The notes under the pieces are model-generated. The model was given only the letters and a program-made list of their open reading frames with translations, had not been told where the DNA came from and searched no databases. DNA of 62,292 nucleotides from Thermoplasma sp. GTDB taxonomy: Archaea > Thermoplasmatota > Thermoplasmata > Thermoplasmatales > Thermoplasmataceae. The translations under genes and the position numbers were made by a program. The stretch is taken from NCBI RefSeq assembly GCF_023256435.1, contig NZ_JAGDXM010000030.1:1-62292 (forward strand), written 5' to 3'. Position 1 is the stretch's first letter, and every line of letters begins with the position of its first letter. Positions 1 through 62,292 of the stretch are shown here, in pieces.

Positions 1-499
1 TCGTTCAATTGCTTCAGCTTGTTTATATACTCCTGAGTAAAAGGATAACCTTCAACCTTTACGTTGTACATGAGAAGTATTGCGTGTATGTTGTTCTTCA
101 TCTTTGTCCTCATCCTCACAAGCTCAGCTCTATATCTGACTAGCTCCCTTAGCTGCATCAATTCGTTAGATGGTATATAGCATTCAGCTATATATCCTCC
201 TCTCAGCAGATTAGCTAAAGTTAATGCATCAATTTTATCTGTCTTCACCTTAGCGGAAGCTATAGCTTTTGTCTTTAACGGGTTAGATAAAACTACATGA
301 TGCCTTTCCGATAATATCCTGTACGCCCAGTACCATGTTGATGAGCTTTCTATAACGATGTCCGAATTTGCTGGAAGGGATTCTGAGAAATTCATCAGCT
401 CATCTGGATCAGCGGGAAGCCTACTTTTATTACGTGTCCCTCATCATCCATTACAGCTATATTCATGGTTGATTTATGCAAATCAACACCTGCAATCAT
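1..499 (-). pseudogene. IS110-family transposase, N-terminal part, frameshifted and cut by the window edge
   Basis: Reading leftwards from an ATG at 499, the product starts MIAGVDLHKSTMNIAVMDDE, which is the DEDD RuvC-like start of IS110/IS1111 recombinases. That frame ends at a TGA at 397-395. The family continues in the -1 frame (RLPADPDELMNFSESLP, then ESSSTWYWAY, SNPLKTKAIASAKVKTDKID and LRELVRYRAELVRMRTKMKN) down to position 1. The frame change falls at an AAAA run near 433-436. It could be a one-base deletion, or -1 slippage of tRNA-Lys on A-AAA. The catalytic serine domain would lie left of the window. The atpI reading frame begins within about 50 bp upstream of the start codon, so this end of the element is very short. 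Confidence 0.85.
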
Positions 500-583
500 G
501 TGAATACTGTCAGCTGACTTTTTAGTACGCTTGATGGCGCTCACATACCGGAGCTGAAGGGTAAGCCTGATGAAGTCATCAGC

Positions 584-1885
584 ATGCTTCAGGATGAGAA
601 GAAGAAGCTGGATCAGGCAAGACAGGAGATTCAGAAGCATCTGCAAGATATATCTGACAAGTATTATGAGAGGATAGTACAGATCAGGGAAGCTCTGGAG
701 ATCGAGGCCAGGAAGATAGAAGTTGAGGATAAGCTCAAGGGTACGGAATACACCTTCGCAATCGAGGGTTGGGTGCCGGCTGATTCATTCGATATGGTAA
801 ATGCAACGATCAACAGGGTAACAGGCAACAGCTGTATAATATCAAAGGTGGATACTGATGAAATCCCACCAACGCTCCTCAGAAATCCGAGGAGGATATC
901 GCTGTTTGAATTCTTCATAAAATTTTATTCCCTTCCAGAAGGCACGGAGTATGATCCAACGCTGATATTTGCCCTTGTCTTCCCCGTATTCTTTGGACTC
1001 ATGGTTGGAGACTGGGGCTATGGCCTAGCTATATTGCTACTCTCTCTCTTCATAATACACCGTGTTGATCATCCGCCGGCCAGGAGTCATATACCAAAAG
1101 TCCTGAGCAGATTCATACTGATGATAATGTCTCCGCAGTCCCTCAAGATATTGGCCAAGGCGCTTATACCTTCATCTATAGTCGCCATAATAGCGGGTGT
1201 GCTCTTCAATCAGTTCTTCGGTTTCGCCATACTTCCGTTCACCGTATTCCATGTGTACAGCGTGCTTCCTAAATTGATGTTAATAGCAGGCTACATAGGC
1301 CTTGGAATGGTGGCGTTCGGATTCATACTCGGATTCATAGAGGATCTGTGGATGCATGATGTTAAGGGTGCTATGGATCGCCTAGGTTGGCTGTTCTTTG
1401 CCGTCGGCATTGCAACAATAGGCCTGAACCTGATACATCATGATCTAACGTTCAGCGTCAGCACAGGGATAACAAATCTGGCTGCTGTTGCACTCATCGT
1501 AGTCGGAATACCGCTCATAGCAATAAAGGAAAAATCACAGGGATTCATAGAAATGCCGTCAATAATAAGCCATATACTCTCATATCTCAGGCTTGTTGGT
1601 ATACTCATAGCAAGCGTCGTTATAGCGGAGATAATCGATCTTGTCTTTATCAGGAGTCTGGTATCGCATTCCATCGCACTGGCAATACTTGGCATAATAA
1701 TACTCATATTTGGACAGACGTTCAACCTTGTTCTTGCTGTGTTTGAGCCTGGAATCCAGGGTGCAAGGTTGATATACGTTGAGTTCTTCTCAAAGTTCTA
1801 TCATGGCAATGGAAGGCTGTTCAGGCCGTTCAGAAGCCAGAGGAAATACACAGAAAATGGAATAGAATTGGAAAATGGTAGATAA
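584..1885 (+). CDS. atpI: A/V-type ATP synthase subunit I, C-terminal part (5' end lost at an IS110 junction)
   Basis: This is the membrane a-subunit of the archaeal H+-ATPase, which forms the proton half-channels against the c-ring. The family hallmarks are present: [20 protein letters not shown], about seven hydrophobic segments, the helix [14 protein letters not shown] carrying the conserved channel arginine, and the C-terminal [11 protein letters not shown] with GRLFRPF. Only 433 residues follow the first ATG, against about 640 or more in full-length relatives. Roughly 200 residues of the cytoplasmic N-terminal domain are missing. The frame is open from 518 and still reads family-like residues ([14 protein letters not shown]) before the ATG, so 584 is probably not a native start. 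The gene appears split by the IS110 element, and its first part would lie beyond the left edge. Confidence 0.85.
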
Positions 1886-1955
1886 ACGTTTAAGCATGTA
1901 AGCGATATAAAGACGATGATACCTTCTTTTTCCCCATATGAAGGTGGTATGTGAT

Positions 1956-2567
1956 ATGAATATAGGAGTCATAGGTTTTCAGGGAGATGTTCAGGAACAC
2001 TTGAACATGCTGAAGAAGATTTCAAGAAAGAATAGGGAAGTCAAAACGGTTGATGTACGGAGAATCGCGGATCTCCAGAAAGTAGATGCTCTGATCATAC
2101 CTGGCGGGGAGAGCACCACTATATACAAACTGATAACGGAATATGGCTTATATGACGCAATAAAGCAGAGGGCCAGTGATGGTATGCCTGTGATGGCGAC
2201 ATGTGCAGGACTCATAATAATATCCAAGGAAACAAATGACGAGAGGGTCAAGGGGATGGGCCTCATAGATGTAACGGTAAAGAGAAATGCCTACGGGAGG
2301 CAGGTCATGTCGTTCGAAACGGATGTGGACATAAAAGGAATAGGAAGATTTCCAGCCGTTTTCATAAGGGCTCCGGTCATAGAGGATCCTGGAAGATCTG
2401 AGGTCATGGCAGCGCTCGATGGAACTCCAGTGATGGTCAGGCAGGGAAACATACTGGCCATGACGTTCCATCCTGAACTCACGGGCGATGCGAGGATACA
2501 TGAATACTTCATATCCATGGCATGGGGGAGAGGGGGGTATATTTCCACTGCAGATGTGAAAAGGTGA
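1956..2567 (+). CDS. pdxT: Pyridoxal 5'-phosphate synthase glutaminase subunit PdxT
   Basis: This class I glutaminase releases ammonia from glutamine for PdxS, which builds PLP. The 203-residue product shows the oxyanion motif PGGEST near residue 49, the nucleophile in ATCAGL (Cys83), and the His-Glu pair in TFHPEL near the C-terminus. I chose the ATG at 1956 (MNIGVIGFQGD), because it begins exactly at the family's N-terminus and has GGTGGT about 8 nt upstream. An in-frame ATG at 1938 is less likely. The gene ends 4 nt before gcvT, so the two are probably cotranscribed. No pdxS is in this window. Confidence 0.95.
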   Translation: MNIGVIGFQGDVQEHLNMLKKISRKNREVKTVDVRRIADLQKVDALIIPGGESTTIYKLITEYGLYDAIKQRASDGMPVMATCAGLIIISKETNDERVKGMGLIDVTVKRNAYGRQVMSFETDVDIKGIGRFPAVFIRAPVIEDPGRSEVMAALDGTPVMVRQGNILAMTFHPELTGDARIHEYFISMAWGRGGYISTADVKR

Positions 2568-2571
2568 TGGT

Positions 2572-3651
2572 ATGAGGACAGTACTTTATAATGAACATGC
2601 AAGGCTCAACGCAAAGTTTACGGAGTTCAACGGATGGGATATGCCTCTCTATTATAGAAGTATAATAGATGAGCATATGGCCGTCAGGAAACATGTTGGC
2701 ATATTTGATGTATCGCATATGGGCGACATTACCGTGATCGGAAAGGATGCTTCAAGATTCCTTGATCACATGTTTCCGACACAGGTGAGCAGGCTGCAGA
2801 ATGGAGAATGTGTCTATACTGCTTTTCTCAATGATGATGGATTGATGATCGATGATACTATAGTTTACAGAATGGGTCAGGATTCATTCTTCTTTGTGCC
2901 AAACGCAGGAACAACGGATAAAATATACAGATGGGTGATGGATCATTCAAAGGGATATGATGTTAAGATAAACAACGTGTCAAATAAGATATCTAGCATA
3001 GCCCTGCAGGGACCGCAGTCAGATGACGTTCTTGCCGAGATTGGATACTCATATCCAGGCTATTTCAAATTCCAGTACGCAGATGGAAAATATGAGAATG
3101 CCATAACAGGTAAGGATCAGATTATTATATCAGGAACAGGTTACACTGGAGAGAAAGGCGTAGAATTTATAATACCGAATGAATACGCTGTAGATCTGTG
3201 GAAAATGCTCATGGCATCCATAAGCAAGAGAGGTGGTCTTCCTGCTGGCTTAGGGGCCAGGGATACTCTGCGTATGGAGAAGGGTATGCTCCTCTCAGGG
3301 CATGATTTCAATGAAGACAGAGATCCATACGAAGCTTCCATATCATTCATAGTGAACAACGAGAACGACTTCATAGGCAAGAGTGCTCTTGAGAAGAGAA
3401 AAGGCACAGATCATGAGATATTCAGGGGATTCATACTTTCAGATGGGATACCCAGACCCGGGAACCCAATCAAGATTGATGGAAAGAAGATCGGGATCGT
3501 GACCAGTGGAACGATATCACCTGTTCTGAATAAGGGGATTGCACTTGGATATATAGAAAAGGCTTATTCAAAGGAGAATACACAGGTCATGATAGAGATC
3601 CGTTCCGCCGATCATACTGCCACCGTAACCAGACCCAGGATAGTGAAATGA
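2572..3651 (+). CDS. gcvT: Aminomethyltransferase (glycine cleavage system T protein)
   Basis: T protein takes the methylamine group from lipoylated H protein, transfers the one-carbon unit to a folate-type carrier and releases ammonia. The 359-residue product has the family start (LNAKFTEFNGWDMPLYY), the segment GIFDVSHMGD, LQGPQSDDVL, SGTGYTGEKGVEF, and LGARDTLRMEKGMLLSGHD, which are the usual folate-binding and core GcvT motifs, plus a C-terminal barrel domain (TSGTISPVLNKGIALGYI). A GGTGATGG ribosome site lies just before the ATG, 4 nt after the pdxT stop. The other cleavage-system genes are not in the window. Confidence 0.95.
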   Translation: MRTVLYNEHARLNAKFTEFNGWDMPLYYRSIIDEHMAVRKHVGIFDVSHMGDITVIGKDASRFLDHMFPTQVSRLQNGECVYTAFLNDDGLMIDDTIVYRMGQDSFFFVPNAGTTDKIYRWVMDHSKGYDVKINNVSNKISSIALQGPQSDDVLAEIGYSYPGYFKFQYADGKYENAITGKDQIIISGTGYTGEKGVEFIIPNEYAVDLWKMLMASISKRGGLPAGLGARDTLRMEKGMLLSGHDFNEDRDPYEASISFIVNNENDFIGKSALEKRKGTDHEIFRGFILSDGIPRPGNPIKIDGKKIGIVTSGTISPVLNKGIALGYIEKAYSKENTQVMIEIRSADHTATVTRPRIVK

Positions 3652-3711
3652 GGTTGCAGTGGAAATACACCCCTCCCTCTCTATTTAATTGTTTTATTAA
3701 ATATAAATAAT

Positions 3712-4650
3712 TTATAAAATCTGTCTCTTTATCTCCTCTATGGCCACCTTAACAGCCTCATCGCTGCTGTATCTGTTTTTCCATCCAGTCTCCTTCAGCT
3801 TCTTCACATCCATCCTTGTGTACTTGACGTCCCCGGGCCATCCTCTTCCCATATAGCCTCCGCGGTGCACTATCTTGGTATTCTTCAGTCCCATAGCCTC
3901 TATAACATACCTGGCAATGGTATCTACGTTTGTAACATCATCGTTACCAAGGTTGAAAACATCGGTTCCCTTCACCTTTTCATAAACGTAGAACATGCTG
4001 TTTATGCAGTCCGTCACATGCATGTAAGATTTAGCCTGCGTCCCATCGCCAAGAACCTCAAGTTCGCTGCTGTTCTTCTTGAGCTTGTTTATGAAGTCAA
4101 ATATAACGCCGTGCGTTGAGTTCTTGCCAACTATGTTTGCGAATCTTAATATCTTCGCATCGATGCCGTAATAGTGCGAATATGATGATATGAAAGCCTC
4201 TGCGGATAGTTTGGAAGCGCCATAGGATGATATCGGAAGCAGAGGACCATAGTTTTCTGGCGTAGGTATTATCTTTGCCTCGCCATATATCGTTGAACTT
4301 GAAGCAAAGAGTATGTCTTTTATGTCGTTCTTCCTCATCATCTCAAGCACATTTACCGTTCCGATAACGTTTGAACGAAGATCAATAGTGGGATCCTGGG
4401 ATCCGTTTCTCACATCAGAGTCCGCCGCAAGATGCACCACTGCGTCATATTCTCCGGGTGTTACGGACTCTGTTATATCCTCCTTTATGAAATTGAAATT
4501 CTTTCTTCCCATGAACGGCCTTATGTATCTATCATCCGTTATGCTCAGGTTGTCTATCACCGTCACATCATTCTCTTCCAGCAACATCTCAACCATATTC
4601 GAACCGATAAAACCGGCACCACCCGTAATCATTACATGTTTTCCCTTCAT
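3712..4650 (-). CDS. NAD-dependent nucleoside-diphosphate-sugar epimerase (UDP-glucose 4-epimerase-like)
   Basis: This is an extended short-chain dehydrogenase of 312 residues. It has the NAD-binding GGAGFIGSN at the N-terminus, the acidic residue of VIDNLS that fixes NAD specificity, HLAADSDV, the catalytic serine region ASSSTIYGE and the Tyr-Lys pair in YGASK. It probably epimerises a UDP-sugar for the surface glycans and glycolipids of this wall-less cell, but the exact sugar cannot be read from the sequence. An ATTATAAAG box about 20 nt upstream of the ATG suggests a leaderless transcript. It converges on gcvT. Confidence 0.9.
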   Translation of the reverse strand: MKGKHVMITGGAGFIGSNMVEMLLEENDVTVIDNLSITDDRYIRPFMGRKNFNFIKEDITESVTPGEYDAVVHLAADSDVRNGSQDPTIDLRSNVIGTVNVLEMMRKNDIKDILFASSSTIYGEAKIIPTPENYGPLLPISSYGASKLSAEAFISSYSHYYGIDAKILRFANIVGKNSTHGVIFDFINKLKKNSSELEVLGDGTQAKSYMHVTDCINSMFYVYEKVKGTDVFNLGNDDVTNVDTIARYVIEAMGLKNTKIVHRGGYMGRGWPGDVKYTRMDVKKLKETGWKNRYSSDEAVKVAIEEIKRQIL

Positions 4651-4875
4651 CTTAAGGTAATCTGCTTTATAATAATAGTTATTCGCACTCTCTTACCATC
4701 ACAATATGATATGTTCTCCAACCAATATTTGAAGATTACCACGTGCAGATGTAATTTATCGTTCAGGATCACTGTAAATGAATGATGAAAAATATCTATG
4801 AACGGATTAATAAGAAACTACGGATTTTCAAGTAGATGCGCAAATAATTTTTACGGCAACGCCATGCTTATCCTC

Positions 4876-5073
4876 ATGTCGCAGAAGCTCCACTGCATAA
4901 TATGCGGATCAACAATATACTCAGGATTATACTGCTCAGACTGCCTCTCAGAAATTCAGAGGGCGCGCACAATGGACGATGAATCATTTGAAGATTGGCT
5001 TTCCCGTACAAGGGAATCCGGAAGCATCAAGGTAAAGGAAACGGAATGCATACCTTTGGATAATTTCATGTAA
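4876..5073 (+). CDS. Small zinc-ribbon protein
   Basis: A 65-residue protein starting MSQKLHCIICGSTIYSGLYC. It carries Cys7-X2-Cys10 and Cys20-X2-Cys23, an arrangement that can hold one zinc ion, followed by an acidic tail. I prefer the ATG at 4876 because an AT-rich CAAATAATTTTTA box lies about 26 nt upstream, which fits a leaderless start. In-frame ATGs at 4864 and 4798 would give longer products. The function is unknown. It lies 76 nt upstream of the superoxide dismutase gene, which has its own promoter. Confidence 0.6.
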   Translation: MSQKLHCIICGSTIYSGLYCSDCLSEIQRARTMDDESFEDWLSRTRESGSIKVKETECIPLDNFM

Positions 5074-5078
5074 ATCAT

Positions 5079-5119
5079 AATTATTATCAAAAAATAATTA
5101 GATTTAAAAAAATTTTTAA
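5079..5119 (+). promoter_or_regulatory. sod promoter with an upstream inverted repeat
   Basis: AATTATT at 5079-5085 and AATAATT at 5093-5099 form a perfect 7-bp inverted repeat with a 7-nt spacer, just upstream of the AT-rich box TTTAAAAAAATTTTTAAAC (about 5104-5119). The box sits about 30-45 nt before the sod ATG, which is preceded by GGTGA. The repeat could be an operator or the end of the preceding transcript. Confidence 0.5.
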
Positions 5120-5149
5120 ACGAAGAATACATAGAGTAGTGGTGAAAAA

Positions 5150-5767
5150 ATGGCAGAAACATGGGAGATAAAGGAAAAACTGAAACCAAGAGGACTGGAA
5201 GGTATATCAGACGTTCAGATAGACAACCACTTTGATGTGCATTATAAGGGATACGTTAACAAGCTGAATGAGATATGGAGCAGACTGCCTGATGTGGACA
5301 GGAGCAAGGCAAATCAGAACTACAGTGAGTTCAGGGCGCTCAAGCTTGAGGAGACATTCAACTACGGCGGTTCACTTCTTCACGAACTATATTTCGAGGG
5401 CCTCACACCAAAACACTCCGAGGTACCAAAGGAGTTCAAGGATGCAGTTGCAAAGGACTTTGGATCCTATGAGAAATGGGTTGAGGACTTCAAGGCAACC
5501 GGAACAGCGTTCAGGGGATGGGCAATCCTAGTATTCGATCTGAACTATGGAAAGCTGAGGAACATAGGATCAGATGCGCACAACGTTGGACTCATATGGA
5601 ACTCCATAGCCATACTCACCATGGATGTGTACGAACATGCCTACTATGTGGACTATGGAGCAAAGAGGGCACCATATCTTGACGCATTCCTCAAGAATGT
5701 CAACTGGCCTGTGGTGCTTGACAGGTTGAACAGGGCAAAGAAGGCGTACGAGGCTTTTAAATCCTAA
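5150..5767 (+). CDS. sod: Fe/Mn superoxide dismutase
   Basis: Dismutates superoxide to oxygen and hydrogen peroxide in the cytoplasm, protecting an aerobic thermoacidophile. The 205 residues show the ligand set of the Fe/Mn family: His27 in NHFDVHYKGYV, His78 in GGSLLHELYF, and Asp159 and His163 in TMDVYEHAYYVDYG. WNSIAIL and the length are typical. It starts after GGTGAAAAA and is followed after 5 nt by the 8-oxoguanine glycosylase gene, making a small oxidative-damage operon. Metal preference (Fe or Mn) cannot be decided from sequence alone. Confidence 0.97.
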   Translation: MAETWEIKEKLKPRGLEGISDVQIDNHFDVHYKGYVNKLNEIWSRLPDVDRSKANQNYSEFRALKLEETFNYGGSLLHELYFEGLTPKHSEVPKEFKDAVAKDFGSYEKWVEDFKATGTAFRGWAILVFDLNYGKLRNIGSDAHNVGLIWNSIAILTMDVYEHAYYVDYGAKRAPYLDAFLKNVNWPVVLDRLNRAKKAYEAFKS

Positions 5768-5772
5768 TTTTT

Positions 5773-6387
5773 ATGGATACCATTATATCCGTACCTTTTT
5801 TAGATGATGATAACGTAAGATCGCTTATATACAGTAAGGCTGAAGAATTTAGATCCATAGGCAGATCCTCCAAGGAGACACTCTTTAAAGAACTTGTTTT
5901 CTGCATACTCGCTGCAAACACATCTGCATCCATGAGCCTGAGAATGCAGGAGGCGATTGGAGATGGTTTCCTTTACATGTCAAGGGATGAACTTAGGAAC
6001 GCTCTGAAGACAAATAAGTACAGATTCTATAATGTGAGATCGGATTTCATAGTGAGATCGCGATCGATCATAGACGAACTGCCGGAAATCGTAAAGTCGA
6101 GTGATCACGAAGGATCAAGGGATTACCTGGTTGAAAATGTGTATGGCGTCGGATACAAGGAGGCATCCCATTTCCTCAGAAACGTGGGAATTTTTGATTT
6201 TGCCATACTTGACAAGCATATAATGAAATGGATGTCGCAGTACTATCCAGTTAAGAAGAATTCAAGCAGGAAGAACTACCTTTACAATGAGGAAATATTC
6301 AGGGGGTTATCAGCCAGCCTGGGCGTGGAACCAGGCATACTAGATCTCTTCATCTGGTACAGCGAGACCGGAACGGTCATCAAATGA
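5773..6387 (+). CDS. ogg: 8-oxoguanine DNA glycosylase/AP lyase, Ogg2 type
   Basis: Removes 8-oxoguanine from DNA and cleaves the abasic site. The 204-residue product has the helix-hairpin-helix segment NVYGVGYKEASHFLRN with the Schiff-base lysine Lys129 and the catalytic Asp147 in FAILDKHIMKWM, both as expected for the short archaeal Ogg2 family. It lacks the N-terminal domain of Ogg1, as the family does. Sitting 5 nt after sod, it is likely cotranscribed with it. Its 3' end overlaps the converging transporter gene by 8 nt. Confidence 0.93.
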   Translation: MDTIISVPFLDDDNVRSLIYSKAEEFRSIGRSSKETLFKELVFCILAANTSASMSLRMQEAIGDGFLYMSRDELRNALKTNKYRFYNVRSDFIVRSRSIIDELPEIVKSSDHEGSRDYLVENVYGVGYKEASHFLRNVGIFDFAILDKHIMKWMSQYYPVKKNSSRKNYLYNEEIFRGLSASLGVEPGILDLFIWYSETGTVIK

Positions 6388-7254
6388 CTGTCTTCTCGCC
6401 AAGTTTTCTAAGTGCCCTGATATTACTGTATGATACAATCGATCCTGAAGCAAGTATCATGGATACGGATATGACTGCAAGGATCGTTGGTTTCTGGCCG
6501 AGTATCAGAAAGGCAAATATCACCGCAAAGACCGGATCAAGGTAGCTGAGCACAGACACGGTCTGTATTCCTATCCTTCTCTGAGAATCATACCACAGTA
6601 TGAGTGCAAGGCCGGTTTGAAACACTCCAGCAAATATTATCAGTGCTACGTTGACATATGTTAAATGGAATCTCATGAAGGCCAGGAACGGTGCTGTCAT
6701 AATCAGCACTATAAGCGTCTGGTACATCACAAGATCCGATGATCTCAGGCGATCCACAGCCTTTCTTGAAATTATGGCTATCATTGCATAGCTCAGGCCT
6801 GATATCATGGCAACAGCAAATCCGTAGAGGCTTAAATTTACCGACTGCAGGAACATGAGTGCCGTTGCGGCAAATGAGAATGAGCCTCCGATCATAGCCA
6901 TCCTGTTCGGCCTCTCTCCGGCGATGAAGCTTAGGTATATCGCTATCGCAGGCCCTGAATAGTAGATGACTACGGCCATCGATACGGGCATGATGTCCAC
7001 AGCATAGAAGAACGATATCCAGTTTATTCCAAGGAGAACTCCAGAAACCAGCACAGGCCATCTGAAGAATTCCCGCAGTTTCAATCCCTTCCTGTTTATG
7101 GCATAGAAGAACAGGGCGGACACAAGGACCCTGAAGAAGACGAATACAGGTGAAGGGAAGCCTATGACTATCGATACTATAGGTATGAGTCCCCAGAAAA
7201 CTGTAGATACAAGTATCTCAAAATATCCAACTGTGTCAGAATCGATCCAACCAC
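6380..7254 (-). CDS. EamA/DMT-family transporter, probable 5' frameshift
   Basis: A ten-helix drug/metabolite transporter of the inner membrane. From a GTG at 7123 only about 247 residues remain and the first helix is lost. The same frame stays open back to 7258 and encodes a normal first helix (EILVSTVFWGLIPIVSIVIG), but it has no ATG, GTG or TTG there. The neighbouring frame has a GTG at 7254 and reads VVGSILTQLDI up to an AAAA run (7220-7223, T run on the coding strand). Adding one T would join the two frames. So either one base is missing (sequencing error or true mutation) or an unusual start codon is used. The substrate is unknown. Confidence 0.8.
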
Positions 7255-7287
7255 CTGATTACGCTAATATGTCTTTGTATTAATTAT

Positions 7288-7872
7288 TTATCTTTGGTTT
7301 ATGCCTGCGACATATCTTATCCTGTACCGCATGCCTCCGGTGTATAGATCCGAGTATTCATTCCTGATCAGTTTCAGGCCAGCCATGGTATACATCCTGA
7401 CCATATCTGCCTCGCTGTAAAATTTGGCATAGGCGTAAAAGCCTTTCTTCTCCTGCTGAAGTCTATTCGTATATTCTGTACCAGCCTCGAGAATGACGGA
7501 TATGACCTCTTTGGATATCCTGCCGGCCTCCTTCAGCGATGCGACAGGATCATCAAGAAAGCATATGGTAACGATGAATATGGAAAAGTCGAAATAGCCA
7601 GATATGAATGGAAGGCGATCTGCATAAGCCATGATGGGAAATATGCCCCTGCTGGCTGCCAATGAAAGCATCTTTTCTGATGCATCAACGCCGACAGGTA
7701 TGCCCAACTGGGAAGCAAAACGGCCTGTACCGACGCCTATTTCAACCCCTTTTCCAGAGGGAAGTCTCTCCCTTATGAACTCAAGCTGTTCATGGTATTC
7801 CCTTTCATGCTTATCATACCATGAATCATATTTTGAAACGTTTTCGTCGAAATATCCTATCATCTCGTCCAT
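7288..7872 (-). CDS. SAM-dependent methyltransferase, class I (type 11-like)
   Basis: A 194-residue Rossmann methyltransferase. The SAM loop is EIGVGTGRFASQLG, followed by the acidic GVDASEKML and the motif IV region FDFSIFIVTICFLDDP. No targeting sequence or extra domain shows the substrate. An AT-rich promoter (ATTAATATTATTAAT, 7898-7912) lies about 26 nt upstream of the ATG, fitting leaderless expression. It is 30 nt upstream of the transporter reading frame on the same strand and could share its transcript. Confidence 0.85.
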   Translation of the reverse strand: MDEMIGYFDENVSKYDSWYDKHEREYHEQLEFIRERLPSGKGVEIGVGTGRFASQLGIPVGVDASEKMLSLAASRGIFPIMAYADRLPFISGYFDFSIFIVTICFLDDPVASLKEAGRISKEVISVILEAGTEYTNRLQQEKKGFYAYAKFYSEADMVRMYTMAGLKLIRNEYSDLYTGGMRYRIRYVAGINQR

Positions 7873-8215
7873 AATCTAATAAATAACTCAACTAACTATT
7901 AATATTATTAATCTTCAACGTCATTGACCAAGATGATCCAAGATGTATCTAATTTACACGTATTTTTGAAAAAAGTGCATTTGTACATGAACGATGTATG
8001 GATTGGACTTACGGTCATGGCTATGGGATTCCGTAATCAGAATGATGATGTTTAGAGGAAAAAACAGCCTTCTATGCTATAACATCAATACCTAGGCATG
8101 ACAATGGCTTCAACATGCCATCTGCCTTAGAAGAAGGAAATGAGATTAAGGCATCATGAAGATTGGTCTGTAAGCATACGCAGAAAATTCTTCTTGCGAA
8201 AGCGTTTGTGCCAGT
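7873..8215. other. Gene-free interval
   Basis: About 340 nt hold the methyltransferase promoter at the left and no convincing gene. Only short, stop-broken reading frames are visible. The interval may contain decayed DNA associated with the broken acetyltransferase that follows, but I recognise nothing in it. Confidence 0.5.
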
Positions 8216-8709
8216 ATGAAATTTCACATCAGATCAGCGATATATGACGATCTCAAGAACATTCTGGAAATATACAATCAGAGAATCATAGACAGGATAG
8301 CTACACTGGAGTAGGACACAAAGGACTTGGAATACATGGAAAGATGGATGCAGAAGCACACTGGCAGATATTCGGTTATTGCTGCGGAAGCTGAGGACGG
8401 CATAATAGTTGGATGTGTTTCCATGAACCTATTTTCTGATAGGATGGTCCATGCTGGTACAGCCGACCTCTCAGTGTATATACGTCGTGAATTTCGTGGT
8501 GTGGTATCAGAACCGAACTTTTGAGGCATATAGAGAATACCGCAAGATCTGACGGCTTCCATAAGATTGCACTGACGGCATTTCCATTCAATGAGGCAGG
8601 CCAGGCACTATATCGGAAGATGGGATGCAGGATCGTAGGCATCTTCAGAGATCATGGTAAGATCAACGGTTCATTTTTCGATGTTATGTCCATGGAGAAA
8701 ATTCTTTGA
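8216..8709 (+). pseudogene. GNAT N-acetyltransferase pseudogene (phosphinothricin-acetyltransferase-like)
   Basis: From the ATG at 8216 the frame reads MKFHIRSAIYDDLKNILEIY, then meets a TAG at 8312-8314. The same frame resumes (RYSVIAAEAEDGIIVGCVSM, ADLSVYIRREFRG) until about 8505, where a one-base loss shifts the frame. The family continues in the next frame as GIRTELLRHIENTARSDG, then FNEAGQALYRKMGCRIVGI and FDVMSM. Put together, it is a complete Pat-like GNAT enzyme with the acetyl-CoA loop region just at the frameshift. Two independent disabling changes point to real decay rather than sequencing error. Confidence 0.9.
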
Positions 8710-8767
8710 AAAGCATGAATCCGTTTCAGTTCAATTAAAAAGTGGATGTAACGCTGCGTATTCATGA

Positions 8768-10702
8768 TCAGCTTGCCTTCTTCAATATTGCAGATTTCAG
8801 CTTCTCTATGGAGGATGGATTCTCAAGCCCTGTCCTGTCTCCGACTATGTCTCCATGCACGTATACCTCCCTTAGGAAGCGTCTCAGTATCTTTCCGCTG
8901 GGCGTCTTGGGCATTTCGTCCACAAGTATGATGCTTGACGGCCTGGCAAACCTGCCTATACCCTCTTCGATCTTTCTTGCAACGTCCTCCTCTATTCCAT
9001 CGATCCTTGCGTTGTTCTTGGGCATAATAAATACAACAGGAACAAGGCCTTTTATTTCATCAGGTACCCCTATCACAGCACATTCTGCAACCGAATCTAT
9101 CTCTGCAACGACACTCTCCATCTCCATCGTGCTTAGGCGATGCCCTGCAACGTTTATGACGTCATCGTTTCTTCCAAGCACCCAGAAGTGCCCATCTGAA
9201 TCCTTCAGCGCCACATCGTATGTGTAATATACACCAGGTATCTTTCCATAGTACTCTCTCAAGAACCTGTCATGCTCGTTCCACAGATCCCTTATCATCA
9301 TTGGTATCGGTCTCCTTATGACCAAATTTCCTGGAACTCCCGTCAATGGATTTCCGCTGTCATCAACAACATCAACCTGTGAGCCGAGGAACTCTATGCC
9401 GCTGGATCCAGGCTTCATACCGGTGGCGAATGCAGAACCAGCAAGCGGAGTTCCGGCAGTTTCCGTCTGCCCCCAGGTATTGTTTATGTATGCGGATGGA
9501 AAGTGATCATGCATCCAGTTCCAGGCCTCTGGATTCAAAGGTTCTCCAACAAGTCCTATCACATTGACAGATGAAACGTCATACTTTCTCTCTGGATCTC
9601 CGTATCTCATAAGCATCCTTATGAGCGTTGGCGCTGTGAAAACCTTTGTCACCCTGTATTTCTCTATTATCCTGTAAAATGTATCAATAGACGGATAATC
9701 CATTGCACCTTCATAGAATAGCGTTGTGGAACCATTTGATAGAGCGCCGACTATACCCCAGATATGCATAGTTAGCCATCCTATATCGGCTGTGCACCAC
9801 AGTATGTCTGAAGCTTTCAGATCCAGATGGTGCCTGGCATACACGTAATTGTTAACCAGAAAACCTACACCCGAAAGGACAACTCCCTTTGGTTTTCCTG
9901 TCGTTCCTGAGGTGTAGAATACAATGCCTGGATCATTGGCTTCAACGTATTCGCTCACATTTTCTTCTGGTGCAGATTGCAGGGCCTCATTGAAATCAAT
10001 ATCCCTGTCTTTCATCGTAATTTCGTTTCCAGCGTTCCTTACAACAAGCACCTTTTCTACAGTCACCGATCTTATCTGATCCACCTTATTCTTAAGTTCC
10101 ACTAATTTTCCTCTCCTGTAGGTGCCATCCGCCGTTATCAGGATCTTTGGTCCAAAATGTGAAACTCTGTTCTCCAGCGCCTGGGCTGAAAACCCTGAAA
10201 ATATAGTATTGAAAACAGCACCGATTCTGTAGCAGGCAAGTACGCTGAACAGGGTTTCGGGGATATTTGGCAGAAAAATTGAGACCCTGTCTCCTCGCCT
10301 CACTCCCAATGAATGCAGCGCACTCGCCAGTCTATCCACAATGGATTGCAGCATGCCGTAGGTATAGGCAGAGCTCTTTCCAGTCTCGCTTTCGAATATC
10401 AGTGCGAGCCGGTTATAGCCGTCTTCAAGATTTCTGTCTATCAAATTCTCTGCAACGTTCATGTAGCCACCGGTGAAGAATTTGAAATCTGGCAAAGACC
10501 CCTCCATCACGGAATTCCACCTCTTCTTCCATCTCAGTTCGGACGCGATCTGATCCCAGAACCTGTCTGGATTGCTCTTTGAAAATTCAAGCAATTTCAT
10601 GAAGTCTCTGCTTTTATTCTCATCCACCATCTTTATTTCTTCACTTTTTATGATAAAATCCGGTACGTCATAAGACATGGCAATAGATAACATGAAACTC
10701 AT
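8768..10702 (-). CDS. AMP-forming acetyl-CoA synthetase family enzyme
   Basis: Activates a short-chain carboxylate with ATP and CoA through an acyl-adenylate. The 644 residues include the family N-terminus (DRFWDQIASELRWKKRW), the P-loop YTSGTTGKPKGVV, the NNTWGQTETAGTP adenylation motif, YTYDVALKDSDGHFWVLGR and the C-terminal PKTPSGKILRR with the catalytic lysine. Length and N-terminal domain fit acetyl/propionyl-CoA synthetases better than long-chain ligases, but the preferred acid is not determined. Possible starts are 10702, 10678 and 10630. A TTTAAATA box directly upstream of 10702 fits the second start and TTTAAAAA fits the first. Confidence 0.9.
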   Translation of the reverse strand: MSFMLSIAMSYDVPDFIIKSEEIKMVDENKSRDFMKLLEFSKSNPDRFWDQIASELRWKKRWNSVMEGSLPDFKFFTGGYMNVAENLIDRNLEDGYNRLALIFESETGKSSAYTYGMLQSIVDRLASALHSLGVRRGDRVSIFLPNIPETLFSVLACYRIGAVFNTIFSGFSAQALENRVSHFGPKILITADGTYRRGKLVELKNKVDQIRSVTVEKVLVVRNAGNEITMKDRDIDFNEALQSAPEENVSEYVEANDPGIVFYTSGTTGKPKGVVLSGVGFLVNNYVYARHHLDLKASDILWCTADIGWLTMHIWGIVGALSNGSTTLFYEGAMDYPSIDTFYRIIEKYRVTKVFTAPTLIRMLMRYGDPERKYDVSSVNVIGLVGEPLNPEAWNWMHDHFPSAYINNTWGQTETAGTPLAGSAFATGMKPGSSGIEFLGSQVDVVDDSGNPLTGVPGNLVIRRPIPMMIRDLWNEHDRFLREYYGKIPGVYYTYDVALKDSDGHFWVLGRNDDVINVAGHRLSTMEMESVVAEIDSVAECAVIGVPDEIKGLVPVVFIMPKNNARIDGIEEDVARKIEEGIGRFARPSSIILVDEMPKTPSGKILRRFLREVYVHGDIVGDRTGLENPSSIEKLKSAILKKAS

Positions 10703-11215
10703 GTTATTTAAATGTTTTTAAAATCTTATATTTACATTTTATATGTATAATTTAATTATATTAAGAAATATTCCATATCTAAATTAAATATAGAATATAG
10801 ATGCAAACTTTAATAGCTTTGTTCAGAGCATCTTGGTCGTTCAATAGTGAGGCGTAACCGATATATGTGCTTTTTAAGGTATAGCAGGTACGAAAAATGT
10901 TTACAAGAATGGATAATTCTTGAAAGAAGGATCTACGATATGTATTTCGTCAGGAAAATTGGTGTTATAGCACCAAGGAAATGACAAATCTGTTGTTCAA
11001 TCTATTTGGATCTAAATGCTTAAGTTAGATGTTCCATTGACTTACGGCGCGAACGAAAGTCAGGACAAGATGCAGCTGTACGTCATTGAGCGTCAGTGAT
11101 CTCTACAACCTTCTCGATGGCGATCCAGGAACAGCAGATTATAAGGATATCCACTTTTTCCCGATCAAATACATATAGAAATGAGGATCATAAATGGCAA
11201 CATCGCCATATAATA
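10703..11215. other. Long intergenic region with a possible gene remnant
   Basis: The left part holds the AT-rich promoter of the acyl-CoA synthetase. On the plus strand a GTG-started frame at 10847-10984 reads 45 residues (RRNRYMCFLRYSRYEKC and RRIYDMYFVRKIGVIAPRK). Further right, broken frames read LDVPLTYGANESQDKMQLYV and LYNLLDGDPGTADYKDIHFF before stops. These look more protein-like than chance and may be pieces of a decayed gene or transposase, but I cannot assign a family. Confidence 0.3.
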
Positions 11216-11300
11216 TGCGGAGGGAGGGATTTGAACCCTCGCATCCCTACGGAACCAGACCCTCAATCTGGCGCCTTTGACCAGTCTCGACAACCTCCGC
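11216..11300 (-). tRNA. tRNA-Leu (GAG)
   Basis: On the minus strand the acceptor GCGGAGG pairs with CCTCCGC, leaving discriminator A73, as needed for leucine tRNAs. The anticodon stem CCAGA/TCTGG holds loop TTGAGGG, giving anticodon GAG. A long variable arm (TTCCGTAGGGATGCGA region) shows a class II tRNA, and the T-arm GAGGGTTCAAATCCCTC is intact. No intron is seen, and CCA is not encoded. Confidence 0.95.
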
Positions 11301-11450
11301 ATACCAGTATCCACAGGTCAGCACCCCGCAATATGGCACAGTGAAGGCCGCATCGCAGGAATAGATCTGTGATATCGGCTGAGGCTTATTGTATAGCCGT
11401 TTATCAATTTTTCCCATTATTCTTTGCACTGGACAGATTATCTGTGGGAA

Positions 11451-12344
11451 TTATGCAAGCATGTATGTGAACACCATGCCAATTATGGGGGATAGCACCC
11501 ACATTATCACTATGTAGAAGAACGGCTTGAGATATATTGCCTTAGCCTTATAAGACAATCCGGCACCTAGAACTGCTGAAGTCAGCGTCTGTGTGTTGGA
11601 CATCGGTATAGAAAATATGGTTGAAATCTCAACAACAATTGCGGAAACGAGCTGCGAGCTGAATGCATTGGTGTACTTCATCATATACATGTTCTGCGAA
11701 ACGCTCCTTATAATTCCTGAACTGAAGAAGAAGGTGCCTATCACAGATCCAATCGATATAAGCACTTCATTCAATGCTCCTGTACCTGATATATCGCCGA
11801 GAAACCCTATTGTATTTGCTCCGAGGGTGAATGCAGTGAATACTGCCGTTAAGATAAGCATCAGCTTAATCCCTGCAGCATAAGACCATAGGTTTCTGTG
11901 CTTCATCCGCGACAGCCTATCATTGAAGATATACGAGAACACGATCGATACTATGGGCGCAGCAATCCAGGCTATGATTATCTCTGTCAGAAAAGAAAGG
12001 TCAGCTGTGTACCTCAGCTTCAACGAGAGGCCAATAGCCGAACCCACAAGGGCCATGGTGAGTGATATCGGGACCTTAACAAAGAAGGCTATGGAGAATA
12101 TGATGAACGAAGCAATGATGGCAAACAGTACATATTCCGGCCTGAAGGGAAGAAGTTCCACGACTGCATGCTGAAGGAATCTGCCTTCAGTAAGGTATCC
12201 GGCCACATAACCCGCCGATGTTATGGCCAGCGCTGTGTACCTGTTCATCATCTTGGAACCTATTATGGTCCCAGATACAGCGGACGAATTGTTGCCTGCC
12301 ACGAGTATGACGAGCAGGAATGAGAATATGAGTATGGCTAGCAT
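11451..12344 (-). CDS. pit: PiT-family inorganic phosphate transporter
   Basis: A 297-residue membrane protein that imports phosphate with a coupling ion. The N-terminal LVAGNNSSAVSGTIIGSK and the C-terminal FSIPMSNTQTLTSAVLGAGL are the duplicated PiT signature (GANDxAN-like), separated by about eight hydrophobic segments. Its start shares one base with the stop of the DUF47 gene (TGATG), so translation is probably coupled. This DUF47-then-PiT order is common in bacteria and archaea. Confidence 0.92.
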   Translation of the reverse strand: MLAILIFSFLLVILVAGNNSSAVSGTIIGSKMMNRYTALAITSAGYVAGYLTEGRFLQHAVVELLPFRPEYVLFAIIASFIIFSIAFFVKVPISLTMALVGSAIGLSLKLRYTADLSFLTEIIIAWIAAPIVSIVFSYIFNDRLSRMKHRNLWSYAAGIKLMLILTAVFTAFTLGANTIGFLGDISGTGALNEVLISIGSVIGTFFFSSGIIRSVSQNMYMMKYTNAFSSQLVSAIVVEISTIFSIPMSNTQTLTSAVLGAGLSYKAKAIYLKPFFYIVIMWVLSPIIGMVFTYMLA

Positions 12345-13024
12345 CAGCTGGTTATCGACCTTGTTATCGTTATTATGAGATCGGCTGCATCCTCACAGTC
12401 ATCGAGCATATCATCTATTTTGTGCGTTAAATCTATCAGATGCGAAAACACAAGATACGGAAGGCCGTCGGCGTTCCTGTATATGTAATCAAAAGTGTCA
12501 TCCTTGAGTTCATCTACCTTCTCCTCCAGCTTCTCTATTGCTATCCTTTCATCACGGATCTTCTCGTCTTCAGAAGCGGTGAGCATCTGGTTGAGATGTT
12601 TAAGAGACGCTTTATTGTATTCAAGCATCGATATGAAGGTGGAATATGTCTTTGTCACTAGGTTTATGCATTTCTCCATTCCACCTGCATAGTCTAGGAA
12701 CATCCTCTTTATCTCCCTGCTTATGAAATATCCAGTATCTATAATATCATCGCATTTTTCCACAAGCTGTAACATGCTGTTCATGAGCGTTGGGCTTATC
12801 GCACCTTTGGTTACATCCTGTCTTATGGATATATCAAGCTCGTCCCCAACTTTCTCGATCTCCTTGATCTCCTCATTCTTTTCTACAAGCGAATTGCGGT
12901 TAGACAGCATATCTATCAATATATCGCTCTCTTTGTAAGCCAGCTCCGTATAATCGACCAAACGTGACATTATATCTTTCTCACCAACAGATATTATCTT
13001 CTTCAAAAAGTGAGAATTGACCAT
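12344..13024 (-). CDS. PhoU-like DUF47 protein, partner of PiT transporter
   Basis: A 226-residue all-helical protein of the TIGR00153/DUF47 family, which resembles PhoU and is thought to modulate the adjacent PiT phosphate transporter. Visible marks are the EIEKVGDELDISIRQDVTKG segment and the C-terminal LIDLTHKIDDMLDDCEDAAD, both rich in metal-binding acidic residues. It overlaps the pit start by one base, and its promoter faces marC divergently. Function is inferred from family and context. Confidence 0.88.
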   Translation of the reverse strand: MVNSHFLKKIISVGEKDIMSRLVDYTELAYKESDILIDMLSNRNSLVEKNEEIKEIEKVGDELDISIRQDVTKGAISPTLMNSMLQLVEKCDDIIDTGYFISREIKRMFLDYAGGMEKCINLVTKTYSTFISMLEYNKASLKHLNQMLTASEDEKIRDERIAIEKLEEKVDELKDDTFDYIYRNADGLPYLVFSHLIDLTHKIDDMLDDCEDAADLIITITRSITS

Positions 13025-13157
13025 TCTTCCCTTATTATCAACGGATATTTAATCCTATTTCAATATATATTTTTAGCAATCTTTCATAGATAAAGCGGTA
13101 TGAGCAGAACCTGATCAATATAATTTTATCTATGCAGAAAATACCTCCGCAATAAGG

Positions 13158-13799
13158 ATGAGCATAGTACTGTACCTTGTCACGGTGTTCATTGCGCTCT
13201 TCGCCATGGTCAATCCAATAGGCGCGCTTCCTGTACTGGTATCCGTGACAGAGGGATACACCCAAGAAGATTTTGAAAGGGTCGTACGTTATGCCACAAT
13301 GTCAGAAGCCCTAATGCTGTTCAGCTTCATGCTCATAGGTATTTATATATTTGAGGTTCTTGGGATAAATATCAACGATTTCAAGGTCGCAGGCGGCGTT
13401 TTGCTCTTCAAGGTGGCGTTCGATATGCTTCAGGGCAGAACCTCGACCACCAAGCTCACACCTGTAGAAAAGGAGGAGAGCATCGAGAGAACCTCCATAG
13501 GAATAGCACCCATAGGTACACCTCTCCTGGCAGGCCCAGGATCCATAACTGCGGCCATAATATATTTCAATTCATACAGCGTGAACGTGCCTGAAAAGAT
13601 CGCGGTCATCATAGCCGTTTTGCTTGTGGTTGTTATGTCATACTTCATACTGCACTTCAGTTCCTCCATCTTTAAATATCTAGGTAAAACCGGATCCCTG
13701 ATAATTTCCAGGATAATGGGTCTTCTACTTGCGGCCATTGCGGTGGATTTCATGGTGACCGGCCTTGCATTCATAGTAAAGACCATCATGGGGGCATAG
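13158..13799 (+). CDS. MarC-family integral membrane protein
   Basis: A 213-residue protein of the MarC/UPF0056 family with six predicted membrane helices. The N-terminal FIALFAMVNPIGALPVLVSV and the central IGTPLLAGPGSITAAIIYF are the two family signature segments. The biochemical role of MarC is unknown, and the old antibiotic-resistance link has not held up. It starts after AAGGATG and ends 2 nt before thpR, so the two likely form one transcript. Confidence 0.88.
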   Translation: MSIVLYLVTVFIALFAMVNPIGALPVLVSVTEGYTQEDFERVVRYATMSEALMLFSFMLIGIYIFEVLGININDFKVAGGVLLFKVAFDMLQGRTSTTKLTPVEKEESIERTSIGIAPIGTPLLAGPGSITAAIIYFNSYSVNVPEKIAVIIAVLLVVVMSYFILHFSSSIFKYLGKTGSLIISRIMGLLLAAIAVDFMVTGLAFIVKTIMGA

Positions 13800-13801
13800 T
13801 T

Positions 13802-14311
13802 ATGCGGGCATTCATAGCGGTACAGATAAGACCCAGTGATTATCTTTCCGGTGTGTTCAATGAATTCAGCAGAATAAAGGGCATAAAGGTAGTGGAGCAT
13901 ACGAACATACATCTGACAATAAAATTTCTTGGAGAAATAGATGAGAGGAAAACCAAAGAGATTTGCGAAGGCATTAAAAATCTAAGGGCGCATGAATTTG
14001 ATATAGAAACAGAAGGGATCGGAGCATTTCCGTCCATGTCCAGGCCTAGAGTCATCTATGTGGACTGCAGATCAGATGGGCTATATCAGCTTCTGGCAGA
14101 GGTAGGAAAATTCGTCACGCTGGAGAAGGATTTTGTACCCCACATAACCATAGGGAGGGTTAAACAGAAAATAATCATGCCACATATCGAATTTAAGAGT
14201 GAAAAATATCATATCGATGAGGTGTGCCTATTCAGCAGCGATCTGAGGCCTTCTGGTCCGGTATACACGAAAGTCTGCTGCAGCAAACTTGCACCTCAGG
14301 CATCAGAATGA
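13802..14311 (+). CDS. thpR: RNA 2',3'-cyclic phosphodiesterase (2'-5' RNA ligase family)
   Basis: A two-histidine phosphoesterase of 169 residues, acting on RNA ends carrying 2',3'-cyclic phosphates. Both HxTx motifs are present: HLTIKFLGE near residue 42 and HITIGRVK near residue 118. The start MRAFIAVQIRP and overall length are those of the ThpR/LigT family. It follows marC by 2 nt. A role in tRNA or RNA end metabolism is inferred. Confidence 0.93.
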   Translation: MRAFIAVQIRPSDYLSGVFNEFSRIKGIKVVEHTNIHLTIKFLGEIDERKTKEICEGIKNLRAHEFDIETEGIGAFPSMSRPRVIYVDCRSDGLYQLLAEVGKFVTLEKDFVPHITIGRVKQKIIMPHIEFKSEKYHIDEVCLFSSDLRPSGPVYTKVCCSKLAPQASE

Positions 14312-14344
14312 TAGGATCACTCATTATATCTCAGAATTCACAGC

Positions 14345-14620
14345 CTAGCTTATGTACGTTGTCTTATCCTTATCGTTGTTTTCGCTTTTCTTTGTCGTGA
14401 CCAGATCGTCTTCCGAGAACTCGATGGAGATCAGGTTGGATACTGGTATAAGCCTCAGTATGGGTTTGCCATCGTCACCGACTGTTCTAAAACACACCGC
14501 ACCTTCCTCTCCTATTATCGTGTATCCTACAAATTCCCCCTTCGTTATGAGTGGTTTATCGTTGCCGCTGTTAGAAACAACTGTGTACTTTCCGCCCTTT
14601 CTTATCTCAATCATTTCCAT
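14345..14620 (-). CDS. Conserved small protein of unknown function
   Basis: A 91-residue protein reading GGKYTVVSNSGNDKPLITKG, then GYTIIGEEGAVCFRTV and RLIPVSNLISIEFSEDD, with a charged C-terminal tail. The pattern of short beta strands suggests a small barrel, and I recall similar uncharacterised proteins in methanogens, but I cannot name the family. A 92-residue antisense frame over the same DNA looks like its shadow. It is convergent with thpR. Confidence 0.6.
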   Translation of the reverse strand: MEMIEIRKGGKYTVVSNSGNDKPLITKGEFVGYTIIGEEGAVCFRTVGDDGKPILRLIPVSNLISIEFSEDDLVTTKKSENNDKDKTTYIS

Positions 14621-14783
14621 GGTATCTTAGAGCCTAATTTTATTTCCTTAATAAACGTTGGGAATGAAAAACTCAGACAATACGTATCAAAAAGGACAGG
14701 ATGCATGGCATTCAGCAGACAAGTTTTAACCTGATAAAGGATAACATCCAGAGCATTCTGACAATGTTCTATGAGGTCGAGGT

Positions 14784-15818
14784 ATGAAAGAACATGGTGG
14801 AGATATATACAGATATCTGAATAATTCCAGCAGCGTTATGGATTTCAGTGCCAATGTCAATGCATTCCTGGATACTGGAGCGCTTTCCAGATACCCTGAA
14901 CTATCCCTGAAAGACTTACAGTATAAGATAATGAAATATACCGGAACAAAGACACTGCGGGTTATGCTTGGGCCAGGTCTCACCTATTTCATATACAAGA
15001 TACCGGTATGGTTCGGCTTCAGGAGATCGCTGGTGATCACCCCAAACTTCAACGAATACGAAGCATCCCTGGCAGTCTCAGGTTCGAAAGTCTCGTCGCT
15101 GAGCCTGAACATCATCAAGAAGAATCCAAAAATCATAAGATCCTACAGGCCGGACTCGCTATTCCTTTGTTCGCCAGTGAACCCAACAGGCGATATCGTA
15201 GATGTGGATCTCATCGAAGAGATCTCTGAAGAGATGAACAGGTTTGGTGGCATTCTTTTCGTCGACCAGGCATTTGGGGACTTCGTTCCGGATCACTCCG
15301 AGGCCATTGTCAGGCTTGCAGAGAAGACGGATAATATCATAATAGGCAGATCCCTGACAAAGATACTTGCCATACCGGCCTTGAGGATAGGCTATGTATT
15401 GATAAGCCAGCAGCTGTTCAGTATGATAAAAGATATGGATGAACCTTGGTCAATCTGCGGACCTGCTATAGATTTCGTTAGAAAAGTCGATCTAAATGCA
15501 ATAAGGGAAAAGACGATATTGCATGTAAACGAAGAGCGATCCTATGTTATGGAAGAGCTGAAAAAAATGGGTTTGGAAATAATTGGAAATCCCCGGGCAA
15601 ATTTCATAGCATTTAGAACGCCTTCAGACATAGATCTTAAAGAGAGGCTCATAAGTTCCGGAATACTCATAAGAGATCTATCCGAGTATGTCGATTTGGG
15701 CAGAAACTGCTATAGGATCGCCATCAGAACGAGATCGGATAACAGGCGCCTGCTCAATGCCATTGCAGACGCCATGGCTTCTGATAACCTGAGAAAGATC
15801 CCTTTATATAAGAGGTGA
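14784..15818 (+). CDS. PLP-dependent aminotransferase class I/II, CobD (threonine-phosphate decarboxylase)-like
   Basis: A fold-type I PLP enzyme of 344 residues. The N-terminal HGGDIYRYLNNSSSVMDFSA closely follows the start of CobD and histidinol-phosphate aminotransferase relatives. SPVNPTGD, the aspartate in LFVDQAFGDF and the PLP lysine in IIGRSLTKILAIPALRIGY are all present. CobD makes the aminopropanol arm of cobalamin. HisC-type aminotransferase activity is the alternative. No other cobalamin or histidine gene is adjacent, so the assignment rests on the N-terminus only. Confidence 0.75.
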   Translation: MKEHGGDIYRYLNNSSSVMDFSANVNAFLDTGALSRYPELSLKDLQYKIMKYTGTKTLRVMLGPGLTYFIYKIPVWFGFRRSLVITPNFNEYEASLAVSGSKVSSLSLNIIKKNPKIIRSYRPDSLFLCSPVNPTGDIVDVDLIEEISEEMNRFGGILFVDQAFGDFVPDHSEAIVRLAEKTDNIIIGRSLTKILAIPALRIGYVLISQQLFSMIKDMDEPWSICGPAIDFVRKVDLNAIREKTILHVNEERSYVMEELKKMGLEIIGNPRANFIAFRTPSDIDLKERLISSGILIRDLSEYVDLGRNCYRIAIRTRSDNRRLLNAIADAMASDNLRKIPLYKR

Positions 15819-15827
15819 AACACCTCT
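15811..15827 (+). terminator. Hairpin at the stop codon of the CobD-like gene
   Basis: AGAGGTG, AAA and CACCTCT form a perfect 7-bp stem with a 3-nt loop that includes the TGA stop at 15816-15818. No T-run follows, so this may be an RNA 3'-end stabiliser rather than a true terminator. Confidence 0.4.
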
Positions 15828-16194
15828 AAGTCGAAGATTCTGATCCACACATCGGTGAATAAATCTCTGCTTGTACATGCATATTACGAACGGGCCATAT
15901 ATTGTGATATCAATAGGCTTGTATTAGGAATGCATCGGCACTATTCCAATAAATATTTCAAAATTTTTTATCGAACATTTCCGCGGGTGAAAGCCTGAAT
16001 GTCCGGTTTCTGAGGTCTGAATTTTTAAATATCATTCTGATCCTAGCTTTTTATTATATAAAACTTTAATATGGAAAGAAATCAGAAAATCGTTTAAATC
16101 GATGAAAATAAATTTTAAATCTTCAGACTGAAATTAGCGCGATCATTCAAAAAAGCTGATAATATATTTATAGCAGGCAAAAATGTGCTTCACA
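15828..16194 (+). promoter_or_regulatory. AT-rich upstream region with the dtdA promoter
   Basis: No gene is visible in this interval. Its right half is very AT-rich with several TATA-like runs. The last one, AATATATTTATA (about 16160-16171), is centred about 26-29 nt before the ATG at 16195, fitting a leaderless dtdA mRNA and favouring that start over the ATG at 16183. Confidence 0.55.
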
Positions 16195-16965
16195 ATGCAT
16201 CTTATAATATCTTCGAGATCAGATCCGGCCAGCCTCAGCATGCTCAGTTATCTCACAGAAAAATACACATTCACAGAAAAAAATGGGGTTATGAACCACG
16301 GTGATTTTGACCTGCTGATAATAGAGGACAGGCACATATTCCATGATATGTCGCTGTCAGGAAGATATGATTATGCCGTGGTTTTATCCAGGCATTCCTC
16401 TGCCGCCAATATAAGGTCGCTGACGGCCCATCCCACGGGAAACTTCGGGCCGACCGCAGATCTTGGTGGCAAACCAAGAACCATAAACATCTCGTGCCCC
16501 GTTGTCATGTCAGGAACTCTTCGAAGGATGATGGAACTGTATTCTGGCGATAAGTTTGAGGTCACATTCGAAGCAACCCATCACGGCCCCCTGTTCGACA
16601 TTCCGAACTATTATGTTGAAATTGGTACGACAGAGAATGAGTGGAACGATCCGGATGCACTGAGGGTCACCGTGGATTCCGTAATGAATCCGGACATTCG
16701 AAGCTACGATAACTTTGTCGGCGTTGGCGGCGGACATTACGCTCCAAAGATAAAGCAGTATTTCAAGGAAAACAGCGTGAATATCGGGCACATAATCTCA
16801 AAACATGATCATGATACACTTGAGCCCTGGGAGATAGATATGGCTGTCAAAAAAACTCCAGGTTGCAAAGGATTCATAATGGACAGGAAGGGCACAAGGG
16901 GATCTGTGAGGGATATGATAAAGAAATATGCAGACGAAAACTCTCTGGAACTCATCTCCATATGA
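16195..16965 (+). CDS. dtdA: D-aminoacyl-tRNA deacylase, archaeal DtdA type
   Basis: Zinc-dependent hydrolase that frees tRNA from wrongly attached D-amino acids. The product starts MHLIISSRSDPAS and contains the family motifs HPTGNFGP, FEATHHGP, IGTTENEW, VGVGGGHYAPK and ISKHD, with the metal-binding histidines. About 256 residues fits archaeal GEK1/DtdA proteins. The gene overlaps tsr3 by ATGA, so the two are coupled. It converges on an operon whose relatives touch D-glutamate chemistry, which may or may not be meaningful. Confidence 0.93.
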   Translation: MHLIISSRSDPASLSMLSYLTEKYTFTEKNGVMNHGDFDLLIIEDRHIFHDMSLSGRYDYAVVLSRHSSAANIRSLTAHPTGNFGPTADLGGKPRTINISCPVVMSGTLRRMMELYSGDKFEVTFEATHHGPLFDIPNYYVEIGTTENEWNDPDALRVTVDSVMNPDIRSYDNFVGVGGGHYAPKIKQYFKENSVNIGHIISKHDHDTLEPWEIDMAVKKTPGCKGFIMDRKGTRGSVRDMIKKYADENSLELISI

Positions 16966-17453
16966 TCCCCATATATTTTATCTATCTGAAACAAGATGAT
17001 CCAAAAAAATCCACCATGAGAAAGCTTGAAAGGTTTGGCCTTGCAAAGCGGATATCCTATGGAAACACCGGATACAAGCTTGTGCTCACCCCATTCACAG
17101 ATGTGCGCATATCGAAGATAGATCGGCCTGCTGCCGAAAGACATGGGATATGCGTTATAGAGGGATCATGGAACAGGGAAGAAACGTTCCGCCATATGCA
17201 ATTTTTGAATGCAAGGAGGCTCCCCAAGCTGCTTGCAGCCAATCCTGTCAACTACGGTAAGCTGGAAAGGCTTTCTTCGATCGAGGCAGTTGCTGCAGCG
17301 CTTTACATCATCGGGTATAAAGACGAGGCATTCGCCGTACTCTCAAAGTACAACTGGGGTATGAACTTCATACAGCTCAACAGAAATCCTCTGGATGAAT
17401 ACAGCGAAGCGGAACCAGAAAAAATTCCAGAGATAGAGGATGCCTATTTCTAA
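16962..17453 (+). CDS. tsr3: rRNA aminocarboxypropyltransferase Tsr3
   Basis: Transfers the aminocarboxypropyl group of SAM to an N1-methylpseudouridine in small-subunit rRNA. The 163-residue product has the DUF367 pattern: IYFIYLKQDDPKKSTMRKLE, then LTPFTDVRIS, VIEGSWN, RRLPKLLAANPVNYGKLERL, SSIEAVAAALYIIGY and the C-terminal FIQLNRNPLDEY. The start ATG at 16962 overlaps the dtdA stop by four bases. An in-frame upstream ATG at 16863 lies inside dtdA and is not needed. Confidence 0.93.
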   Translation: MIPIYFIYLKQDDPKKSTMRKLERFGLAKRISYGNTGYKLVLTPFTDVRISKIDRPAAERHGICVIEGSWNREETFRHMQFLNARRLPKLLAANPVNYGKLERLSSIEAVAAALYIIGYKDEAFAVLSKYNWGMNFIQLNRNPLDEYSEAEPEKIPEIEDAYF

Positions 17454-17457
17454 GAGG

Positions 17458-18882
17458 TCATGAAATTCTCTTCCACTCTCCATTCTCTATCCTATAAACG
17501 CCATTTGAGTACTGATTTATTATATTCATTATGCCGTCTCTGAATTCTTCAGGTACCTTTGAGAATGGCTCCCCCTCTCCAGGAATTATGTGAATGCCTT
17601 CCACATGGCTATCTTCCCTTTTTCCATCGAATACGGAGGCTTTTAGATATTCAAGTTCAACCGGATCCAGGCGCATATTGGCCTCAGCGAGATTCTTCTG
17701 CAGGCTCTTGACAGAATCCTCCTTATAGCCAGCTACCATGGGATCTCCGCCTGCATTGAGTATGAACAGAAGAACACCAAGGCATTTGGTGCACCTACCG
17801 CATGGAACGATTTCTTTACCCTCATAATGGCAGAGATGGCATGACCGCTGTATCCTGAGCAGATCTGGGTATCTCTTCACAAGTACCTTTTCGACCAGAG
17901 TGCCGAATATCGGGTATACAGCAGAAAACACTCTCACTGGAATCCCGTTGTCTCTAAGAAGATCGGATACCGCATCGTTGAACTCATTGGTCTGGTCATA
18001 GACACCGTAGTAATGTTTTATTCCTCTGTAGTTTTCCTGATAGATTGGGTCATCGAATTCGTCTCCAAGTGCTATGTTTCCTATCCTGTATTTTAGGACG
18101 TATGGAAGTGTCGAAAACACATATACAGGAAATATGAACATCTGTATAGGGTAGCTGTCTGCCGTCTTCCTTATCGCATTCTGATCAAGCATCCTCATGT
18201 TTCTGTTCATGAATGAATAGAAGCGGTCAACGTTAGACCATACTTTATGCACGTTTCCGTATCTTTCCCTCATGTGATCGTAGGCCACCTTTGCTGTCTT
18301 CCAGTGGCCGCCGGATTCGTTGAAGAATATTGGAAATACATCCGACCCGATCTCATTGAGCATGCCGAATGTGGTGAGGCTCTCCTTGCCACCCGATGAC
18401 ATTACTGCGACCCTCCTCCTGTCCCCTGTGAAATGGAACCCGTCTGTATAGGTCGTCTCGGCATTCACAACCGTATTTCCAGCTGCGTTTTCAGGTGTTA
18501 TCTCATCGTCGCGCGGCAGGTATTCCTTCCTGAAAAATTCATATCTTCTTCTGACTATGCTGTTAACGAACGTCTCTATATTATTTATTCTGACGAATTC
18601 TTTCAGCTGCCTCAGAAAACTTTCTGATACCGGAAAATTAAGCCTTATCTCCCTGGTGAAATATGCATAGTTGACCACAGGCAGCGATGCAATCATCCCA
18701 GCCAATCGTTCGTCCAGGGGAACATCCTCATCGTAATCAAAGTAGAGATCGAAGGAAAGATCATCTGCCGATATCCTTGCCTTTATCCTCCTGTTGGTCA
18801 CGGATTGCAGGCTGACCTCGATGGAATCAAAATGCCTGACTCTCTCATAATAACGCATTGAACCTTCAATGCTGACGCTCAA
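17458..18882 (-). CDS. PP-loop ATPase-like protein with C-terminal cysteine cluster (possible MurL-like epimerase)
   Basis: A 474-residue protein. An N-terminal domain of about 150 residues is followed by a PP-loop, VAVMSSGGKESLTT (SGGKES at about 163-168, where most PP-loop enzymes have SGGxDS), then IFFNESGGHW. A C-terminal cluster of Cys348, Cys351, Cys361, Cys364 and Cys367 (CHLCHYEGKEIVPCGRCTKC) may bind metal. From memory it resembles MurL, an enzyme that inverts L-glutamate on a peptidoglycan precursor, but Thermoplasma has no murein and I hold this loosely. A tRNA or small-molecule adenylating enzyme is the alternative. It is last in a three-gene operon, 27 nt after the DUF1611 gene. 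Confidence 0.65.
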   Translation of the reverse strand: MSVSIEGSMRYYERVRHFDSIEVSLQSVTNRRIKARISADDLSFDLYFDYDEDVPLDERLAGMIASLPVVNYAYFTREIRLNFPVSESFLRQLKEFVRINNIETFVNSIVRRRYEFFRKEYLPRDDEITPENAAGNTVVNAETTYTDGFHFTGDRRRVAVMSSGGKESLTTFGMLNEIGSDVFPIFFNESGGHWKTAKVAYDHMRERYGNVHKVWSNVDRFYSFMNRNMRMLDQNAIRKTADSYPIQMFIFPVYVFSTLPYVLKYRIGNIALGDEFDDPIYQENYRGIKHYYGVYDQTNEFNDAVSDLLRDNGIPVRVFSAVYPIFGTLVEKVLVKRYPDLLRIQRSCHLCHYEGKEIVPCGRCTKCLGVLLFILNAGGDPMVAGYKEDSVKSLQKNLAEANMRLDPVELEYLKASVFDGKREDSHVEGIHIIPGEGEPFSKVPEEFRDGIMNIINQYSNGVYRIENGEWKRIS

Positions 18883-18909
18883 AATATCACCAAAAATTTA
18901 AAAAAATGT

Positions 18910-19944
18910 TCAGATCTTATAGCTGTCTATCTCTCTAGTCACCGAAGATAGCCTCTGCAGCGGGTCAAAGACAGGTATGCCGAATTTTGCCTGAAGCCTT
19001 GACTTCTCTTCCTTTATCATCGATTCATCCATATTTTCGGTGTTGAGAGCTATGGCTATCACGCGCTTGTTGGAAAGAAGCTCCAGTATATTTATGAACT
19101 TCTCCAGCGGTGGGATCTCATAGCCAGGAAAACCGTCGAAATACTTCCTCATGGGCGCATGCTGTAGTATGATCGCGTCCGGCCTGGTGGCGCCTATGAT
19201 CTCGAAGCTTCCAGGATAGGCTGGATGCAGAACGGATCCCTGCCCCTCTATGAACATGTAATCAGGCCTTTCGACATCCCATGCTTCATAGGTTACAGAT
19301 TCAAGGGCACCAGCTACGAAGTCGTTCACTATAGCATCTATGACGACCGTGTACTTGAATCCCTGCATCCATGAGGTCTGTCCAGTACCGATCATTACGC
19401 TCTTCTTGCCTATGGCCTTCATAGCGCGGTTCAGGTATATAGCCGTCGTGCGTTTTCCAATTGCGCTGTCCGTTCCAAGCACAGCTATCTTCTTTGCCTT
19501 GACCTTCTCTATGTTTCCAGTGAAGAAGTATTTCCTCTCCTTGAACAGTTTTCTGACGTCCGTGATCTTTGATCCAGTGCGTTTGGCCAGCTTTGAGAAT
19601 TCAGGATCGTCGCTTATGAAGTCATGAAGACCGCTGACTATGTTCATACCATGGTTTATAGCAGTCTTTATGTATGGGCGGTAGCTGTCCGGAAGAACTC
19701 CACCATCTGATGCGATACCAACTATCAAAGTCTCTGCACCACCCCTTAGACCCTCCTCAACGCCAGAGATTATGGGTATCCCTGCATATCTGTGCATCAG
19801 CACATTGCCGGCATCCTGGCCGGCAAGCCTGGAGTCTATCACCGATAGTATCTTGTAGCGCTTGCTGTATCTCACCAGACCATTTGCTGTCTTTCCGTAT
19901 GTAGTTCCAAAAACACCTTCAGATAGAATTGTTGCATTTTCCAT
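18910..19944 (-). CDS. DUF1611 family P-loop protein (DgcN-like)
   Basis: A 344-residue two-domain protein. The N-terminal Rossmann-like part (TLIVGIASDGGVLP near residue 73) is followed by a C-terminal P-loop domain with VLGTDSAIGKRTTA (residues 155-168), IGTGQTSWMQG, VIDAIVNDFVAGA and FIEGQGSVLHPAYPG, which are the family's conserved blocks. Members are often beside dipeptide epimerases, and a bacterial relative, DgcN, has been reported to N-acetylate D-glutamate. The reaction in Thermoplasma is unknown. Its ATG overlaps the PLP gene's stop by one base (TAATG), so translation is coupled. Confidence 0.85.
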   Translation of the reverse strand: MENATILSEGVFGTTYGKTANGLVRYSKRYKILSVIDSRLAGQDAGNVLMHRYAGIPIISGVEEGLRGGAETLIVGIASDGGVLPDSYRPYIKTAINHGMNIVSGLHDFISDDPEFSKLAKRTGSKITDVRKLFKERKYFFTGNIEKVKAKKIAVLGTDSAIGKRTTAIYLNRAMKAIGKKSVMIGTGQTSWMQGFKYTVVIDAIVNDFVAGALESVTYEAWDVERPDYMFIEGQGSVLHPAYPGSFEIIGATRPDAIILQHAPMRKYFDGFPGYEIPPLEKFINILELLSNKRVIAIALNTENMDESMIKEEKSRLQAKFGIPVFDPLQRLSSVTREIDSYKI

Positions 19945-20894
19945 TATATCTGCCTCCCTGTTATGACAGAGACAACAGTTTCATCAGACTTGATCCTGAT
20001 ATGATTTATCGCTGCGACAGCTGAAGCTGATGCTGGCAGCGGATTCAAACCCTCCACCCTATAGATCAGGTTGGAGTAGTAGATCATCTCCTCATCGCTA
20101 ACGTACATGGCCCTTCCATGCGTCTCCCTTATGGCTTTGAGCGCGTCCTGCCCATCGAAGGACCTGTAGGAAACGAGAGGCTCATTTACAGCCGTCTCTT
20201 TTATTTCATCCGGGTTCAGATCGATGACTCTGCTGTATCCGCGCCTCCATGAATCGACTATCGGATTCCCTCCAGATGTGCTTACGCCAACCATCCTCGG
20301 CAGATGATCGATCACGCCTTCCTCGTACATCCTCCTGAAGCCATGGTAAATGCCGGCCAGTGTGGTACCATTCCCAACAGGAACTATGACATAAGATGGA
20401 ACTCTGAGCAGTGCCTCATAGATCTCGAAGGCTATTGTGGCATACATCATCTTATCTATGGCAGAATTTACAGATCCAGGGCTAGCATCATATAGCCCAT
20501 TGTCCCTTGAGAAATCCCTGACGTAGTCAACGGTTTCCTCATATTTTCCGTCATAGTAGATGATCTCCGCATGTTCAGCCTCCATGAAGTCTGTTCTGTC
20601 ATGAGAATAGGATTTCGGTATACCAATGTAAGATTTCACTCCATACCTGTGAGCAAAATAGGCAATGGACGCACCGTAGTTACCGCAGGTACCAACGGCT
20701 ATTCCATTGTATCCTCCTCTCATGGCATTTATAACATGCGCCTCAGAGATGCGATCTTTCTGAGTTCCTGTTGCGTTTGCTCCTTCGAACTTCAAAAAAA
20801 GGTTGTTCAAATGGAGCTCATTCCCAAGTGCATACGCTTTTATTGTGGGCGTACGCCCCGGGGGTTTTGCCTCAACGTTTAGCAGTTCTTCCAT
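19944..20894 (-). CDS. PLP-dependent lyase/synthase, threonine synthase-like (fold type II)
   Basis: A 316-residue fold-type II PLP enzyme. The PLP lysine is Lys46 in NATGTQKDRISEA. The phosphate-binding loop is GTCGNYGASIAYFA, PVGNGTTLAGIYHGF is the second glycine-rich loop, and SASAVAAI follows near the C-terminus. It is shorter than classical threonine synthase and lacks that enzyme's N-terminal extension and zinc site. It could therefore be a dehydratase, a racemase-type enzyme or a beta-replacement synthase. It is the first gene of an operon with the DUF1611 and PP-loop genes, and its substrate is probably made or used by them. Confidence 0.85.
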   Translation of the reverse strand: MEELLNVEAKPPGRTPTIKAYALGNELHLNNLFLKFEGANATGTQKDRISEAHVINAMRGGYNGIAVGTCGNYGASIAYFAHRYGVKSYIGIPKSYSHDRTDFMEAEHAEIIYYDGKYEETVDYVRDFSRDNGLYDASPGSVNSAIDKMMYATIAFEIYEALLRVPSYVIVPVGNGTTLAGIYHGFRRMYEEGVIDHLPRMVGVSTSGGNPIVDSWRRGYSRVIDLNPDEIKETAVNEPLVSYRSFDGQDALKAIRETHGRAMYVSDEEMIYYSNLIYRVEGLNPLPASASAVAAINHIRIKSDETVVSVITGRQI

Positions 20895-20901
20895 TCCAAT
20901 C

Positions 20902-20977
20902 TACCAGTCTTGAAACTGGTACGACAAGTTAATGCAATACAGTATTAAAATTTTTATCTACGAAGTTCGAAATTTCG
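20902..20977 (-). promoter_or_regulatory. Promoter of the PLP-DUF1611-PP-loop operon with two inverted repeats
   Basis: On the minus strand the AT-rich box AAAAATTTTAATA (about 20943-20956) should place the RNA start near 20920. A perfect 7-bp inverted repeat TACCAGT/ACTGGTA with a 6-nt spacer (20902-20921) sits at that start, 8-27 nt before the ATG. A second palindrome, CGAAATTTCG (20968-20977), lies just upstream of the TATA box. The arrangement suggests regulated expression, by a repressor at the start site or by an RNA hairpin. Confidence 0.5.
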
Positions 20978-21036
20978 CACGCTTCCGGATTCGCCATACA
21001 ATCGATGTCGCAGCGGATCTCTGAATGGATCAGCTA

Positions 21037-21882
21037 TCAGCGATTCTTGTATCTGCTAGCTATAGATCTTATGGGATGACTTCTATATATTGAATTCAGA
21101 TCTTGCATATCTTCGTCTGAAAGGATGAAATCTGCCGATGCAACATTTTCAGCCATATGATCGATACTGCTTGCCTTTGGGATGGGGAAAGCCCCTCTGT
21201 TTATGATCCAGTTTAAGGCGACCTGTGCAGGGCTCCTGTCATATTTTCTGCCAATGGCCTTCAGCCTATCTAATATTGCCTCATTATCGAAGATCTTTCC
21301 ATGCGATAACGGGCTGTATGCGATTATGGCCATGCCGTTCTTTTTGCATAGGTCGTATATACCGTCATCCTCTATCTCTCTGGTGGCAACGTTGTATTCC
21401 AGCTGGTTAGAAACTATTCTGTATTTTGCCATTGCCTTCATAGCTTCCTCGGTCTCCCTGACCGAGAAGTTGCTTATTCCTATGTACCTGATCATGCCCT
21501 CATCAACCAGATGTTCCATTGCGCTCATAGTTTCCTTTATGCTTATGGAGGGGTTGGGCCAGTGGAGCTGGTAAAGATCTATATAATCGGTCTTCAGCTT
21601 CCTCAGGCTTTCCTCGCATGATCTTATGACATCATGGTAGGAGAAATGCGTTGGCCACACCTTTGTGGCGATGAAGAGATCCTCCCTGCTGTATCCTTTT
21701 ATGGCCTCACCAACTATGTCCTCAGTTCCATACATCTCTGCTGTGTCTATGAAGTTTATACCATGATCTATAGCATAACGTATTGATCTTATGTTATCGG
21801 ATCTGGGCCCCTCTAGGGACCATGTTCCCACTCCGATAACCGATACATTCCTCCCTGTTCCGCCGAATTCTGTCATTCGCAT
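21037..21882 (-). CDS. Aldo/keto reductase
   Basis: A monomeric NAD(P)H-dependent reductase of 281 residues with the complete catalytic tetrad: Asp in NFIDTAEMYG, Tyr in the same block, Lys in FIATKVWP and His in YQLHWPNP. GISNFSVRE and the C-terminal IPKASS (NADP phosphate binding) match the family. Substrate is not predictable. In Thermoplasma, sugar aldehydes or ketones of the nonphosphorylative pathway are possible. It lies downstream of nothing on its strand and has its own promoter region. Confidence 0.92.
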   Translation of the reverse strand: MRMTEFGGTGRNVSVIGVGTWSLEGPRSDNIRSIRYAIDHGINFIDTAEMYGTEDIVGEAIKGYSREDLFIATKVWPTHFSYHDVIRSCEESLRKLKTDYIDLYQLHWPNPSISIKETMSAMEHLVDEGMIRYIGISNFSVRETEEAMKAMAKYRIVSNQLEYNVATREIEDDGIYDLCKKNGMAIIAYSPLSHGKIFDNEAILDRLKAIGRKYDRSPAQVALNWIINRGAFPIPKASSIDHMAENVASADFILSDEDMQDLNSIYRSHPIRSIASRYKNR

Positions 21883-22326
21883 ATCATATGCATGAAAAAA
21901 TCGAATTTAAAAGCACCGATAAAGTTTTTCGAAGGAGATCGAAGCAAGATCGGTGTGAACAGATCCTCACTTTTCTGATGGCATTTTCCTGAGTCTGCAG
22001 ACAATGATAAAAAAGCGGATCTGGTCAATGGATCAGCCTCGATATCATACTTTTTTATTGGAAGAGGCCAGCATATTTCGTCGCTGAAGGTGTTGGTTTT
22101 GCGGAAAAATGAGCAAGAAGGCCAGACATTCATGAAAGAGATTCGCTCCCTTTATTGTATCGATAAAGCCAGGGAATGACGTTCCAGAATTCACGTCTGT
22201 GGAGACGCCTTACGTAGTATGTCTAAGTCGAGACTGCATCAGTCACACGTTTTGAATCAGGATAGAGTCCCTTCGAGGATGAGGGTATGTCAGATATTAT
22301 AAATATACGCAACAAATATGATAAGG
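21883..22326. other. Intergenic region with the thiolase promoter
   Basis: About 440 nt between divergent genes. I see no gene here. Near the right end, TATTATAAATATA (about 22294-22306) is centred about 26 nt before the ATG at 22327 and is the likely thiolase promoter. Confidence 0.5.
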
Positions 22327-23499
22327 ATGAGCAGGGTAGGAATCATAGGATACGGCATCAGCAAATTCGGCAAGCGAACGGACGCTTCGATGTACGATCT
22401 AATATGGGAAGCTGGGTCTGAGGCTATCAAATCCAGCGGGGTCGATAAAAAGGACATAGATTATATGGTTGTATCCAACATGGGCATATTCAGCTCCGAG
22501 GAACTGGCTGCAGTTGTGGCAGGTGAGGTTCTCGGAATAAAGAATGCAGGGCTGCATAGGGTGGAGGCCGCATGCGCCAGTGGCAGCTCTGCAATAGCAT
22601 CTGCATACGATGCGATCAGATCAGGTCGTTCAAAGATAGCCATAGCTGTGGGCATAGAGAAGATGAGTGAGGTCGAAAGTGAAACAGCCATAGAGCTTAT
22701 AGGGAGAGCCGGTGACTTCCTCTGGGAATACGAGTTTTTCGGTCTGACATTTCCAGGCTATTATGCACTATATGCCACAGCCTACCTGAACAGATACGGT
22801 GGCAGAGAAGAGGATCTAGCGCTGGTTTCGGTGAAAAATCATCATTACGCGCATCTGAATCCTATTGCCCATTTCAACAACGAAATAAGCGTGGAAGACG
22901 TGATGAAGAGCAGGTACATAGCATCTCCATTGAAGCTCTACGATTCTTCGCCCATAACCGATGGATCCGCAGCAGTGGTGCTTGCATCTGAGGATGTGGC
23001 AAAGCAGTATACCGATACGCCTGTTTGGATAGATGGAATAGGATCAAACCTCGGTACTGCAAACCTGAGCAAAAGGAGCGACTTCCTGCACATAGAAGCA
23101 GCGAGAGAGGCTGCGGCTAAGGCGTACAGGATGGCAAAGATAGATCAGGATAAACCTTACAAGCACCTGGACGGAGCAGACGTACACGACTGCTTCTCCA
23201 TTGCCGAATTGATGGCATACGAAGATCTTGGCTTTGCAGAGAGAGGAAAGGCGCTGGACATGATAAGGAACGATGAGACATACATTGGAGGTAAAATTCC
23301 CGTGAACGTGGACGGAGGTTTGATATCTAAGGGGCATCCCATCGGTGCAACGGGCGTTTCAATGGCGGTAGAAGCATCCAAGCAGCTGCTGAGAAAGGCG
23401 GAGAATGGACGACAGATCGACGTCAGGAACGGCAGGTTTCTGGCGCACAATGTTGGTGGAACCGGTCATTACGCCTATGTGACCATATATTCAATATGA
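22327..23499 (+). CDS. Thiolase-family acetyl-CoA acetyltransferase
   Basis: Condenses or cleaves acyl-CoA units. In archaea this thiolase usually makes acetoacetyl-CoA for the mevalonate pathway. About 390 residues, with the nucleophile in VEAACASGSSAI, the region HDCFSIAELMAYEDLG, the C-terminal GGLISKGHPIGATG and the final HNVGGTGHYAYVTI. A start at 22327 (MSRVGIIGYG) fits the TATA spacing, and the ATG at 22318 is the alternative. It is followed after 10 nt by the DUF35 gene, as in archaea where these proteins form a complex with HMG-CoA synthase, but no HMG-CoA synthase gene is adjacent here. Confidence 0.9.
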   Translation: MSRVGIIGYGISKFGKRTDASMYDLIWEAGSEAIKSSGVDKKDIDYMVVSNMGIFSSEELAAVVAGEVLGIKNAGLHRVEAACASGSSAIASAYDAIRSGRSKIAIAVGIEKMSEVESETAIELIGRAGDFLWEYEFFGLTFPGYYALYATAYLNRYGGREEDLALVSVKNHHYAHLNPIAHFNNEISVEDVMKSRYIASPLKLYDSSPITDGSAAVVLASEDVAKQYTDTPVWIDGIGSNLGTANLSKRSDFLHIEAAREAAAKAYRMAKIDQDKPYKHLDGADVHDCFSIAELMAYEDLGFAERGKALDMIRNDETYIGGKIPVNVDGGLISKGHPIGATGVSMAVEASKQLLRKAENGRQIDVRNGRFLAHNVGGTGHYAYVTIYSI

Positions 23500-23509
23500 G
23501 GTGAAGAAA

Positions 23510-23974
23510 ATGCCGGAATACATAGCAAAGGATGAAAAGAGCAGGAATCCACTGCTGGTGGATATGCGCAGTCTCAACATAAGATACAGAATACCTGTCT
23601 CCAGAATAGAAAAATTTTACGAAAGCCTGGATAGGGGCATCATAATGGGAACAAAGTGCCCTGTTTGTGGTTCAAGGTTCTTTCCGCCTCAGGCATGGTG
23701 TTCTGAATGCGGTTTTTCCGGAGACATGGAATTCTATCCGCTGGATACCCATGGGCATCTGCTTACGTTCACAAGGATATTTGCAAAACCAAAATCGTTT
23801 TCAGGCTTCGGGGATTATACCGTTGGAATAGCTCATCTGGACAGAGAGAACATCAATGTGCTGGCATGGATCGATGACGCCATACAGAAGCCAGAGGTTG
23901 GCATGGAAATATCGATAAAGGTTGAAAAAAGAAAGGAGGATAACGCAACGGTTTACTTCATTTCGAAACCGTGA
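23510..23974 (+). CDS. DUF35 OB-fold protein with zinc ribbon (thiolase partner)
   Basis: A 154-residue protein with a rubredoxin-like zinc ribbon, CPVCGSRFFPPQAWCSECG, and a C-terminal OB fold (GHLLTFTRIF to VEVG-type strands). In methanogens this family bridges acetoacetyl-CoA thiolase and HMG-CoA synthase and binds CoA. The ATG at 23510 is preferred because GAGGTGA stands 6 nt upstream. The GTG at 23501 is inside that ribosome site. It is cotranscribed with the thiolase gene. Confidence 0.9.
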   Translation: MPEYIAKDEKSRNPLLVDMRSLNIRYRIPVSRIEKFYESLDRGIIMGTKCPVCGSRFFPPQAWCSECGFSGDMEFYPLDTHGHLLTFTRIFAKPKSFSGFGDYTVGIAHLDRENINVLAWIDDAIQKPEVGMEISIKVEKRKEDNATVYFISKP

Positions 23975-24472
23975 TCAGTAATCTCTCCTCTTCCTTTTCC
24001 ATTTATCTATCCTGTTTTTCATGGGGTTGATGATCATCATTATTATTCCCAGTGGAAGAAGGGTGAAGGCAGATATCAGAGCAAATATCACCGTTTCAGG
24101 CACTACGGTGAATTCGACGGTTAGATAAACCGTGCGGTTTCCGGCATTCATTATAAGCAGTGACCAGGTCCCGCTCTCATCTGTCACAAGGCTGCCGGTG
24201 GTGTTGAGGGGGTTCTGATGCTGTGCTGTATGGATACCATTTGGCGATACTATATAGGACGCTATTGCGCTGGATACGTTCACGAATGTTATCCTGTAGG
24301 TCAGATAATCGTTAATTCCAGCATATCTCGATATATTCTCTGATTGCTGCGGGTTCAGCGTTACGTTATACACATTCGTGTCTCTCGATATCGATAATAC
24401 AGAAATGGAGAATATTATCAGCGATAATATTATGACTATGGCTCCAACGGTTGAGAGAATTTTCAGGTTCAT
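23975..24472 (-). CDS. Membrane-anchored extracytoplasmic protein of unknown function
   Basis: A 165-residue protein. An N-terminal membrane segment (VGAIVIILSLIIFSISVLS) and a C-terminal one (TVIFALISAFTLLPLGIIMM) flank an outward beta-rich domain of about 90 residues with several N-X-S/T sequons (NVTL, NISR, NVSS, NTTG, NRTV). These suggest N-glycosylation at the cell surface. A basic tail (KWKRKRRDY) should be cytoplasmic. I do not recognise the family. It converges on the DUF35 gene directly after its stop. Confidence 0.7.
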   Translation of the reverse strand: MNLKILSTVGAIVIILSLIIFSISVLSISRDTNVYNVTLNPQQSENISRYAGINDYLTYRITFVNVSSAIASYIVSPNGIHTAQHQNPLNTTGSLVTDESGTWSLLIMNAGNRTVYLTVEFTVVPETVIFALISAFTLLPLGIIMMIINPMKNRIDKWKRKRRDY

Positions 24473-24688
24473 TGATCACCTCATCGATCTTGATCTAGTA
24501 TCTGATCATATGCGTAGAAAAGGTATAACGATTTTGTCTCCTTGTCATTTCTGATAGATGGATCATCGGGCCCCATGAGGTCGTTCGGATGCATGGACAA
24601 TGATTGTCAGCGGGACAGAATATTACAGAAGTTTTTAGACTGGTCAGATTTGGATACCTATTTATACATAATCAAAATGTACACGCAT

Positions 24689-25288
24689 ATGCTGCTTATC
24701 CTCGACGAATATTTCAAGGAACACCCAATTAAGCTGAGGATAATAGACGGCCTCTACAGATCCGGAATCTCCATCAGAGACGGAAGATTTTTCACTAACG
24801 ATGTGGAGATATCTGTAAGCGAAATAGCAAACGCATTTGACGTCAACCGCAAGACAGTTTACGAAACAATAAAGCTTGTTGAATCCAGCGAACCGCTGAA
24901 GAAGGTGATGTCATCAATAAAACCCATGGCCGATATAGCAGATGTGGCGCTGCTTACCGGAAACCAGATAATAACGGCTTATACCAGCCTCGGGCATTTT
25001 CCATATGTTTTCAGGGAGATATTCAGCGCCATATCCAAATACGGATGCTACATAAGAGAGATCTTTTCCAGGAACATAAGCCAGGAGGAGAGCTTCATAA
25101 GGATCATATTTTACAGGCCTATACCGGATAAGATAATAGGCCAGATAAGAAAGATAGATGGTGTGAAATCCCTTGAAGTGAGGGTCAGCACAGACGTTGA
25201 TCAGATCCTGTGCAACAACTGCGACATAAAGATATGCCCCACAAAATTCATATCCGACGTCGAAAAAGAGGAAATTGGAGATCTATGA
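24689..25288 (+). CDS. Predicted HTH/ACT regulator of amino acid metabolism (COG2150-like)
   Basis: An N-terminal helix-turn-helix (DVEISVSEIANAFDVNRKTV) is followed by an ACT-like ligand domain (FREIFSAISKYGCYIREIFS to IDGVKSLEVRV) and a C-terminal cysteine tail (CNNCDIKICP). From memory this layout matches the archaeal COG2150 family, in which an amino acid probably binds the ACT domain. I place the start at 24689 (MLLILDEYFKEHP) because the box CTATTTATAC lies about 26 nt upstream and relatives begin there. Longer starts at 24677, 24575 or a TTG at 24542 are possible. The product is 199 residues. Targets are unknown. Confidence 0.7.
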   Translation: MLLILDEYFKEHPIKLRIIDGLYRSGISIRDGRFFTNDVEISVSEIANAFDVNRKTVYETIKLVESSEPLKKVMSSIKPMADIADVALLTGNQIITAYTSLGHFPYVFREIFSAISKYGCYIREIFSRNISQEESFIRIIFYRPIPDKIIGQIRKIDGVKSLEVRVSTDVDQILCNNCDIKICPTKFISDVEKEEIGDL

Positions 25289-25318
25289 AATGATCCCCAG
25301 ATCAGATGAAAATTCTGC

Positions 25319-25603
25319 TCAGTCTCCAAGCTCCTTTATGGGTTTGTTGGAGTAGAGTATCTCGTGCAGTTCCCTGTCCAGAGCAGGATCGTGCCTCCTG
25401 ATCCATTCCAGCAGTAGCACGGCATGTTCCTTCTCATCATCCCTGTTGTGCTCCATTATGTGCTTGAGATCCGCATCCTTTGTGGCATCTGCACGCTCGT
25501 CATAGAACATCATGGCTTCAATCTCCTCTATCAGGGACTGCCTGGCTCTGCTCAGATCCTTTATCTTTTCGGAAAGATCCTCCGAAACTTCATATCTTGG
25601 CAT
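25319..25603 (-). CDS. Encapsulated-ferritin-like (EncFtn family) protein
   Basis: A 94-residue two-helix protein. Its core, SLIEEIEAMMFYDERADAT then HNRDDEKEHAVLLLEWIRR, follows bacterial encapsulated ferritins almost motif by motif. The ferroxidase ligands Glu27, Glu57 and His60 and the tyrosine Tyr34 are present. The usual tryptophan beside that tyrosine is phenylalanine here (Phe33). EncFtn forms annular decamers that oxidise Fe(II) and normally works inside an encapsulin shell. No shell gene is nearby, and the C-terminus (NKPIKELGD) does not look like a cargo tag. A GTATTTATG box about 26 nt upstream supports the start. Confidence 0.85.
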   Translation of the reverse strand: MPRYEVSEDLSEKIKDLSRARQSLIEEIEAMMFYDERADATKDADLKHIMEHNRDDEKEHAVLLLEWIRRHDPALDRELHEILYSNKPIKELGD

Positions 25604-25691
25604 ATTTTGCTAACGCTTGATAGCATAAATACATGGTGTTAATACCTCGATAACATGGCTTCGGATCTTTCGTATACATTTCGCCGGCATT

Positions 25692-26216
25692 CTAATGGGT
25701 TCCCGCCGAATTCTTCGGTTGTATGTAAGCAATGAATTCTTTTGAAATTCCAGTATTCCGCGAATATCTTTCAATTCCTGTTTCTTCAATCAAATCCAGC
25801 GCCTCACGAAGGGTAATGTCCCTCACTTCATCGTCGATCCTTTTCCACCTTGGGAATATCTGATCTTCTTCAGAGAGATTGTGTTCCGTTAGAGTCTTAT
25901 AAAATAGAGGCAGCCTGAGTTTGAAAAGATCTTCGTCCCCGGATCTCTTCCACTTTATGAGGTTATCTGCCAGCGTTTCTATTAGCTTGTGGTCGGCCTT
26001 TATCCTGTTTACGGTTTTTTCGAATTCCTTCCTGTCTTCCCATTCAAAATCCGTTATAGCTGGAAAGAGAATTCTCTCCTCAACCTCAACATGATCCTTT
26101 ACGAGATAATCGTTGAAATCCTCAAAGATATCAAGTGATTCCTTTCCATATGATACCTTTGCGAGCAAACGTATAGCGGAGTGCTCCACCATCAGCAATT
26201 CGGAAAGATCAGCCAT
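25692..26216 (-). CDS. Hemerythrin-like HHE-domain protein
   Basis: A 174-residue four-helix protein with the diiron ligand pattern of hemerythrin HHE domains: His in LMVEHSAIRLL, DHVEVEERILFP, ADHKLIETL and TEHNLSEEDQIFPRW. Such proteins bind oxygen, nitric oxide or iron, or repair iron centres. I start it at 26216 (MADLSELLMVEHS). The longer upstream frame shares no family features. It lies upstream of the EncFtn-like gene on the same strand, suggesting a shared iron or oxygen role. Confidence 0.88.
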   Translation of the reverse strand: MADLSELLMVEHSAIRLLAKVSYGKESLDIFEDFNDYLVKDHVEVEERILFPAITDFEWEDRKEFEKTVNRIKADHKLIETLADNLIKWKRSGDEDLFKLRLPLFYKTLTEHNLSEEDQIFPRWKRIDDEVRDITLREALDLIEETGIERYSRNTGISKEFIAYIQPKNSAGTH

Positions 26217-26441
26217 GCATTGACATCGCTTATGGGCATAATAAGTGTTCCAGATTCCTGAAGCGTGAATGCATGGACTCGCAATATAGGACAGATGCAT
26301 AATCGATATGATGAAAATGGATCGCAGTTGCGGTATGCGTATCTGAGATCCTTGCATATTCAGGAAAATCACGCAAAAATATGTGCATCGATCCGACCGG
26401 GTATTTTTATTAACTCCTGTTCGCTTTACTGTAAGTTGATC

Positions 26442-29400
26442 ATGCCCTCAAAGATTTTCGATCTTGAAGGTTATAGGAAATACATATCGGAAAGGGTTAA
26501 GCAGGCCTATGACGTTGCACAGGAGGCGAGGTCAAAGGGGCTTGACGTTTCTGATCATGTGGAAATACCTCTTGCCTCGGATATGGCAGAGAGGATAGAG
26601 GCGCTTATAGGCATAAAGGGCATAGCCCAGGAAATAAGGGATCTCAGCAGCAGAATGTCCAGAGAGGAAGTGTCCCTTGAAATGTCCAGGAGAATAGCCG
26701 CCATGTTCAGGGATAACCGCAAGGAGGCTCTGGACAAGGCCATAAGGGTCGGCCTGGCCATTCTGACAGAGGGTATACTTGTCGCTCCGCTCGAGGGCAT
26801 AGCGGATGTCTACATAGGGAAGAACTACGATGGAAGCGAATATGTGGGCATATCATATGCGGGGCCAATACGTGGCGCTGGCGGAACTGCTCAAGCGCTG
26901 AGTGTTCTTATAGGCGACGTTGTCAGAAGGGAGCTTGGCATCTCGAGGTTCCAGCCCACCGACGACGAAGTTGAGAGATACATAGAGGAAATAGAGAGCT
27001 ATGACCGTGTGAAGCATCTTCAGTATCTGCCTACGCCGGACGAGATAAAGCTGGTCGTCAGGAATTCCCCAATATGCATAGACGGCGAGGGCAGTGAGGA
27101 GGAAGAGGTATCCGGGCACAGGGACATGGACAGGATCAAGACAAACAGGATACGCGGTGGTATGTGTCTGGTCCTGTGTGAAGGTCTTGTTCAGAAGGCG
27201 AGAAAGATACTGAAGTACACAAGTTCGATGCACCTTGATGACTGGAACTTTCTCGCCAATCTTGGAGGAAAGACCGAGGGGAAGTCGGCAAAGAAATCAG
27301 ACAAATTCCTAAAGGATATAGTTGCAGGCAGGCCCGTATTTTCACATCCATCGAGACCTGGAGGTTTCAGGTTGAGATATGGCAGGAGCCGGGTATCAGG
27401 CCTTGCGGCTGCATCTCTGAATCCGGCCACGATGTACATAATGGGAAAGTTCATAGCCATTGGATCGCAGATAAAGGTTGAGTTGCCGGGAAAGGCTGCC
27501 GCCGTGACTCCATGCGATACCATTGATGGTCCCACTGTACTCCTAAAGAATGGAGATCACGTAAGGATAAACGATATGGAAACTGCAAGGGAACTTTACG
27601 ATGACGTAGTCGAGATAACTGACGCTGGTGAAATACTGATCGCATACGGCGATTTTCTGGAGAATAATTATCCGCTTCCGACGCCATCTTTCACCGTGGA
27701 ATGGTGGGATCAGTATCTGCCTGAGGATCTGAGGGGAACGAAGGTGGATCAGTTTTCTGCTGTGGAACTGTCCAGAAAATACGGTGTTCCACTGCACCCA
27801 GACTTCGATTATTACTGGCATGACATATCATTTGAGGATCTGGAATTCCTCAGGAGCATCGTGCTTAAATCCAGGATAACTGAAGACGGCGTTAGGATGC
27901 CGTATCAGGCCTCGGACGTGCTGATCAGGCTTGGCGTCCAGTTTAGAAGATCCGGAGATGATCTGATCGTAGGGGACTATTACCCACTCCTCGTATCGCT
28001 TGGCTATGACGTTGATGGGGGTAGTATAGTCAGCGTGAGGAATTATGAGAGGAAGGAAAGCGTTCTGGACACCGTGAATTATCTTTCAGGTATAAAGATC
28101 AAGCCCAGAGCGCCAACCAGGGTTGGATCCAGGCTGGGCAGGCCTGAGAAGGCCGGGGACAGGAAGATGAAGCCCATGGTACATGCCCTCTTTCCGGTTG
28201 AAAGCTACGGTGAGGCAAGAAGATCGATAATAGGTGCAAACAGGAACAGCGAAGGGATGTACAAGGCGGAGGTGTTCTTCTATCGGTGTACATCATGTGG
28301 GTTTGAAACACCAACTCCGGTGTGCCCTAGGTGCGGGAGCCACTGCAATCCAGAAGGGGAGAGGACGGGAAATATAGATCTCGAATCCATACTCAGGAGG
28401 GCAGAAAACGTACTGGGCATATCGCTGGACGACCTAAAGGAGTTCAAGGGCGTCAAGAAGCTGATGTCAAGGGAGAAGGTGGCGGAACCCATAGAGAAGG
28501 GCATACTCCGTTCGATACACGACATCTCGGTCAACAAGGATGGAACCTGCCGCTTTGATATGTCGGATATACCGATAACGCATTTCAGATACAAGGAGAT
28601 AGGGATAAGCGCTGAGAAGATCGAGGAACTGGGATATGAGGCAAAGGATGTGAACGAGCTCTTCCCGCAGGACGTCATAATACCAAGGAAGGCGGCGAAG
28701 TATCTCTTTAACGTTTCAAAATTCATAGACGATCTCCTTGTGAAATACTACAATATGCCCCCGTTCTATTCGCTAGAGAGCGAGGAGGATCTCATAGGTC
28801 ATCTGGTAATAGGGCTCGCACCTCACACATCAGGAGGCGTCGTAGGCAGAATAATAGGTTTCAGCGATGTTAATGCGTTCTACGCGCATCCATTCTTCCA
28901 TGCCGCAAAGAGGAGGAACTGCGATGGCGATGAGGACAGTATAATGCTGCTGATGGATGGTTTCCTGAATTTCTCGGCAAGATACCTGCCATCCACAAGG
29001 GGAGGTCTAATGGACGCACCGCTTGTCCTATCTGTGCTCATAAACCCAGACGAGATAGACAAGGAGGCTCTGAATGTTGATACGCTTTCCAGATATCCGC
29101 TCATATTCTATGAGGCAGCGGAGCGCCATGCTTCACCATCGGAGGTGGAGGAGACCATGATGACCATGAAGGTAAGAATAAAGAAGACCGGCACATACAT
29201 GGGTTCATCCTATACCATGGACACATCTGACATAAATGCAGGTGTGCTTGTTTCTTCCTACAAGACACTTGGGACTATGGACGAGAAGATCAGCGAACAG
29301 CTCGGTCTTGCAAAGAAGCTCCGAGCAGTTGATGCTGATGATGTTGCTGCAAGGGTAATATCCACGCATTTCCTCCCAGACATGTACGGAAATTTCCGGA

Positions 29401-29702
29401 GATTCTTCTCTCAGGAATTCCGATGCACCAAGTGCAATGCAAAATACAGGCGCATACCTCTATCAGGCCGCTGCCTGAAATGTGGATCAAACAGCCTTAC
29501 GCTCACCATACACAAGGGTAGCGTGGTGAAATATCTCAACGAAACGCTGAAGATAGCCCAAAACTACAAGCTGCCTGATTACCTCAGGGCAAGGATAGAC
29601 AATCTGGCAAGGACCATAAAGGAGACGTTTCCGGACGAAGATGAAGAGGATGAAAAGAATGAGGCCAGGGAAGTTAAAATAACCGGCCTTGATATGTACT
29701 GA
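26442..29702 (+). CDS. polC: DNA polymerase D large (catalytic) subunit
   Basis: DP2, the catalytic subunit of the euryarchaeal replicative polymerase D. The 1086-residue product has the N-terminal FDLEGYRKYISERV, YVGISYAGPIRGAGGTAQAL, the RRNCDGDEDSIMLLMDGFLN active site with its metal-binding aspartates, and two zinc modules (CTSCGFETPTPVCPRCGSHC near residue 610 and CTKCNAKYRRIPLSGRCLKC near 1020). No intein interrupts it, unlike in some archaea. The start at 26442 fits a TATTTTTAT box upstream. The longer frame from 26265 lies before the promoter. The GPN GTPase gene follows after 1 nt. Confidence 0.97.
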   Translation: MPSKIFDLEGYRKYISERVKQAYDVAQEARSKGLDVSDHVEIPLASDMAERIEALIGIKGIAQEIRDLSSRMSREEVSLEMSRRIAAMFRDNRKEALDKAIRVGLAILTEGILVAPLEGIADVYIGKNYDGSEYVGISYAGPIRGAGGTAQALSVLIGDVVRRELGISRFQPTDDEVERYIEEIESYDRVKHLQYLPTPDEIKLVVRNSPICIDGEGSEEEEVSGHRDMDRIKTNRIRGGMCLVLCEGLVQKARKILKYTSSMHLDDWNFLANLGGKTEGKSAKKSDKFLKDIVAGRPVFSHPSRPGGFRLRYGRSRVSGLAAASLNPATMYIMGKFIAIGSQIKVELPGKAAAVTPCDTIDGPTVLLKNGDHVRINDMETARELYDDVVEITDAGEILIAYGDFLENNYPLPTPSFTVEWWDQYLPEDLRGTKVDQFSAVELSRKYGVPLHPDFDYYWHDISFEDLEFLRSIVLKSRITEDGVRMPYQASDVLIRLGVQFRRSGDDLIVGDYYPLLVSLGYDVDGGSIVSVRNYERKESVLDTVNYLSGIKIKPRAPTRVGSRLGRPEKAGDRKMKPMVHALFPVESYGEARRSIIGANRNSEGMYKAEVFFYRCTSCGFETPTPVCPRCGSHCNPEGERTGNIDLESILRRAENVLGISLDDLKEFKGVKKLMSREKVAEPIEKGILRSIHDISVNKDGTCRFDMSDIPITHFRYKEIGISAEKIEELGYEAKDVNELFPQDVIIPRKAAKYLFNVSKFIDDLLVKYYNMPPFYSLESEEDLIGHLVIGLAPHTSGGVVGRIIGFSDVNAFYAHPFFHAAKRRNCDGDEDSIMLLMDGFLNFSARYLPSTRGGLMDAPLVLSVLINPDEIDKEALNVDTLSRYPLIFYEAAERHASPSEVEETMMTMKVRIKKTGTYMGSSYTMDTSDINAGVLVSSYKTLGTMDEKISEQLGLAKKLRAVDADDVAARVISTHFLPDMYGNFRRFFSQEFRCTKCNAKYRRIPLSGRCLKCGSNSLTLTIHKGSVVKYLNETLKIAQNYKLPDYLRARIDNLARTIKETFPDEDEEDEKNEAREVKITGLDMY

Positions 29703-29703
29703 T

Positions 29704-30480
29704 ATGCTAGGTGCACTCTATGTTGTAGGTCCGGCTGGAACCGGTAAATCAACATTCTCAGGATCGCTGAACGAATGGCTCAAACGCATGGAATTCGATT
29801 CAGCGATAATAAATCTTGATCCAGGTGCAGATTATCTGCCGTATGAACCGGATTTCGATATAAGGGAATACATATCGTTGGATTCCATCATGTCAGATTA
29901 CAATCTGGGTCCGAATGGATCGCAGATAGTTGCTGCGGACATGATCGTGAGCTACACTGATAAGATATCGGAGTTCCTTGAGGATCTGGACGATTACTAT
30001 GTCATAATCGATACGCCAGGGCAGATAGAGCTGTTCACATTCCGCACGTCGTCAACGGAGATCGTAGAAAAAGTATCCGGGCAGAGATCCATGATGGCGT
30101 ACATAGCAGATGCCCCGCTCTCAACCTATCCATCCGGCTTCATAGCACAGAAGATGCTCTATGCCTCGGTTTTCTCAAGATTCTTCAGGCCGATGATGTT
30201 TGTGATCAACAAGGTTGATCTGGTCTCCGATGACGATATAAGGGAGATCAAAAAATGGGAGGCCTCTCCCGATCTTCTGAACGAGGCCTTTATGGATGAA
30301 AAGGGCCAGATGGAAAAGGATTACTTCATCGGCCTGCTTCAGGCGTTCAAGGAGAGCAACATAATGACAAAAATATATCCTGTGTCCTCAAAGGATTCAT
30401 TCGGGTTTGAAGATGTATATTCGCAGATGGCGTTATATTTTGCTGGAGGCGAGGATAACGACACCTACAAAGAGGAATGA
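29704..30480 (+). CDS. GPN-loop GTPase
   Basis: A dimeric GTPase of the XAB1/GPN family, 258 residues. The P-loop GPAGTGKSTFSG is at the N-terminus, the family's Gly-Pro-Asn loop appears in NLGPNGSQIV, the Walker B/G3 region is IDTPGQIELF, and NKVD is the G4 base-recognition motif. Eukaryotic relatives help assemble RNA polymerase II. The archaeal role is not settled. The ATG at 29704 follows the polC stop by one base. Confidence 0.93.
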   Translation: MLGALYVVGPAGTGKSTFSGSLNEWLKRMEFDSAIINLDPGADYLPYEPDFDIREYISLDSIMSDYNLGPNGSQIVAADMIVSYTDKISEFLEDLDDYYVIIDTPGQIELFTFRTSSTEIVEKVSGQRSMMAYIADAPLSTYPSGFIAQKMLYASVFSRFFRPMMFVINKVDLVSDDDIREIKKWEASPDLLNEAFMDEKGQMEKDYFIGLLQAFKESNIMTKIYPVSSKDSFGFEDVYSQMALYFAGGEDNDTYKEE

Positions 30481-30551
30481 TTCGGCCTACCGCTGAATAA
30501 GATCAGATTTTTGAAAAATATCTTTTCGAATACTGAAGCCTAATACACGGA

Positions 30552-31256
30552 TCAGCGAACAGTATCCCCCTGCATTGCCATTTTCCTCAACCTTTCTGCT
30601 TCCGGATTCCCTGGATCTAGCTTCTCCACCTCTTCAAGGACGGCAGAGGCCTCTTCCCTTCTGCCCATCCTTATCAGTACATCCGCCTTCATGAGCAGAT
30701 AATTGTAATTCGCAGGGACTATCCTTATCGCCTTATCAACGGTTGCAAGTGCGTCCTCAAGCCGGCCAAGATCCATCAGGGCCTCGTATTTTTTGTATAC
30801 AAATATCTGATCTGTTGAGTCAAGATCCGCTGCCTTCGAATAATCGTCGAGCGCCTTATCGACCTCACCCCTCTTCCAGTACGCGTTTCCTCTGTTGTAG
30901 TAGTAGTCAGGTATATCATCTTCCAGTTTTATCGCTTCCGTGAACTCCTGTATCGCCTTATCCACAAGGCCCATGTCCTCATATACAGATCCAAGCACGT
31001 TGTGATAATCAGGTACAGATCCGTCCAGGGCTATGCTTTTCTTAAGATCCTTTATGGCCTCTTCATATTTCTTCATGGAGTAATAGGCCATGCCCCTGTT
31101 GTGGTAAAGATCCGGATCATCCGATATTATCTCTATCGCTTTTGTGAATTCCTCTACTGCCTTATCATACTTATTGATGTTGAAATATGAGATGCCCCTC
31201 TCGTTGTATTCATCAGCACGCTGTTCCTTGTTATTGAGCTTAAATTCATCAGCCAT
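30552..31256 (-). CDS. Tetratricopeptide-repeat protein
   Basis: A 234-residue protein made of about six consecutive TPR units (for example RGISYFNINKYDKAVEEFTK, RGMAYYSMKKYEEAIKDLKK, RGNAYWKRGEVDKALDDYSK), which pack as a helical superhelix for protein binding. No catalytic domain, signal peptide or membrane segment is seen. I start at 31256 (MADEFKLNNKEQR), which has a TTGTATAATAG box upstream. The partner is unknown. Confidence 0.9.
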   Translation of the reverse strand: MADEFKLNNKEQRADEYNERGISYFNINKYDKAVEEFTKAIEIISDDPDLYHNRGMAYYSMKKYEEAIKDLKKSIALDGSVPDYHNVLGSVYEDMGLVDKAIQEFTEAIKLEDDIPDYYYNRGNAYWKRGEVDKALDDYSKAADLDSTDQIFVYKKYEALMDLGRLEDALATVDKAIRIVPANYNYLLMKADVLIRMGRREEASAVLEEVEKLDPGNPEAERLRKMAMQGDTVR

Positions 31257-31446
31257 GTTCCATCCTTGTCCTATAACTAAGCTATTATACAATGTTTTTG
31301 TTTTTTGCTAAAAAACTAAATTAAAACTCACATGAAAAAATGAGAGCGATCGCTTCGCGTGCATCTACGATATGGGTCATGCACGGCATTAGGCCGCGCG
31401 CTGTCCATATTCATGATTGAAAGAATATGACAGTTCTAGGCGGTAA

Positions 31447-33819
31447 TCATGGGAATACCGTGGCCGCAACAGTATCCCCATCAAAAATTTCTACATCATC
31501 TATTCTCAGCATTGCAGCAATGAGATCCCTGTATTTTTCCACTGTCTGGCGTTTTCCACTGATAGTAGCTTTCTTTACCCTCGTTCCGATCGAAACCTTT
31601 GCGTTTGACTTGGCAGATCTGACTGCATCTATCACGCTCACCAGGTAAGATACCTCATCTGCATCGCTGTAGCGGCGTTTTTCCTCTGGCCAGGAATCCA
31701 CATGAACGCTTATCTTTCTTCCGGGGAAATCCATGGTCTGATATATCTCCTCAGATATGAAGGGCATTATGGGTGCATAGGCCTTGGCAACGTCAAGCAT
31801 GACCTTTGAAGCGGTGTAAAGTGTTTCATCCATCTCCTCGTAGTTCCCTGATTCTGATGATCTCTGAACTATGGGCTTTATCATCTCAAGATAATTGTCG
31901 CAGAACACGTTCCAGAAAAATGTGTCAAGCGCCGTCCTGGCCTTTGCAACCTCATAATTTTCCATGTACTCTGTTAGGGTTTCCAGGATCTTTGACTCCT
32001 CGGTGAGTATCCACCTGTTAACGGGGTTCTTGACGTCGTCGAATATGCGCACGGTTCTCTGGCCTTTCAATATGTCTATGAGCTTCTTTGCATTGTACAT
32101 CTTTATGACCGTTCTCCGTCCTCTGGTAAAGTCCTGATCCTTTATCCTTATGTCGTCACCCTGCGACACAGTTGAAGCCCAGAATCTCAGGGCATCAGCC
32201 CCATATTTTTCTATGACGGTGTATATGTCCACTATGTTGCCCTTGCTTTTGCTCATCTTCTCTCCATACATGTCATAGACATTGCCGCTGATCATGATCT
32301 TGTACCACGGTATCTTATCATCGTGCATCTTCGATCTGGCTATGGTAGTGAAAGCCCAGAACGAGATTATATCATGTCCCTGTCCCCTCAGATCCTCCGG
32401 GTAATAACGGTCAAAGTATCCAAAGTGCGTAAGCGCTATCCTTGGTGTTAGGGATGACGTGGCCCACGTATCCATAACATCGCGTTCCGGTACGAGGTTT
32501 GTGGAACCACATTTATCGCATTTTTTGCTTGGCTTCTGTATGCGTGGATCCACCGGGAGATCCTTTTCATCGGCGTATATGGTGTTTCCGCAGTCTGCGC
32601 AGTACCATACCGGAAACGGGACGCCATAATACCTCTGCCTTGATATGAGCCAGTCCCATTTGAGGCCGTTGACCCAGTTCTCATACCTGACGCGCATGTA
32701 ATCCGGTATCCACTCTATCCTGCGCCCGTTATCGATGAATGCGTCCTTCATATCTAGATATTTTATGAACCACTGCTTCTCTATGAATATTTCAATGGGA
32801 GTTCCGCATCTCTCATGCGTGTTCACGGAATGCTTTATGCTCTCCTCCTTGACCACATAGCCCTGTTCCTTGAGCAGTTCCACGATCTTCTTTCTTGCAT
32901 CGCCTATGGTCATGCCCTTCAGCGGGCCTGCCTCATCCGTCATTCTCCCGTCCTTGTCTATGCTCATGCGGAGCGGCAGGTTGTATTTCTTCCAGAGATC
33001 AAGGTCGTTCTGGTCGCCGAAGGTGCACACCATCTCTGCGCCAGTGCCGAAGTTCATATCAACCGTATCGTCAGCCATGATCTTTACCCGCCTGTCAAAG
33101 ATCGGAACGGTTGCCTCCCTGCCTATGATCTGGCTGTATCTCGCATCCTGCGGATTAACGAATACTGCCACGCATGATCCAAGCATCTCAGGCCTGGTTG
33201 TGGCTATGGTAAGCGGTTTACCTTCCACGTTGAAGTTGATGTATACGAGCTTTGTATGCATCTCCTGATCCTTCATCTCGATCTGCGATATGGAGGTCTT
33301 GCATGTGGGACACCTTATGGATGGAGCCAGATCCCTGTAAACCCTCCCCTTCTTCACAAGATCGAGAAACATGGATTGCGATATCCTTATGGATTCAGGC
33401 GAGCTGGTGACGTAATAATCCTTGAAGTAACAGCTCATTCCTATGCGCTTCCAGCCTTCAAGTAGCGATTTTTCGCTGGCCTCGCTCAGATCCTTGCAAA
33501 GTCTTATGAACTCCTCAACATTATTTTCATTGGGTTTCACGCCGGTTTCCTTCTCAACATACCTTTCAGTCGGAAGGCCATTGTCGTCGAAGCCCCATGG
33601 AAAGAACACATGATAGCCGCGCATGCGCTTGTATCTTGCTATGAAATCTATATGTGGATATGAAAATGAATGCCCCATATGCATCTTTCCAGATACTGTA
33701 GGTGGTGGGGTGTCAATCGCGAATACCCTGCTCCGTTCATCAGGTTCGAACCTGTAGATATCATTCTCATCCCAGTATTTGATCCATTTTTCTTCCATCT
33801 GATTTATGTCTATGTCCAT
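31447..33819 (-). CDS. valS: Valyl-tRNA synthetase
   Basis: Charges tRNA-Val. The 790-residue class Ia enzyme has the HIGH-type motif KMHMGHSFSYPH, the editing-domain segment TIATTRPEMLGSC, a zinc-like module (CPTCKTSISQ, CADCGNTIYAD, CDKCGSTNL), the KMSKSKGN loop and a short anticodon-binding C-terminus. The length is that of archaeal enzymes lacking the bacterial C-terminal coiled coil. It is transcribed divergently from nob1. Confidence 0.97.
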   Translation of the reverse strand: MDIDINQMEEKWIKYWDENDIYRFEPDERSRVFAIDTPPPTVSGKMHMGHSFSYPHIDFIARYKRMRGYHVFFPWGFDDNGLPTERYVEKETGVKPNENNVEEFIRLCKDLSEASEKSLLEGWKRIGMSCYFKDYYVTSSPESIRISQSMFLDLVKKGRVYRDLAPSIRCPTCKTSISQIEMKDQEMHTKLVYINFNVEGKPLTIATTRPEMLGSCVAVFVNPQDARYSQIIGREATVPIFDRRVKIMADDTVDMNFGTGAEMVCTFGDQNDLDLWKKYNLPLRMSIDKDGRMTDEAGPLKGMTIGDARKKIVELLKEQGYVVKEESIKHSVNTHERCGTPIEIFIEKQWFIKYLDMKDAFIDNGRRIEWIPDYMRVRYENWVNGLKWDWLISRQRYYGVPFPVWYCADCGNTIYADEKDLPVDPRIQKPSKKCDKCGSTNLVPERDVMDTWATSSLTPRIALTHFGYFDRYYPEDLRGQGHDIISFWAFTTIARSKMHDDKIPWYKIMISGNVYDMYGEKMSKSKGNIVDIYTVIEKYGADALRFWASTVSQGDDIRIKDQDFTRGRRTVIKMYNAKKLIDILKGQRTVRIFDDVKNPVNRWILTEESKILETLTEYMENYEVAKARTALDTFFWNVFCDNYLEMIKPIVQRSSESGNYEEMDETLYTASKVMLDVAKAYAPIMPFISEEIYQTMDFPGRKISVHVDSWPEEKRRYSDADEVSYLVSVIDAVRSAKSNAKVSIGTRVKKATISGKRQTVEKYRDLIAAMLRIDDVEIFDGDTVAATVFP

Positions 33820-33948
33820 CCGAATTGTAATTATGACACGCTTAATTAATTTACTCGAACGCGGAATATGGGAGCGGTTTCTTGAAAAAGTCCGGCCTGT
33901 TTAGCATCATTGTCAAACGTTTTATATTCATTATTGATAGGTTGATGA

Positions 33949-34440
33949 ATGATATATGTTATAGACACATCCGCCATAATCTCCAGGAACCTCAATCTGC
34001 TGGATGGAGACCTCATATTTCCGTCATCCGTGATCAGCGAGATCAAGAGAGGCAAACTGCGCTACATGATCGATGCGCTGCTTCCCATGATCAGGGTTGT
34101 CAGCCCTGGCCAGGAATACCTGAAGGTGGTGGACGATACCGCGGCCAAAACCGGTGATCTTATGAATCTGAGTCAGACCGACAAGGATGTTCTTGCCCTG
34201 GCTTTGCAGTATGGCGGTACCATAGTGACGGACGATTATTCAATACAGAACGTAGCATCATACCTGAACCTGAAATTTGTAAACGCAAACATAAAGCGTA
34301 TTGAAAAGCAGATATCCTGGGTTTACAGGTGCACGGGATGCAAGAAGGTATTCTCAGTACCCGTAAAGGTATGCGATATATGCGGACATGAGGTTAAGAG
34401 GCACTACGACAAGAAAAGATCGATGATAAAGAAGGTCTAG
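33949..34440 (+). CDS. nob1: Endoribonuclease Nob1 (18S/16S rRNA 3'-end maturation)
   Basis: PIN-domain nuclease that trims the 3' end of small-subunit rRNA. Acidic PIN residues are seen in VIDTSAIIS (Asp6), [21 protein letters not shown] and [10 protein letters not shown]. The C-terminal zinc ribbon is [20 protein letters not shown]. The 163 residues match archaeal Nob1. A TTTATATTC box about 26 nt before the ATG fits leaderless expression. The last four bases overlap the converging DUF99 gene. Confidence 0.95.
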
Positions 34441-35054
34441 ATCCCAGAGATCCTTCCCACAAGATCGGCTATTCTCACCGCCTCAGGAAATTTTCCCCTC
34501 AGCGTGTTTTTCTCTATGATCTCCTGGGCGCTCCGCGTGTCTATCCCAGAAAGGTTTGCCATTATTACGTATCCATTGTTTCTTATCTCCACAGGTCTCA
34601 GGGATCTCAGTATCCTCACCTTTTCCTCATCTCCGAGGTGTTTTTCTATGGCACGTATCATCTTCTCTACGCTTCCTCCTGGTTCAAACAGGGATATAAC
34701 AGGCACACCAAGTTCTCGATGCAGGGAATCTATATCACATATATTGAAACCTGCAAACGATATACCGCTCATCATTATTACCTTCGCCAGGGATCCTGTT
34801 TTCCTGAACAGCCTCGCTATGGCCTCATTGACATCGTCTCCATCCACATGCACGCGATCCTTCTGTATAGCCTCAAGATAGCCATCAATCCTCATCAGGA
34901 CGCCTATAAGGCTGCTCTCACTGTCGCCTCTTCTGAAGGGGGAATCATCGACGCCAAGGATCCTCATGCCCCTTTTGATCCTGAATTTCTCTGGTAAAGG
35001 CTCATATTCAAGCGATAAACTATTCCTGAGATCATCGTCCATTCCATCGGTCAT
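34437..35054 (-). CDS. DUF99 (UPF0215) protein, endonuclease V-related
   Basis: A 205-residue protein with the family block [15 protein letters not shown] followed by [26 protein letters not shown] and [10 protein letters not shown] complete the fold related to endonuclease V. Nuclease activity on deaminated bases is a family-based guess. The start at 35054 has AGGAGG just upstream and overlaps the stop of the preceding small gene by ATGA, so translation is coupled. A later start at the MRILG methionine is possible but lacks that support. Confidence 0.85.
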
Positions 35055-35338
35055 CTCTTCCTCCTAATGGAATATCTGATCTCATGACTGCGCGGAAATT
35101 CGCGCTGATAGATATCTTTGAACAGCCGATCAAAATCATCAGCGGAGATGTGGTATTCGGCGGTTCTGAAACCAAACTCGTTAATGCTCAGGGTACCATC
35201 GTCCATCTTGACTATCTCTATGCCCCGATCCTTTTTGAAGGTCTTCATCTCTATTTCATATCCCGGCTTTAATTTCCTCACCATTGAAGATATGTCCCTA
35301 ACGGCACCGGATGAAGATATCATAGGCATATCAATCAT
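35051..35338 (-). CDS. Small conserved protein of unknown function
   Basis: About 95 residues, reading [35 protein letters not shown] and [20 protein letters not shown]. It looks like a small mixed alpha/beta cytoplasmic protein. I do not recognise its family. It overlaps the DUF99 start by four bases and would be translated with it. A GTG at 35341 is an alternative start directly before the ATG. Confidence 0.65.
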
Positions 35339-35377
35339 CACTCAATGTTCATCACATTCAAACATTACTGTAGCAAT

Positions 35378-35509
35378 CTATCTTGCTTTCATTGTGTGTT
35401 TCGCAATAACATGATCCATGCATTCTTCCTCGGTCTTGAATACTGAATCACACAAAGGGCACCTGTATTCAGCGTGTCCAGATATCATTACTCTTATGCA
35501 TCCAGACAT
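35378..35509 (-). CDS. 43-residue C2H2 zinc-finger microprotein
   Basis: A short frame starting MSGCIRVMISGHAEYRCPLC. It contains Cys17-X2-Cys20-X12-His33-X4-His38 (CPLCDSVFKTEEECMDHVIA then KH), a classical C2H2 finger with the central Phe and the Met/Val hydrophobic core, and a basic tail. Single-finger proteins of this kind are known in archaea and are candidate DNA- or RNA-binding regulators. It sits 40 nt upstream of the 95-residue gene on the same strand and may head that operon. TTAAGATAAT about 20 nt upstream could be its promoter. Confidence 0.7.
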   Translation of the reverse strand: MSGCIRVMISGHAEYRCPLCDSVFKTEEECMDHVIAKHTMKAR

Positions 35510-35836
35510 ATTTTACCATCACATCCATTATCTTAATCCTGATAGATCTTCCTATCGCTCCGATGCATGGGGGACATCAGATGATAGAGACATCGCACCG
35601 GAGGAAATCTTCTCAGATCCGCCGTCAAAGTTCACCAACCGCTCTGATCGGCATCCTATCGCTTCCTTAAATGATCTAACACCACCTAGATCAGTGCAAA
35701 ATTATCAATAAACTTTCCTGTCACTGGAAGATAGCACGTTTGGCCTGATGCAAGTTGCATGCAGATACGAAGCTGCAAAATAATTTTTTTCAACTTTTTC
35801 GTATATACGCACGGAAAAAATGTTGGAAAATATAAA
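35510..35836. other. Gene-free interval
   Basis: About 330 nt. A 97-residue plus-strand frame runs through here, but its composition (RSSYRSDAWGTSDDRDIAPE) shows no family features, and it overlaps the zinc-finger gene antisense. I see no supported gene. Confidence 0.45.
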
Positions 35837-36166
35837 TTACTTCAGAAGATCAGATATGAGCAGTTTATCCATGAGCGAAGCCTTTATCCTTATCTGCTTA
35901 GTCAGGTAGGCTGTAAGCGGATCTATCTCCTTGGCCAGTATCTTATTGAATACATCCGATGAAACCATCACATTGATGTCAGCCTCTATCTTTCCCTCCT
36001 CAACATCGCTGAGATGCGAGTCTTTGAGATAGAAGTGATAGTTATCCTTGCCATCGAACTCCAGGTTTATACTCCTGCTCAGGGATTTGAGTTTTTCCCT
36101 GTATTTTGGGTCGTTCTCAAACTTCTTATTGACTTTGACCACTAGCTGCTGTAGCGTATCCTTCAT
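35837..36166 (-). CDS. SCP2-domain (sterol carrier protein 2-like) protein
   Basis: A 109-residue protein with the SCP2 fold pattern: [17 protein letters not shown], then [20 protein letters not shown] (the family's hydrophobic tunnel strand and helix), then [19 protein letters not shown]. Such domains bind lipids or acyl-CoA. In an archaeon the ligand is uncertain. The frame overlaps the 3' end of pyrG by 41 nt in a different frame, with no later methionine suitable as a start, so it is likely translated from the same mRNA. Confidence 0.8.
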
Positions 36167-37763
36167 GTTTTTCCCTGATCCTTCTCTGCTTATAAATCAA
36201 CGCCTGTTCCACTAGATGTAGATGAACCTTTGATGGATCAAGCGGTCTTGATTTGAATTCGCTGTGGTACTGGGTGGCTATGAAGCTATCATCCCCGTTT
36301 TTCTCCAGTATCTCCATCCTTATGCCCTCATCGTCCGTCGCCGAGAACCGGAAACCGGCCTTTTCGATCATGTCTATATAATCTGGATTGACCTCGTACC
36401 TGTGCCTATGCCTCTCGTATATGATGTCTGTCCCATATATCCTGTGCGCAAGAGTACCCTTCTTTATTATGACCTTCTTTGATCCAAGGCGCATTGTACC
36501 TCCTAGATCCTTGATGCCCTTCTGTTCTGGCAGTATGTCCACAACAGGGTATTTTGTCTTCTCATCAAATTCTGTGCTGTTGGCGCCTTCAAGACCAAGA
36601 ACGTATCTTGCCACGGCGATCACAGCCACCTGGAAACCAAGGCATATGCCTAGGAACGGAATACCATTATCCAAAGCGTACTTTGTGGCCGCTATCTTCC
36701 CCTCCACTCCCCTGTATCCGAACCCTCCAGGTATCAGAATGGCATCCGCTTCAGCCAGAACGCTCTGATCGTACCTGACTGTTTCGGAGTCGATCCACAT
36801 TATGTCAACTGCAATGCCTGTATTGCCTGTCACATGCGAGAAAGCTTCCTTGTGGCTAATATATGCATCATGCAGATCCACATACTTGCCGACTATGGCT
36901 ATTTTGACCCTTTCCCTCGGGTTCTTTATATTCTCCGTGTATTCCGACCAAGAGTCCCTGTAATTTATATCCATGTTCAGGAGCTTCGACAGCCTCGTTA
37001 TCAGGCCTTCCTTCACCATGATCTGCGGCAGGAGATATACGTTTTCCACATCGCTCACGCTTATAATGCCCTCAACAGGCACATCTGTGAAAAGCGATAT
37101 CCTAGCCTTTGTTTCATCGGTCAGCCTCCTCTTTGATCTTGCAAATATTATATCTGGCTGGATGCCTATCTCCCTCAGCGATTTAACACTGTGCTGGGTT
37201 GGCTTTGTCTTCTGCTCCATGGTCGGGCCTATCTCAGGAACGAGCGTAACATGGGCGAAGACAACATTCGATTCCTCGCGCTTGAGCTGTCTCAGAGCCT
37301 CAAGAAAAGGCATTGATTCTATATCACCAACAGTGCCGCCAACTTCTATGAGAACTATGTCAGCACCGCTGGATTTCGCCACGTCCCTTATCCTCCGTTT
37401 TATTTCATCAGTTATGTGCGGTATGATCTGTACGGTCTTCCCCAGGTAGTCCCCATGCCTTTCCTTCTGTATGACCTCAAGGTAAACCTTGCCCGTTGTT
37501 ATGTTGTTGTTCTTCGTGAGGTTGATGTTCATGAAACGCTCGTAATTGCCCAGATCGAGATCAACTTCACCCCCATCATCAAGAACAAAGACTTCACCAT
37601 GCTGGTAAGGATTCATCGTACCTGCATCATAATTTATGTATGGATCAATCTTAACTGCGGATACCTTTATACCAGAATCCTTCAAGATATGACCGATGCT
37701 GGAAGTAATTGTACCTTTTCCCAGACCAGATATAACTCCACCAGTCACAACTATGTACTGCAT
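36126..37763 (-). CDS. pyrG: CTP synthase
   Basis: Makes CTP from UTP, ATP and glutamine. The 545 residues split into an amidoligase domain starting [20 protein letters not shown] with [20 protein letters not shown], and a class I glutaminase domain from about residue 290 ([11 protein letters not shown], the nucleophile in FLGICLGFQ, and [10 protein letters not shown]). No part is missing. It is followed by, and overlaps, the SCP2 gene. Confidence 0.97.
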
Positions 37764-37884
37764 TATAGATAAACACAGACTCGTTAATTAAATTTTTCAA
37801 TCTACTCCAAAAGCAGTATATTCAGCGTTTTTTCACATCTGATGATGGCCATACCGCATCTTCATGATCTTAATTATATTGTTC

Positions 37885-37964
37885 AAATAGATGTAGATAG
37901 ATCTGTGATTCGCATCTATTTTTTATAAATTGTTATAGATATAAATTGATTATCATGTGATAAT
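37885..37964 (+). promoter_or_regulatory. Inverted repeats upstream of the formate dehydrogenase operon
   Basis: AAATAGATG (37885-37893) and CATCTATTT (37913-37921) form a perfect 9-bp inverted repeat followed by a T-rich stretch. ATTATCATGTGATAAT (37949-37964) is a 16-bp palindrome with 7-bp arms. The likely TATA box is TTTATTTA at about 38004-38011, 26 nt before the ATG at 38037. Both repeats lie upstream of it, where activators or repressors could bind. Confidence 0.5.
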
Positions 37965-38036
37965 AACTACGCATAATATTGAATTTGCCGAGATTGTATG
38001 GCAAATTTATTTAAGACGAGATGGAATATTATAATC

Positions 38037-40046
38037 ATGACTCTAACAATCTGTCCTTACTGCGGGACAGGATGTCAGATAGAGGTCGATTATTCAGGGG
38101 ATCATTATACTGTGCATGGTTATACAAGATCCGTTGTGAATGAGGGAAAGCTATGCATCAAGGGATATCAGGGGCTTTCCTATGCAGGGTCACGCGACAG
38201 GATAACCTCTCCCATGATCAGGAGAGGGGATGTATGGACAGAGGTGAGCTGGGACGAAGCATTGGATTACGTAGCTAGGAGGCTCACCGAGATCAGGGAT
38301 AAATATGGTCCGGATTCCATAGCGTTTCAGGCCTCAGCAAAGTGTACGAATGAGGAGAACTATCTGATCCAGAAGATAGCGCGCATGATGGGGACAAACA
38401 ACGTGGATCACTGCGCAAGAAGCTGCCACAGTTCAACCGTAGCAGGCCTCATACGTACGCTTGGGACAGCCGCGGCGACAGGTTCCATAAGGAGCCTGAA
38501 GTCCACCGAAACCTTCTTTGTTATAGGATCAAACACAACGGAGCAGCATCCGATAATAGGCACAACGATAATAAGGCAGAAAAAGGCTGGCAAGAAGCTG
38601 ATCGTCGCCGATCCAAGGAGAACGAAGCTTGCCTCCATAGCGGATGTTTTTCTCCAGTTCAGGCCAGGATCCGACGTGGCGCTCCTGAACTCCATGATGT
38701 TTGTCATACTCAAGAAGAATCTCATCGATTCCGAGTTCATCAGAACAAGGACGACCGATTTTGATGTCTTTGCTGCCGAGATTGAGAAGTACCCGCCTGA
38801 GGTAACCGAACAGATCACCGGTGTATCCCCAGATCTTGTGGAGAAAGCAGCAGAACTTTATGCGGGGAATAGGCCATCGGCAATACTCTATGGTATGGGC
38901 ATAACTCAGCATATACATGGTACTGAAAATGTCATGAGCGTCTCAAATCTGGCTCTTATGACCGGAAACATAGGTCGATACGGGTCAGGCATCTTTCCAC
39001 TCAGAGGCCAGAACAATGTCCAGGGATCAAGCGATATGGGTGCTCTTTCGGAATTTTACCCAGGATACATTCCAGCAGATTCGGATGGCGTTGAAAGGTT
39101 TGAAAAGATATGGGATGCCAAACTCCCAAAAAATATCGGTCTCATGCTTTCAGAGATGTTCGATGCGGCCATAGATGGAAGGGTTAAGGCGATATACCTC
39201 ATGGGCGAAAACCCAGTGATAACAGAAGCAAATTTGTCTGATGTTGAAAAGGGCTTAACAAACTTGGATCTGTTTGTCGTTCAGGATATATTCATGACGG
39301 AAACGGCAAAATTTGCACATGTCATCCTTCCGGCATCTTCGGCACTTGAAAAAGATGGCACGTTCACAAACACTGAACGGAGGATTCAGAGGGTGGTTGC
39401 TGTGAAGGATCCGCCGGGAGACGCAAAACCAGACTGGTGGATACTGAGCCAGCTCTATTCAAGGCTATTCCATCGTGAGGCATACAGGTCTCCGGAGGAA
39501 ATATTCAACGAAATCAGGGTGGCAATTCCAAACTACTCTGGAGCAAAATACGAAAACCTTTATCCTGACGGAAAGCAGTGGCCGATAAACGATCAGCATC
39601 CAGAAGGGACTGAAATACTGCATGTGGACAGGTTCACGAGAGGACTGGGCAGATTCATGGCAATCCCGTACAAGCCGCCATCTGAAACACCTGACGATCA
39701 GTATCCATTCATCCTCACCACTGGAAGGAATTATTACCACTGGCATTCAGGCACCATGACGAGACGCAGTGATATACTGGAAAGGGAATCTCCAAATCCG
39801 TATGTGGAGATAAGCGTCAATGACGCAAAGAAGCTGTCTATAAGGAACGGACAGATTATAACGGTGGAATCGAGGCACGGATCCATAAGGCTGCCTGCCA
39901 TGGTGACCTCCAAAATACCGGACGGAATAGTGTTTGTACCATTCCATTTCAAGGAGGCCAGGGTAAATCTACTGGTGGGAGAAAACCTGGATCCATATTC
40001 TAAGATACCGGAATTCAAGGTAGTTGCGGTCAGGGTGATCGCATGA
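38037..40046 (+). CDS. Formate dehydrogenase-like molybdopterin oxidoreductase, catalytic subunit
   Basis: A 669-residue molybdo/tungsto-bis-MGD enzyme. The N-terminal CPYCGTGCQIEV with GKLCIKGYQG binds a [4Fe-4S] cluster. The active-site block CARSCHSSTVAGL carries cysteine where E. coli FDH-H has selenocysteine. IGSNTTEQHPI, LRGQNNVQGSSDMG and LTTGRNYYHWHSGTMT complete the cofactor site. Formate oxidation is most likely, but the related oxidoreductases cannot be excluded. The start at 38037 fits the promoter. An ATG at 37998 overlaps the TATA region. Its 3' end overlaps the next gene by ATGA. Confidence 0.88.
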   Translation: MTLTICPYCGTGCQIEVDYSGDHYTVHGYTRSVVNEGKLCIKGYQGLSYAGSRDRITSPMIRRGDVWTEVSWDEALDYVARRLTEIRDKYGPDSIAFQASAKCTNEENYLIQKIARMMGTNNVDHCARSCHSSTVAGLIRTLGTAAATGSIRSLKSTETFFVIGSNTTEQHPIIGTTIIRQKKAGKKLIVADPRRTKLASIADVFLQFRPGSDVALLNSMMFVILKKNLIDSEFIRTRTTDFDVFAAEIEKYPPEVTEQITGVSPDLVEKAAELYAGNRPSAILYGMGITQHIHGTENVMSVSNLALMTGNIGRYGSGIFPLRGQNNVQGSSDMGALSEFYPGYIPADSDGVERFEKIWDAKLPKNIGLMLSEMFDAAIDGRVKAIYLMGENPVITEANLSDVEKGLTNLDLFVVQDIFMTETAKFAHVILPASSALEKDGTFTNTERRIQRVVAVKDPPGDAKPDWWILSQLYSRLFHREAYRSPEEIFNEIRVAIPNYSGAKYENLYPDGKQWPINDQHPEGTEILHVDRFTRGLGRFMAIPYKPPSETPDDQYPFILTTGRNYYHWHSGTMTRRSDILERESPNPYVEISVNDAKKLSIRNGQIITVESRHGSIRLPAMVTSKIPDGIVFVPFHFKEARVNLLVGENLDPYSKIPEFKVVAVRVIA

Positions 40047-40963
40047 TATACGAGCTCACCGAAGAGGATATGGAGAGACTGCTTCAAAAAATAGCGGAGG
40101 AATACGATGTATTTGGATCAAAGGAAGAACTTGGCGAGGTAGTATTTTCTAAGATATCATCTTTCAGCGAGGTATCAGAGAAAAAGAGCAGCTATTCGCC
40201 GAAGGACTTTCTGATAAAGAGATCGGAGAATATACTTGAAATTCCGAGGGCAGAAAAAAAGGCTGTAATCGGTGTGAAGAGCTGCGATCTGCGCGGGTTT
40301 TACCTGATGGATCTGCAGATACTGAACAAGGATCCTTTTTATACGGTGAGGAGGCAGAATACGCTGTTCATCAACTTTGTATGCACAGAGATGTGCCCTG
40401 GCGGCTTCTGCACATCATTTGGTGGGCCGGTGCTGGATGACTACGATATACAGGTACTCCACATAGGCCAATCATACTTTGTTGAGGCAGATCCGCGATA
40501 CGAAAGATATCTTGCAGGTTTCAGGCCAGCTTCAGATCAGGACGTCTTTGTAAAGCACTCCAAAGAATTCAACAGGAAGTACGGAAAGATTGAACTGAAC
40601 GGCATTGAGAAAAGGATGAAGTGGTCTTCAAAGCTCTGGACGGAGTTTGCGAATTACTGCATATCCTGTGGTGCATGCAACTACTCATGCCCCACTTGCT
40701 ACTGCATCGATGTCTATGACGATGAAACCGGCAGGAAGAAGGAGTGGGATTCATGCATTCTGGAAGGGTTCACGAAGACCGCCGCAGGAAATGTTAGGCC
40801 GGATCTATCAGATCGGCTCAGGCAGAGGTTCTATCATAAGTTCAAATATTACAAACTTTCCAAGGGCGAGTATCTTTGCACCGGCTGCAATAGATGTGTT
40901 GACGACTGTCCTGTGGACATAGATATAAAGGAGGTGATAACGCATGATTACGATAAAGAATGA
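40043..40963 (+). CDS. Sulfhydrogenase beta-like iron-sulfur electron-transfer subunit
   Basis: A 306-residue protein of the HydB/AsrA-type family. VIGVKSCDLRGFYLMDLQIL marks the N-terminal domain. Two C-terminal [4Fe-4S] ferredoxin motifs are seen, CISCGACNYSCPTC and CTGCNRCVDDCPVDI. In sulfhydrogenases it relays electrons between the hydrogenase and the flavin subunit. Here the neighbours suggest it links the formate dehydrogenase-like subunit to the NAD(P)-binding gamma subunit. It overlaps both neighbours (4 nt and 20 nt). Confidence 0.88.
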   Translation: MIYELTEEDMERLLQKIAEEYDVFGSKEELGEVVFSKISSFSEVSEKKSSYSPKDFLIKRSENILEIPRAEKKAVIGVKSCDLRGFYLMDLQILNKDPFYTVRRQNTLFINFVCTEMCPGGFCTSFGGPVLDDYDIQVLHIGQSYFVEADPRYERYLAGFRPASDQDVFVKHSKEFNRKYGKIELNGIEKRMKWSSKLWTEFANYCISCGACNYSCPTCYCIDVYDDETGRKKEWDSCILEGFTKTAAGNVRPDLSDRLRQRFYHKFKYYKLSKGEYLCTGCNRCVDDCPVDIDIKEVITHDYDKE

Positions 40964-41735
40964 ATATCTGCCGGAAAAGATGAAACCGATAAGGTTCAGA
41001 ATGGAGACGGATGACACATACACAATAGTGTTCTCGAAGAGAACCATGTCCCATGCTGGGCAGTTCTACATGCTGTCTGTTGATGGTGTCGGTGAATCAC
41101 CCATATCGGTTGCATCTGGCTTCGGAAATCCACTCACATTCTCAATCAAAGCGGTAGGATCCGTAACGAAATATATAATGGATCATCGGGACTCTGCGAT
41201 AGGCTTGAGAGGGCCATATGGAAATACGTGGCCCTGGAAGGGCGCTGATCATATCGTTGCCATTGCGGGTGGCATAGGAATTCCACCCATAAAGGCGCTG
41301 ATTGAAGATATGGAATCCGAGGGTAATCTGAGCGATCTCACGGTTCTCTATGGAGCTAGATCACCAAAGGATATAGTCTACAAGAATGAAATAGAGGCGT
41401 GGAAAAAGGAACTTGATTTCAGAATAACCGTTGATAACGGAGATCCATCCTGGAAGGGCAAAGTCGGAGTGGTTACGACACTCATACCTGGAGTAGAGCG
41501 GTTCAAAAATGGATCGGCATTTGTGATAGGTCCGCCAATAATGATGAAGTTCTCTGTCCAGGAGCTGATCAAACACGGGTTTAGTCCAGAAAACATATAC
41601 CTGTCCCTTGAACGTAGGATGGAATGCGGAATTGGAGTTTGTGGGCACTGCAATATAGGGCAGTGGTATGTGTGCGAATCAGGGCCTATATTCAGGTATT
41701 CGGATGTTATGAACGAACCGGAGGTTTTTCTTTGA
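40944..41735 (+). CDS. Sulfhydrogenase gamma-like FAD/NAD(P)-binding reductase subunit
   Basis: A 263-residue ferredoxin-NADP-reductase-fold protein. The FAD-binding part includes SPISVASG and LRGPYGNTWP, the nucleotide-binding part IAGGIGIPPIKAL, and the C-terminal [2Fe-2S] site MECGIGVCGHCNIG with a fourth cysteine in YVCESGP. It should exchange electrons with NAD(P)H. A perfect ribosome site, AAAGGAGGTGAT (40927-40938), precedes the ATG inside the end of the beta gene. It is the third gene of the operon. Confidence 0.9.
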   Translation: MITIKNEYLPEKMKPIRFRMETDDTYTIVFSKRTMSHAGQFYMLSVDGVGESPISVASGFGNPLTFSIKAVGSVTKYIMDHRDSAIGLRGPYGNTWPWKGADHIVAIAGGIGIPPIKALIEDMESEGNLSDLTVLYGARSPKDIVYKNEIEAWKKELDFRITVDNGDPSWKGKVGVVTTLIPGVERFKNGSAFVIGPPIMMKFSVQELIKHGFSPENIYLSLERRMECGIGVCGHCNIGQWYVCESGPIFRYSDVMNEPEVFL

Positions 41736-41892
41736 ATATCCATGAATTTTCCTGCCGTTAAGGAAAAATAGCCATATACGAAGCCCATTGCGTGATAAAA
41801 ATAGAAAGTATGCGAATATATATCTATATATTATATTTAGATGACACTTAACTATATCTTAGGAATATCTCAGTTGATCTGAGGAAACAGAG

Positions 41893-43323
41893 ATGGCGCA
41901 AGGGCTATTGCAGCAGCTTGACAATTCAAATGTTGGTAAATTTCATCTCAAGGCTTGGATCATCTCTGGAATGGGATTTTTCACCGATGCCTATGATCTT
42001 TTCATCATAGGTACTGTTGTTACTCTTCTTCCGCTTGCAGGCTGGAGCCACCTGACCACAGCCTACGTGTCCCTCATATCTTCGGTTTCACTTCTGGCTT
42101 CGGTTATCGGTGCTTTCACCTTCGGCAGGCTTCTGGATGCTCTGGGGCGCAGCAGAGTTTATGGTTTTGAACTTATGCTGCTAATCATCGGTGCAGTAGG
42201 CAGCGCGTTTCTCGTTCCGGTGAATGGCGTCATTTATCTGCTGATCTGGAGGTTCATACTGGGTCTTGGAATAGGCGGTGATTATGCCGGCAGTTCGACT
42301 ATAATGGCTGAGTTCTCAAATGCAAAGAACAGGGGGCAGCTTATAGGCATGGTCTTTTCCATGCAGGGCTTTGGCCTTGTTTTTGGGCCGATAATGGCTC
42401 TGTTGATGATAAGATACATACCGGATATGGATCTTGTCTGGAGACTGCTACTCATGATCGGAGCAATACCTGCAGCCATAGTGCTCTATGGAAGAAGAAC
42501 CATAGGCGAAACCCCAAGATACTCAATAAATGTTTCTGGCGACGTATCCTCTGCAAAGAAGGTCATTGAGAGGATCTCCGGAAATTCAAGAATAACCACC
42601 GCACCTGATGAGGCAATTACGGAAAAGATAAGCTGGAAAGAAATGTTCACGGAGCGCCAGTTCCTGATGACGCTGATAGGAACCGCAGGCGCATGGTTTG
42701 CTCTTGACTGGGCTTTTTATGGGAACTCAATAATGAGCCACCAGATGCTTTCAGCCATCGTGCCAGCATACATCGGTGGAGTTGCAAAGGTGCAGATCAC
42801 AACTTTATATTCGCTTATAATCTTCGCCGTTTCGGCGCTTCCTGGTTACTGGATTGCCACATTCACCGTAGACAGAATAGGCAGAAAACCACTGCAGATA
42901 CTGGGATTCTTAATGATGGCCATATCATATCTCGTTCTGGGATTGCTCAAATTCATATACGCCGATTCTTACATAGTATGGTTCATGATAATATATGGAC
43001 TCAGCTACTTTTTCACAGAATTTGGTCCTAACGTTACCACATTCATCTACAGCCCTGAGATGTTCCCGACAGCATTGAGAGGCCTGGGATCAGGACTTTC
43101 TTCTGCAGGTGGAAAGCTGGGTGCATTCATAGGCACTGCCCTCAACGTTGTGATCTTTGCAGTGTTCGGTGAGAACAATCTGTTTCTGATCCTTGCGGGC
43201 ATATCACTACTTGGAGCATTGCTGACCTTATTTTTCCTGCCAGAAACATCTGGAAGGACTCTTGAGGACATATCCGGAGAGAGGGATTTTAAGAGATCCG
43301 TTGGAAGCGGATCAAGAAAATGA
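41893..43323 (+). CDS. MFS transporter, phosphate:H+ symporter (PHS)-like
   Basis: A 476-residue twelve-helix permease. MGFFTDAYDLFIIGTV in helix 1, LGLGIGGDYAGSSTIMAEFS and RGQLIGMVFSMQGFG match the PHS subfamily (Pho84-like). DRIGRKPLQILGF and PETSGRTLEDIS are general MFS sugar-porter-type marks. In acidophiles such proteins can carry phosphate or organic acids with protons, so a role with the upstream formate dehydrogenase-like genes is possible but unproven. A 157-nt gap with a TATATATTATATTTAG stretch suggests its own promoter. Confidence 0.85.
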   Translation: MAQGLLQQLDNSNVGKFHLKAWIISGMGFFTDAYDLFIIGTVVTLLPLAGWSHLTTAYVSLISSVSLLASVIGAFTFGRLLDALGRSRVYGFELMLLIIGAVGSAFLVPVNGVIYLLIWRFILGLGIGGDYAGSSTIMAEFSNAKNRGQLIGMVFSMQGFGLVFGPIMALLMIRYIPDMDLVWRLLLMIGAIPAAIVLYGRRTIGETPRYSINVSGDVSSAKKVIERISGNSRITTAPDEAITEKISWKEMFTERQFLMTLIGTAGAWFALDWAFYGNSIMSHQMLSAIVPAYIGGVAKVQITTLYSLIIFAVSALPGYWIATFTVDRIGRKPLQILGFLMMAISYLVLGLLKFIYADSYIVWFMIIYGLSYFFTEFGPNVTTFIYSPEMFPTALRGLGSGLSSAGGKLGAFIGTALNVVIFAVFGENNLFLILAGISLLGALLTLFFLPETSGRTLEDISGERDFKRSVGSGSRK

Positions 43324-43479
43324 TATGCAGGCACATTCATTTTCAGGTTTTCTTCTATCATTCATCTGTTTGCCTTCAAAATTCTTGGAAAGAATTTCAG
43401 CATTCCAAGAAAACGAGGATATCTGCATGACGAAAACATTATTAATCAAGTTTAAATATGCCCCACATCCTGTGATAAT

Positions 43480-43932
43480 ATGGTTAGTGTCAAATACGTT
43501 CCAAGCGATCTGTTGATCAATTACGTCTCTGAGAAGTTAAAGAACGAAAAGAAGATAGCAGAGCCAGACTGGTCCAAATATGTCAAGACCGGTATAAGCC
43601 GTGAAAAATCACCGGTTAACAGGGACTGGATCTATGTACGCGCTGCCGCAATGCTGAGAAAGCTTTACATAAATGGAAATCTGGGCATATCCAGAATGAG
43701 CAGCGAATACGGTGGCAAGGTAGACAGAGGATCGAAGAGATACCATGCGTCTCAGGGAAGCAGATCCATAGTGAGATATCTATTCCATGAACTGGAGAAG
43801 GCCGGTTATGTGCAGAAGACTCCGAAGGGCAGATCACTGTCTCCTGAGGGCATGTCCCTACTGGATAACGCAAGCAAGGACATAATAAAGCAGCTTGCAG
43901 AGAAAGATCCAGCGTTTCAGAAGTTCATCTGA
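43480..43932 (+). CDS. rps19e: 30S ribosomal protein S19e
   Basis: A 150-residue archaeal/eukaryal ribosomal protein with no bacterial counterpart. VKYVPSDLLINYVSEKLKNE, then DWIYVRAAAMLRKLYINGNL, YGGKVDRGSKRYHASQGSRS and LEKAGYVQKTPKGRSLSPEG follow the family throughout. It heads a translation gene cluster with pdcd5, L39e, L31e and aIF6, as in many archaea. Confidence 0.97.
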   Translation: MVSVKYVPSDLLINYVSEKLKNEKKIAEPDWSKYVKTGISREKSPVNRDWIYVRAAAMLRKLYINGNLGISRMSSEYGGKVDRGSKRYHASQGSRSIVRYLFHELEKAGYVQKTPKGRSLSPEGMSLLDNASKDIIKQLAEKDPAFQKFI

Positions 43933-44076
43933 AGCAGATGACTGGATCTGGCGCGTTGAGTACGCCAATGCCAGTGCAAAACACTTATAAGTCAAATGGA
44001 AATAAGTAACATAGTGGATATGATTGCTTGGTGGATATATCTTAGAGCGGTATATCCGCGATCTTGCTGATGAAAC

Positions 44077-44451
44077 ATGGCATCTCATCCGAAAGTGATG
44101 GATATGGATGATGACGAGGAACTTGAAAGAATAAGAAGACAGCAATTAGAGAGCATGCAAAGGCAGGCCATGCAGGAGCAGATGCGTGAGGAGCAGGAGA
44201 AGCAGAGAGAGGCAGAGAAGGCCAGGCGTCAGCAGATACTGAGACAGATACTCGATCCGTCTGCAAGGGAGCGTCTCAACAACGTGAGGCTTGTCAGACC
44301 CGATCTGGCCGATAATGTCGAAAATCAGCTCATACAGCTTGCCAGCATGGGAAGGATCAACCGCATGCTGACAGAAAGGGATATAATTGATATATTAAGT
44401 AAGCTTACCGAAAATAAGAGAGAACCAAGGATAGAGAGGAGAAGCAAATGA
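44077..44451 (+). CDS. PDCD5-like DNA-binding protein
   Basis: A 124-residue archaeal homologue of PDCD5/TFAR19. It has a long, highly charged N-terminal helix ([20 protein letters not shown] and onward) and the compact C-terminal bundle [20 protein letters not shown] then DIIDILSKL. It binds DNA or chaperonin-type partners in relatives. Later in-frame starts at 44098 and 44104 are possible. It overlaps rpl39e by ATGA, tying it to the ribosomal cluster. Confidence 0.92.
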
Positions 44452-44603
44452 GCCGGAACAAGGAACTTGGAAGAAAGATACGATTGATGAAAAAGGTAAA
44501 GCAGAACAGAAGAGTTCCTGGTTGGGTCATGATGAAGACCGCCAGGAAAGTAACGCAGAATCCGCTGCGAAGAAACTGGAGACGCGGCAGTCTAAAGATA
44601 TGA
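44448..44603 (+). CDS. rpl39e: 50S ribosomal protein L39e
   Basis: A 51-residue very basic protein that lines the ribosome exit tunnel. It reads [20 protein letters not shown], then [15 protein letters not shown] and [11 protein letters not shown], the full family pattern. The start overlaps the pdcd5 stop by four bases, and the L31e gene begins 10 nt after its stop. Confidence 0.97.
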
Positions 44604-44613
44604 GGTGAATGAA

Positions 44614-44883
44614 ATGGCAGATGAAACAGTCACTCAGGAGGTCATAATTAACGTTCCACTTAGGGATGCCAAGGCCTCTTCAAGGAAGAGGAGAGCGGAT
44701 ACTGCTGTATCTGTACTTAGGAATTTTATTTCAAAAAAGATGAAGATCGATGAGTCGAAGATATGGATCGACCCGAAAGTAAGTGAAAAGATATGGGAAA
44801 GAGGAAGGGAGCATATCCCATCAAAGTTATCGGTGAAGGTAATAAAATTAGAAGAGGGAACCACCGAAATCATAATGCCTTGA
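44614..44883 (+). CDS. rpl31e: 50S ribosomal protein L31e
   Basis: An 89-residue archaeal/eukaryal ribosomal protein: [40 protein letters not shown] and [21 protein letters not shown] choose the ATG at 44614 because GAGGTGA (44602-44608) stands at the right distance. The GTG at 44605 is part of that ribosome site. Confidence 0.96.
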
Positions 44884-44929
44884 TTCCGGTTCAATCATTT
44901 TTTGTATTCACAGTCTGCGGTGATGTGTT

Positions 44930-45580
44930 GTGATAAGGAAGACGTCAGTGCTTAGAAGTAACTTTATCGGTATATATGCCAAGGCTTGGGATGACGTTGC
45001 CTTCATCACAATGATGGCCGATGATAAGACTGTGGCCGATTTTCAGGAAGTATTGCAGGTAGACGTCAGGAAAATAAGCATAGATAACTCCAGCCTGATA
45101 GGAACGATGATGGTGATGAACTCAAACGGCCTCATCGTACCCTATGGCTCCGAGATAGCTGGCCTTGGAGATCTCGACGGCAGGAACGTGCTACAGTTGA
45201 AGGACAAGATAAACGCCATTGGAAACGACATAATAGCCAACGATCACGGCGCAATAATCCATAAAAATTTCAGCAACAGATCTAGGAAGGAGATAGAAGA
45301 CACGCTTGGCGTGGAAACAATAAGGACGACAATAGGAAATATCCTGACCGTTGGTTCAGCTGGTATACTCACCTCCAAGGGTATGCTCGTTAATCCGGAA
45401 ACCGATGAGGACGAACTTGAGTTTCTCAAGGACTTCTTCAAAGTGTCCGTAAAATCAGGAACAGCAAATTTCGGAAGCATCTATGTAGGCGCATCAATAG
45501 TGGCAAATTCGAAAGGAGTGCTTGTGGGGAAAGATACCACGCCGATAGAGATGGATAGGATTGACGACGTACTTTCATGA
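44930..45580 (+). CDS. eif6: Translation initiation factor aIF6
   Basis: Binds the 50S subunit and prevents early joining with 30S. The 216-residue product shows the fivefold pseudosymmetric IF6 pattern, with repeats such as [59 protein letters not shown] and [19 protein letters not shown]. It starts with GTG at 44930 (product [13 protein letters not shown]), preceded by GGTGATG. It closes the ribosomal cluster. Confidence 0.96.
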
Positions 45581-45715
45581 ACGTATGCTGAATCTATCCA
45601 GATCCTTAGACAACCGCTGAATGGCAATTGGCTTAGATTTGAGGCAATAATATCTGGCAATGGAATATTTGAAATAACGTATCATCATCAAGATTCCGCT
45701 GTCTCTCGCCAGGAT

Positions 45716-46231
45716 CTATCTTCTGAACCCTCTAACTTGAGATATCTTTATTATCGGCTTGAGTTCTATGCCGTTTTCTCTGAGGAGTTCGGATCCGCCC
45801 TCCTCCCTGTCTACGACGCAAAAGGCACGCTTCACAATTGCGCCATTTTCACGCAGCGTCTGCACAGCCTTCAGCACAGAATTTCCTGTGGTAACAACAT
45901 CCTCTATGACATCTATCTCCTCCCCCTTTTCAAGCTTTCCAACAAGGAGGCTCATGGTTCCATGCGATCGTTCCTTTCTCACTATTATGTAGGGTACGGA
46001 AAGCTGCAGTGCCGTTGCGACAACAAGTGGAACGGCTCCGAGTTCCATGCCAGCGATCTTCTTTGATCTTATCATGGTAGAAAATTCGGATGCTATATTT
46101 TTCAGCAGATGTGGGTCTGTTGCGGCCTCCTTTATGTCAACATAATATGTGGATCTTTTTCCCGACGTTAATACGAAATCGCCGAATTTTATCGCGCCAA
46201 CTTTAAGTAGATCCTCTTCCAGTCCAACCAT
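45716..46231 (-). CDS. pyrE: Orotate phosphoribosyltransferase
   Basis: Makes OMP from orotate and PRPP in pyrimidine synthesis. The 171-residue product has FGDFVLTSGKRSTYYVDIKE at the N-terminus, the catalytic-loop region IVRKERSHGT and the PRPP-binding motif VIEDVVTTGNSVLKAV. It faces XPD divergently. OMP decarboxylase is not in the window. Confidence 0.96.
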   Translation of the reverse strand: MVGLEEDLLKVGAIKFGDFVLTSGKRSTYYVDIKEAATDPHLLKNIASEFSTMIRSKKIAGMELGAVPLVVATALQLSVPYIIVRKERSHGTMSLLVGKLEKGEEIDVIEDVVTTGNSVLKAVQTLRENGAIVKRAFCVVDREEGGSELLRENGIELKPIIKISQVRGFRR

Positions 46232-46396
46232 ATAATACCCTAAGGGCTATGGGTTTGTAAGAATAAAAGGTTTCCATATTGAATTATGTAGGTCACAGAT
46301 GATCAGCATCATCTTTGGGTGTTATGAGGCCAGAACCTCGTTGAGATGATTTCGGAGGTCATATTAATTAACCAGCATAGCATATTTCAGCGGACG

Positions 46397-48259
46397 ATGT
46401 ACGAGAACAGGCAGTATCAGGCAGAGGCCATAGACTTCCTCAGTAAATCACTTCAGGATCATTATGGCGTGGCATTGGAATCGCCAACAGGATCCGGAAA
46501 GACCATAATGGCTCTGAGATCTGCTCTGAAATATGCCAGCGAAAGGAAGCTGAAGATCCTGTATCTCGTGCGTACAAATTCTCAAGAGGAACAGGTCATC
46601 AGGGAGCTTCGCGCGATTTCTTCGGCAGTAAAGGTCAGGGCTATACCGATGCAGGGCAGAGTTAACATGTGCATACTCTACCATATGATCGAGGATCTCC
46701 ATGAGATAAATGCAGAATCGCTGGCCAAATTCTGCAACATGAAGAAACGCGAGGTCATGGCGGGAAACGAATCTGCCTGCCCATATTTCAACTTCAAGAT
46801 AAGATCGGACGAAACTAAGAGATATATATTTGAAGAACTCCCAACCGCAGAGGAGTTCTATGAATACGGAGAACGAAACAACGTTTGCCCATACGAGAGC
46901 ATGAAGGCAGCACTGCCTGATGCAGAAATTGTTGTGGCACCGTATGCTTATTTTCTCAACAGAAACATAGCTGAAAAGTTTCTCAGCCACTGGGGTGTAT
47001 CAAGAAACCAGCTCGTGATCATCCTCGACGAGGCGCACAATCTTCCGGATATAGGCCGATCAATAGGATCGTTCAGGATATCCATTGAATCTCTCAATAG
47101 GGCCGACAAGGAGGCTCAGGCCTACGGCGATCCAGAACTTTCACAGAAGATACATGTATCCGATCTCATAGAGATGGTAAGAAGCGCCCTTCAGAGCATG
47201 GTGAGCGAGAGGTGCCAGAAGGGGGACGTCAGGATAAGATTCCAGGAATTCATGGAATACATGATGATAATGAACAAGAAGGGAGAAAGGGAGATACGTT
47301 CTCTCTTCAACTATCTCTATCTTTTCGGAGAGTACGTTGAAAATGAGAAGGAAAAGGTGGGCAAGGTGCCGTTCAGTTACTGCTCATCCGTTGCCGCCAG
47401 GCTGTCTGCGTTTTCGGATCAGGATGAGGAAAGATACGCCGCCATTCTTTCTCCAGAAGAGTCTGGGTATATCCAGGCAGCGTGCCTCGATCCGTCAGGA
47501 ATCCTGGAGGTTCTGAAGGAATCCAAGACCATACACATGTCTGGTACGCTCGATCCCTTTGATTTTTACTCAGACATAACTGGTTTTGAAATCCCGTTCA
47601 AGAAGATAGGCGAAATATTTCCGCCGGAAAACAGGTACATCGCATACTATGATGGTGTATCGTCCAAGTATGACACCCTGGATGAAAGAGAACTGGACAA
47701 GATGGCAACCATCATAGAAGAGATAGTGACGAAGGTTAGGAGAAACACCATAGTATACTTTCCATCGTACTCGCTGATGGATAAAGTTGAGAACAGGGTC
47801 TCATTTGATCATATGAAGGAATACAGGGGCATAGATCAGAAGGAACTCTATGCCATGCTTCGAAAATTCAGGAAGGGAAATGGTACCATATTTGCAGTCT
47901 CTGGAGGCAGATTATCGGAGGGTATAAACTTTCCTGGAAATGAGCTCGAAATGATAATACTTGCAGGTCTTCCGTTTCCCAGGCCTGACGCATTAAACAG
48001 ATCACTCTTTGATTACTACGAAAGAAAATACGGCAAGGGCTGGGAATACAGCGTGGTGTATCCAACAGCCATAAAGATAAGGCAGGAAATAGGGAGGCTC
48101 ATCAGAAGTGCTGATGACGTAGGTGCGTGCGTCATACTTGATAAAAGATCTGGGCAGTTCAAAAGATTCATACCAGATCTCAGGAAGACATCCGATCCGG
48201 CTTCAGATATCTACAATTTCTTTTCGTCGCTAAAAACTGGAGAAAAATACAGCGCATGA
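46397..48259 (+). CDS. xpd: XPD-family 5'-3' DNA helicase with [4Fe-4S] cluster
   Basis: Superfamily 2 helicase related to the TFIIH subunit XPD. Its 620 residues begin [15 protein letters not shown]. Walker A is ESPTGSGKT, motif II is ILDEAHN, and the FeS-domain cysteines are Cys92, Cys113, Cys128 and Cys164 (MCILYHM, FCNMKK, SACPYF, NVCPYES). The C-terminal motifs include [12 protein letters not shown] and [14 protein letters not shown]. The length and sequence match my memory of the crystallised T. acidophilum XPD. An upstream in-frame ATG at 46346 is not needed. Confidence 0.96.
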
Positions 48260-48311
48260 TCCATCCGTGGAAAATGTTTTAAGCCTGTTTTGATATGTAA
48301 AGCTGGTTTAT

Positions 48312-48767
48312 ATGGCTATCAACGCTGTGGCTGGCTTCATCAGGGAGTTCTCTCCTAAGGATATTGATCAGGTCTACAGGATAGCACAGAATTCCCTGAC
48401 AGAGTTCTATACCCAGTCCCTGATAATGGATCTTCACAGGGAATGGCCTGAATCATTCATGGTATATACCATAACGGATACGGTTGTTGGTTTCATAGTG
48501 GGCTCGAAGTATTCCAGAACAGAAGCCAGAATACTTCTCTTTGCGGTTGATGAGAGGTTCAGGAAGATGGGTGTCGGTTCCGCGTTGATGGACAGATTCC
48601 TTCAGCTGTGCAGGGAGGAGAACATGCTGAGTGTGCGGCTGGAGGTCAGAACAGATAATGATGAGGCCATACGCTTCTATAAGAAATATGGATTTGTTAT
48701 AACGGCATTGCTTCCTGGATATTACAGTGATTCTTCAAATGCATATACCATGTGGCGCATCATATGA
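48312..48767 (+). CDS. GNAT N-acetyltransferase, RimI/Ard1-like
   Basis: A 151-residue acetyltransferase with the acetyl-CoA loop DERFRKMGVGSALMDRFL and the C-terminal IRFYKKYGFVITALLPGYYS typical of the RimI/Ard1 branch. It probably acetylates protein N-termini. ARILLFAVDERF precedes the loop as in that branch. It follows XPD by 52 nt with a TAAAGCTGGTTTAT stretch between them that could be a promoter. Confidence 0.9.
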   Translation: MAINAVAGFIREFSPKDIDQVYRIAQNSLTEFYTQSLIMDLHREWPESFMVYTITDTVVGFIVGSKYSRTEARILLFAVDERFRKMGVGSALMDRFLQLCREENMLSVRLEVRTDNDEAIRFYKKYGFVITALLPGYYSDSSNAYTMWRII

Positions 48768-49107
48768 ATGCATTCAATTTATTGAAAAGTTAGAAGTTTG
48801 AAGAAGCTGTAAAATTAAGATATTCAGATGTGATATGGGCGGAATTTTCCGGCGGAATTGTTTAATATACGTTTTGCAAGAATTCATAATAATAGGGCTT
48901 ATGCAGTCCAAATAAAAGCCTGTTTGTATCATGATATAGATCCTGTACTGAATCAGATGCACAGGCAAAGACCACTTCGCTGAAAGGAATTTTAGAAGAT
49001 TCAGCTGAGTGATAGCTCACCATAGCTTCGTATTATGATGTTTTGGCGATCGAAAATAACTGCAATATGATATTTTACAAAAACTCGCATAACTCCAAAA
49101 TAAAATT
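48768..49107. other. Gene-free interval between convergent genes
   Basis: About 340 AT-rich nt between the acetyltransferase gene and the metK terminator. Only short frames without family features are present. Nothing recognisable is seen. Confidence 0.5.
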
Positions 49108-49108
49108 G

Positions 49109-49136
49109 AAAAAAATTGGCCACTTAGGTGTGGCCA
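49109..49136 (-). terminator. Intrinsic-type terminator of metK
   Basis: On the minus strand, 7 nt after the metK stop, TGGCCAC and GTGGCCA form a perfect 7-bp GC-rich stem with a 6-nt loop (49117-49136), followed directly by AA and a run of seven T. This is a bacterial-looking hairpin-plus-T terminator in an archaeon, where T-runs alone usually suffice. Confidence 0.75.
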
Positions 49137-49142
49137 TTCCGA

Positions 49143-50345
49143 TTAGAATACAGGGATCTTGCCTTCGACAAACTGCATCGTCAGATCCGATATGTGGGCA
49201 ATTCTGTCGTCAACGAGATTTCTTATGTTGTTCTTGTGCTTTGAATGATCAACGTTCCCCTCATATATGACCTGCACGCTTGCCACATGCGGATCGTCTA
49301 TGGGTCTGCCTATCTGAGAAACTATCCTGACTAGTACCTCAGCGATGTCGTTGCCTTCCTCCTTCACTATATCGTTAGCTATCTTGTTTGACAGAACATT
49401 ATAAAGCTTTCCCACGTGCGTGACTGGGTTCTTTCCTGCGGCGGCCTCCATGCTCATGGCCCTGTACGGTGTTATCAACCCATTGACTCTGTTTCCCCTT
49501 CCCACTGATCCGTCATCGCCGTTCTCCATGGACATACCTGTGACCGTAAGATATCCAACGGCCTTGCCATCTTCCTTTATATCTGCGGTATTTATGAAAA
49601 CCTTTACCTCCTTGTCTGTGTACTCGACAGCGTTGTCCAGGACGAGCTGCTTAAGTTCATCCTTTATATTGAAGTATTCGTCGGCATCGTGAATGTATTT
49701 ATCCACCATTGCTGCCGCCACAGTCAGGTTTATCGTGTCTTTCTGCCTGAATCCCATGACCTTGATATCATAGCCAACCATGGGCATCTTCTTTTTGAGC
49801 TCTCCGTTAAGGTATTTCTCCGTATTCAGAACCATGTTTTCAGTTTCGGACAGAGGTGCAAATCCAACCCCGAATGATGTGTCGTTGGCCTCAAGCTTCT
49901 TTGTATCGTAGACTTCCACAAGATCAACAGAGCCTTGGCCTATCCTGGAATCTATCATGACATCTGCATCCACGTCCAGATGCTTGAAATGTTCTCTGAG
50001 ATAGTCTCTGGCGGCCTTAATCGTTATAGATTTGAACGGCACACGGTCATTACCCACCTTAGTTGTGGCTCTTCCGCTAAGGAGTATATATGTCGGCTCC
50101 AAAACAAGCCCGCCTCCATACTTGGGTGCCGACTGCCCGCCGACGACCTCAACCTGATCCGTGTTGTGGTGCAGGATCCTACCGTAGTGCTCTATGTAAT
50201 ATTTTGATAGGGATCTGCTAACTGCCTCTGCAATACCGTCTGCAACGCTATCTGGATGCCCGATACCCTTCCTCTCCACTATTTCAACTTCTTTCTTTGG
50301 AGTCGGTATCTGGTGCAGCTCCTCGACTGAGATATTTCTCTCCAT
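49143..50345 (-). CDS. metK: S-adenosylmethionine synthetase, archaeal type
   Basis: Makes SAM from methionine and ATP. The 400-residue product belongs to the distinct archaeal family: VERKGIGHPDSVADGIAEAV, HHNTDQVEVVGGQSAPKYGG, MIDSRIGQGSVDLVEVYD, SMENGDDGSVGRGNRVNGLI and AAGKNPVTHVGKLYNVLSN. GAGGT stands before the ATG, and a CATAAATATGG box is about 25 nt upstream. It is divergent from purH and ends in a hairpin terminator. Confidence 0.97.
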   Translation of the reverse strand: MERNISVEELHQIPTPKKEVEIVERKGIGHPDSVADGIAEAVSRSLSKYYIEHYGRILHHNTDQVEVVGGQSAPKYGGGLVLEPTYILLSGRATTKVGNDRVPFKSITIKAARDYLREHFKHLDVDADVMIDSRIGQGSVDLVEVYDTKKLEANDTSFGVGFAPLSETENMVLNTEKYLNGELKKKMPMVGYDIKVMGFRQKDTINLTVAAAMVDKYIHDADEYFNIKDELKQLVLDNAVEYTDKEVKVFINTADIKEDGKAVGYLTVTGMSMENGDDGSVGRGNRVNGLITPYRAMSMEAAAGKNPVTHVGKLYNVLSNKIANDIVKEEGNDIAEVLVRIVSQIGRPIDDPHVASVQVIYEGNVDHSKHKNNIRNLVDDRIAHISDLTMQFVEGKIPVF

Positions 50346-50428
50346 AATTAACCTCTGGATAGTCCATATTTATGGTTTATTAAATGTTTTGTAAGCAAAT
50401 TCCAAATATTACGGCATCTGAAAATAAT

Positions 50429-50458
50429 ATTACTATTAGTAATTAGAACAATATTTAT
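50429..50458 (+). promoter_or_regulatory. purH promoter with a 15-bp palindrome
   Basis: ATTACTATTAGTAAT (50429-50443) is a perfect palindrome with 7-bp arms. It directly abuts the box ACAATATTTATGC (about 50448-50460), which lies 20-30 nt before the purH ATG and fits a leaderless transcript. A regulator bound there would touch the transcription-factor B site. Confidence 0.5.
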
Positions 50459-50479
50459 GCCCTCCGTTGAATAACACCC

Positions 50480-51955
50480 ATGAACTTCCTCATAAGTGTT
50501 TATGACAAGACTGGCCTGATCGATTTTCTCTCGAGCATAAAGAGCAAGATCGATCTGGTATACGCAACATCAGGTACCTACAGATCGCTTGGAGGCTTGG
50601 GTCTGAAACTTCATGAGACATCTGAGATAACCGGCTTCGAGGACCTTCTAGGTGGAAGGGTAAAGACGCTTCATCCGATGCTGTACGCCGGCCTTCTGTA
50701 CAGGGACAGGAATGATGGAGACCAGATAAAATTCGATGTTGTCATATCAAATCTATATCCATTCAGCTCTGATATGAAGAGCGAGGACGAAATGATAGAG
50801 AACATCGACATTGGCGGCGTCTCGCTGACCAGGGCAGCCGCGAAGAACTACAGGAACATACTGGTACTGACCTCTCCCGACGACTATGCAGCAGCCGCTG
50901 AGGTGATCAACTCCGGATCCATACCACAAGAATACAGGAAGAGAATGGCTATGAAGGCCTTCATAAGGATGGCTGAATATGATGCAAAGATACATGAGGG
51001 CCTTTCAAGGATTTTTGGCATGGTTCCAGATTCATACGCCGTCATAGGCCATGACGGAGAAAAGTTGAGATACGGTGAAAACCCGGATCAGGAAGGATAT
51101 CTGTTCATTAATGGTGCGCATGTCGGTGTGGCAGGTGCAGAAAAGCTCAACGGAAAAGAACTTTCATACAATAATATACTGGATGCTGATTCGGCCTTCG
51201 AGACTGCACTTGAGTTTCAAGATCCTGCAGTGGTTGTCATGAAGCATAACACACCGTCTGGCGTGGCACAGGACGACGACATAGTGGCTGCCTTCAGGAA
51301 GGCATGGGATGCAGATTCTGAGAGCGCATACGGTTCCGTGATAGCAGTTAACAGAAAGGTCACGGAGGAACTGGCTGCGGCCATGAAGCCTTACTTCATA
51401 GAGGTTGTTCTTGCTCCGGACTACGAAGATAAGGCACTGGATCTGCTCAGAAAGAAGAAAAACCTCCGTGTTCTCAGGGTGAACTGGCAGAGGGACACAA
51501 GACTGCGCATAAGGTCAGTATCGGGGGGATTTCTGGCTCAGACACCGATGCATGCCTCCATTGATGCATCTTCCCTCAAGCTCGTGACGGAGAGATCCGC
51601 CGATCCGAAATCGCTGGAGGATCTATTGTTTGCATGGAAGGTTGTAGCCAGATCGAGGAGCAATGCGATAGTATTCGCGAAGGATCTGGTGACAACGGGT
51701 ATAGGTGCCGGTCAGACCTCAAGGGTTGAGGCAGTTAGGATAGCTGCGCAGCGTGCCGGCGATCGTTCAAAGGGATCAGTGATGGCCTCTGATGCGTTCT
51801 TCCCGTTCCCTGATAGCATCGATGTGGCAGCAGATGCTGGAATAAAGGCCATAATCCAGCCGGGCGGATCAATAAGGGATGATGAAGTGATAAAACGCTG
51901 CAACGAGCTCGGAATACCCATGTACTTCACAGGAAAAAGAGTGTTCCTCCATTAA
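50480..51955 (+). CDS. purH: Bifunctional AICAR formyltransferase/IMP cyclohydrolase PurH
   Basis: Performs the last two steps to IMP. The 491-residue product has an N-terminal MGS-like cyclohydrolase domain (ISVYDKTGLIDFLSS, ATSGTYRSLGGLGLKLHETS, RVKTLHPMLYAGLLYR) and a C-terminal formyltransferase domain with the active-site Lys-His in VVMKHNTPSGVA, ESAYGSVIAVN and SDAFFPFPDSID. The order and length are those of bacterial PurH, whereas most archaea use the unrelated PurP and PurO. This suggests acquisition from bacteria. Confidence 0.95.
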   Translation: MNFLISVYDKTGLIDFLSSIKSKIDLVYATSGTYRSLGGLGLKLHETSEITGFEDLLGGRVKTLHPMLYAGLLYRDRNDGDQIKFDVVISNLYPFSSDMKSEDEMIENIDIGGVSLTRAAAKNYRNILVLTSPDDYAAAAEVINSGSIPQEYRKRMAMKAFIRMAEYDAKIHEGLSRIFGMVPDSYAVIGHDGEKLRYGENPDQEGYLFINGAHVGVAGAEKLNGKELSYNNILDADSAFETALEFQDPAVVVMKHNTPSGVAQDDDIVAAFRKAWDADSESAYGSVIAVNRKVTEELAAAMKPYFIEVVLAPDYEDKALDLLRKKKNLRVLRVNWQRDTRLRIRSVSGGFLAQTPMHASIDASSLKLVTERSADPKSLEDLLFAWKVVARSRSNAIVFAKDLVTTGIGAGQTSRVEAVRIAAQRAGDRSKGSVMASDAFFPFPDSIDVAADAGIKAIIQPGGSIRDDEVIKRCNELGIPMYFTGKRVFLH

Positions 51956-51980
51956 AATTTATAATTATAAATCAAAAATT

Positions 51981-52736
51981 TTATTCTCCCTTGAAAACAG
52001 GTTTTCTCTTTTCCTTGAATGCAGTGAGTCCCTCCTTAGCATCCTTTGTCCTGAACGTAAGCGCAAACTTTTCCTTCTCCATCTCGTAGCCCTCCCTTCT
52101 CGTATAGGTCATCACCTCTTTTATGTATCTGACTGAAACTGCAGGTTTTTCCGCCAGATCCCTGGCCAACTTTATGGCCTCCTCAAGATAGTTTTCAGAT
52201 ACCATATTCACTATGCCATGCGACAGAGCTTCCTTTTCATCTATCACACGCCCGGTCAGAGCAAGATATTTTCCGTAAGATGGACCAGCGAGATCTATTA
52301 TCCTTTGCGTTCCACCGAAACCGGGCATTATGCCAAGGCCAACCTCAGGAAATCCATACTTTGTATTAACGTCTGATATGCGAAAATCGCATGCCAGTGC
52401 CAGCTCAAAGCCTCCGCCAAGTGCATAGCCATGGACAGCTGCGATAACCGGTTTTTCATAGGTCGCTATGCTGTTCATTACATTCTGGCCCAGATCCGAG
52501 AAATGATAGGCAGCTCGGTCATCCATCGTCAGAAAGTTGTTTATATCGGCTCCGGCAGAGAATGCACGGTCGCTTCCCCTCAGAACAACAACTTTTCCTG
52601 ATTCCCTGATGGCCTGCTCAACCTCGTGCAGGACATCGATGGTGAGGGGATTTAACGGATTCTCCCTCTTTATCTGTACGATTCTTACATTGCCGTCATC
52701 CTGTATCTTTATCTCTCTGTAAACCTCATCAGACAT
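51981..52736 (-). CDS. Enoyl-CoA hydratase/isomerase (crotonase family)
   Basis: A 251-residue crotonase. The oxyanion-hole segments FSAGADINNF and AVHGYALGGGFELALACDF are present, with the catalytic-glutamate region FPEVGLGIMPGFGGTQRI. The C-terminal FKEKRKPVFKGE is typical. It probably hydrates enoyl-CoA in fatty or branched-chain acid breakdown. It is a single gene converging on purH, with no other beta-oxidation gene adjacent. Confidence 0.92.
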   Translation of the reverse strand: MSDEVYREIKIQDDGNVRIVQIKRENPLNPLTIDVLHEVEQAIRESGKVVVLRGSDRAFSAGADINNFLTMDDRAAYHFSDLGQNVMNSIATYEKPVIAAVHGYALGGGFELALACDFRISDVNTKYGFPEVGLGIMPGFGGTQRIIDLAGPSYGKYLALTGRVIDEKEALSHGIVNMVSENYLEEAIKLARDLAEKPAVSVRYIKEVMTYTRREGYEMEKEKFALTFRTKDAKEGLTAFKEKRKPVFKGE

Positions 52737-52930
52737 ACAGCACCTCCATCATGTCATACGCTCCTCTCTTAAGCTCTGTAGCGTCCTGCTTCAACGATCG
52801 ACATCTGGCTCTATGAATATATTACATACGAGCGAGATGCGGAGATCTCCACAGGTATATATTATGATTTCAGCGATTTTGCTCAGGTACCACGCCGCTT
52901 GCTTTTTGCGGATGATACAAGAAAGAAAAC

Positions 52931-52965
52931 GGAAAGACAATTTATAAATCTTTCCAAGTGGAAAG
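52931..52965 (+). promoter_or_regulatory. Orphan promoter-like element with palindromic sites
   Basis: A clean TATA box TTTATAAAT (52941-52949) is followed directly by the palindrome CTTTCCAAGTGGAAAG (52950-52965). GGAAAG also stands before the box (52931-52936), so the TATA box is bracketed by complementary half-sites. No intact gene follows. The next recognisable sequence is the TnpB relic. Confidence 0.45.
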
Positions 52966-53169
52966 TTCGTACATCTTCTGTCGGAATAGAGAATTTTATT
53001 ACTGACAGGGAAGTTCTCTAATCATGACCATCCTTCTTTCCACAGTTTAGAATTCTATCATGGGAAATTGAAGATAACCGTAATAAAAGTTTGTTATCTA
53101 TGATCATATACCTTTTATCCTCCATGAACGGGAAGACCCCTTGACTTGGCAGGGGATGAAAGCGAACAC

Positions 53170-53618
53170 AAACTTTAGGATACTATGTCGGAATCTATTG
53201 AACAATGTTCAGGAATATTAAACTGAAGCTTCCGTATGATGGATTCGCTCATTGAGACAGCGAAGCAGTTCAGGTAAGCTGCACAGATAGTCCTGGAACA
53301 TGGTTTTGAGAATAAAACGTTCAATAAAAACAGGCTCAATAAAGGTACATACAGAAAGGTGAGGGAAAGGATACCCACACTGCCATCAGCACTCGTTCCG
53401 CCCATCGTAAACTGAAGAAAATAAGCGGAAGAGAGAGACGGTTTGTGCGTGATGTCAATCACGTAATTTCCAAGAGGATAGTTTAGCTTCCCTACGATGT
53501 ATTTGCACTTGAGGCACTGAACTTCAGGCTGCTGTCAGCCAGCCGATCGCTGCGGTTCAATGAAACCTCATCTACTGGTGGGAAGAGAGACCAGCAACAA
53601 GTCCATTATGTGAGGTAG
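53170..53618 (+). pseudogene. Decayed TnpB (IS200/IS605 family) gene
   Basis: Plus-strand fragments in shifting frames carry TnpB blocks in order: IKLKLPYDG and SLIETAKQFR, then AAQIVLEHGFENKTFNKNRL, GTYRKVRERIPTLPSALV, then HRKLKKISGRERRFVRDVN with HVISKRIV, a TAG, and LPYDVFALEALN. At least three stops and two frameshifts interrupt it, and roughly 100 residues are missing between the N-terminal part and the HRKLKKISG block. The RuvC end and zinc finger are lost. No tnpA is seen beside it. TnpB is the RNA-guided nuclease ancestor of Cas12; this copy cannot be active. Confidence 0.85.
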
Positions 53619-53633
53619 GGGTAGTTGACATTT

Positions 53634-54386
53634 TCAGATGAGCCTTCCTATGAAAACCTTTGTCGTGTATTTCAGGACTATCTTTCCATCTTTCTGATTT
53701 GTTTTGAACAGATCTTCGAGCCTTGAAATGGCCTCCCTGTACCTGGGATCGTTCTCCTGGAGGCTGTAAGAATTGGACAGATATCTGCCGATCAATCCGT
53801 CTAGATCCAGAGCTTGAAAATTGTCCATCTGATAATAATCATAGTCGTAATCAAAAAAACTATATATCCTTTCAGCAGGTATGGCTGTGCTTCCAGTGCC
53901 GTGATATCCCTTGCTGAATTCCCGCACCAGCTCTTCATACTGCTGCGTGAATGGATCACGCACATCCCTGTCGTTCCAGATGAGGACAACCATGTTTGGT
54001 GCCTTAAGTATCCTTCTGAATTCCCTTTTGGCTCTATCCATATCGAACCAGTGAAATGCCTGGCCAACTGTGATGACGTTCACAGAATGATCATTGAGGC
54101 GGGTTGATTCGGCTTTGCCGACAACGAAACTTACATTGCTATACGAAGAAAGAATCTTCTTCGCAACGGCCAGCATATCTTCGTTGGGATCAACACATAT
54201 TACTGGGTTTCCATTTTCAAGGAACAATCTTGCAAGTATGCCGGTACCGCAGCCTATATCTGCAATAACCATATCCTTATTGAAACCGTATTTCTCCTTA
54301 AGAAGCCTGATTATCTCTATGGGATAAGCTGGCCTGTATTTCGAATAATTTTCTGCTTTACCTGTAAAATCGCCTTCTGCAACCAT
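53634..54386 (-). CDS. SAM-dependent methyltransferase (type 11)
   Basis: A class I methyltransferase of about 250 residues. It starts MVAEGDFTGKAENYSKYRPA and has the SAM loop VIADIGCGTGILARLF, the acidic CVDPNEDML, and VITVGQAFHWFDMDRAKRE with the family's conserved FHW. AAAGGTAAA precedes the ATG at 54386. A longer frame starts at 54446. The substrate is unknown. The gene ends only 16 nt from the TnpB relic. Confidence 0.87.
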   Translation of the reverse strand: MVAEGDFTGKAENYSKYRPAYPIEIIRLLKEKYGFNKDMVIADIGCGTGILARLFLENGNPVICVDPNEDMLAVAKKILSSYSNVSFVVGKAESTRLNDHSVNVITVGQAFHWFDMDRAKREFRRILKAPNMVVLIWNDRDVRDPFTQQYEELVREFSKGYHGTGSTAIPAERIYSFFDYDYDYYQMDNFQALDLDGLIGRYLSNSYSLQENDPRYREAISRLEDLFKTNQKDGKIVLKYTTKVFIGRLI

Positions 54387-54785
54387 CCATTTTACCTTTT
54401 CTATACCATGGCCAATTTGCCTTTCATCTTGAGACCAATATCCCATCAGATGTACACTTAGACCTGATCACGCCGATATCGATGCATACGGATCTGCATT
54501 GGATCCCTGCGCCCTGCACCTATAGGTCATGCCGCTTATCTATCGCAACTAGGATCATACGCGGAATTTACCCTCAACGGAATCTCAGCATCTCCTTTCA
54601 GTCTAGAGCCCTCTACCTGTATGGGTATATTCTAACTGCACTAACCCTATTTCTATCAATATAGCAAAATTTTTATTAAATCTTTCCGTTGATAGAGATC
54701 CGTATCCTCATTGCTGAGGGTTGGAATTTTAACGATCCCTTAGACTTCTAACTTTGCCTATAAAAGAAAGAACATCTTCATAAGA
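54387..54785. other. Gene-free interval
   Basis: About 400 nt between the methyltransferase start and tRNA-Thr. Short frames only, and nothing recognisable. Confidence 0.45.
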
Positions 54786-54858
54786 AGCCACTGGAGGGCA
54801 TCGATCCCCCGACCTGCTGATTACAAGTCAGCTGCTCTACCAACTGAGCTACAGTGGC
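54786..54858 (-). tRNA. tRNA-Thr (TGT)
   Basis: On the minus strand, acceptor GCCACTG pairs with CAGTGGC, leaving discriminator T73, which is common in archaeal threonine tRNAs. The D-arm is GCTCAGTTGGTAGAGC. The anticodon stem CTGAC-type arm holds TTGTAAT, giving anticodon TGT, and the T-arm is CGGGGGATCGATGCCCTC-like. 73 nt, no intron, CCA not encoded. An AAATAATATACAAA box lies about 25-35 nt upstream. Confidence 0.96.
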
Positions 54859-54910
54859 TTATCCGTCAGGAAATTCAATTTTTGTATATTATTTTATCTT
54901 AACCGATGCT

Positions 54911-56176
54911 TCAAAAGATCTCCGAAGCCTCTCCAAAAACAAGCGGTATGAGCATCTCGCTTTCTGAAAGACCGCCATGCATACCCTTCATATGTGAGTC
55001 GCGCAAACCAGGGAGCTTGTACCAGATCATATCGTTTCTGGGGGGTACTATGAGTAGATTTCCAGCACGACGAAGCGCCAGATCGCCTGTCATGTGAGGC
55101 CCGAAAAACTGCTGCGATACTATATTTTCCACAAGATCAACCAGTGCGCCCTGAAAATGTTTCTTTGCATATTTAAGGACGTCATCAAGATGGTCCTTCT
55201 TTATGAAAAGAAAAACGTCCCTTGGACTGCCAACTGGCGGGATCTTGTATCTGCCGTCGCTCTTCAATGAACTGAATATCTTCCTCTTGTCGTTAAGAAA
55301 TATGGTCTTGGAGGGATCTACCTGAATATGACCGTGATCCGACGTTATCACTACCAGCGTATTTCTCAATTTATCCTTTGGAATCTGCCTGAACATGTTT
55401 GCTATCATATCTGATATTGTGGAAGCTTCTGTCCTGTACATCTCACTTTCTGGCCCGTAGACATGACCGATATGATCGATATTATCCACGTAGAAATAAT
55501 AATAATCATAGGCACCTTTTAAAATGGCATCTCTGAGCAGGATCAGGCCATCAGTGATGTACGAGTATCCCACTATATCCGATCCGTTCTGCACAAGCTT
55601 TGTATACTCTCCATTGACTATGTTTGACTTGAGAAATGATACGCTGCGTATCCCTTCAGATCTCAACCTGTGAAATATCGTCTCTCCCCGGAACAGATTT
55701 GCCGGGTTCATCGATTCGAACCTCTTTCTGTATCTCCTGATGATGGGCCTGTATGGAAGCGTGAGTGCGACCGTCCTCGCCTCATCAAAGTAAAGTATCC
55801 ATTCAAGCAATCCGTGATCAGAAGGCGGTAGACCCGTATTTATCGTTGTGTTGGCTGCCGCAGTCGTGGACGGGAATACCGTAGTTATAGGACACACATA
55901 GCCGTTATCCACGAATGCATCCCTCAGCTTTGATCCGTATGATGGATCCATGAATTTATCATAGCCGAAGCCGTCAAGATAAAAGAAGACCACCTTATCG
56001 TATGATCCCTTAAAGTACGTGAATATGCGGTCATCGATTCGGGCTTGATTGCCGATGCCGAAGACCTCCAAAATTGAGTTAGGAACATTGTAGAGATTGA
56101 AGCCATTGTAATTGGGTTTTATCCTCTCTTCGTCTATCCTGTTTGCTGTGGCCTGCCCGTATGTGTCTATGATCAT
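54911..56176 (-). CDS. Alkaline phosphatase-superfamily phosphodiesterase/nucleotide pyrophosphatase
   Basis: A 421-residue type I phosphodiesterase family enzyme. The metal-binding aspartate is in FFYLDGFGYDK, the threonine nucleophile in FPSTTAAANTTINTG, then GLLEWILYFDE, FYVDNIDHIGHVYGP (metal ligands Asp and His) and VVITSDHGHIQVDP. No signal peptide is seen, so it may act in the cytoplasm. The substrate could be a nucleotide, a phospholipid headgroup or a sugar phosphate. Confidence 0.9.
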   Translation of the reverse strand: MIIDTYGQATANRIDEERIKPNYNGFNLYNVPNSILEVFGIGNQARIDDRIFTYFKGSYDKVVFFYLDGFGYDKFMDPSYGSKLRDAFVDNGYVCPITTVFPSTTAAANTTINTGLPPSDHGLLEWILYFDEARTVALTLPYRPIIRRYRKRFESMNPANLFRGETIFHRLRSEGIRSVSFLKSNIVNGEYTKLVQNGSDIVGYSYITDGLILLRDAILKGAYDYYYFYVDNIDHIGHVYGPESEMYRTEASTISDMIANMFRQIPKDKLRNTLVVITSDHGHIQVDPSKTIFLNDKRKIFSSLKSDGRYKIPPVGSPRDVFLFIKKDHLDDVLKYAKKHFQGALVDLVENIVSQQFFGPHMTGDLALRRAGNLLIVPPRNDMIWYKLPGLRDSHMKGMHGGLSESEMLIPLVFGEASEIF

Positions 56177-56311
56177 AGCGGCAGATCGTTTTATCCATTA
56201 TAAATATGAGGTGTGATAGGAACTGTATAGAAAATATATAGCAATGGAATATGCCATGTATATTGACCATCTTTATATATTTCCAAGGGATTAATCACTT
56301 TCCCCGGTGAA

Positions 56312-57232
56312 ATGATGAGCAGAATCGTAATAGCATTGGGAGGAAATGCACTCCTCCAGAATGGAGAAAAGCGGGACTATGAGACGCAGTATGATCATGC
56401 CTACAGGACGTTTGAGAACCTGAAATCGGTGACGGAGAACAATGAGACCGTCATAACACACGGAAATGGCCCACAGGTTGGAGATATACAGCAGAGCCAT
56501 GATATTTCAGGAATACAGGCTCATCTGCACCAGAGCGTGGCAATGTCGCAGGGATACATAGGCGAGATACTTGCCAATGCATACAACAATATAAAGGCCA
56601 GATATGGACTGCGCAAGAACATCTTCACCATAATAACCAGGACCGTCGTGGATGAAGACGATCCGGCGTTCAGTAATCCGGAAAAACCAATTGGCCGATA
56701 TTACAGCGATGGAGAGCTTGGAGAGGCCAGGAAGAATGGATGGGCAATGAAGAAATTCAAGGACGGCTGGCGCAGGGTGGTACCATCTCCTGATCCCAAG
56801 GAGATAGTCGAAGAGCCGGTGATAGAATACCTGCTTCATAATGGAAATCTACCGATAGCGGTTGGCGGTGGTGGGATTCCTGTCGTCTATAGAAATGGTG
56901 TCATGTACGGCATAGACGCAGTCATAGATAAGGATCTGGCATCATCCGTTCTGGCCACCGCAATAGGTGCCGATTTCTTCATGATACTGACAGATGTTGA
57001 TCATGTCTTCGTAAACTATGGAAAACCCGATCAGAGATCGCTTCACGAGGTACGGGTTGATGAAATTGAACAATACCTTAAAGATGGACAGTTCGGGGAG
57101 GGGAGCATGAAGCCCAAGGTTATGGCAGCGATCAGGTTCATAAAGAACGGTGGCAAGAAAGCCTTCATAACATCTATAGAGAATAGCGTCAATGCGCTTT
57201 CAGGCGGAAGCGGGACGGTCATTGTACGATGA
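56312..57232 (+). CDS. arcC: Carbamate kinase
   Basis: Interconverts carbamate plus ATP and carbamoyl phosphate plus ADP. The 306-residue amino-acid-kinase-fold protein has IVIALGGNALLQNG, VITHGNGPQVGDIQ, PIAVGGGGIPVVYRNG, GIDAVIDKDLASSVLA and EGSMKPKVMAAIRFI, all close to the family. Two ATGs in tandem (56312 and 56315) follow GGTGA, and the second has the better spacing. Its last 14 nt overlap the converging phosphoribosyltransferase gene. Confidence 0.96.
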   Translation: MMSRIVIALGGNALLQNGEKRDYETQYDHAYRTFENLKSVTENNETVITHGNGPQVGDIQQSHDISGIQAHLHQSVAMSQGYIGEILANAYNNIKARYGLRKNIFTIITRTVVDEDDPAFSNPEKPIGRYYSDGELGEARKNGWAMKKFKDGWRRVVPSPDPKEIVEEPVIEYLLHNGNLPIAVGGGGIPVVYRNGVMYGIDAVIDKDLASSVLATAIGADFFMILTDVDHVFVNYGKPDQRSLHEVRVDEIEQYLKDGQFGEGSMKPKVMAAIRFIKNGGKKAFITSIENSVNALSGGSGTVIVR

Positions 57233-57872
57233 CGAAGTCCCTGCCCTCCTTTTTCATTCTTCCGAAAACAACGAAATCGTTCAGTATCTCCTCTATGTTC
57301 AGAGATGAGACGTCGAGATCGTAATCTTCCTTCAGTATGTCTATAACTTCGTCAGGATTTACCTTATCGGTGAGTGATTTCCTTATCAGGTTGTTGAGGT
57401 CTTCGTAAACGTTCCATGGGAATATGAACCATGCCCAGTTCTTCTCGGTTATGAGATCCGAGTAATAATCTGGAACGAATTTAGATCTGCTTATGTGGAG
57501 CATTGTTGCGCTCCTTAACTCCTTTGGCTTGAGGGATTTGACATACTCATAAGCGAGGCCCATACTTTCTCCGGTATCTGTAATATCATCAACAACAAGC
57601 ACATTCTTGCCCGATAAATCGGTGCTAATCTTGGTTTTCAACACAGCTTCCCCATCCTTTGTTGCGGTTATGCCCCAGTGCTCCGTTTTCACGCTGAGCA
57701 GATCCTTGACCCAGAGCCTGTCGGAAAGGATCCTTGCTGGTACCAGACCTCCCCTCGCAATGCCTATGATCGTATCAACCTGAAATGATGCCTGTACCTT
57801 TCTGCTGATGTTTCCACACCACCTATCTATGTCAGCCCAGCTGACAAGGGTGGCCTTGAACTTGTTAGCCAT
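57219..57872 (-). CDS. Purine-type phosphoribosyltransferase
   Basis: A 217-residue type I PRTase. IGIARGGLVPARILSD is the flexible-loop region and VLVVDDITDTGESMG the PRPP-binding motif. The N-terminal VSWADIDRWCGNISRKV and a C-terminal extension of about 80 residues resemble the xanthine/hypoxanthine-guanine salvage enzymes of archaea. The base preference is not determined. It follows the Nudix gene on the same strand after 24 nt, suggesting a nucleotide-salvage pair. Confidence 0.85.
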   Translation of the reverse strand: MANKFKATLVSWADIDRWCGNISRKVQASFQVDTIIGIARGGLVPARILSDRLWVKDLLSVKTEHWGITATKDGEAVLKTKISTDLSGKNVLVVDDITDTGESMGLAYEYVKSLKPKELRSATMLHISRSKFVPDYYSDLITEKNWAWFIFPWNVYEDLNNLIRKSLTDKVNPDEVIDILKEDYDLDVSSLNIEEILNDFVVFGRMKKEGRDFVIVQ

Positions 57873-57896
57873 GATATCGTGATTATGTGAATGCGT

Positions 57897-58373
57897 TTAA
57901 TTCTTTTTGTCGGCATGGTCAGAGACCCTGCTGCATACTGCGGATGCTATTAGATTAGCTATCCTGACTGCGTCTGCATTCGTATACCATCTCATAGTTC
58001 GAACTGCGCGATCCAAGCTGACCCATTCATATGCATCATGTTCCCTGTCAACATTGTTGGATATATCGATGGGACATGAATCCCTTACACGTATGGCATA
58101 AACATACTCTATGAAATCCATCTCATGGGCTCTGAATCTGAAGGCCATGATCCTGTGAGCGATGTGCATTATGCAATCGCTGCCTATACCAGTTTCCTCT
58201 CGAACCTCCCTCAGGAGTGCCCTGCCCAGATCCTCACCTGGCTCCACATTTCCGGTGACATTCTGCCAGAAATCGCCGTGTTCCTTATTTCTGTGCAGTA
58301 TCAGGAATTCAGGCCATTTTCCGCATCTATAGATAACCGCCTGTACCTTAACGCCCGTTCTTGTGCTTGACAT
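57897..58373 (-). CDS. Nudix hydrolase
   Basis: A 158-residue pyrophosphohydrolase with an intact Nudix box, GNVEPGEDLGRALLREVREE followed by TGI, and an N-terminal strand pair VQAVIYRCGKWPEFLILHR. It splits a nucleoside diphosphate linked to another group, such as a damaged dNTP or a dinucleoside polyphosphate. The exact substrate is unknown. It is upstream of the phosphoribosyltransferase gene. Confidence 0.92.
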   Translation of the reverse strand: MSSTRTGVKVQAVIYRCGKWPEFLILHRNKEHGDFWQNVTGNVEPGEDLGRALLREVREETGIGSDCIMHIAHRIMAFRFRAHEMDFIEYVYAIRVRDSCPIDISNNVDREHDAYEWVSLDRAVRTMRWYTNADAVRIANLIASAVCSRVSDHADKKN

Positions 58374-58513
58374 AGCTGCGTTAAATCATGGCATCTAAAA
58401 AGGTTTACCGAACTTCGAATGTGCATTCTGGAGTTCTGATCCATCAGACTAAGGGTTTGGGTTTCTCCAGTTCAGCCGTATCAGCAATATCTATAAATCA
58501 TGTCTAACATTAC

Positions 58514-59002
58514 ATGACCGTGTCGATCGAAGCCGTTGATATGGTTATTCCTCCTGAAGCCAACATAATAGTGGGCTACTCCCATTTTATAAAAACTGTG
58601 GAGGATCTTAATGAGATAGTGAGAACGCACGTGCCGGGTGCAAAATACGGAATAGCGTTTTCAGAGGCAAGCGGTGACAGGTTGATACGGTTTGATGGCA
58701 ATGATGCGGATCTTGTCAAGGCATCCATAGAAAATATACAGAAAATTTCGGCTGGACACACTTTCGTTATACTGATAAGGAACGCATATCCCATAAATAT
58801 ACTGAACGCCGTCAAGATGTGTCAGGAAGTCGGAACGATCTTCGCTGCCACGGCAAATCCTCTGCAGGTTATACTGTATAGGGGCAAAAACGGCAATGGT
58901 GTGCTTGGCGTGATAGATGGATATTCCCCTGTGGGCGTCGAATCTGATGAAGACAAGATGAAACGCAGGGAATTCCTCAGAAGGATAGGCTATAAGGAAT
59001 AG
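58514..59002 (+). CDS. Adenosine-specific kinase (PF04008 family)
   Basis: A 162-residue protein of the small family known from Pyrobaculum PAE2307. Clear blocks are ANIIVGYSHFIKTVEDLNEI, VPGAKYGIAFSEASGDRLIR, AGHTFVILIRNAYPINILNA, FAATANPLQVILYRG and LGVIDGYSPVGVE. The kinase activity is known only for the family, and structure-based evidence is limited. An ATCTATAAATC box about 15-22 nt upstream marks a leaderless promoter. The last base of its TAG stop is the first base of tRNA-Arg. Confidence 0.93.
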   Translation: MTVSIEAVDMVIPPEANIIVGYSHFIKTVEDLNEIVRTHVPGAKYGIAFSEASGDRLIRFDGNDADLVKASIENIQKISAGHTFVILIRNAYPINILNAVKMCQEVGTIFAATANPLQVILYRGKNGNGVLGVIDGYSPVGVESDEDKMKRREFLRRIGYKE

Positions 59003-59074
59003 GGCCCGTAGTGTAAACGGATATCACAGGGGCCTCCGGAGCCCCTAATCCGGGTTCGATTCCCGGCGGGCCCG
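59002..59074 (+). tRNA. tRNA-Arg (CCG)
   Basis: Acceptor GGGCCCG pairs with CGGGCCC, with discriminator G73. The anticodon stem GGGGC/GCCCC holds CTCCGGA, giving anticodon CCG. The T-arm CCGGGTTCGATTCCCGG is perfect. 73 nt, no intron. No TATA box lies about 26 nt upstream. The gene starts on the final base of the preceding stop codon, so it is probably cut from the mRNA of the kinase gene. Confidence 0.95.
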
Positions 59075-59085
59075 TTATGTGATGT

Positions 59086-59934
59086 ATGGATGGAGATTTC
59101 CAGATGGAAAGATACAGCGGAAGGATCTTTGATAATCATTTTCACCTCAATCAGGCTTCTGATTTCGCAGCAGCTGTTCGCATATTCCGCAGCGCTGGTG
59201 GAACCTCACTCAACATCACCAATCTGCCCTCTCATGATAGGAAGGAGAATTATTACGATATGCTGTACAGAGAAACAATACGCATTGCAGACATTGTTAG
59301 ATCTCAATTCGGTGTGGAAACTCTGGTCACGATAGGCCCATATCCATTCGATTACTTTTTCTTCGATCAAGCGCAAATTGATCCGATGGAGACGATGAGA
59401 CATGGACTTGATCTCGCAGCTAGATATATAGAAGAAGGCATGGCGGACGCCATTGGTGAGATAGGCTTTCCGCATATTCCACAATCAGATGAGGTGATGC
59501 AGAAATTCTGGGAACTGCTTGATTATGCCATGGCTGTAGCGCATGATGTCAAGGCACCACTGGTTCTCCACACCTTCGATCTGTCCTGTGACGATTATAT
59601 GCGACTGGAAAAGAGAGCAAATTCCTATGGAAATGTAATGCTGGTTAAGCATCATGCTAGGCCAGAGGATCTATCGTGCAATACATCGATATTCAGGTCT
59701 ATACCAGCCAGTCGAAGGGCAATAAGAGAGGCTTTGAGAATTTCAAGAAATTTCATGATGGAGACGGATTTCATCAACGATCCGAACGATATGAATAAGT
59801 TCCTGCCTCCGGACAGCGTACCGAAAAGGGCTCAGATGATCCTTCAGGAGTATGATGACGGTGGTGAAATACTCAACAGGATCTTCAATGAGATCCCGGA
59901 ATCAGTCTATCAGAGACTCAGAGATCACCAGTAA
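59086..59934 (+). CDS. TatD-like metal-dependent hydrolase
   Basis: A 282-residue TIM-barrel amidohydrolase-type protein. The metal motif FDNHFHLNQ opens the barrel, AIGEIGFPHI provides the carboxylate, LVLHTFD and LVKHHARPED carry the following histidines, and METDFINDP the final aspartate. This set is that of TatD and related phosphotriesterase-like hydrolases, with DNA or small molecules as possible substrates. A start at 59104 (MERYSGRIFDN) is as plausible as 59086. It begins 11 nt after the tRNA. Confidence 0.85.
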   Translation: MDGDFQMERYSGRIFDNHFHLNQASDFAAAVRIFRSAGGTSLNITNLPSHDRKENYYDMLYRETIRIADIVRSQFGVETLVTIGPYPFDYFFFDQAQIDPMETMRHGLDLAARYIEEGMADAIGEIGFPHIPQSDEVMQKFWELLDYAMAVAHDVKAPLVLHTFDLSCDDYMRLEKRANSYGNVMLVKHHARPEDLSCNTSIFRSIPASRRAIREALRISRNFMMETDFINDPNDMNKFLPPDSVPKRAQMILQEYDDGGEILNRIFNEIPESVYQRLRDHQ

Positions 59935-60416
59935 TCTTCGTTGACATACTCATCATAGAGATCCGCGAGCTGATTCTTATTCATCTCTTCATACTTCATT
60001 ATAGATCTCAGAATTGGCTCTACTTTGGTCCCGCTGTATTCTGTACTCATTATCTGAAGGGCCCTATGGAGATCATCCTCTTCTTTTATAGACTTCAGCA
60101 AAACGCTTCTTATATCTGATATCTCCTTCACATCTGCGTTTCTCACGAGATGCTCAATCATCTGATAACTTCTCGACTCAGGCTTGACTGCGTCAAATTC
60201 TCCAATTTTCAACGCTTCCTCTATCTTCTTTCTGCTCTGCATCTCCAGATCTGCCACCTTCATCAATATGTTCCTTACATGATCTGGAAGATTGGAATTT
60301 GCAATATTTCTATACGATCTTTCTCTCTGACTTTTCAATTCAGCAAGGCGCTTCAGCAACACCTCGATAACCTCATCATAACTATTTCCTGATATGGTTT
60401 TGTATTTATGTGTCAT
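59925..60416 (-). CDS. Helical-bundle protein, possibly ferritin/rubrerythrin-like
   Basis: About 163 residues, nearly all helical with heptad-like spacing. DEVIEVLLKRLAELKSQRER, ILMKVADLEMQSRKKIEEAL, LLKSIKEEDDLHRALQIMS and IMKYEEMNKNQLADLYDEY could supply the four helices, and Glu and His residues in EMQSRKK, KEEDDLHRA and KYEEMNK could bind metal. I cannot confirm a ferritin-like site. The ATG at 60416 fits a TTATTAA box about 26-30 nt upstream. An ATG at 60431 also exists. It converges on the TatD-like gene with a 10-nt overlap. Confidence 0.55.
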   Translation of the reverse strand: MTHKYKTISGNSYDEVIEVLLKRLAELKSQRERSYRNIANSNLPDHVRNILMKVADLEMQSRKKIEEALKIGEFDAVKPESRSYQMIEHLVRNADVKEISDIRSVLLKSIKEEDDLHRALQIMSTEYSGTKVEPILRSIMKYEEMNKNQLADLYDEYVNEDYW

Positions 60417-60455
60417 GACAACAAATATCATGAATTCATGGTTAATAAGCTTTGC

Positions 60456-60490
60456 TATAACAACAGAAAGTCATTGGTATAACAACAGAA
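60456..60490 (-). promoter_or_regulatory. Tandem 13-bp direct repeats upstream of the helical-bundle gene
   Basis: TATAACAACAGAA occurs at 60456-60468 and again at 60478-60490, a period of 22 bp or about two DNA turns. The pair lies just upstream of the TTATTAA box (about 60442-60448) of the minus-strand gene starting at 60416, a typical place for an activator binding in tandem. Confidence 0.55.
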
Positions 60491-60711
60491 TAATTATCAA
60501 TGCATTTATAGAATGGTGCAAAATCAATTCCCCTCCTTGAATCTAATGAGAAACTGGCATCTCCTTGCATGCAAAAGCTTCATGAACAGTACATATTAGC
60601 GACTGATCATGACCGTCTAGGAGCAGTATGCGACGGCCAGACTCACAGCAGATCACGGAACATAAGGTTAATTCTAAATATTTGGTTTCAATAGCGTTAG
60701 GTCAATTTGAT

Positions 60712-60786
60712 GGGCGCATGGCCTAGCCTGGATAGGGCAACAGCCTCCTAAGCTGTAGATCAGGGGTCCAAATCCCCTTGCGCCCG
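60712..60786 (+). tRNA. tRNA-Arg (CCT)
   Basis: Acceptor GGGCGCA pairs with TGCGCCC, with discriminator G. The anticodon stem ACAGC/GCTGT holds CTCCTAA, giving anticodon CCT. The T-arm AGGGGTCCAAATCCCCT is intact. 75 nt, no intron. A TAAATATTT box at about 60675-60683 lies 30 nt upstream, consistent with an own promoter. CCA is not encoded. Confidence 0.95.
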
Positions 60787-61050
60787 TATCCCGAGTTTTA
60801 GCATTCACCTTGATGATTATGATATTCTCAATCAAGATGTTTATTGGCAGATCATATTGATCTCAGCAATCCTCTGCATGCGGAAAGATTCTCGAAAATA
60901 GTTAAACCTTGATACGGAAGCAAGTTCAATGAACAAAAGCAAAAACCCATTCATGGAAATTTGATGGATAAGGCGTATACTTTGTGTGTTGCCTTTTCAA
61001 TGGCCGATTCAGCATTTGGATTGAAGTTCATCCTGTTAAGTGCCGATTCA

Positions 61051-62076
61051 TCAGAATATTGAGGCTATGTAGTCTGTTATGCTTCCAAATATCCTTTCGT
61101 TTACCATGGACGGTTTTCTCCATGAGAATATGGACGGCTCAAGATAGCACGATAGAGAGCATTTGTTGCATGATTCGTAAGGCTTCCAATCATATGTGTT
61201 CCAAAGATTCCTTATATCTGTCTCCCAGACTTTCTTATCGCCGGCATATTCATTCAGAACGTAGCAGGGCATGACGATCCTGCCCTGTGGATCTATGTTC
61301 ACGGTTGACCACGGCTTGCAAGCCCACTGTATTCCATAGTACCATGAGTTGACAAGTGTTTCAAAATATTCCCTGGAGTTCACTATCGGTGCACCATCTT
61401 CCTTCATCTTCTTCAAATCTAAAAGAAGATTGTAGAGCTTCTGCCTATCCGGCGAAAGTTTGTCGGCTGTGCTGTAATCATAAGAAACCTGTATATTGAT
61501 CCCAACGCGGAGTTCCTCGGCCAGATTCACAACGTATTTAATATCGTCCATATTTTTTGTGGTTATGGTCGTGCTCATGGCAACGGGCACATACTTCTTT
61601 GCCTCCTTTATACCTTCTATTGCGTGATCGAAGGAACCGACCACACCACGCTGGTCATCATGTGTCTCCTTGCGGCCATCAATGGAAACAAAGAGATAAT
61701 CCAGATATCTTGCAATTGAGGATGCACGGTTTTTGAGCAGCCATCCATTGGACACCAGAGACGTGTGGAACCTCCTGTGGGATTCCCTGAGTATATCCTC
61801 AAGATCGTTTCTGAGCAGTGGTTCGCCACCTTCGAAGCCCATGAACGATACGCCAGCCGAAGCCAGAGCATCCATCATCTTGATCTCATCATCCAGTGAG
61901 AGGAGTTTTTCGTCCTTCCTTCTCCAGAAAGGACACATATCGCACCTGAGATTGCAGGTGTATAGTAGCTTGTGTCCAGCTATAAATGGAAGCTTCTTTC
62001 CGGACAGTGTGTAAAGCTTCCTCTTTATTGTTCTCCCGATAACGGGTTCGATTATGGCCATTAATTTATCAATCAA
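61051..62076 (-). CDS. Radical SAM protein with SPASM-like C-terminal cysteines
   Basis: A 341-residue radical SAM enzyme. The cluster motif is CNLRCDMCPFW (Cys-X3-Cys-X2-Cys), followed by GFEGGEPLLRNDL, TSLVSNGWLL and YLFVSIDG of the SAM barrel. The C-terminal CKPWSTVNIDPQGRIVMPC and CNKCSLSCYLE resemble SPASM/twitch auxiliary cluster sites of peptide- or coenzyme-modifying enzymes. The target is unknown. A GTTTAAATATTTAA box precedes the ATG. Confidence 0.88.
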   Translation of the reverse strand: MIDKLMAIIEPVIGRTIKRKLYTLSGKKLPFIAGHKLLYTCNLRCDMCPFWRRKDEKLLSLDDEIKMMDALASAGVSFMGFEGGEPLLRNDLEDILRESHRRFHTSLVSNGWLLKNRASSIARYLDYLFVSIDGRKETHDDQRGVVGSFDHAIEGIKEAKKYVPVAMSTTITTKNMDDIKYVVNLAEELRVGINIQVSYDYSTADKLSPDRQKLYNLLLDLKKMKEDGAPIVNSREYFETLVNSWYYGIQWACKPWSTVNIDPQGRIVMPCYVLNEYAGDKKVWETDIRNLWNTYDWKPYESCNKCSLSCYLEPSIFSWRKPSMVNERIFGSITDYIASIF

Positions 62077-62104
62077 ATTAAATATTTAAACTTACGTTAA
62101 CTGC

Positions 62105-62145
62105 TTTCTTGCTGAAATCTCGGATCAATCATTTCAGCAAAGAAA
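62105..62145 (-). repeat. Long inverted repeat upstream of the radical SAM gene
   Basis: TTGCTGAAAT (62109-62118) and ATTTCAGCAA (62131-62140) form a perfect 10-bp inverted repeat with a 12-nt spacer. Allowing one bulged A, the arms extend to 14 bp (TTTC with GAAA). It lies upstream of the radical SAM promoter box, so it could be an operator or the end hairpin of a mobile element. Confidence 0.5.
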
Positions 62146-62292
62146 CCTCTGCCCCTATGATTATATTCAGGCTGCACAAGCCACATTCTTGTCTATCTTG
62201 AAAATGTGAGCTACTCCTAAGCTGAAGCTTCGGATCTTCCTGCTTCAACGATCAAACTCTATCCGCGTACATCCAGATCGCAGTTTCCCGTC

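Follow-up and report, generated by a model that had tools for sequence, protein, structure and literature searches.

A widely conserved archaeal operon joins a PLP enzyme and a DUF1611 protein to a PP-loop protein with remote similarity to the glutamate epimerase MurL

We describe here a three-gene operon from a 62,292-nucleotide stretch of Thermoplasma DNA (hereafter, the window). The operon is real and its conservation wide, and no description of it was met in the literature searched, where queries on DUF1611 in archaea and on MurL in archaea returned nothing relevant. The operon encodes a PLP enzyme, a DUF1611 protein and a PP-loop protein, the last of which is, judging from sequence comparison, a member of the QueC superfamily with a catalytic region specifically resembling that of MurL, which epimerises glutamate with the help of ATP for the walls of some bacteria (PMC8788868). 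We tentatively interpret the operon as a pathway that inverts, at the expense of ATP, the configuration of an amino acid or of an N-acylated or conjugated form of it, and in which the DUF1611 protein would function as acyltransferase; the chances of this interpretation lie slightly below even, and its substrate would most likely be glutamate-like. Direct support is available for the operon, its conservation, the family assignments of its products, the resemblance of the PP-loop protein to MurL in particular and the linkage of DUF1611 with epimerase genes.

The window derives from a Thermoplasma species, an acid-loving archaeon devoid of a wall, with a genome of 1.55 Mb (G000). The three genes lie on its minus strand in the order PLP gene (19944-20894), DUF1611 gene (18910-19944) and PP-loop gene (17458-18882), and re-reading of the window found the coordinates, strand and gene order of the first-pass annotation to be correct throughout, together with the overlap that it had described between the first two genes, TAATG, in which the 3' end of the PLP gene and the start of the DUF1611 gene have one base in common. 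The gap of 27 nt which it had given between the DUF1611 and PP-loop genes holds with a TTG start at 18882, and would become 51 nt with the in-frame ATG at 18858; the Thermoplasma relatives L003 and L004 have no ATG at that position, and the TTG start is thus plausible. One TATA-like stretch is present 5' of the PLP gene, and a promoter shared by the three genes is plausible. Convergent with the operon and outside it, on the plus strand, lie dtdA, encoding D-aminoacyl-tRNA deacylase (16183-16965, with ATG at 16183 or 16195; PF04414, 3.1e-63; NF003072, 301 bits against a cut-off of 272), and the gene of the Tsr3/DUF367 rRNA aminocarboxypropyltransferase (16962-17453; PF04034, 1.9e-39; NF002621, 182 bits against a cut-off of 152).

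A search of 300 genomes of the class, including 44 of the window's own family (f1), found the PP-loop gene in 61 of them, namely all 44 of f1, four of f3, eight of f4 and five of f15. Three further matches in f2, with E<1e-3, are weak; at the one locus that was read (G059) the match coordinates are those of a QueC gene, and f2 was therefore dropped as a carrier and scored as devoid of the PP-loop gene. Gene neighbourhoods were counted in the 80 relatives kept out of 132 in a scan of GTDB contigs, which span Thermoplasmata, Methanomassiliicoccales-like, Bathyarchaeia and Korarchaeia records plus one Myxococcales MAG. In 74 of these 80 relatives the PP-loop gene is immediately preceded by a DUF1611 gene of the same strand, and the complete series PLP-DUF1611-PP-loop is found in order in 60 of the 80, from Thermoplasmata, Bathyarchaeia and Korarchaeia (some of the 20 relatives without the full triplet represent contig ends). 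Since the 80 relatives were fetched independently and 60 of them keep this order, the grouping of the genes is not due to chance; the first-pass annotation had proposed to follow the linkage across genomes and would have abandoned its idea had the three genes been unlinked elsewhere, which is not what these counts show. In f3 and in part of f4, adjacency is limited to the DUF1611 and PP-loop genes, the PLP gene not being alongside; in f4, and in a single genome of f3, a PLP relative is located at another site. Within Thermoplasma, the DUF1611 protein is nearly frozen, with 98% identity versus 77% for the PP-loop protein. No relatives were found in viral contigs or plasmids, and no MurL relatives in viral contigs.

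The PP-loop protein carries the loop motif SSGGKES, whose E is nearly invariant in the alignment of relatives (D in one of them), and a metal site of the form RSCHxC...PCGxCxKC, in which C348, C351, C361, C364 and C367 are invariant across 19 relatives (C351-x9-C361-x2-C364-x2-C367, plus C348). Both elements had been considered novel in the first-pass annotation. SGGKES, however, departs only mildly, by a D-to-E change, from SGGxDS, which together with C(x)8CxxCxxC constitutes the motifs of the QueC family (PMC13329287), and it is no strong novelty. No match over cut-off was obtained in Pfam, NCBIfam, PHROGs or PADLOC, and the PDB holds no sequence relative of the protein.

Its relationship with MurL emerges from the comparison of family profiles. 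The NCBIfam MurL model (NF041275) matches three of the 19 PP-loop members, with best E 6e-4 and below its cut-off of 700 bits, the window protein giving no match at E 0.1; run against the window's own genome and six relatives, the model returned a single match, with E 0.055. Real MurL genes were located, and every comparison reported here uses a reference set (L138-L141) of public sequences, composed of the annotated murL of Xanthomonas sacchari, which sits before murD on a plasmid (L138), and three Pseudonocardia homologues, two of which were tested with the MurL model and score >320 bits. When the profile of 98 archaeal sequences was aligned with that of the four MurL by hhalign, the score was 46.2 (E 4.5e-5) over 188 collinear columns, compared with a maximum of 24.8 in 60 column shuffles and 18.6 for the reversed MurL profile. 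The collinear blocks run from the PP-loop through GDEFDDP/SNE, HxxxxxDQ/HQW and SAVYPITG/SLLRPLSE to SC...CxxCxKC. With the PP-loop cut away, MurL still aligns over 102 columns, with a score of 34.8 against at most 18.5 for shuffles, and QueC only over 18 metal-site columns, at the cysteines. The catalytic region of the protein is thus specifically MurL-like. The two proteins further share a length of about 450-470 aa (MurL of Xanthomonas, Micromonospora and Salinispora), the loop GGK[DE]S, collinear E, Q and SxxxxP motifs and the metal site S-C...C-x2-C-x-K-C.

Other features separate them. The archaeal protein has a fifth invariant cysteine (C351), its host has no wall, neither murD2 nor any Mur ligase is found among the annotated or homology-labelled neighbours of the operon, and its N-terminal domain cannot be aligned with that of MurL by sequence, the profile score of 11.2 being no better than the shuffle mean of 11.0, so that N-terminal homology is not detectable at this level. 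The similarity with MurL is therefore remote as far as sequences can tell, with the N-terminal domain unmatched and the whole-protein score far below the MurL cut-off, and the MurL-like protein of the first-pass annotation is best described as a distant relative of MurL.

The second operon product matches both PF07755 (5.7e-65, 219 bits) and PF17396 (6.7e-30, 104 bits) over their cut-offs, has a Rossmann-like N domain followed by a P-loop C domain, and finds 2g0t, 2obn and 7xrj in the PDB. DgcN is a D-glutamate N-acetyltransferase and DgcA an N-acetyl-D-Glu racemase. The link with DgcN drawn in the first-pass annotation is upheld at family level, with a score of 191 bits for the DgcN model NF041892, below its cut-off of 480 bits. 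The DUF1611 fold is shared with DgcN along the whole length and an epimerase partner is nearby as for DgcN/DgcA, but the partner in archaea is the MurL-like PP-loop protein, accompanied by the PLP enzyme. The bacterial dgcN is reported to be a key gene in the irreversible racemisation of acidic D-amino acids (PMC12363236).

DUF1611 is broader than the operon, being present in 145 of the 300 genomes of the class, and its genes also occur without any epimerase neighbour. The neighbourhoods of DUF1611 with epimerases that the first-pass annotation had mentioned exist in archaea. Family f10 has one DUF1611 copy in a PLP-DUF1611-GNAT operon and a second copy which, in 11 of 14 loci, has an MR_MLE gene no more than about 4 kb away, this neighbour being closest to the models of L-Ala-D/L-Glu epimerase and DgcA; DUF1611 also lies beside an MR_MLE gene in one locus of f18, and in one locus of f7 an ornithine-racemase-like gene comes after it (NF040742, 417 bits against a cut-off of 480). 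An MR_MLE gene accompanies the operon itself in L132, L133 and L137, together with M14 peptidase and GNAT genes. Unrelated epimerase families thus recur beside DUF1611, and the MurL-like protein fits the same slot. The window's own genome contains no member of the Asp/Glu racemase family by family search, together with six matches to the MR_MLE family and one protein with alanine-racemase fold that is absent from two other Thermoplasma genomes; it follows that the proposed function is not already provided by a glutamate racemase, though an MR_MLE enzyme could provide it.

The first gene of the operon encodes a fold-type-II PLP enzyme (Pfam PALP, 1.2e-60) that lies well over the cut-off of the NCBIfam model for 'threonine synthase' (NF004996, PRK06381; 495 versus 266 bits) and retains the catalytic lysine of the KDR motif. 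It differs from this family in being an operon-bound paralogue with substitutions in two motifs: by comparison with solved threonine synthases, the T of STGNT is replaced by Y and the R of NPxR by I. In threonine synthase these two residues contribute to binding the phosphate of the substrate, and their replacement renders threonine synthesis by the operon enzyme doubtful. Besides the operon gene, four PALP genes are present in this genome, among them another threonine synthase (G000:C5; NF005035, 532 bits), and a role of the operon enzyme as the housekeeping threonine synthase was consequently discarded.

The stereo-inversion pathway that we propose is based upon the MurL-specific similarity, the DUF1611-epimerase linkage, the literature on dgcN and MurL and the tight conservation of the triplet. 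MurL is reported to consume one ATP, to form AMP and to act from L to D only, by a proposed mechanism of alpha-carboxylate adenylation (PMC8788868). By analogy, the PP-loop protein would adenylate the alpha-carboxylate of its substrate with ATP, rendering the alpha proton labile, and would then epimerise the centre in one way and hydrolyse the adenylate to AMP. The DUF1611 protein, as a member of the DgcN family, might add an acyl cap to the amino group of either the substrate or the product, and the PLP enzyme might supply or consume the amino acid. For the chemistry, the order of these steps, the substrate and the direction, this is the scheme that we infer. The interpretation of the first-pass annotation, that the operon may make, modify or remove a D-amino acid or glutamyl compound, is thus supported in part, through the family relationships and the gene linkage. 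We count against our scheme the remoteness of the MurL similarity, the DUF1611 genes that have no epimerase neighbour and the position of the PLP enzyme away from the gene pair in f3 and part of f4, as well as the first ranks of QatC and QueC in Foldseek, the DgcN score of 191 out of 480 bits and the DUF1611 genes linked to PPS in at least 26 genomes, which are considered below.

The main rival explanation takes the PP-loop protein as a QueC-like ligase or amidotransferase, which would adenylate a carboxylate and pass it to an amine, the operon thereby yielding an amide or conjugate of what the PLP and DUF1611 enzymes produce; we consider it unlikely. The amine acceptor of such enzymes may be ammonia, an amino acid or a protein N-terminus, as for Cap9 and as proposed for QatC. 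The AF2 model of the PP-loop protein is confident (mean pLDDT 90.9, pTM 0.90), and its top Foldseek matches in the PDB are QatC, which is the best over the whole length (8e-6), and QueC (2e-4); fold core, PP-loop and zinc-type cysteine motif are all shared with QueC, QatC and Cap9, the loop and metal-site motifs resembling those of the QueC family (PMC13329287), and the PADLOC QueC model weakly matches four of the 19 members (best E 0.017). Sequence profiles, however, align QueC at two motifs with nothing between them, the QueC model PF06508 is approached by one of the 19 members (E 0.057, below its curated cut-off), PADLOC gives no Qat match, and neither queD or queE, nor other 7-deazaguanine genes, nor qatA/B/D-like genes were seen in the neighbourhoods inspected. 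The fold match cannot choose between QueC/QatC and MurL, because sequence search finds no MurL structure in the PDB. Foldseek also returns weaker matches to other PP-loop enzymes including TtuA and NcsA, which, with the cysteine-rich site and the nearby translation genes dtdA and Tsr3, would suit a sulfurtransferase or thiolase modifying tRNA or a cofactor, in an operon that would be a loose neighbourhood. We judge this very improbable, given that no HMM of any tRNA-modification family was matched over cut-off (a clear match of this kind would, according to the first-pass annotation, have refuted its proposal), no RNA-binding domain was matched and the DUF1611 partner is constant.

Two metabolic alternatives deserve comparison with the stereo-inversion reading. 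Degradation, which we regard as rather improbable, would have the PLP enzyme as a threonine-synthase-like lyase or as a racemase, whose substrates would be peptide-derived D- or beta-substituted amino acids, with DUF1611 N-acetylating the D-residues and the PP-loop enzyme restoring the L form. It draws on the bacterial DgcN pathway, which is catabolic and runs from D to L (PMC12363236), and on three loci (L132, L133 and L137) in which the triplet or the PP-loop gene is followed by convergent genes for GNAT, M14 carboxypeptidase and MR_MLE; conversely, MurL itself works from L to D only (PMC8788868), and the presence of the PP-loop gene in 44 of 44 f1 genomes, small ones included, combined with the very high conservation of DUF1611, fits core biosynthesis better. 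Still somewhat less probable is a role in CoA supply, whereby the PP-loop protein would be an AMP-forming synthetase of pantothenate type replacing PPS (the archaeal phosphopantothenate synthetase, 4-phosphopantoate-beta-alanine ligase) and the DUF1611 and PLP proteins would make or deliver beta-alanine. DUF1611 and PPS are neighbouring genes in at least 26 of the sampled Thermoplasmata genomes (f25, f17 and f26) and overlap in the two loci that were read (L149 and L154), and PPS is missing in 42 of 44 f1 genomes, all of which have the PP-loop gene. Yet 18 of the 61 genomes with the PP-loop gene retain PPS (two of f1, three of f3 and the complete sets of f4 and f15, with eight and five genomes), and this disfavours the PP-loop protein as a general replacement of PPS, though within f1 alone the idea may still hold.

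If the proposed stereo-inversion pathway is taken to its full extent, wall-less archaea would possess, as part of core metabolism, a one-way and ATP-driven epimerase pathway of MurL type. Served by a DgcN-like N-acyltransferase and by a PLP enzyme of its own, this pathway would yield a metabolite or polymer unit of D configuration that is not yet known from archaea; we consider this extended proposal possible, though doubtful. MurL has been presented as the first ATP-consuming epimerase to be discovered, and to our knowledge its occurrence is limited to the wall synthesis of a few bacteria. Here, a relative is conserved in every sampled genome of a wall-less family and is tied to a protein resembling D-glutamate acetyltransferase. 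Were the proposal true, MurL would be the wall-building offshoot of a wider and older epimerase family, ATP-spending epimerase chemistry would be placed in archaeal core metabolism, and testable functions would become available for archaeal DUF1611 and for a PLP enzyme whose present annotation is threonine synthase.

The genomic surroundings of the operon include two further elements. The dtdA gene is convergent on the operon in the window, as the first-pass annotation had it, and lies upstream on the same strand in 40 of the 80 relatives kept (of 132), all of which have the triplet; this arrangement is frequent in f1 genera other than Thermoplasma, where dtdA precedes the PLP gene with its own spacing and the gap holds the promoter region of the operon. 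It was seen in no locus outside f1, being absent from those inspected in f4, f15, Bathyarchaeia and Korarchaeia. The gene is a housekeeping one and its linkage is confined to one family, and it therefore gives weak support to a role in D-amino acid metabolism; the link with dtdA suggested in the first-pass annotation, as a guard of translation against D-amino acids, is accordingly weak.

The leader of the operon (20896-20928, minus strand) contains a perfect inverted repeat, TACCAGT-N6-ACTGGTA, at 20902-20921, 7 nt 5' of the PLP start codon. This block is kept in five Thermoplasma genomes, though the adjacent promoter has changed in the most distant of them, and in each of the five the exact repeat is found at this operon only, so that a regulon based upon it was dismissed. 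Other genera have different short hairpins in the same place, 11 of 62 reaching p<=0.05 where about 3 would be expected (some depend upon the choice of start codon). The inverted repeat may be an operator or a hairpin for translational control.

Between Thermoplasma genomes, the DUF1611 protein (window 18910-19944) retains 98% identity, as against 77% for the PP-loop protein and about 82-87% for the product of dtdA in the same comparison. These values suggest that the DUF1611 protein is under unusually strong constraint in Thermoplasma. Immediately 5' of the start codon of the PLP enzyme gene, a conserved leader block (window 20896-20928, minus strand) carries the perfect inverted repeat TACCAGT-N6-ACTGGTA, which occurs once per genome in five Thermoplasma genomes (the window and loci L032, L033, L034 and L035); other genera show differing hairpins in the equivalent position. 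This block is a candidate operator or cis-regulatory RNA.

Among other Thermoplasmata, the DUF1611 gene adjoins that of archaeal phosphopantothenate synthetase (PPS) in L149 (6276-8098), L154 (5307-7129) and at least 24 more genomes (families f25, f17 and f26); the two genes overlap in the two loci read, L149 and L154, both of which have pyrG near the pair. A connection of DUF1611 with coenzyme A synthesis is therefore possible. PPS (PF02006) is present in most Thermoplasmata outside the window's family, f1, and absent from 42 of the 44 f1 genomes (Thermoplasma, Ferroplasma and allies), which would indicate an unusual pantothenate route or dependence.

In family f10, a second DUF1611 copy adjoins a GHMP-kinase-like gene and an MR_MLE gene resembling L-Ala-D/L-Glu epimerases (L157:5649-8727, L158:2179-5348, L172-L175, L179-L183), and in a further Thermoplasmata genome (L159:4300-6442) the gene after DUF1611 resembles ornithine racemases, scoring 417 bits with NF040742 against a cut-off of 480. 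GNAT acetyltransferase genes (L143:2478-4983, L144:5037-7502, L146:5402-7810, L136:4951-8897) follow the PLP-DUF1611 pair in f10 and the complete triplet in Korarchaeia, and adjoin the triplet convergently in Bathyarchaeia. A PP-loop relative of 38% identity, with neither DUF1611 nor PLP gene as neighbour, lies in a MAG labelled Myxococcales (L130:6941-8434), presumably through gene transfer or a binning error.
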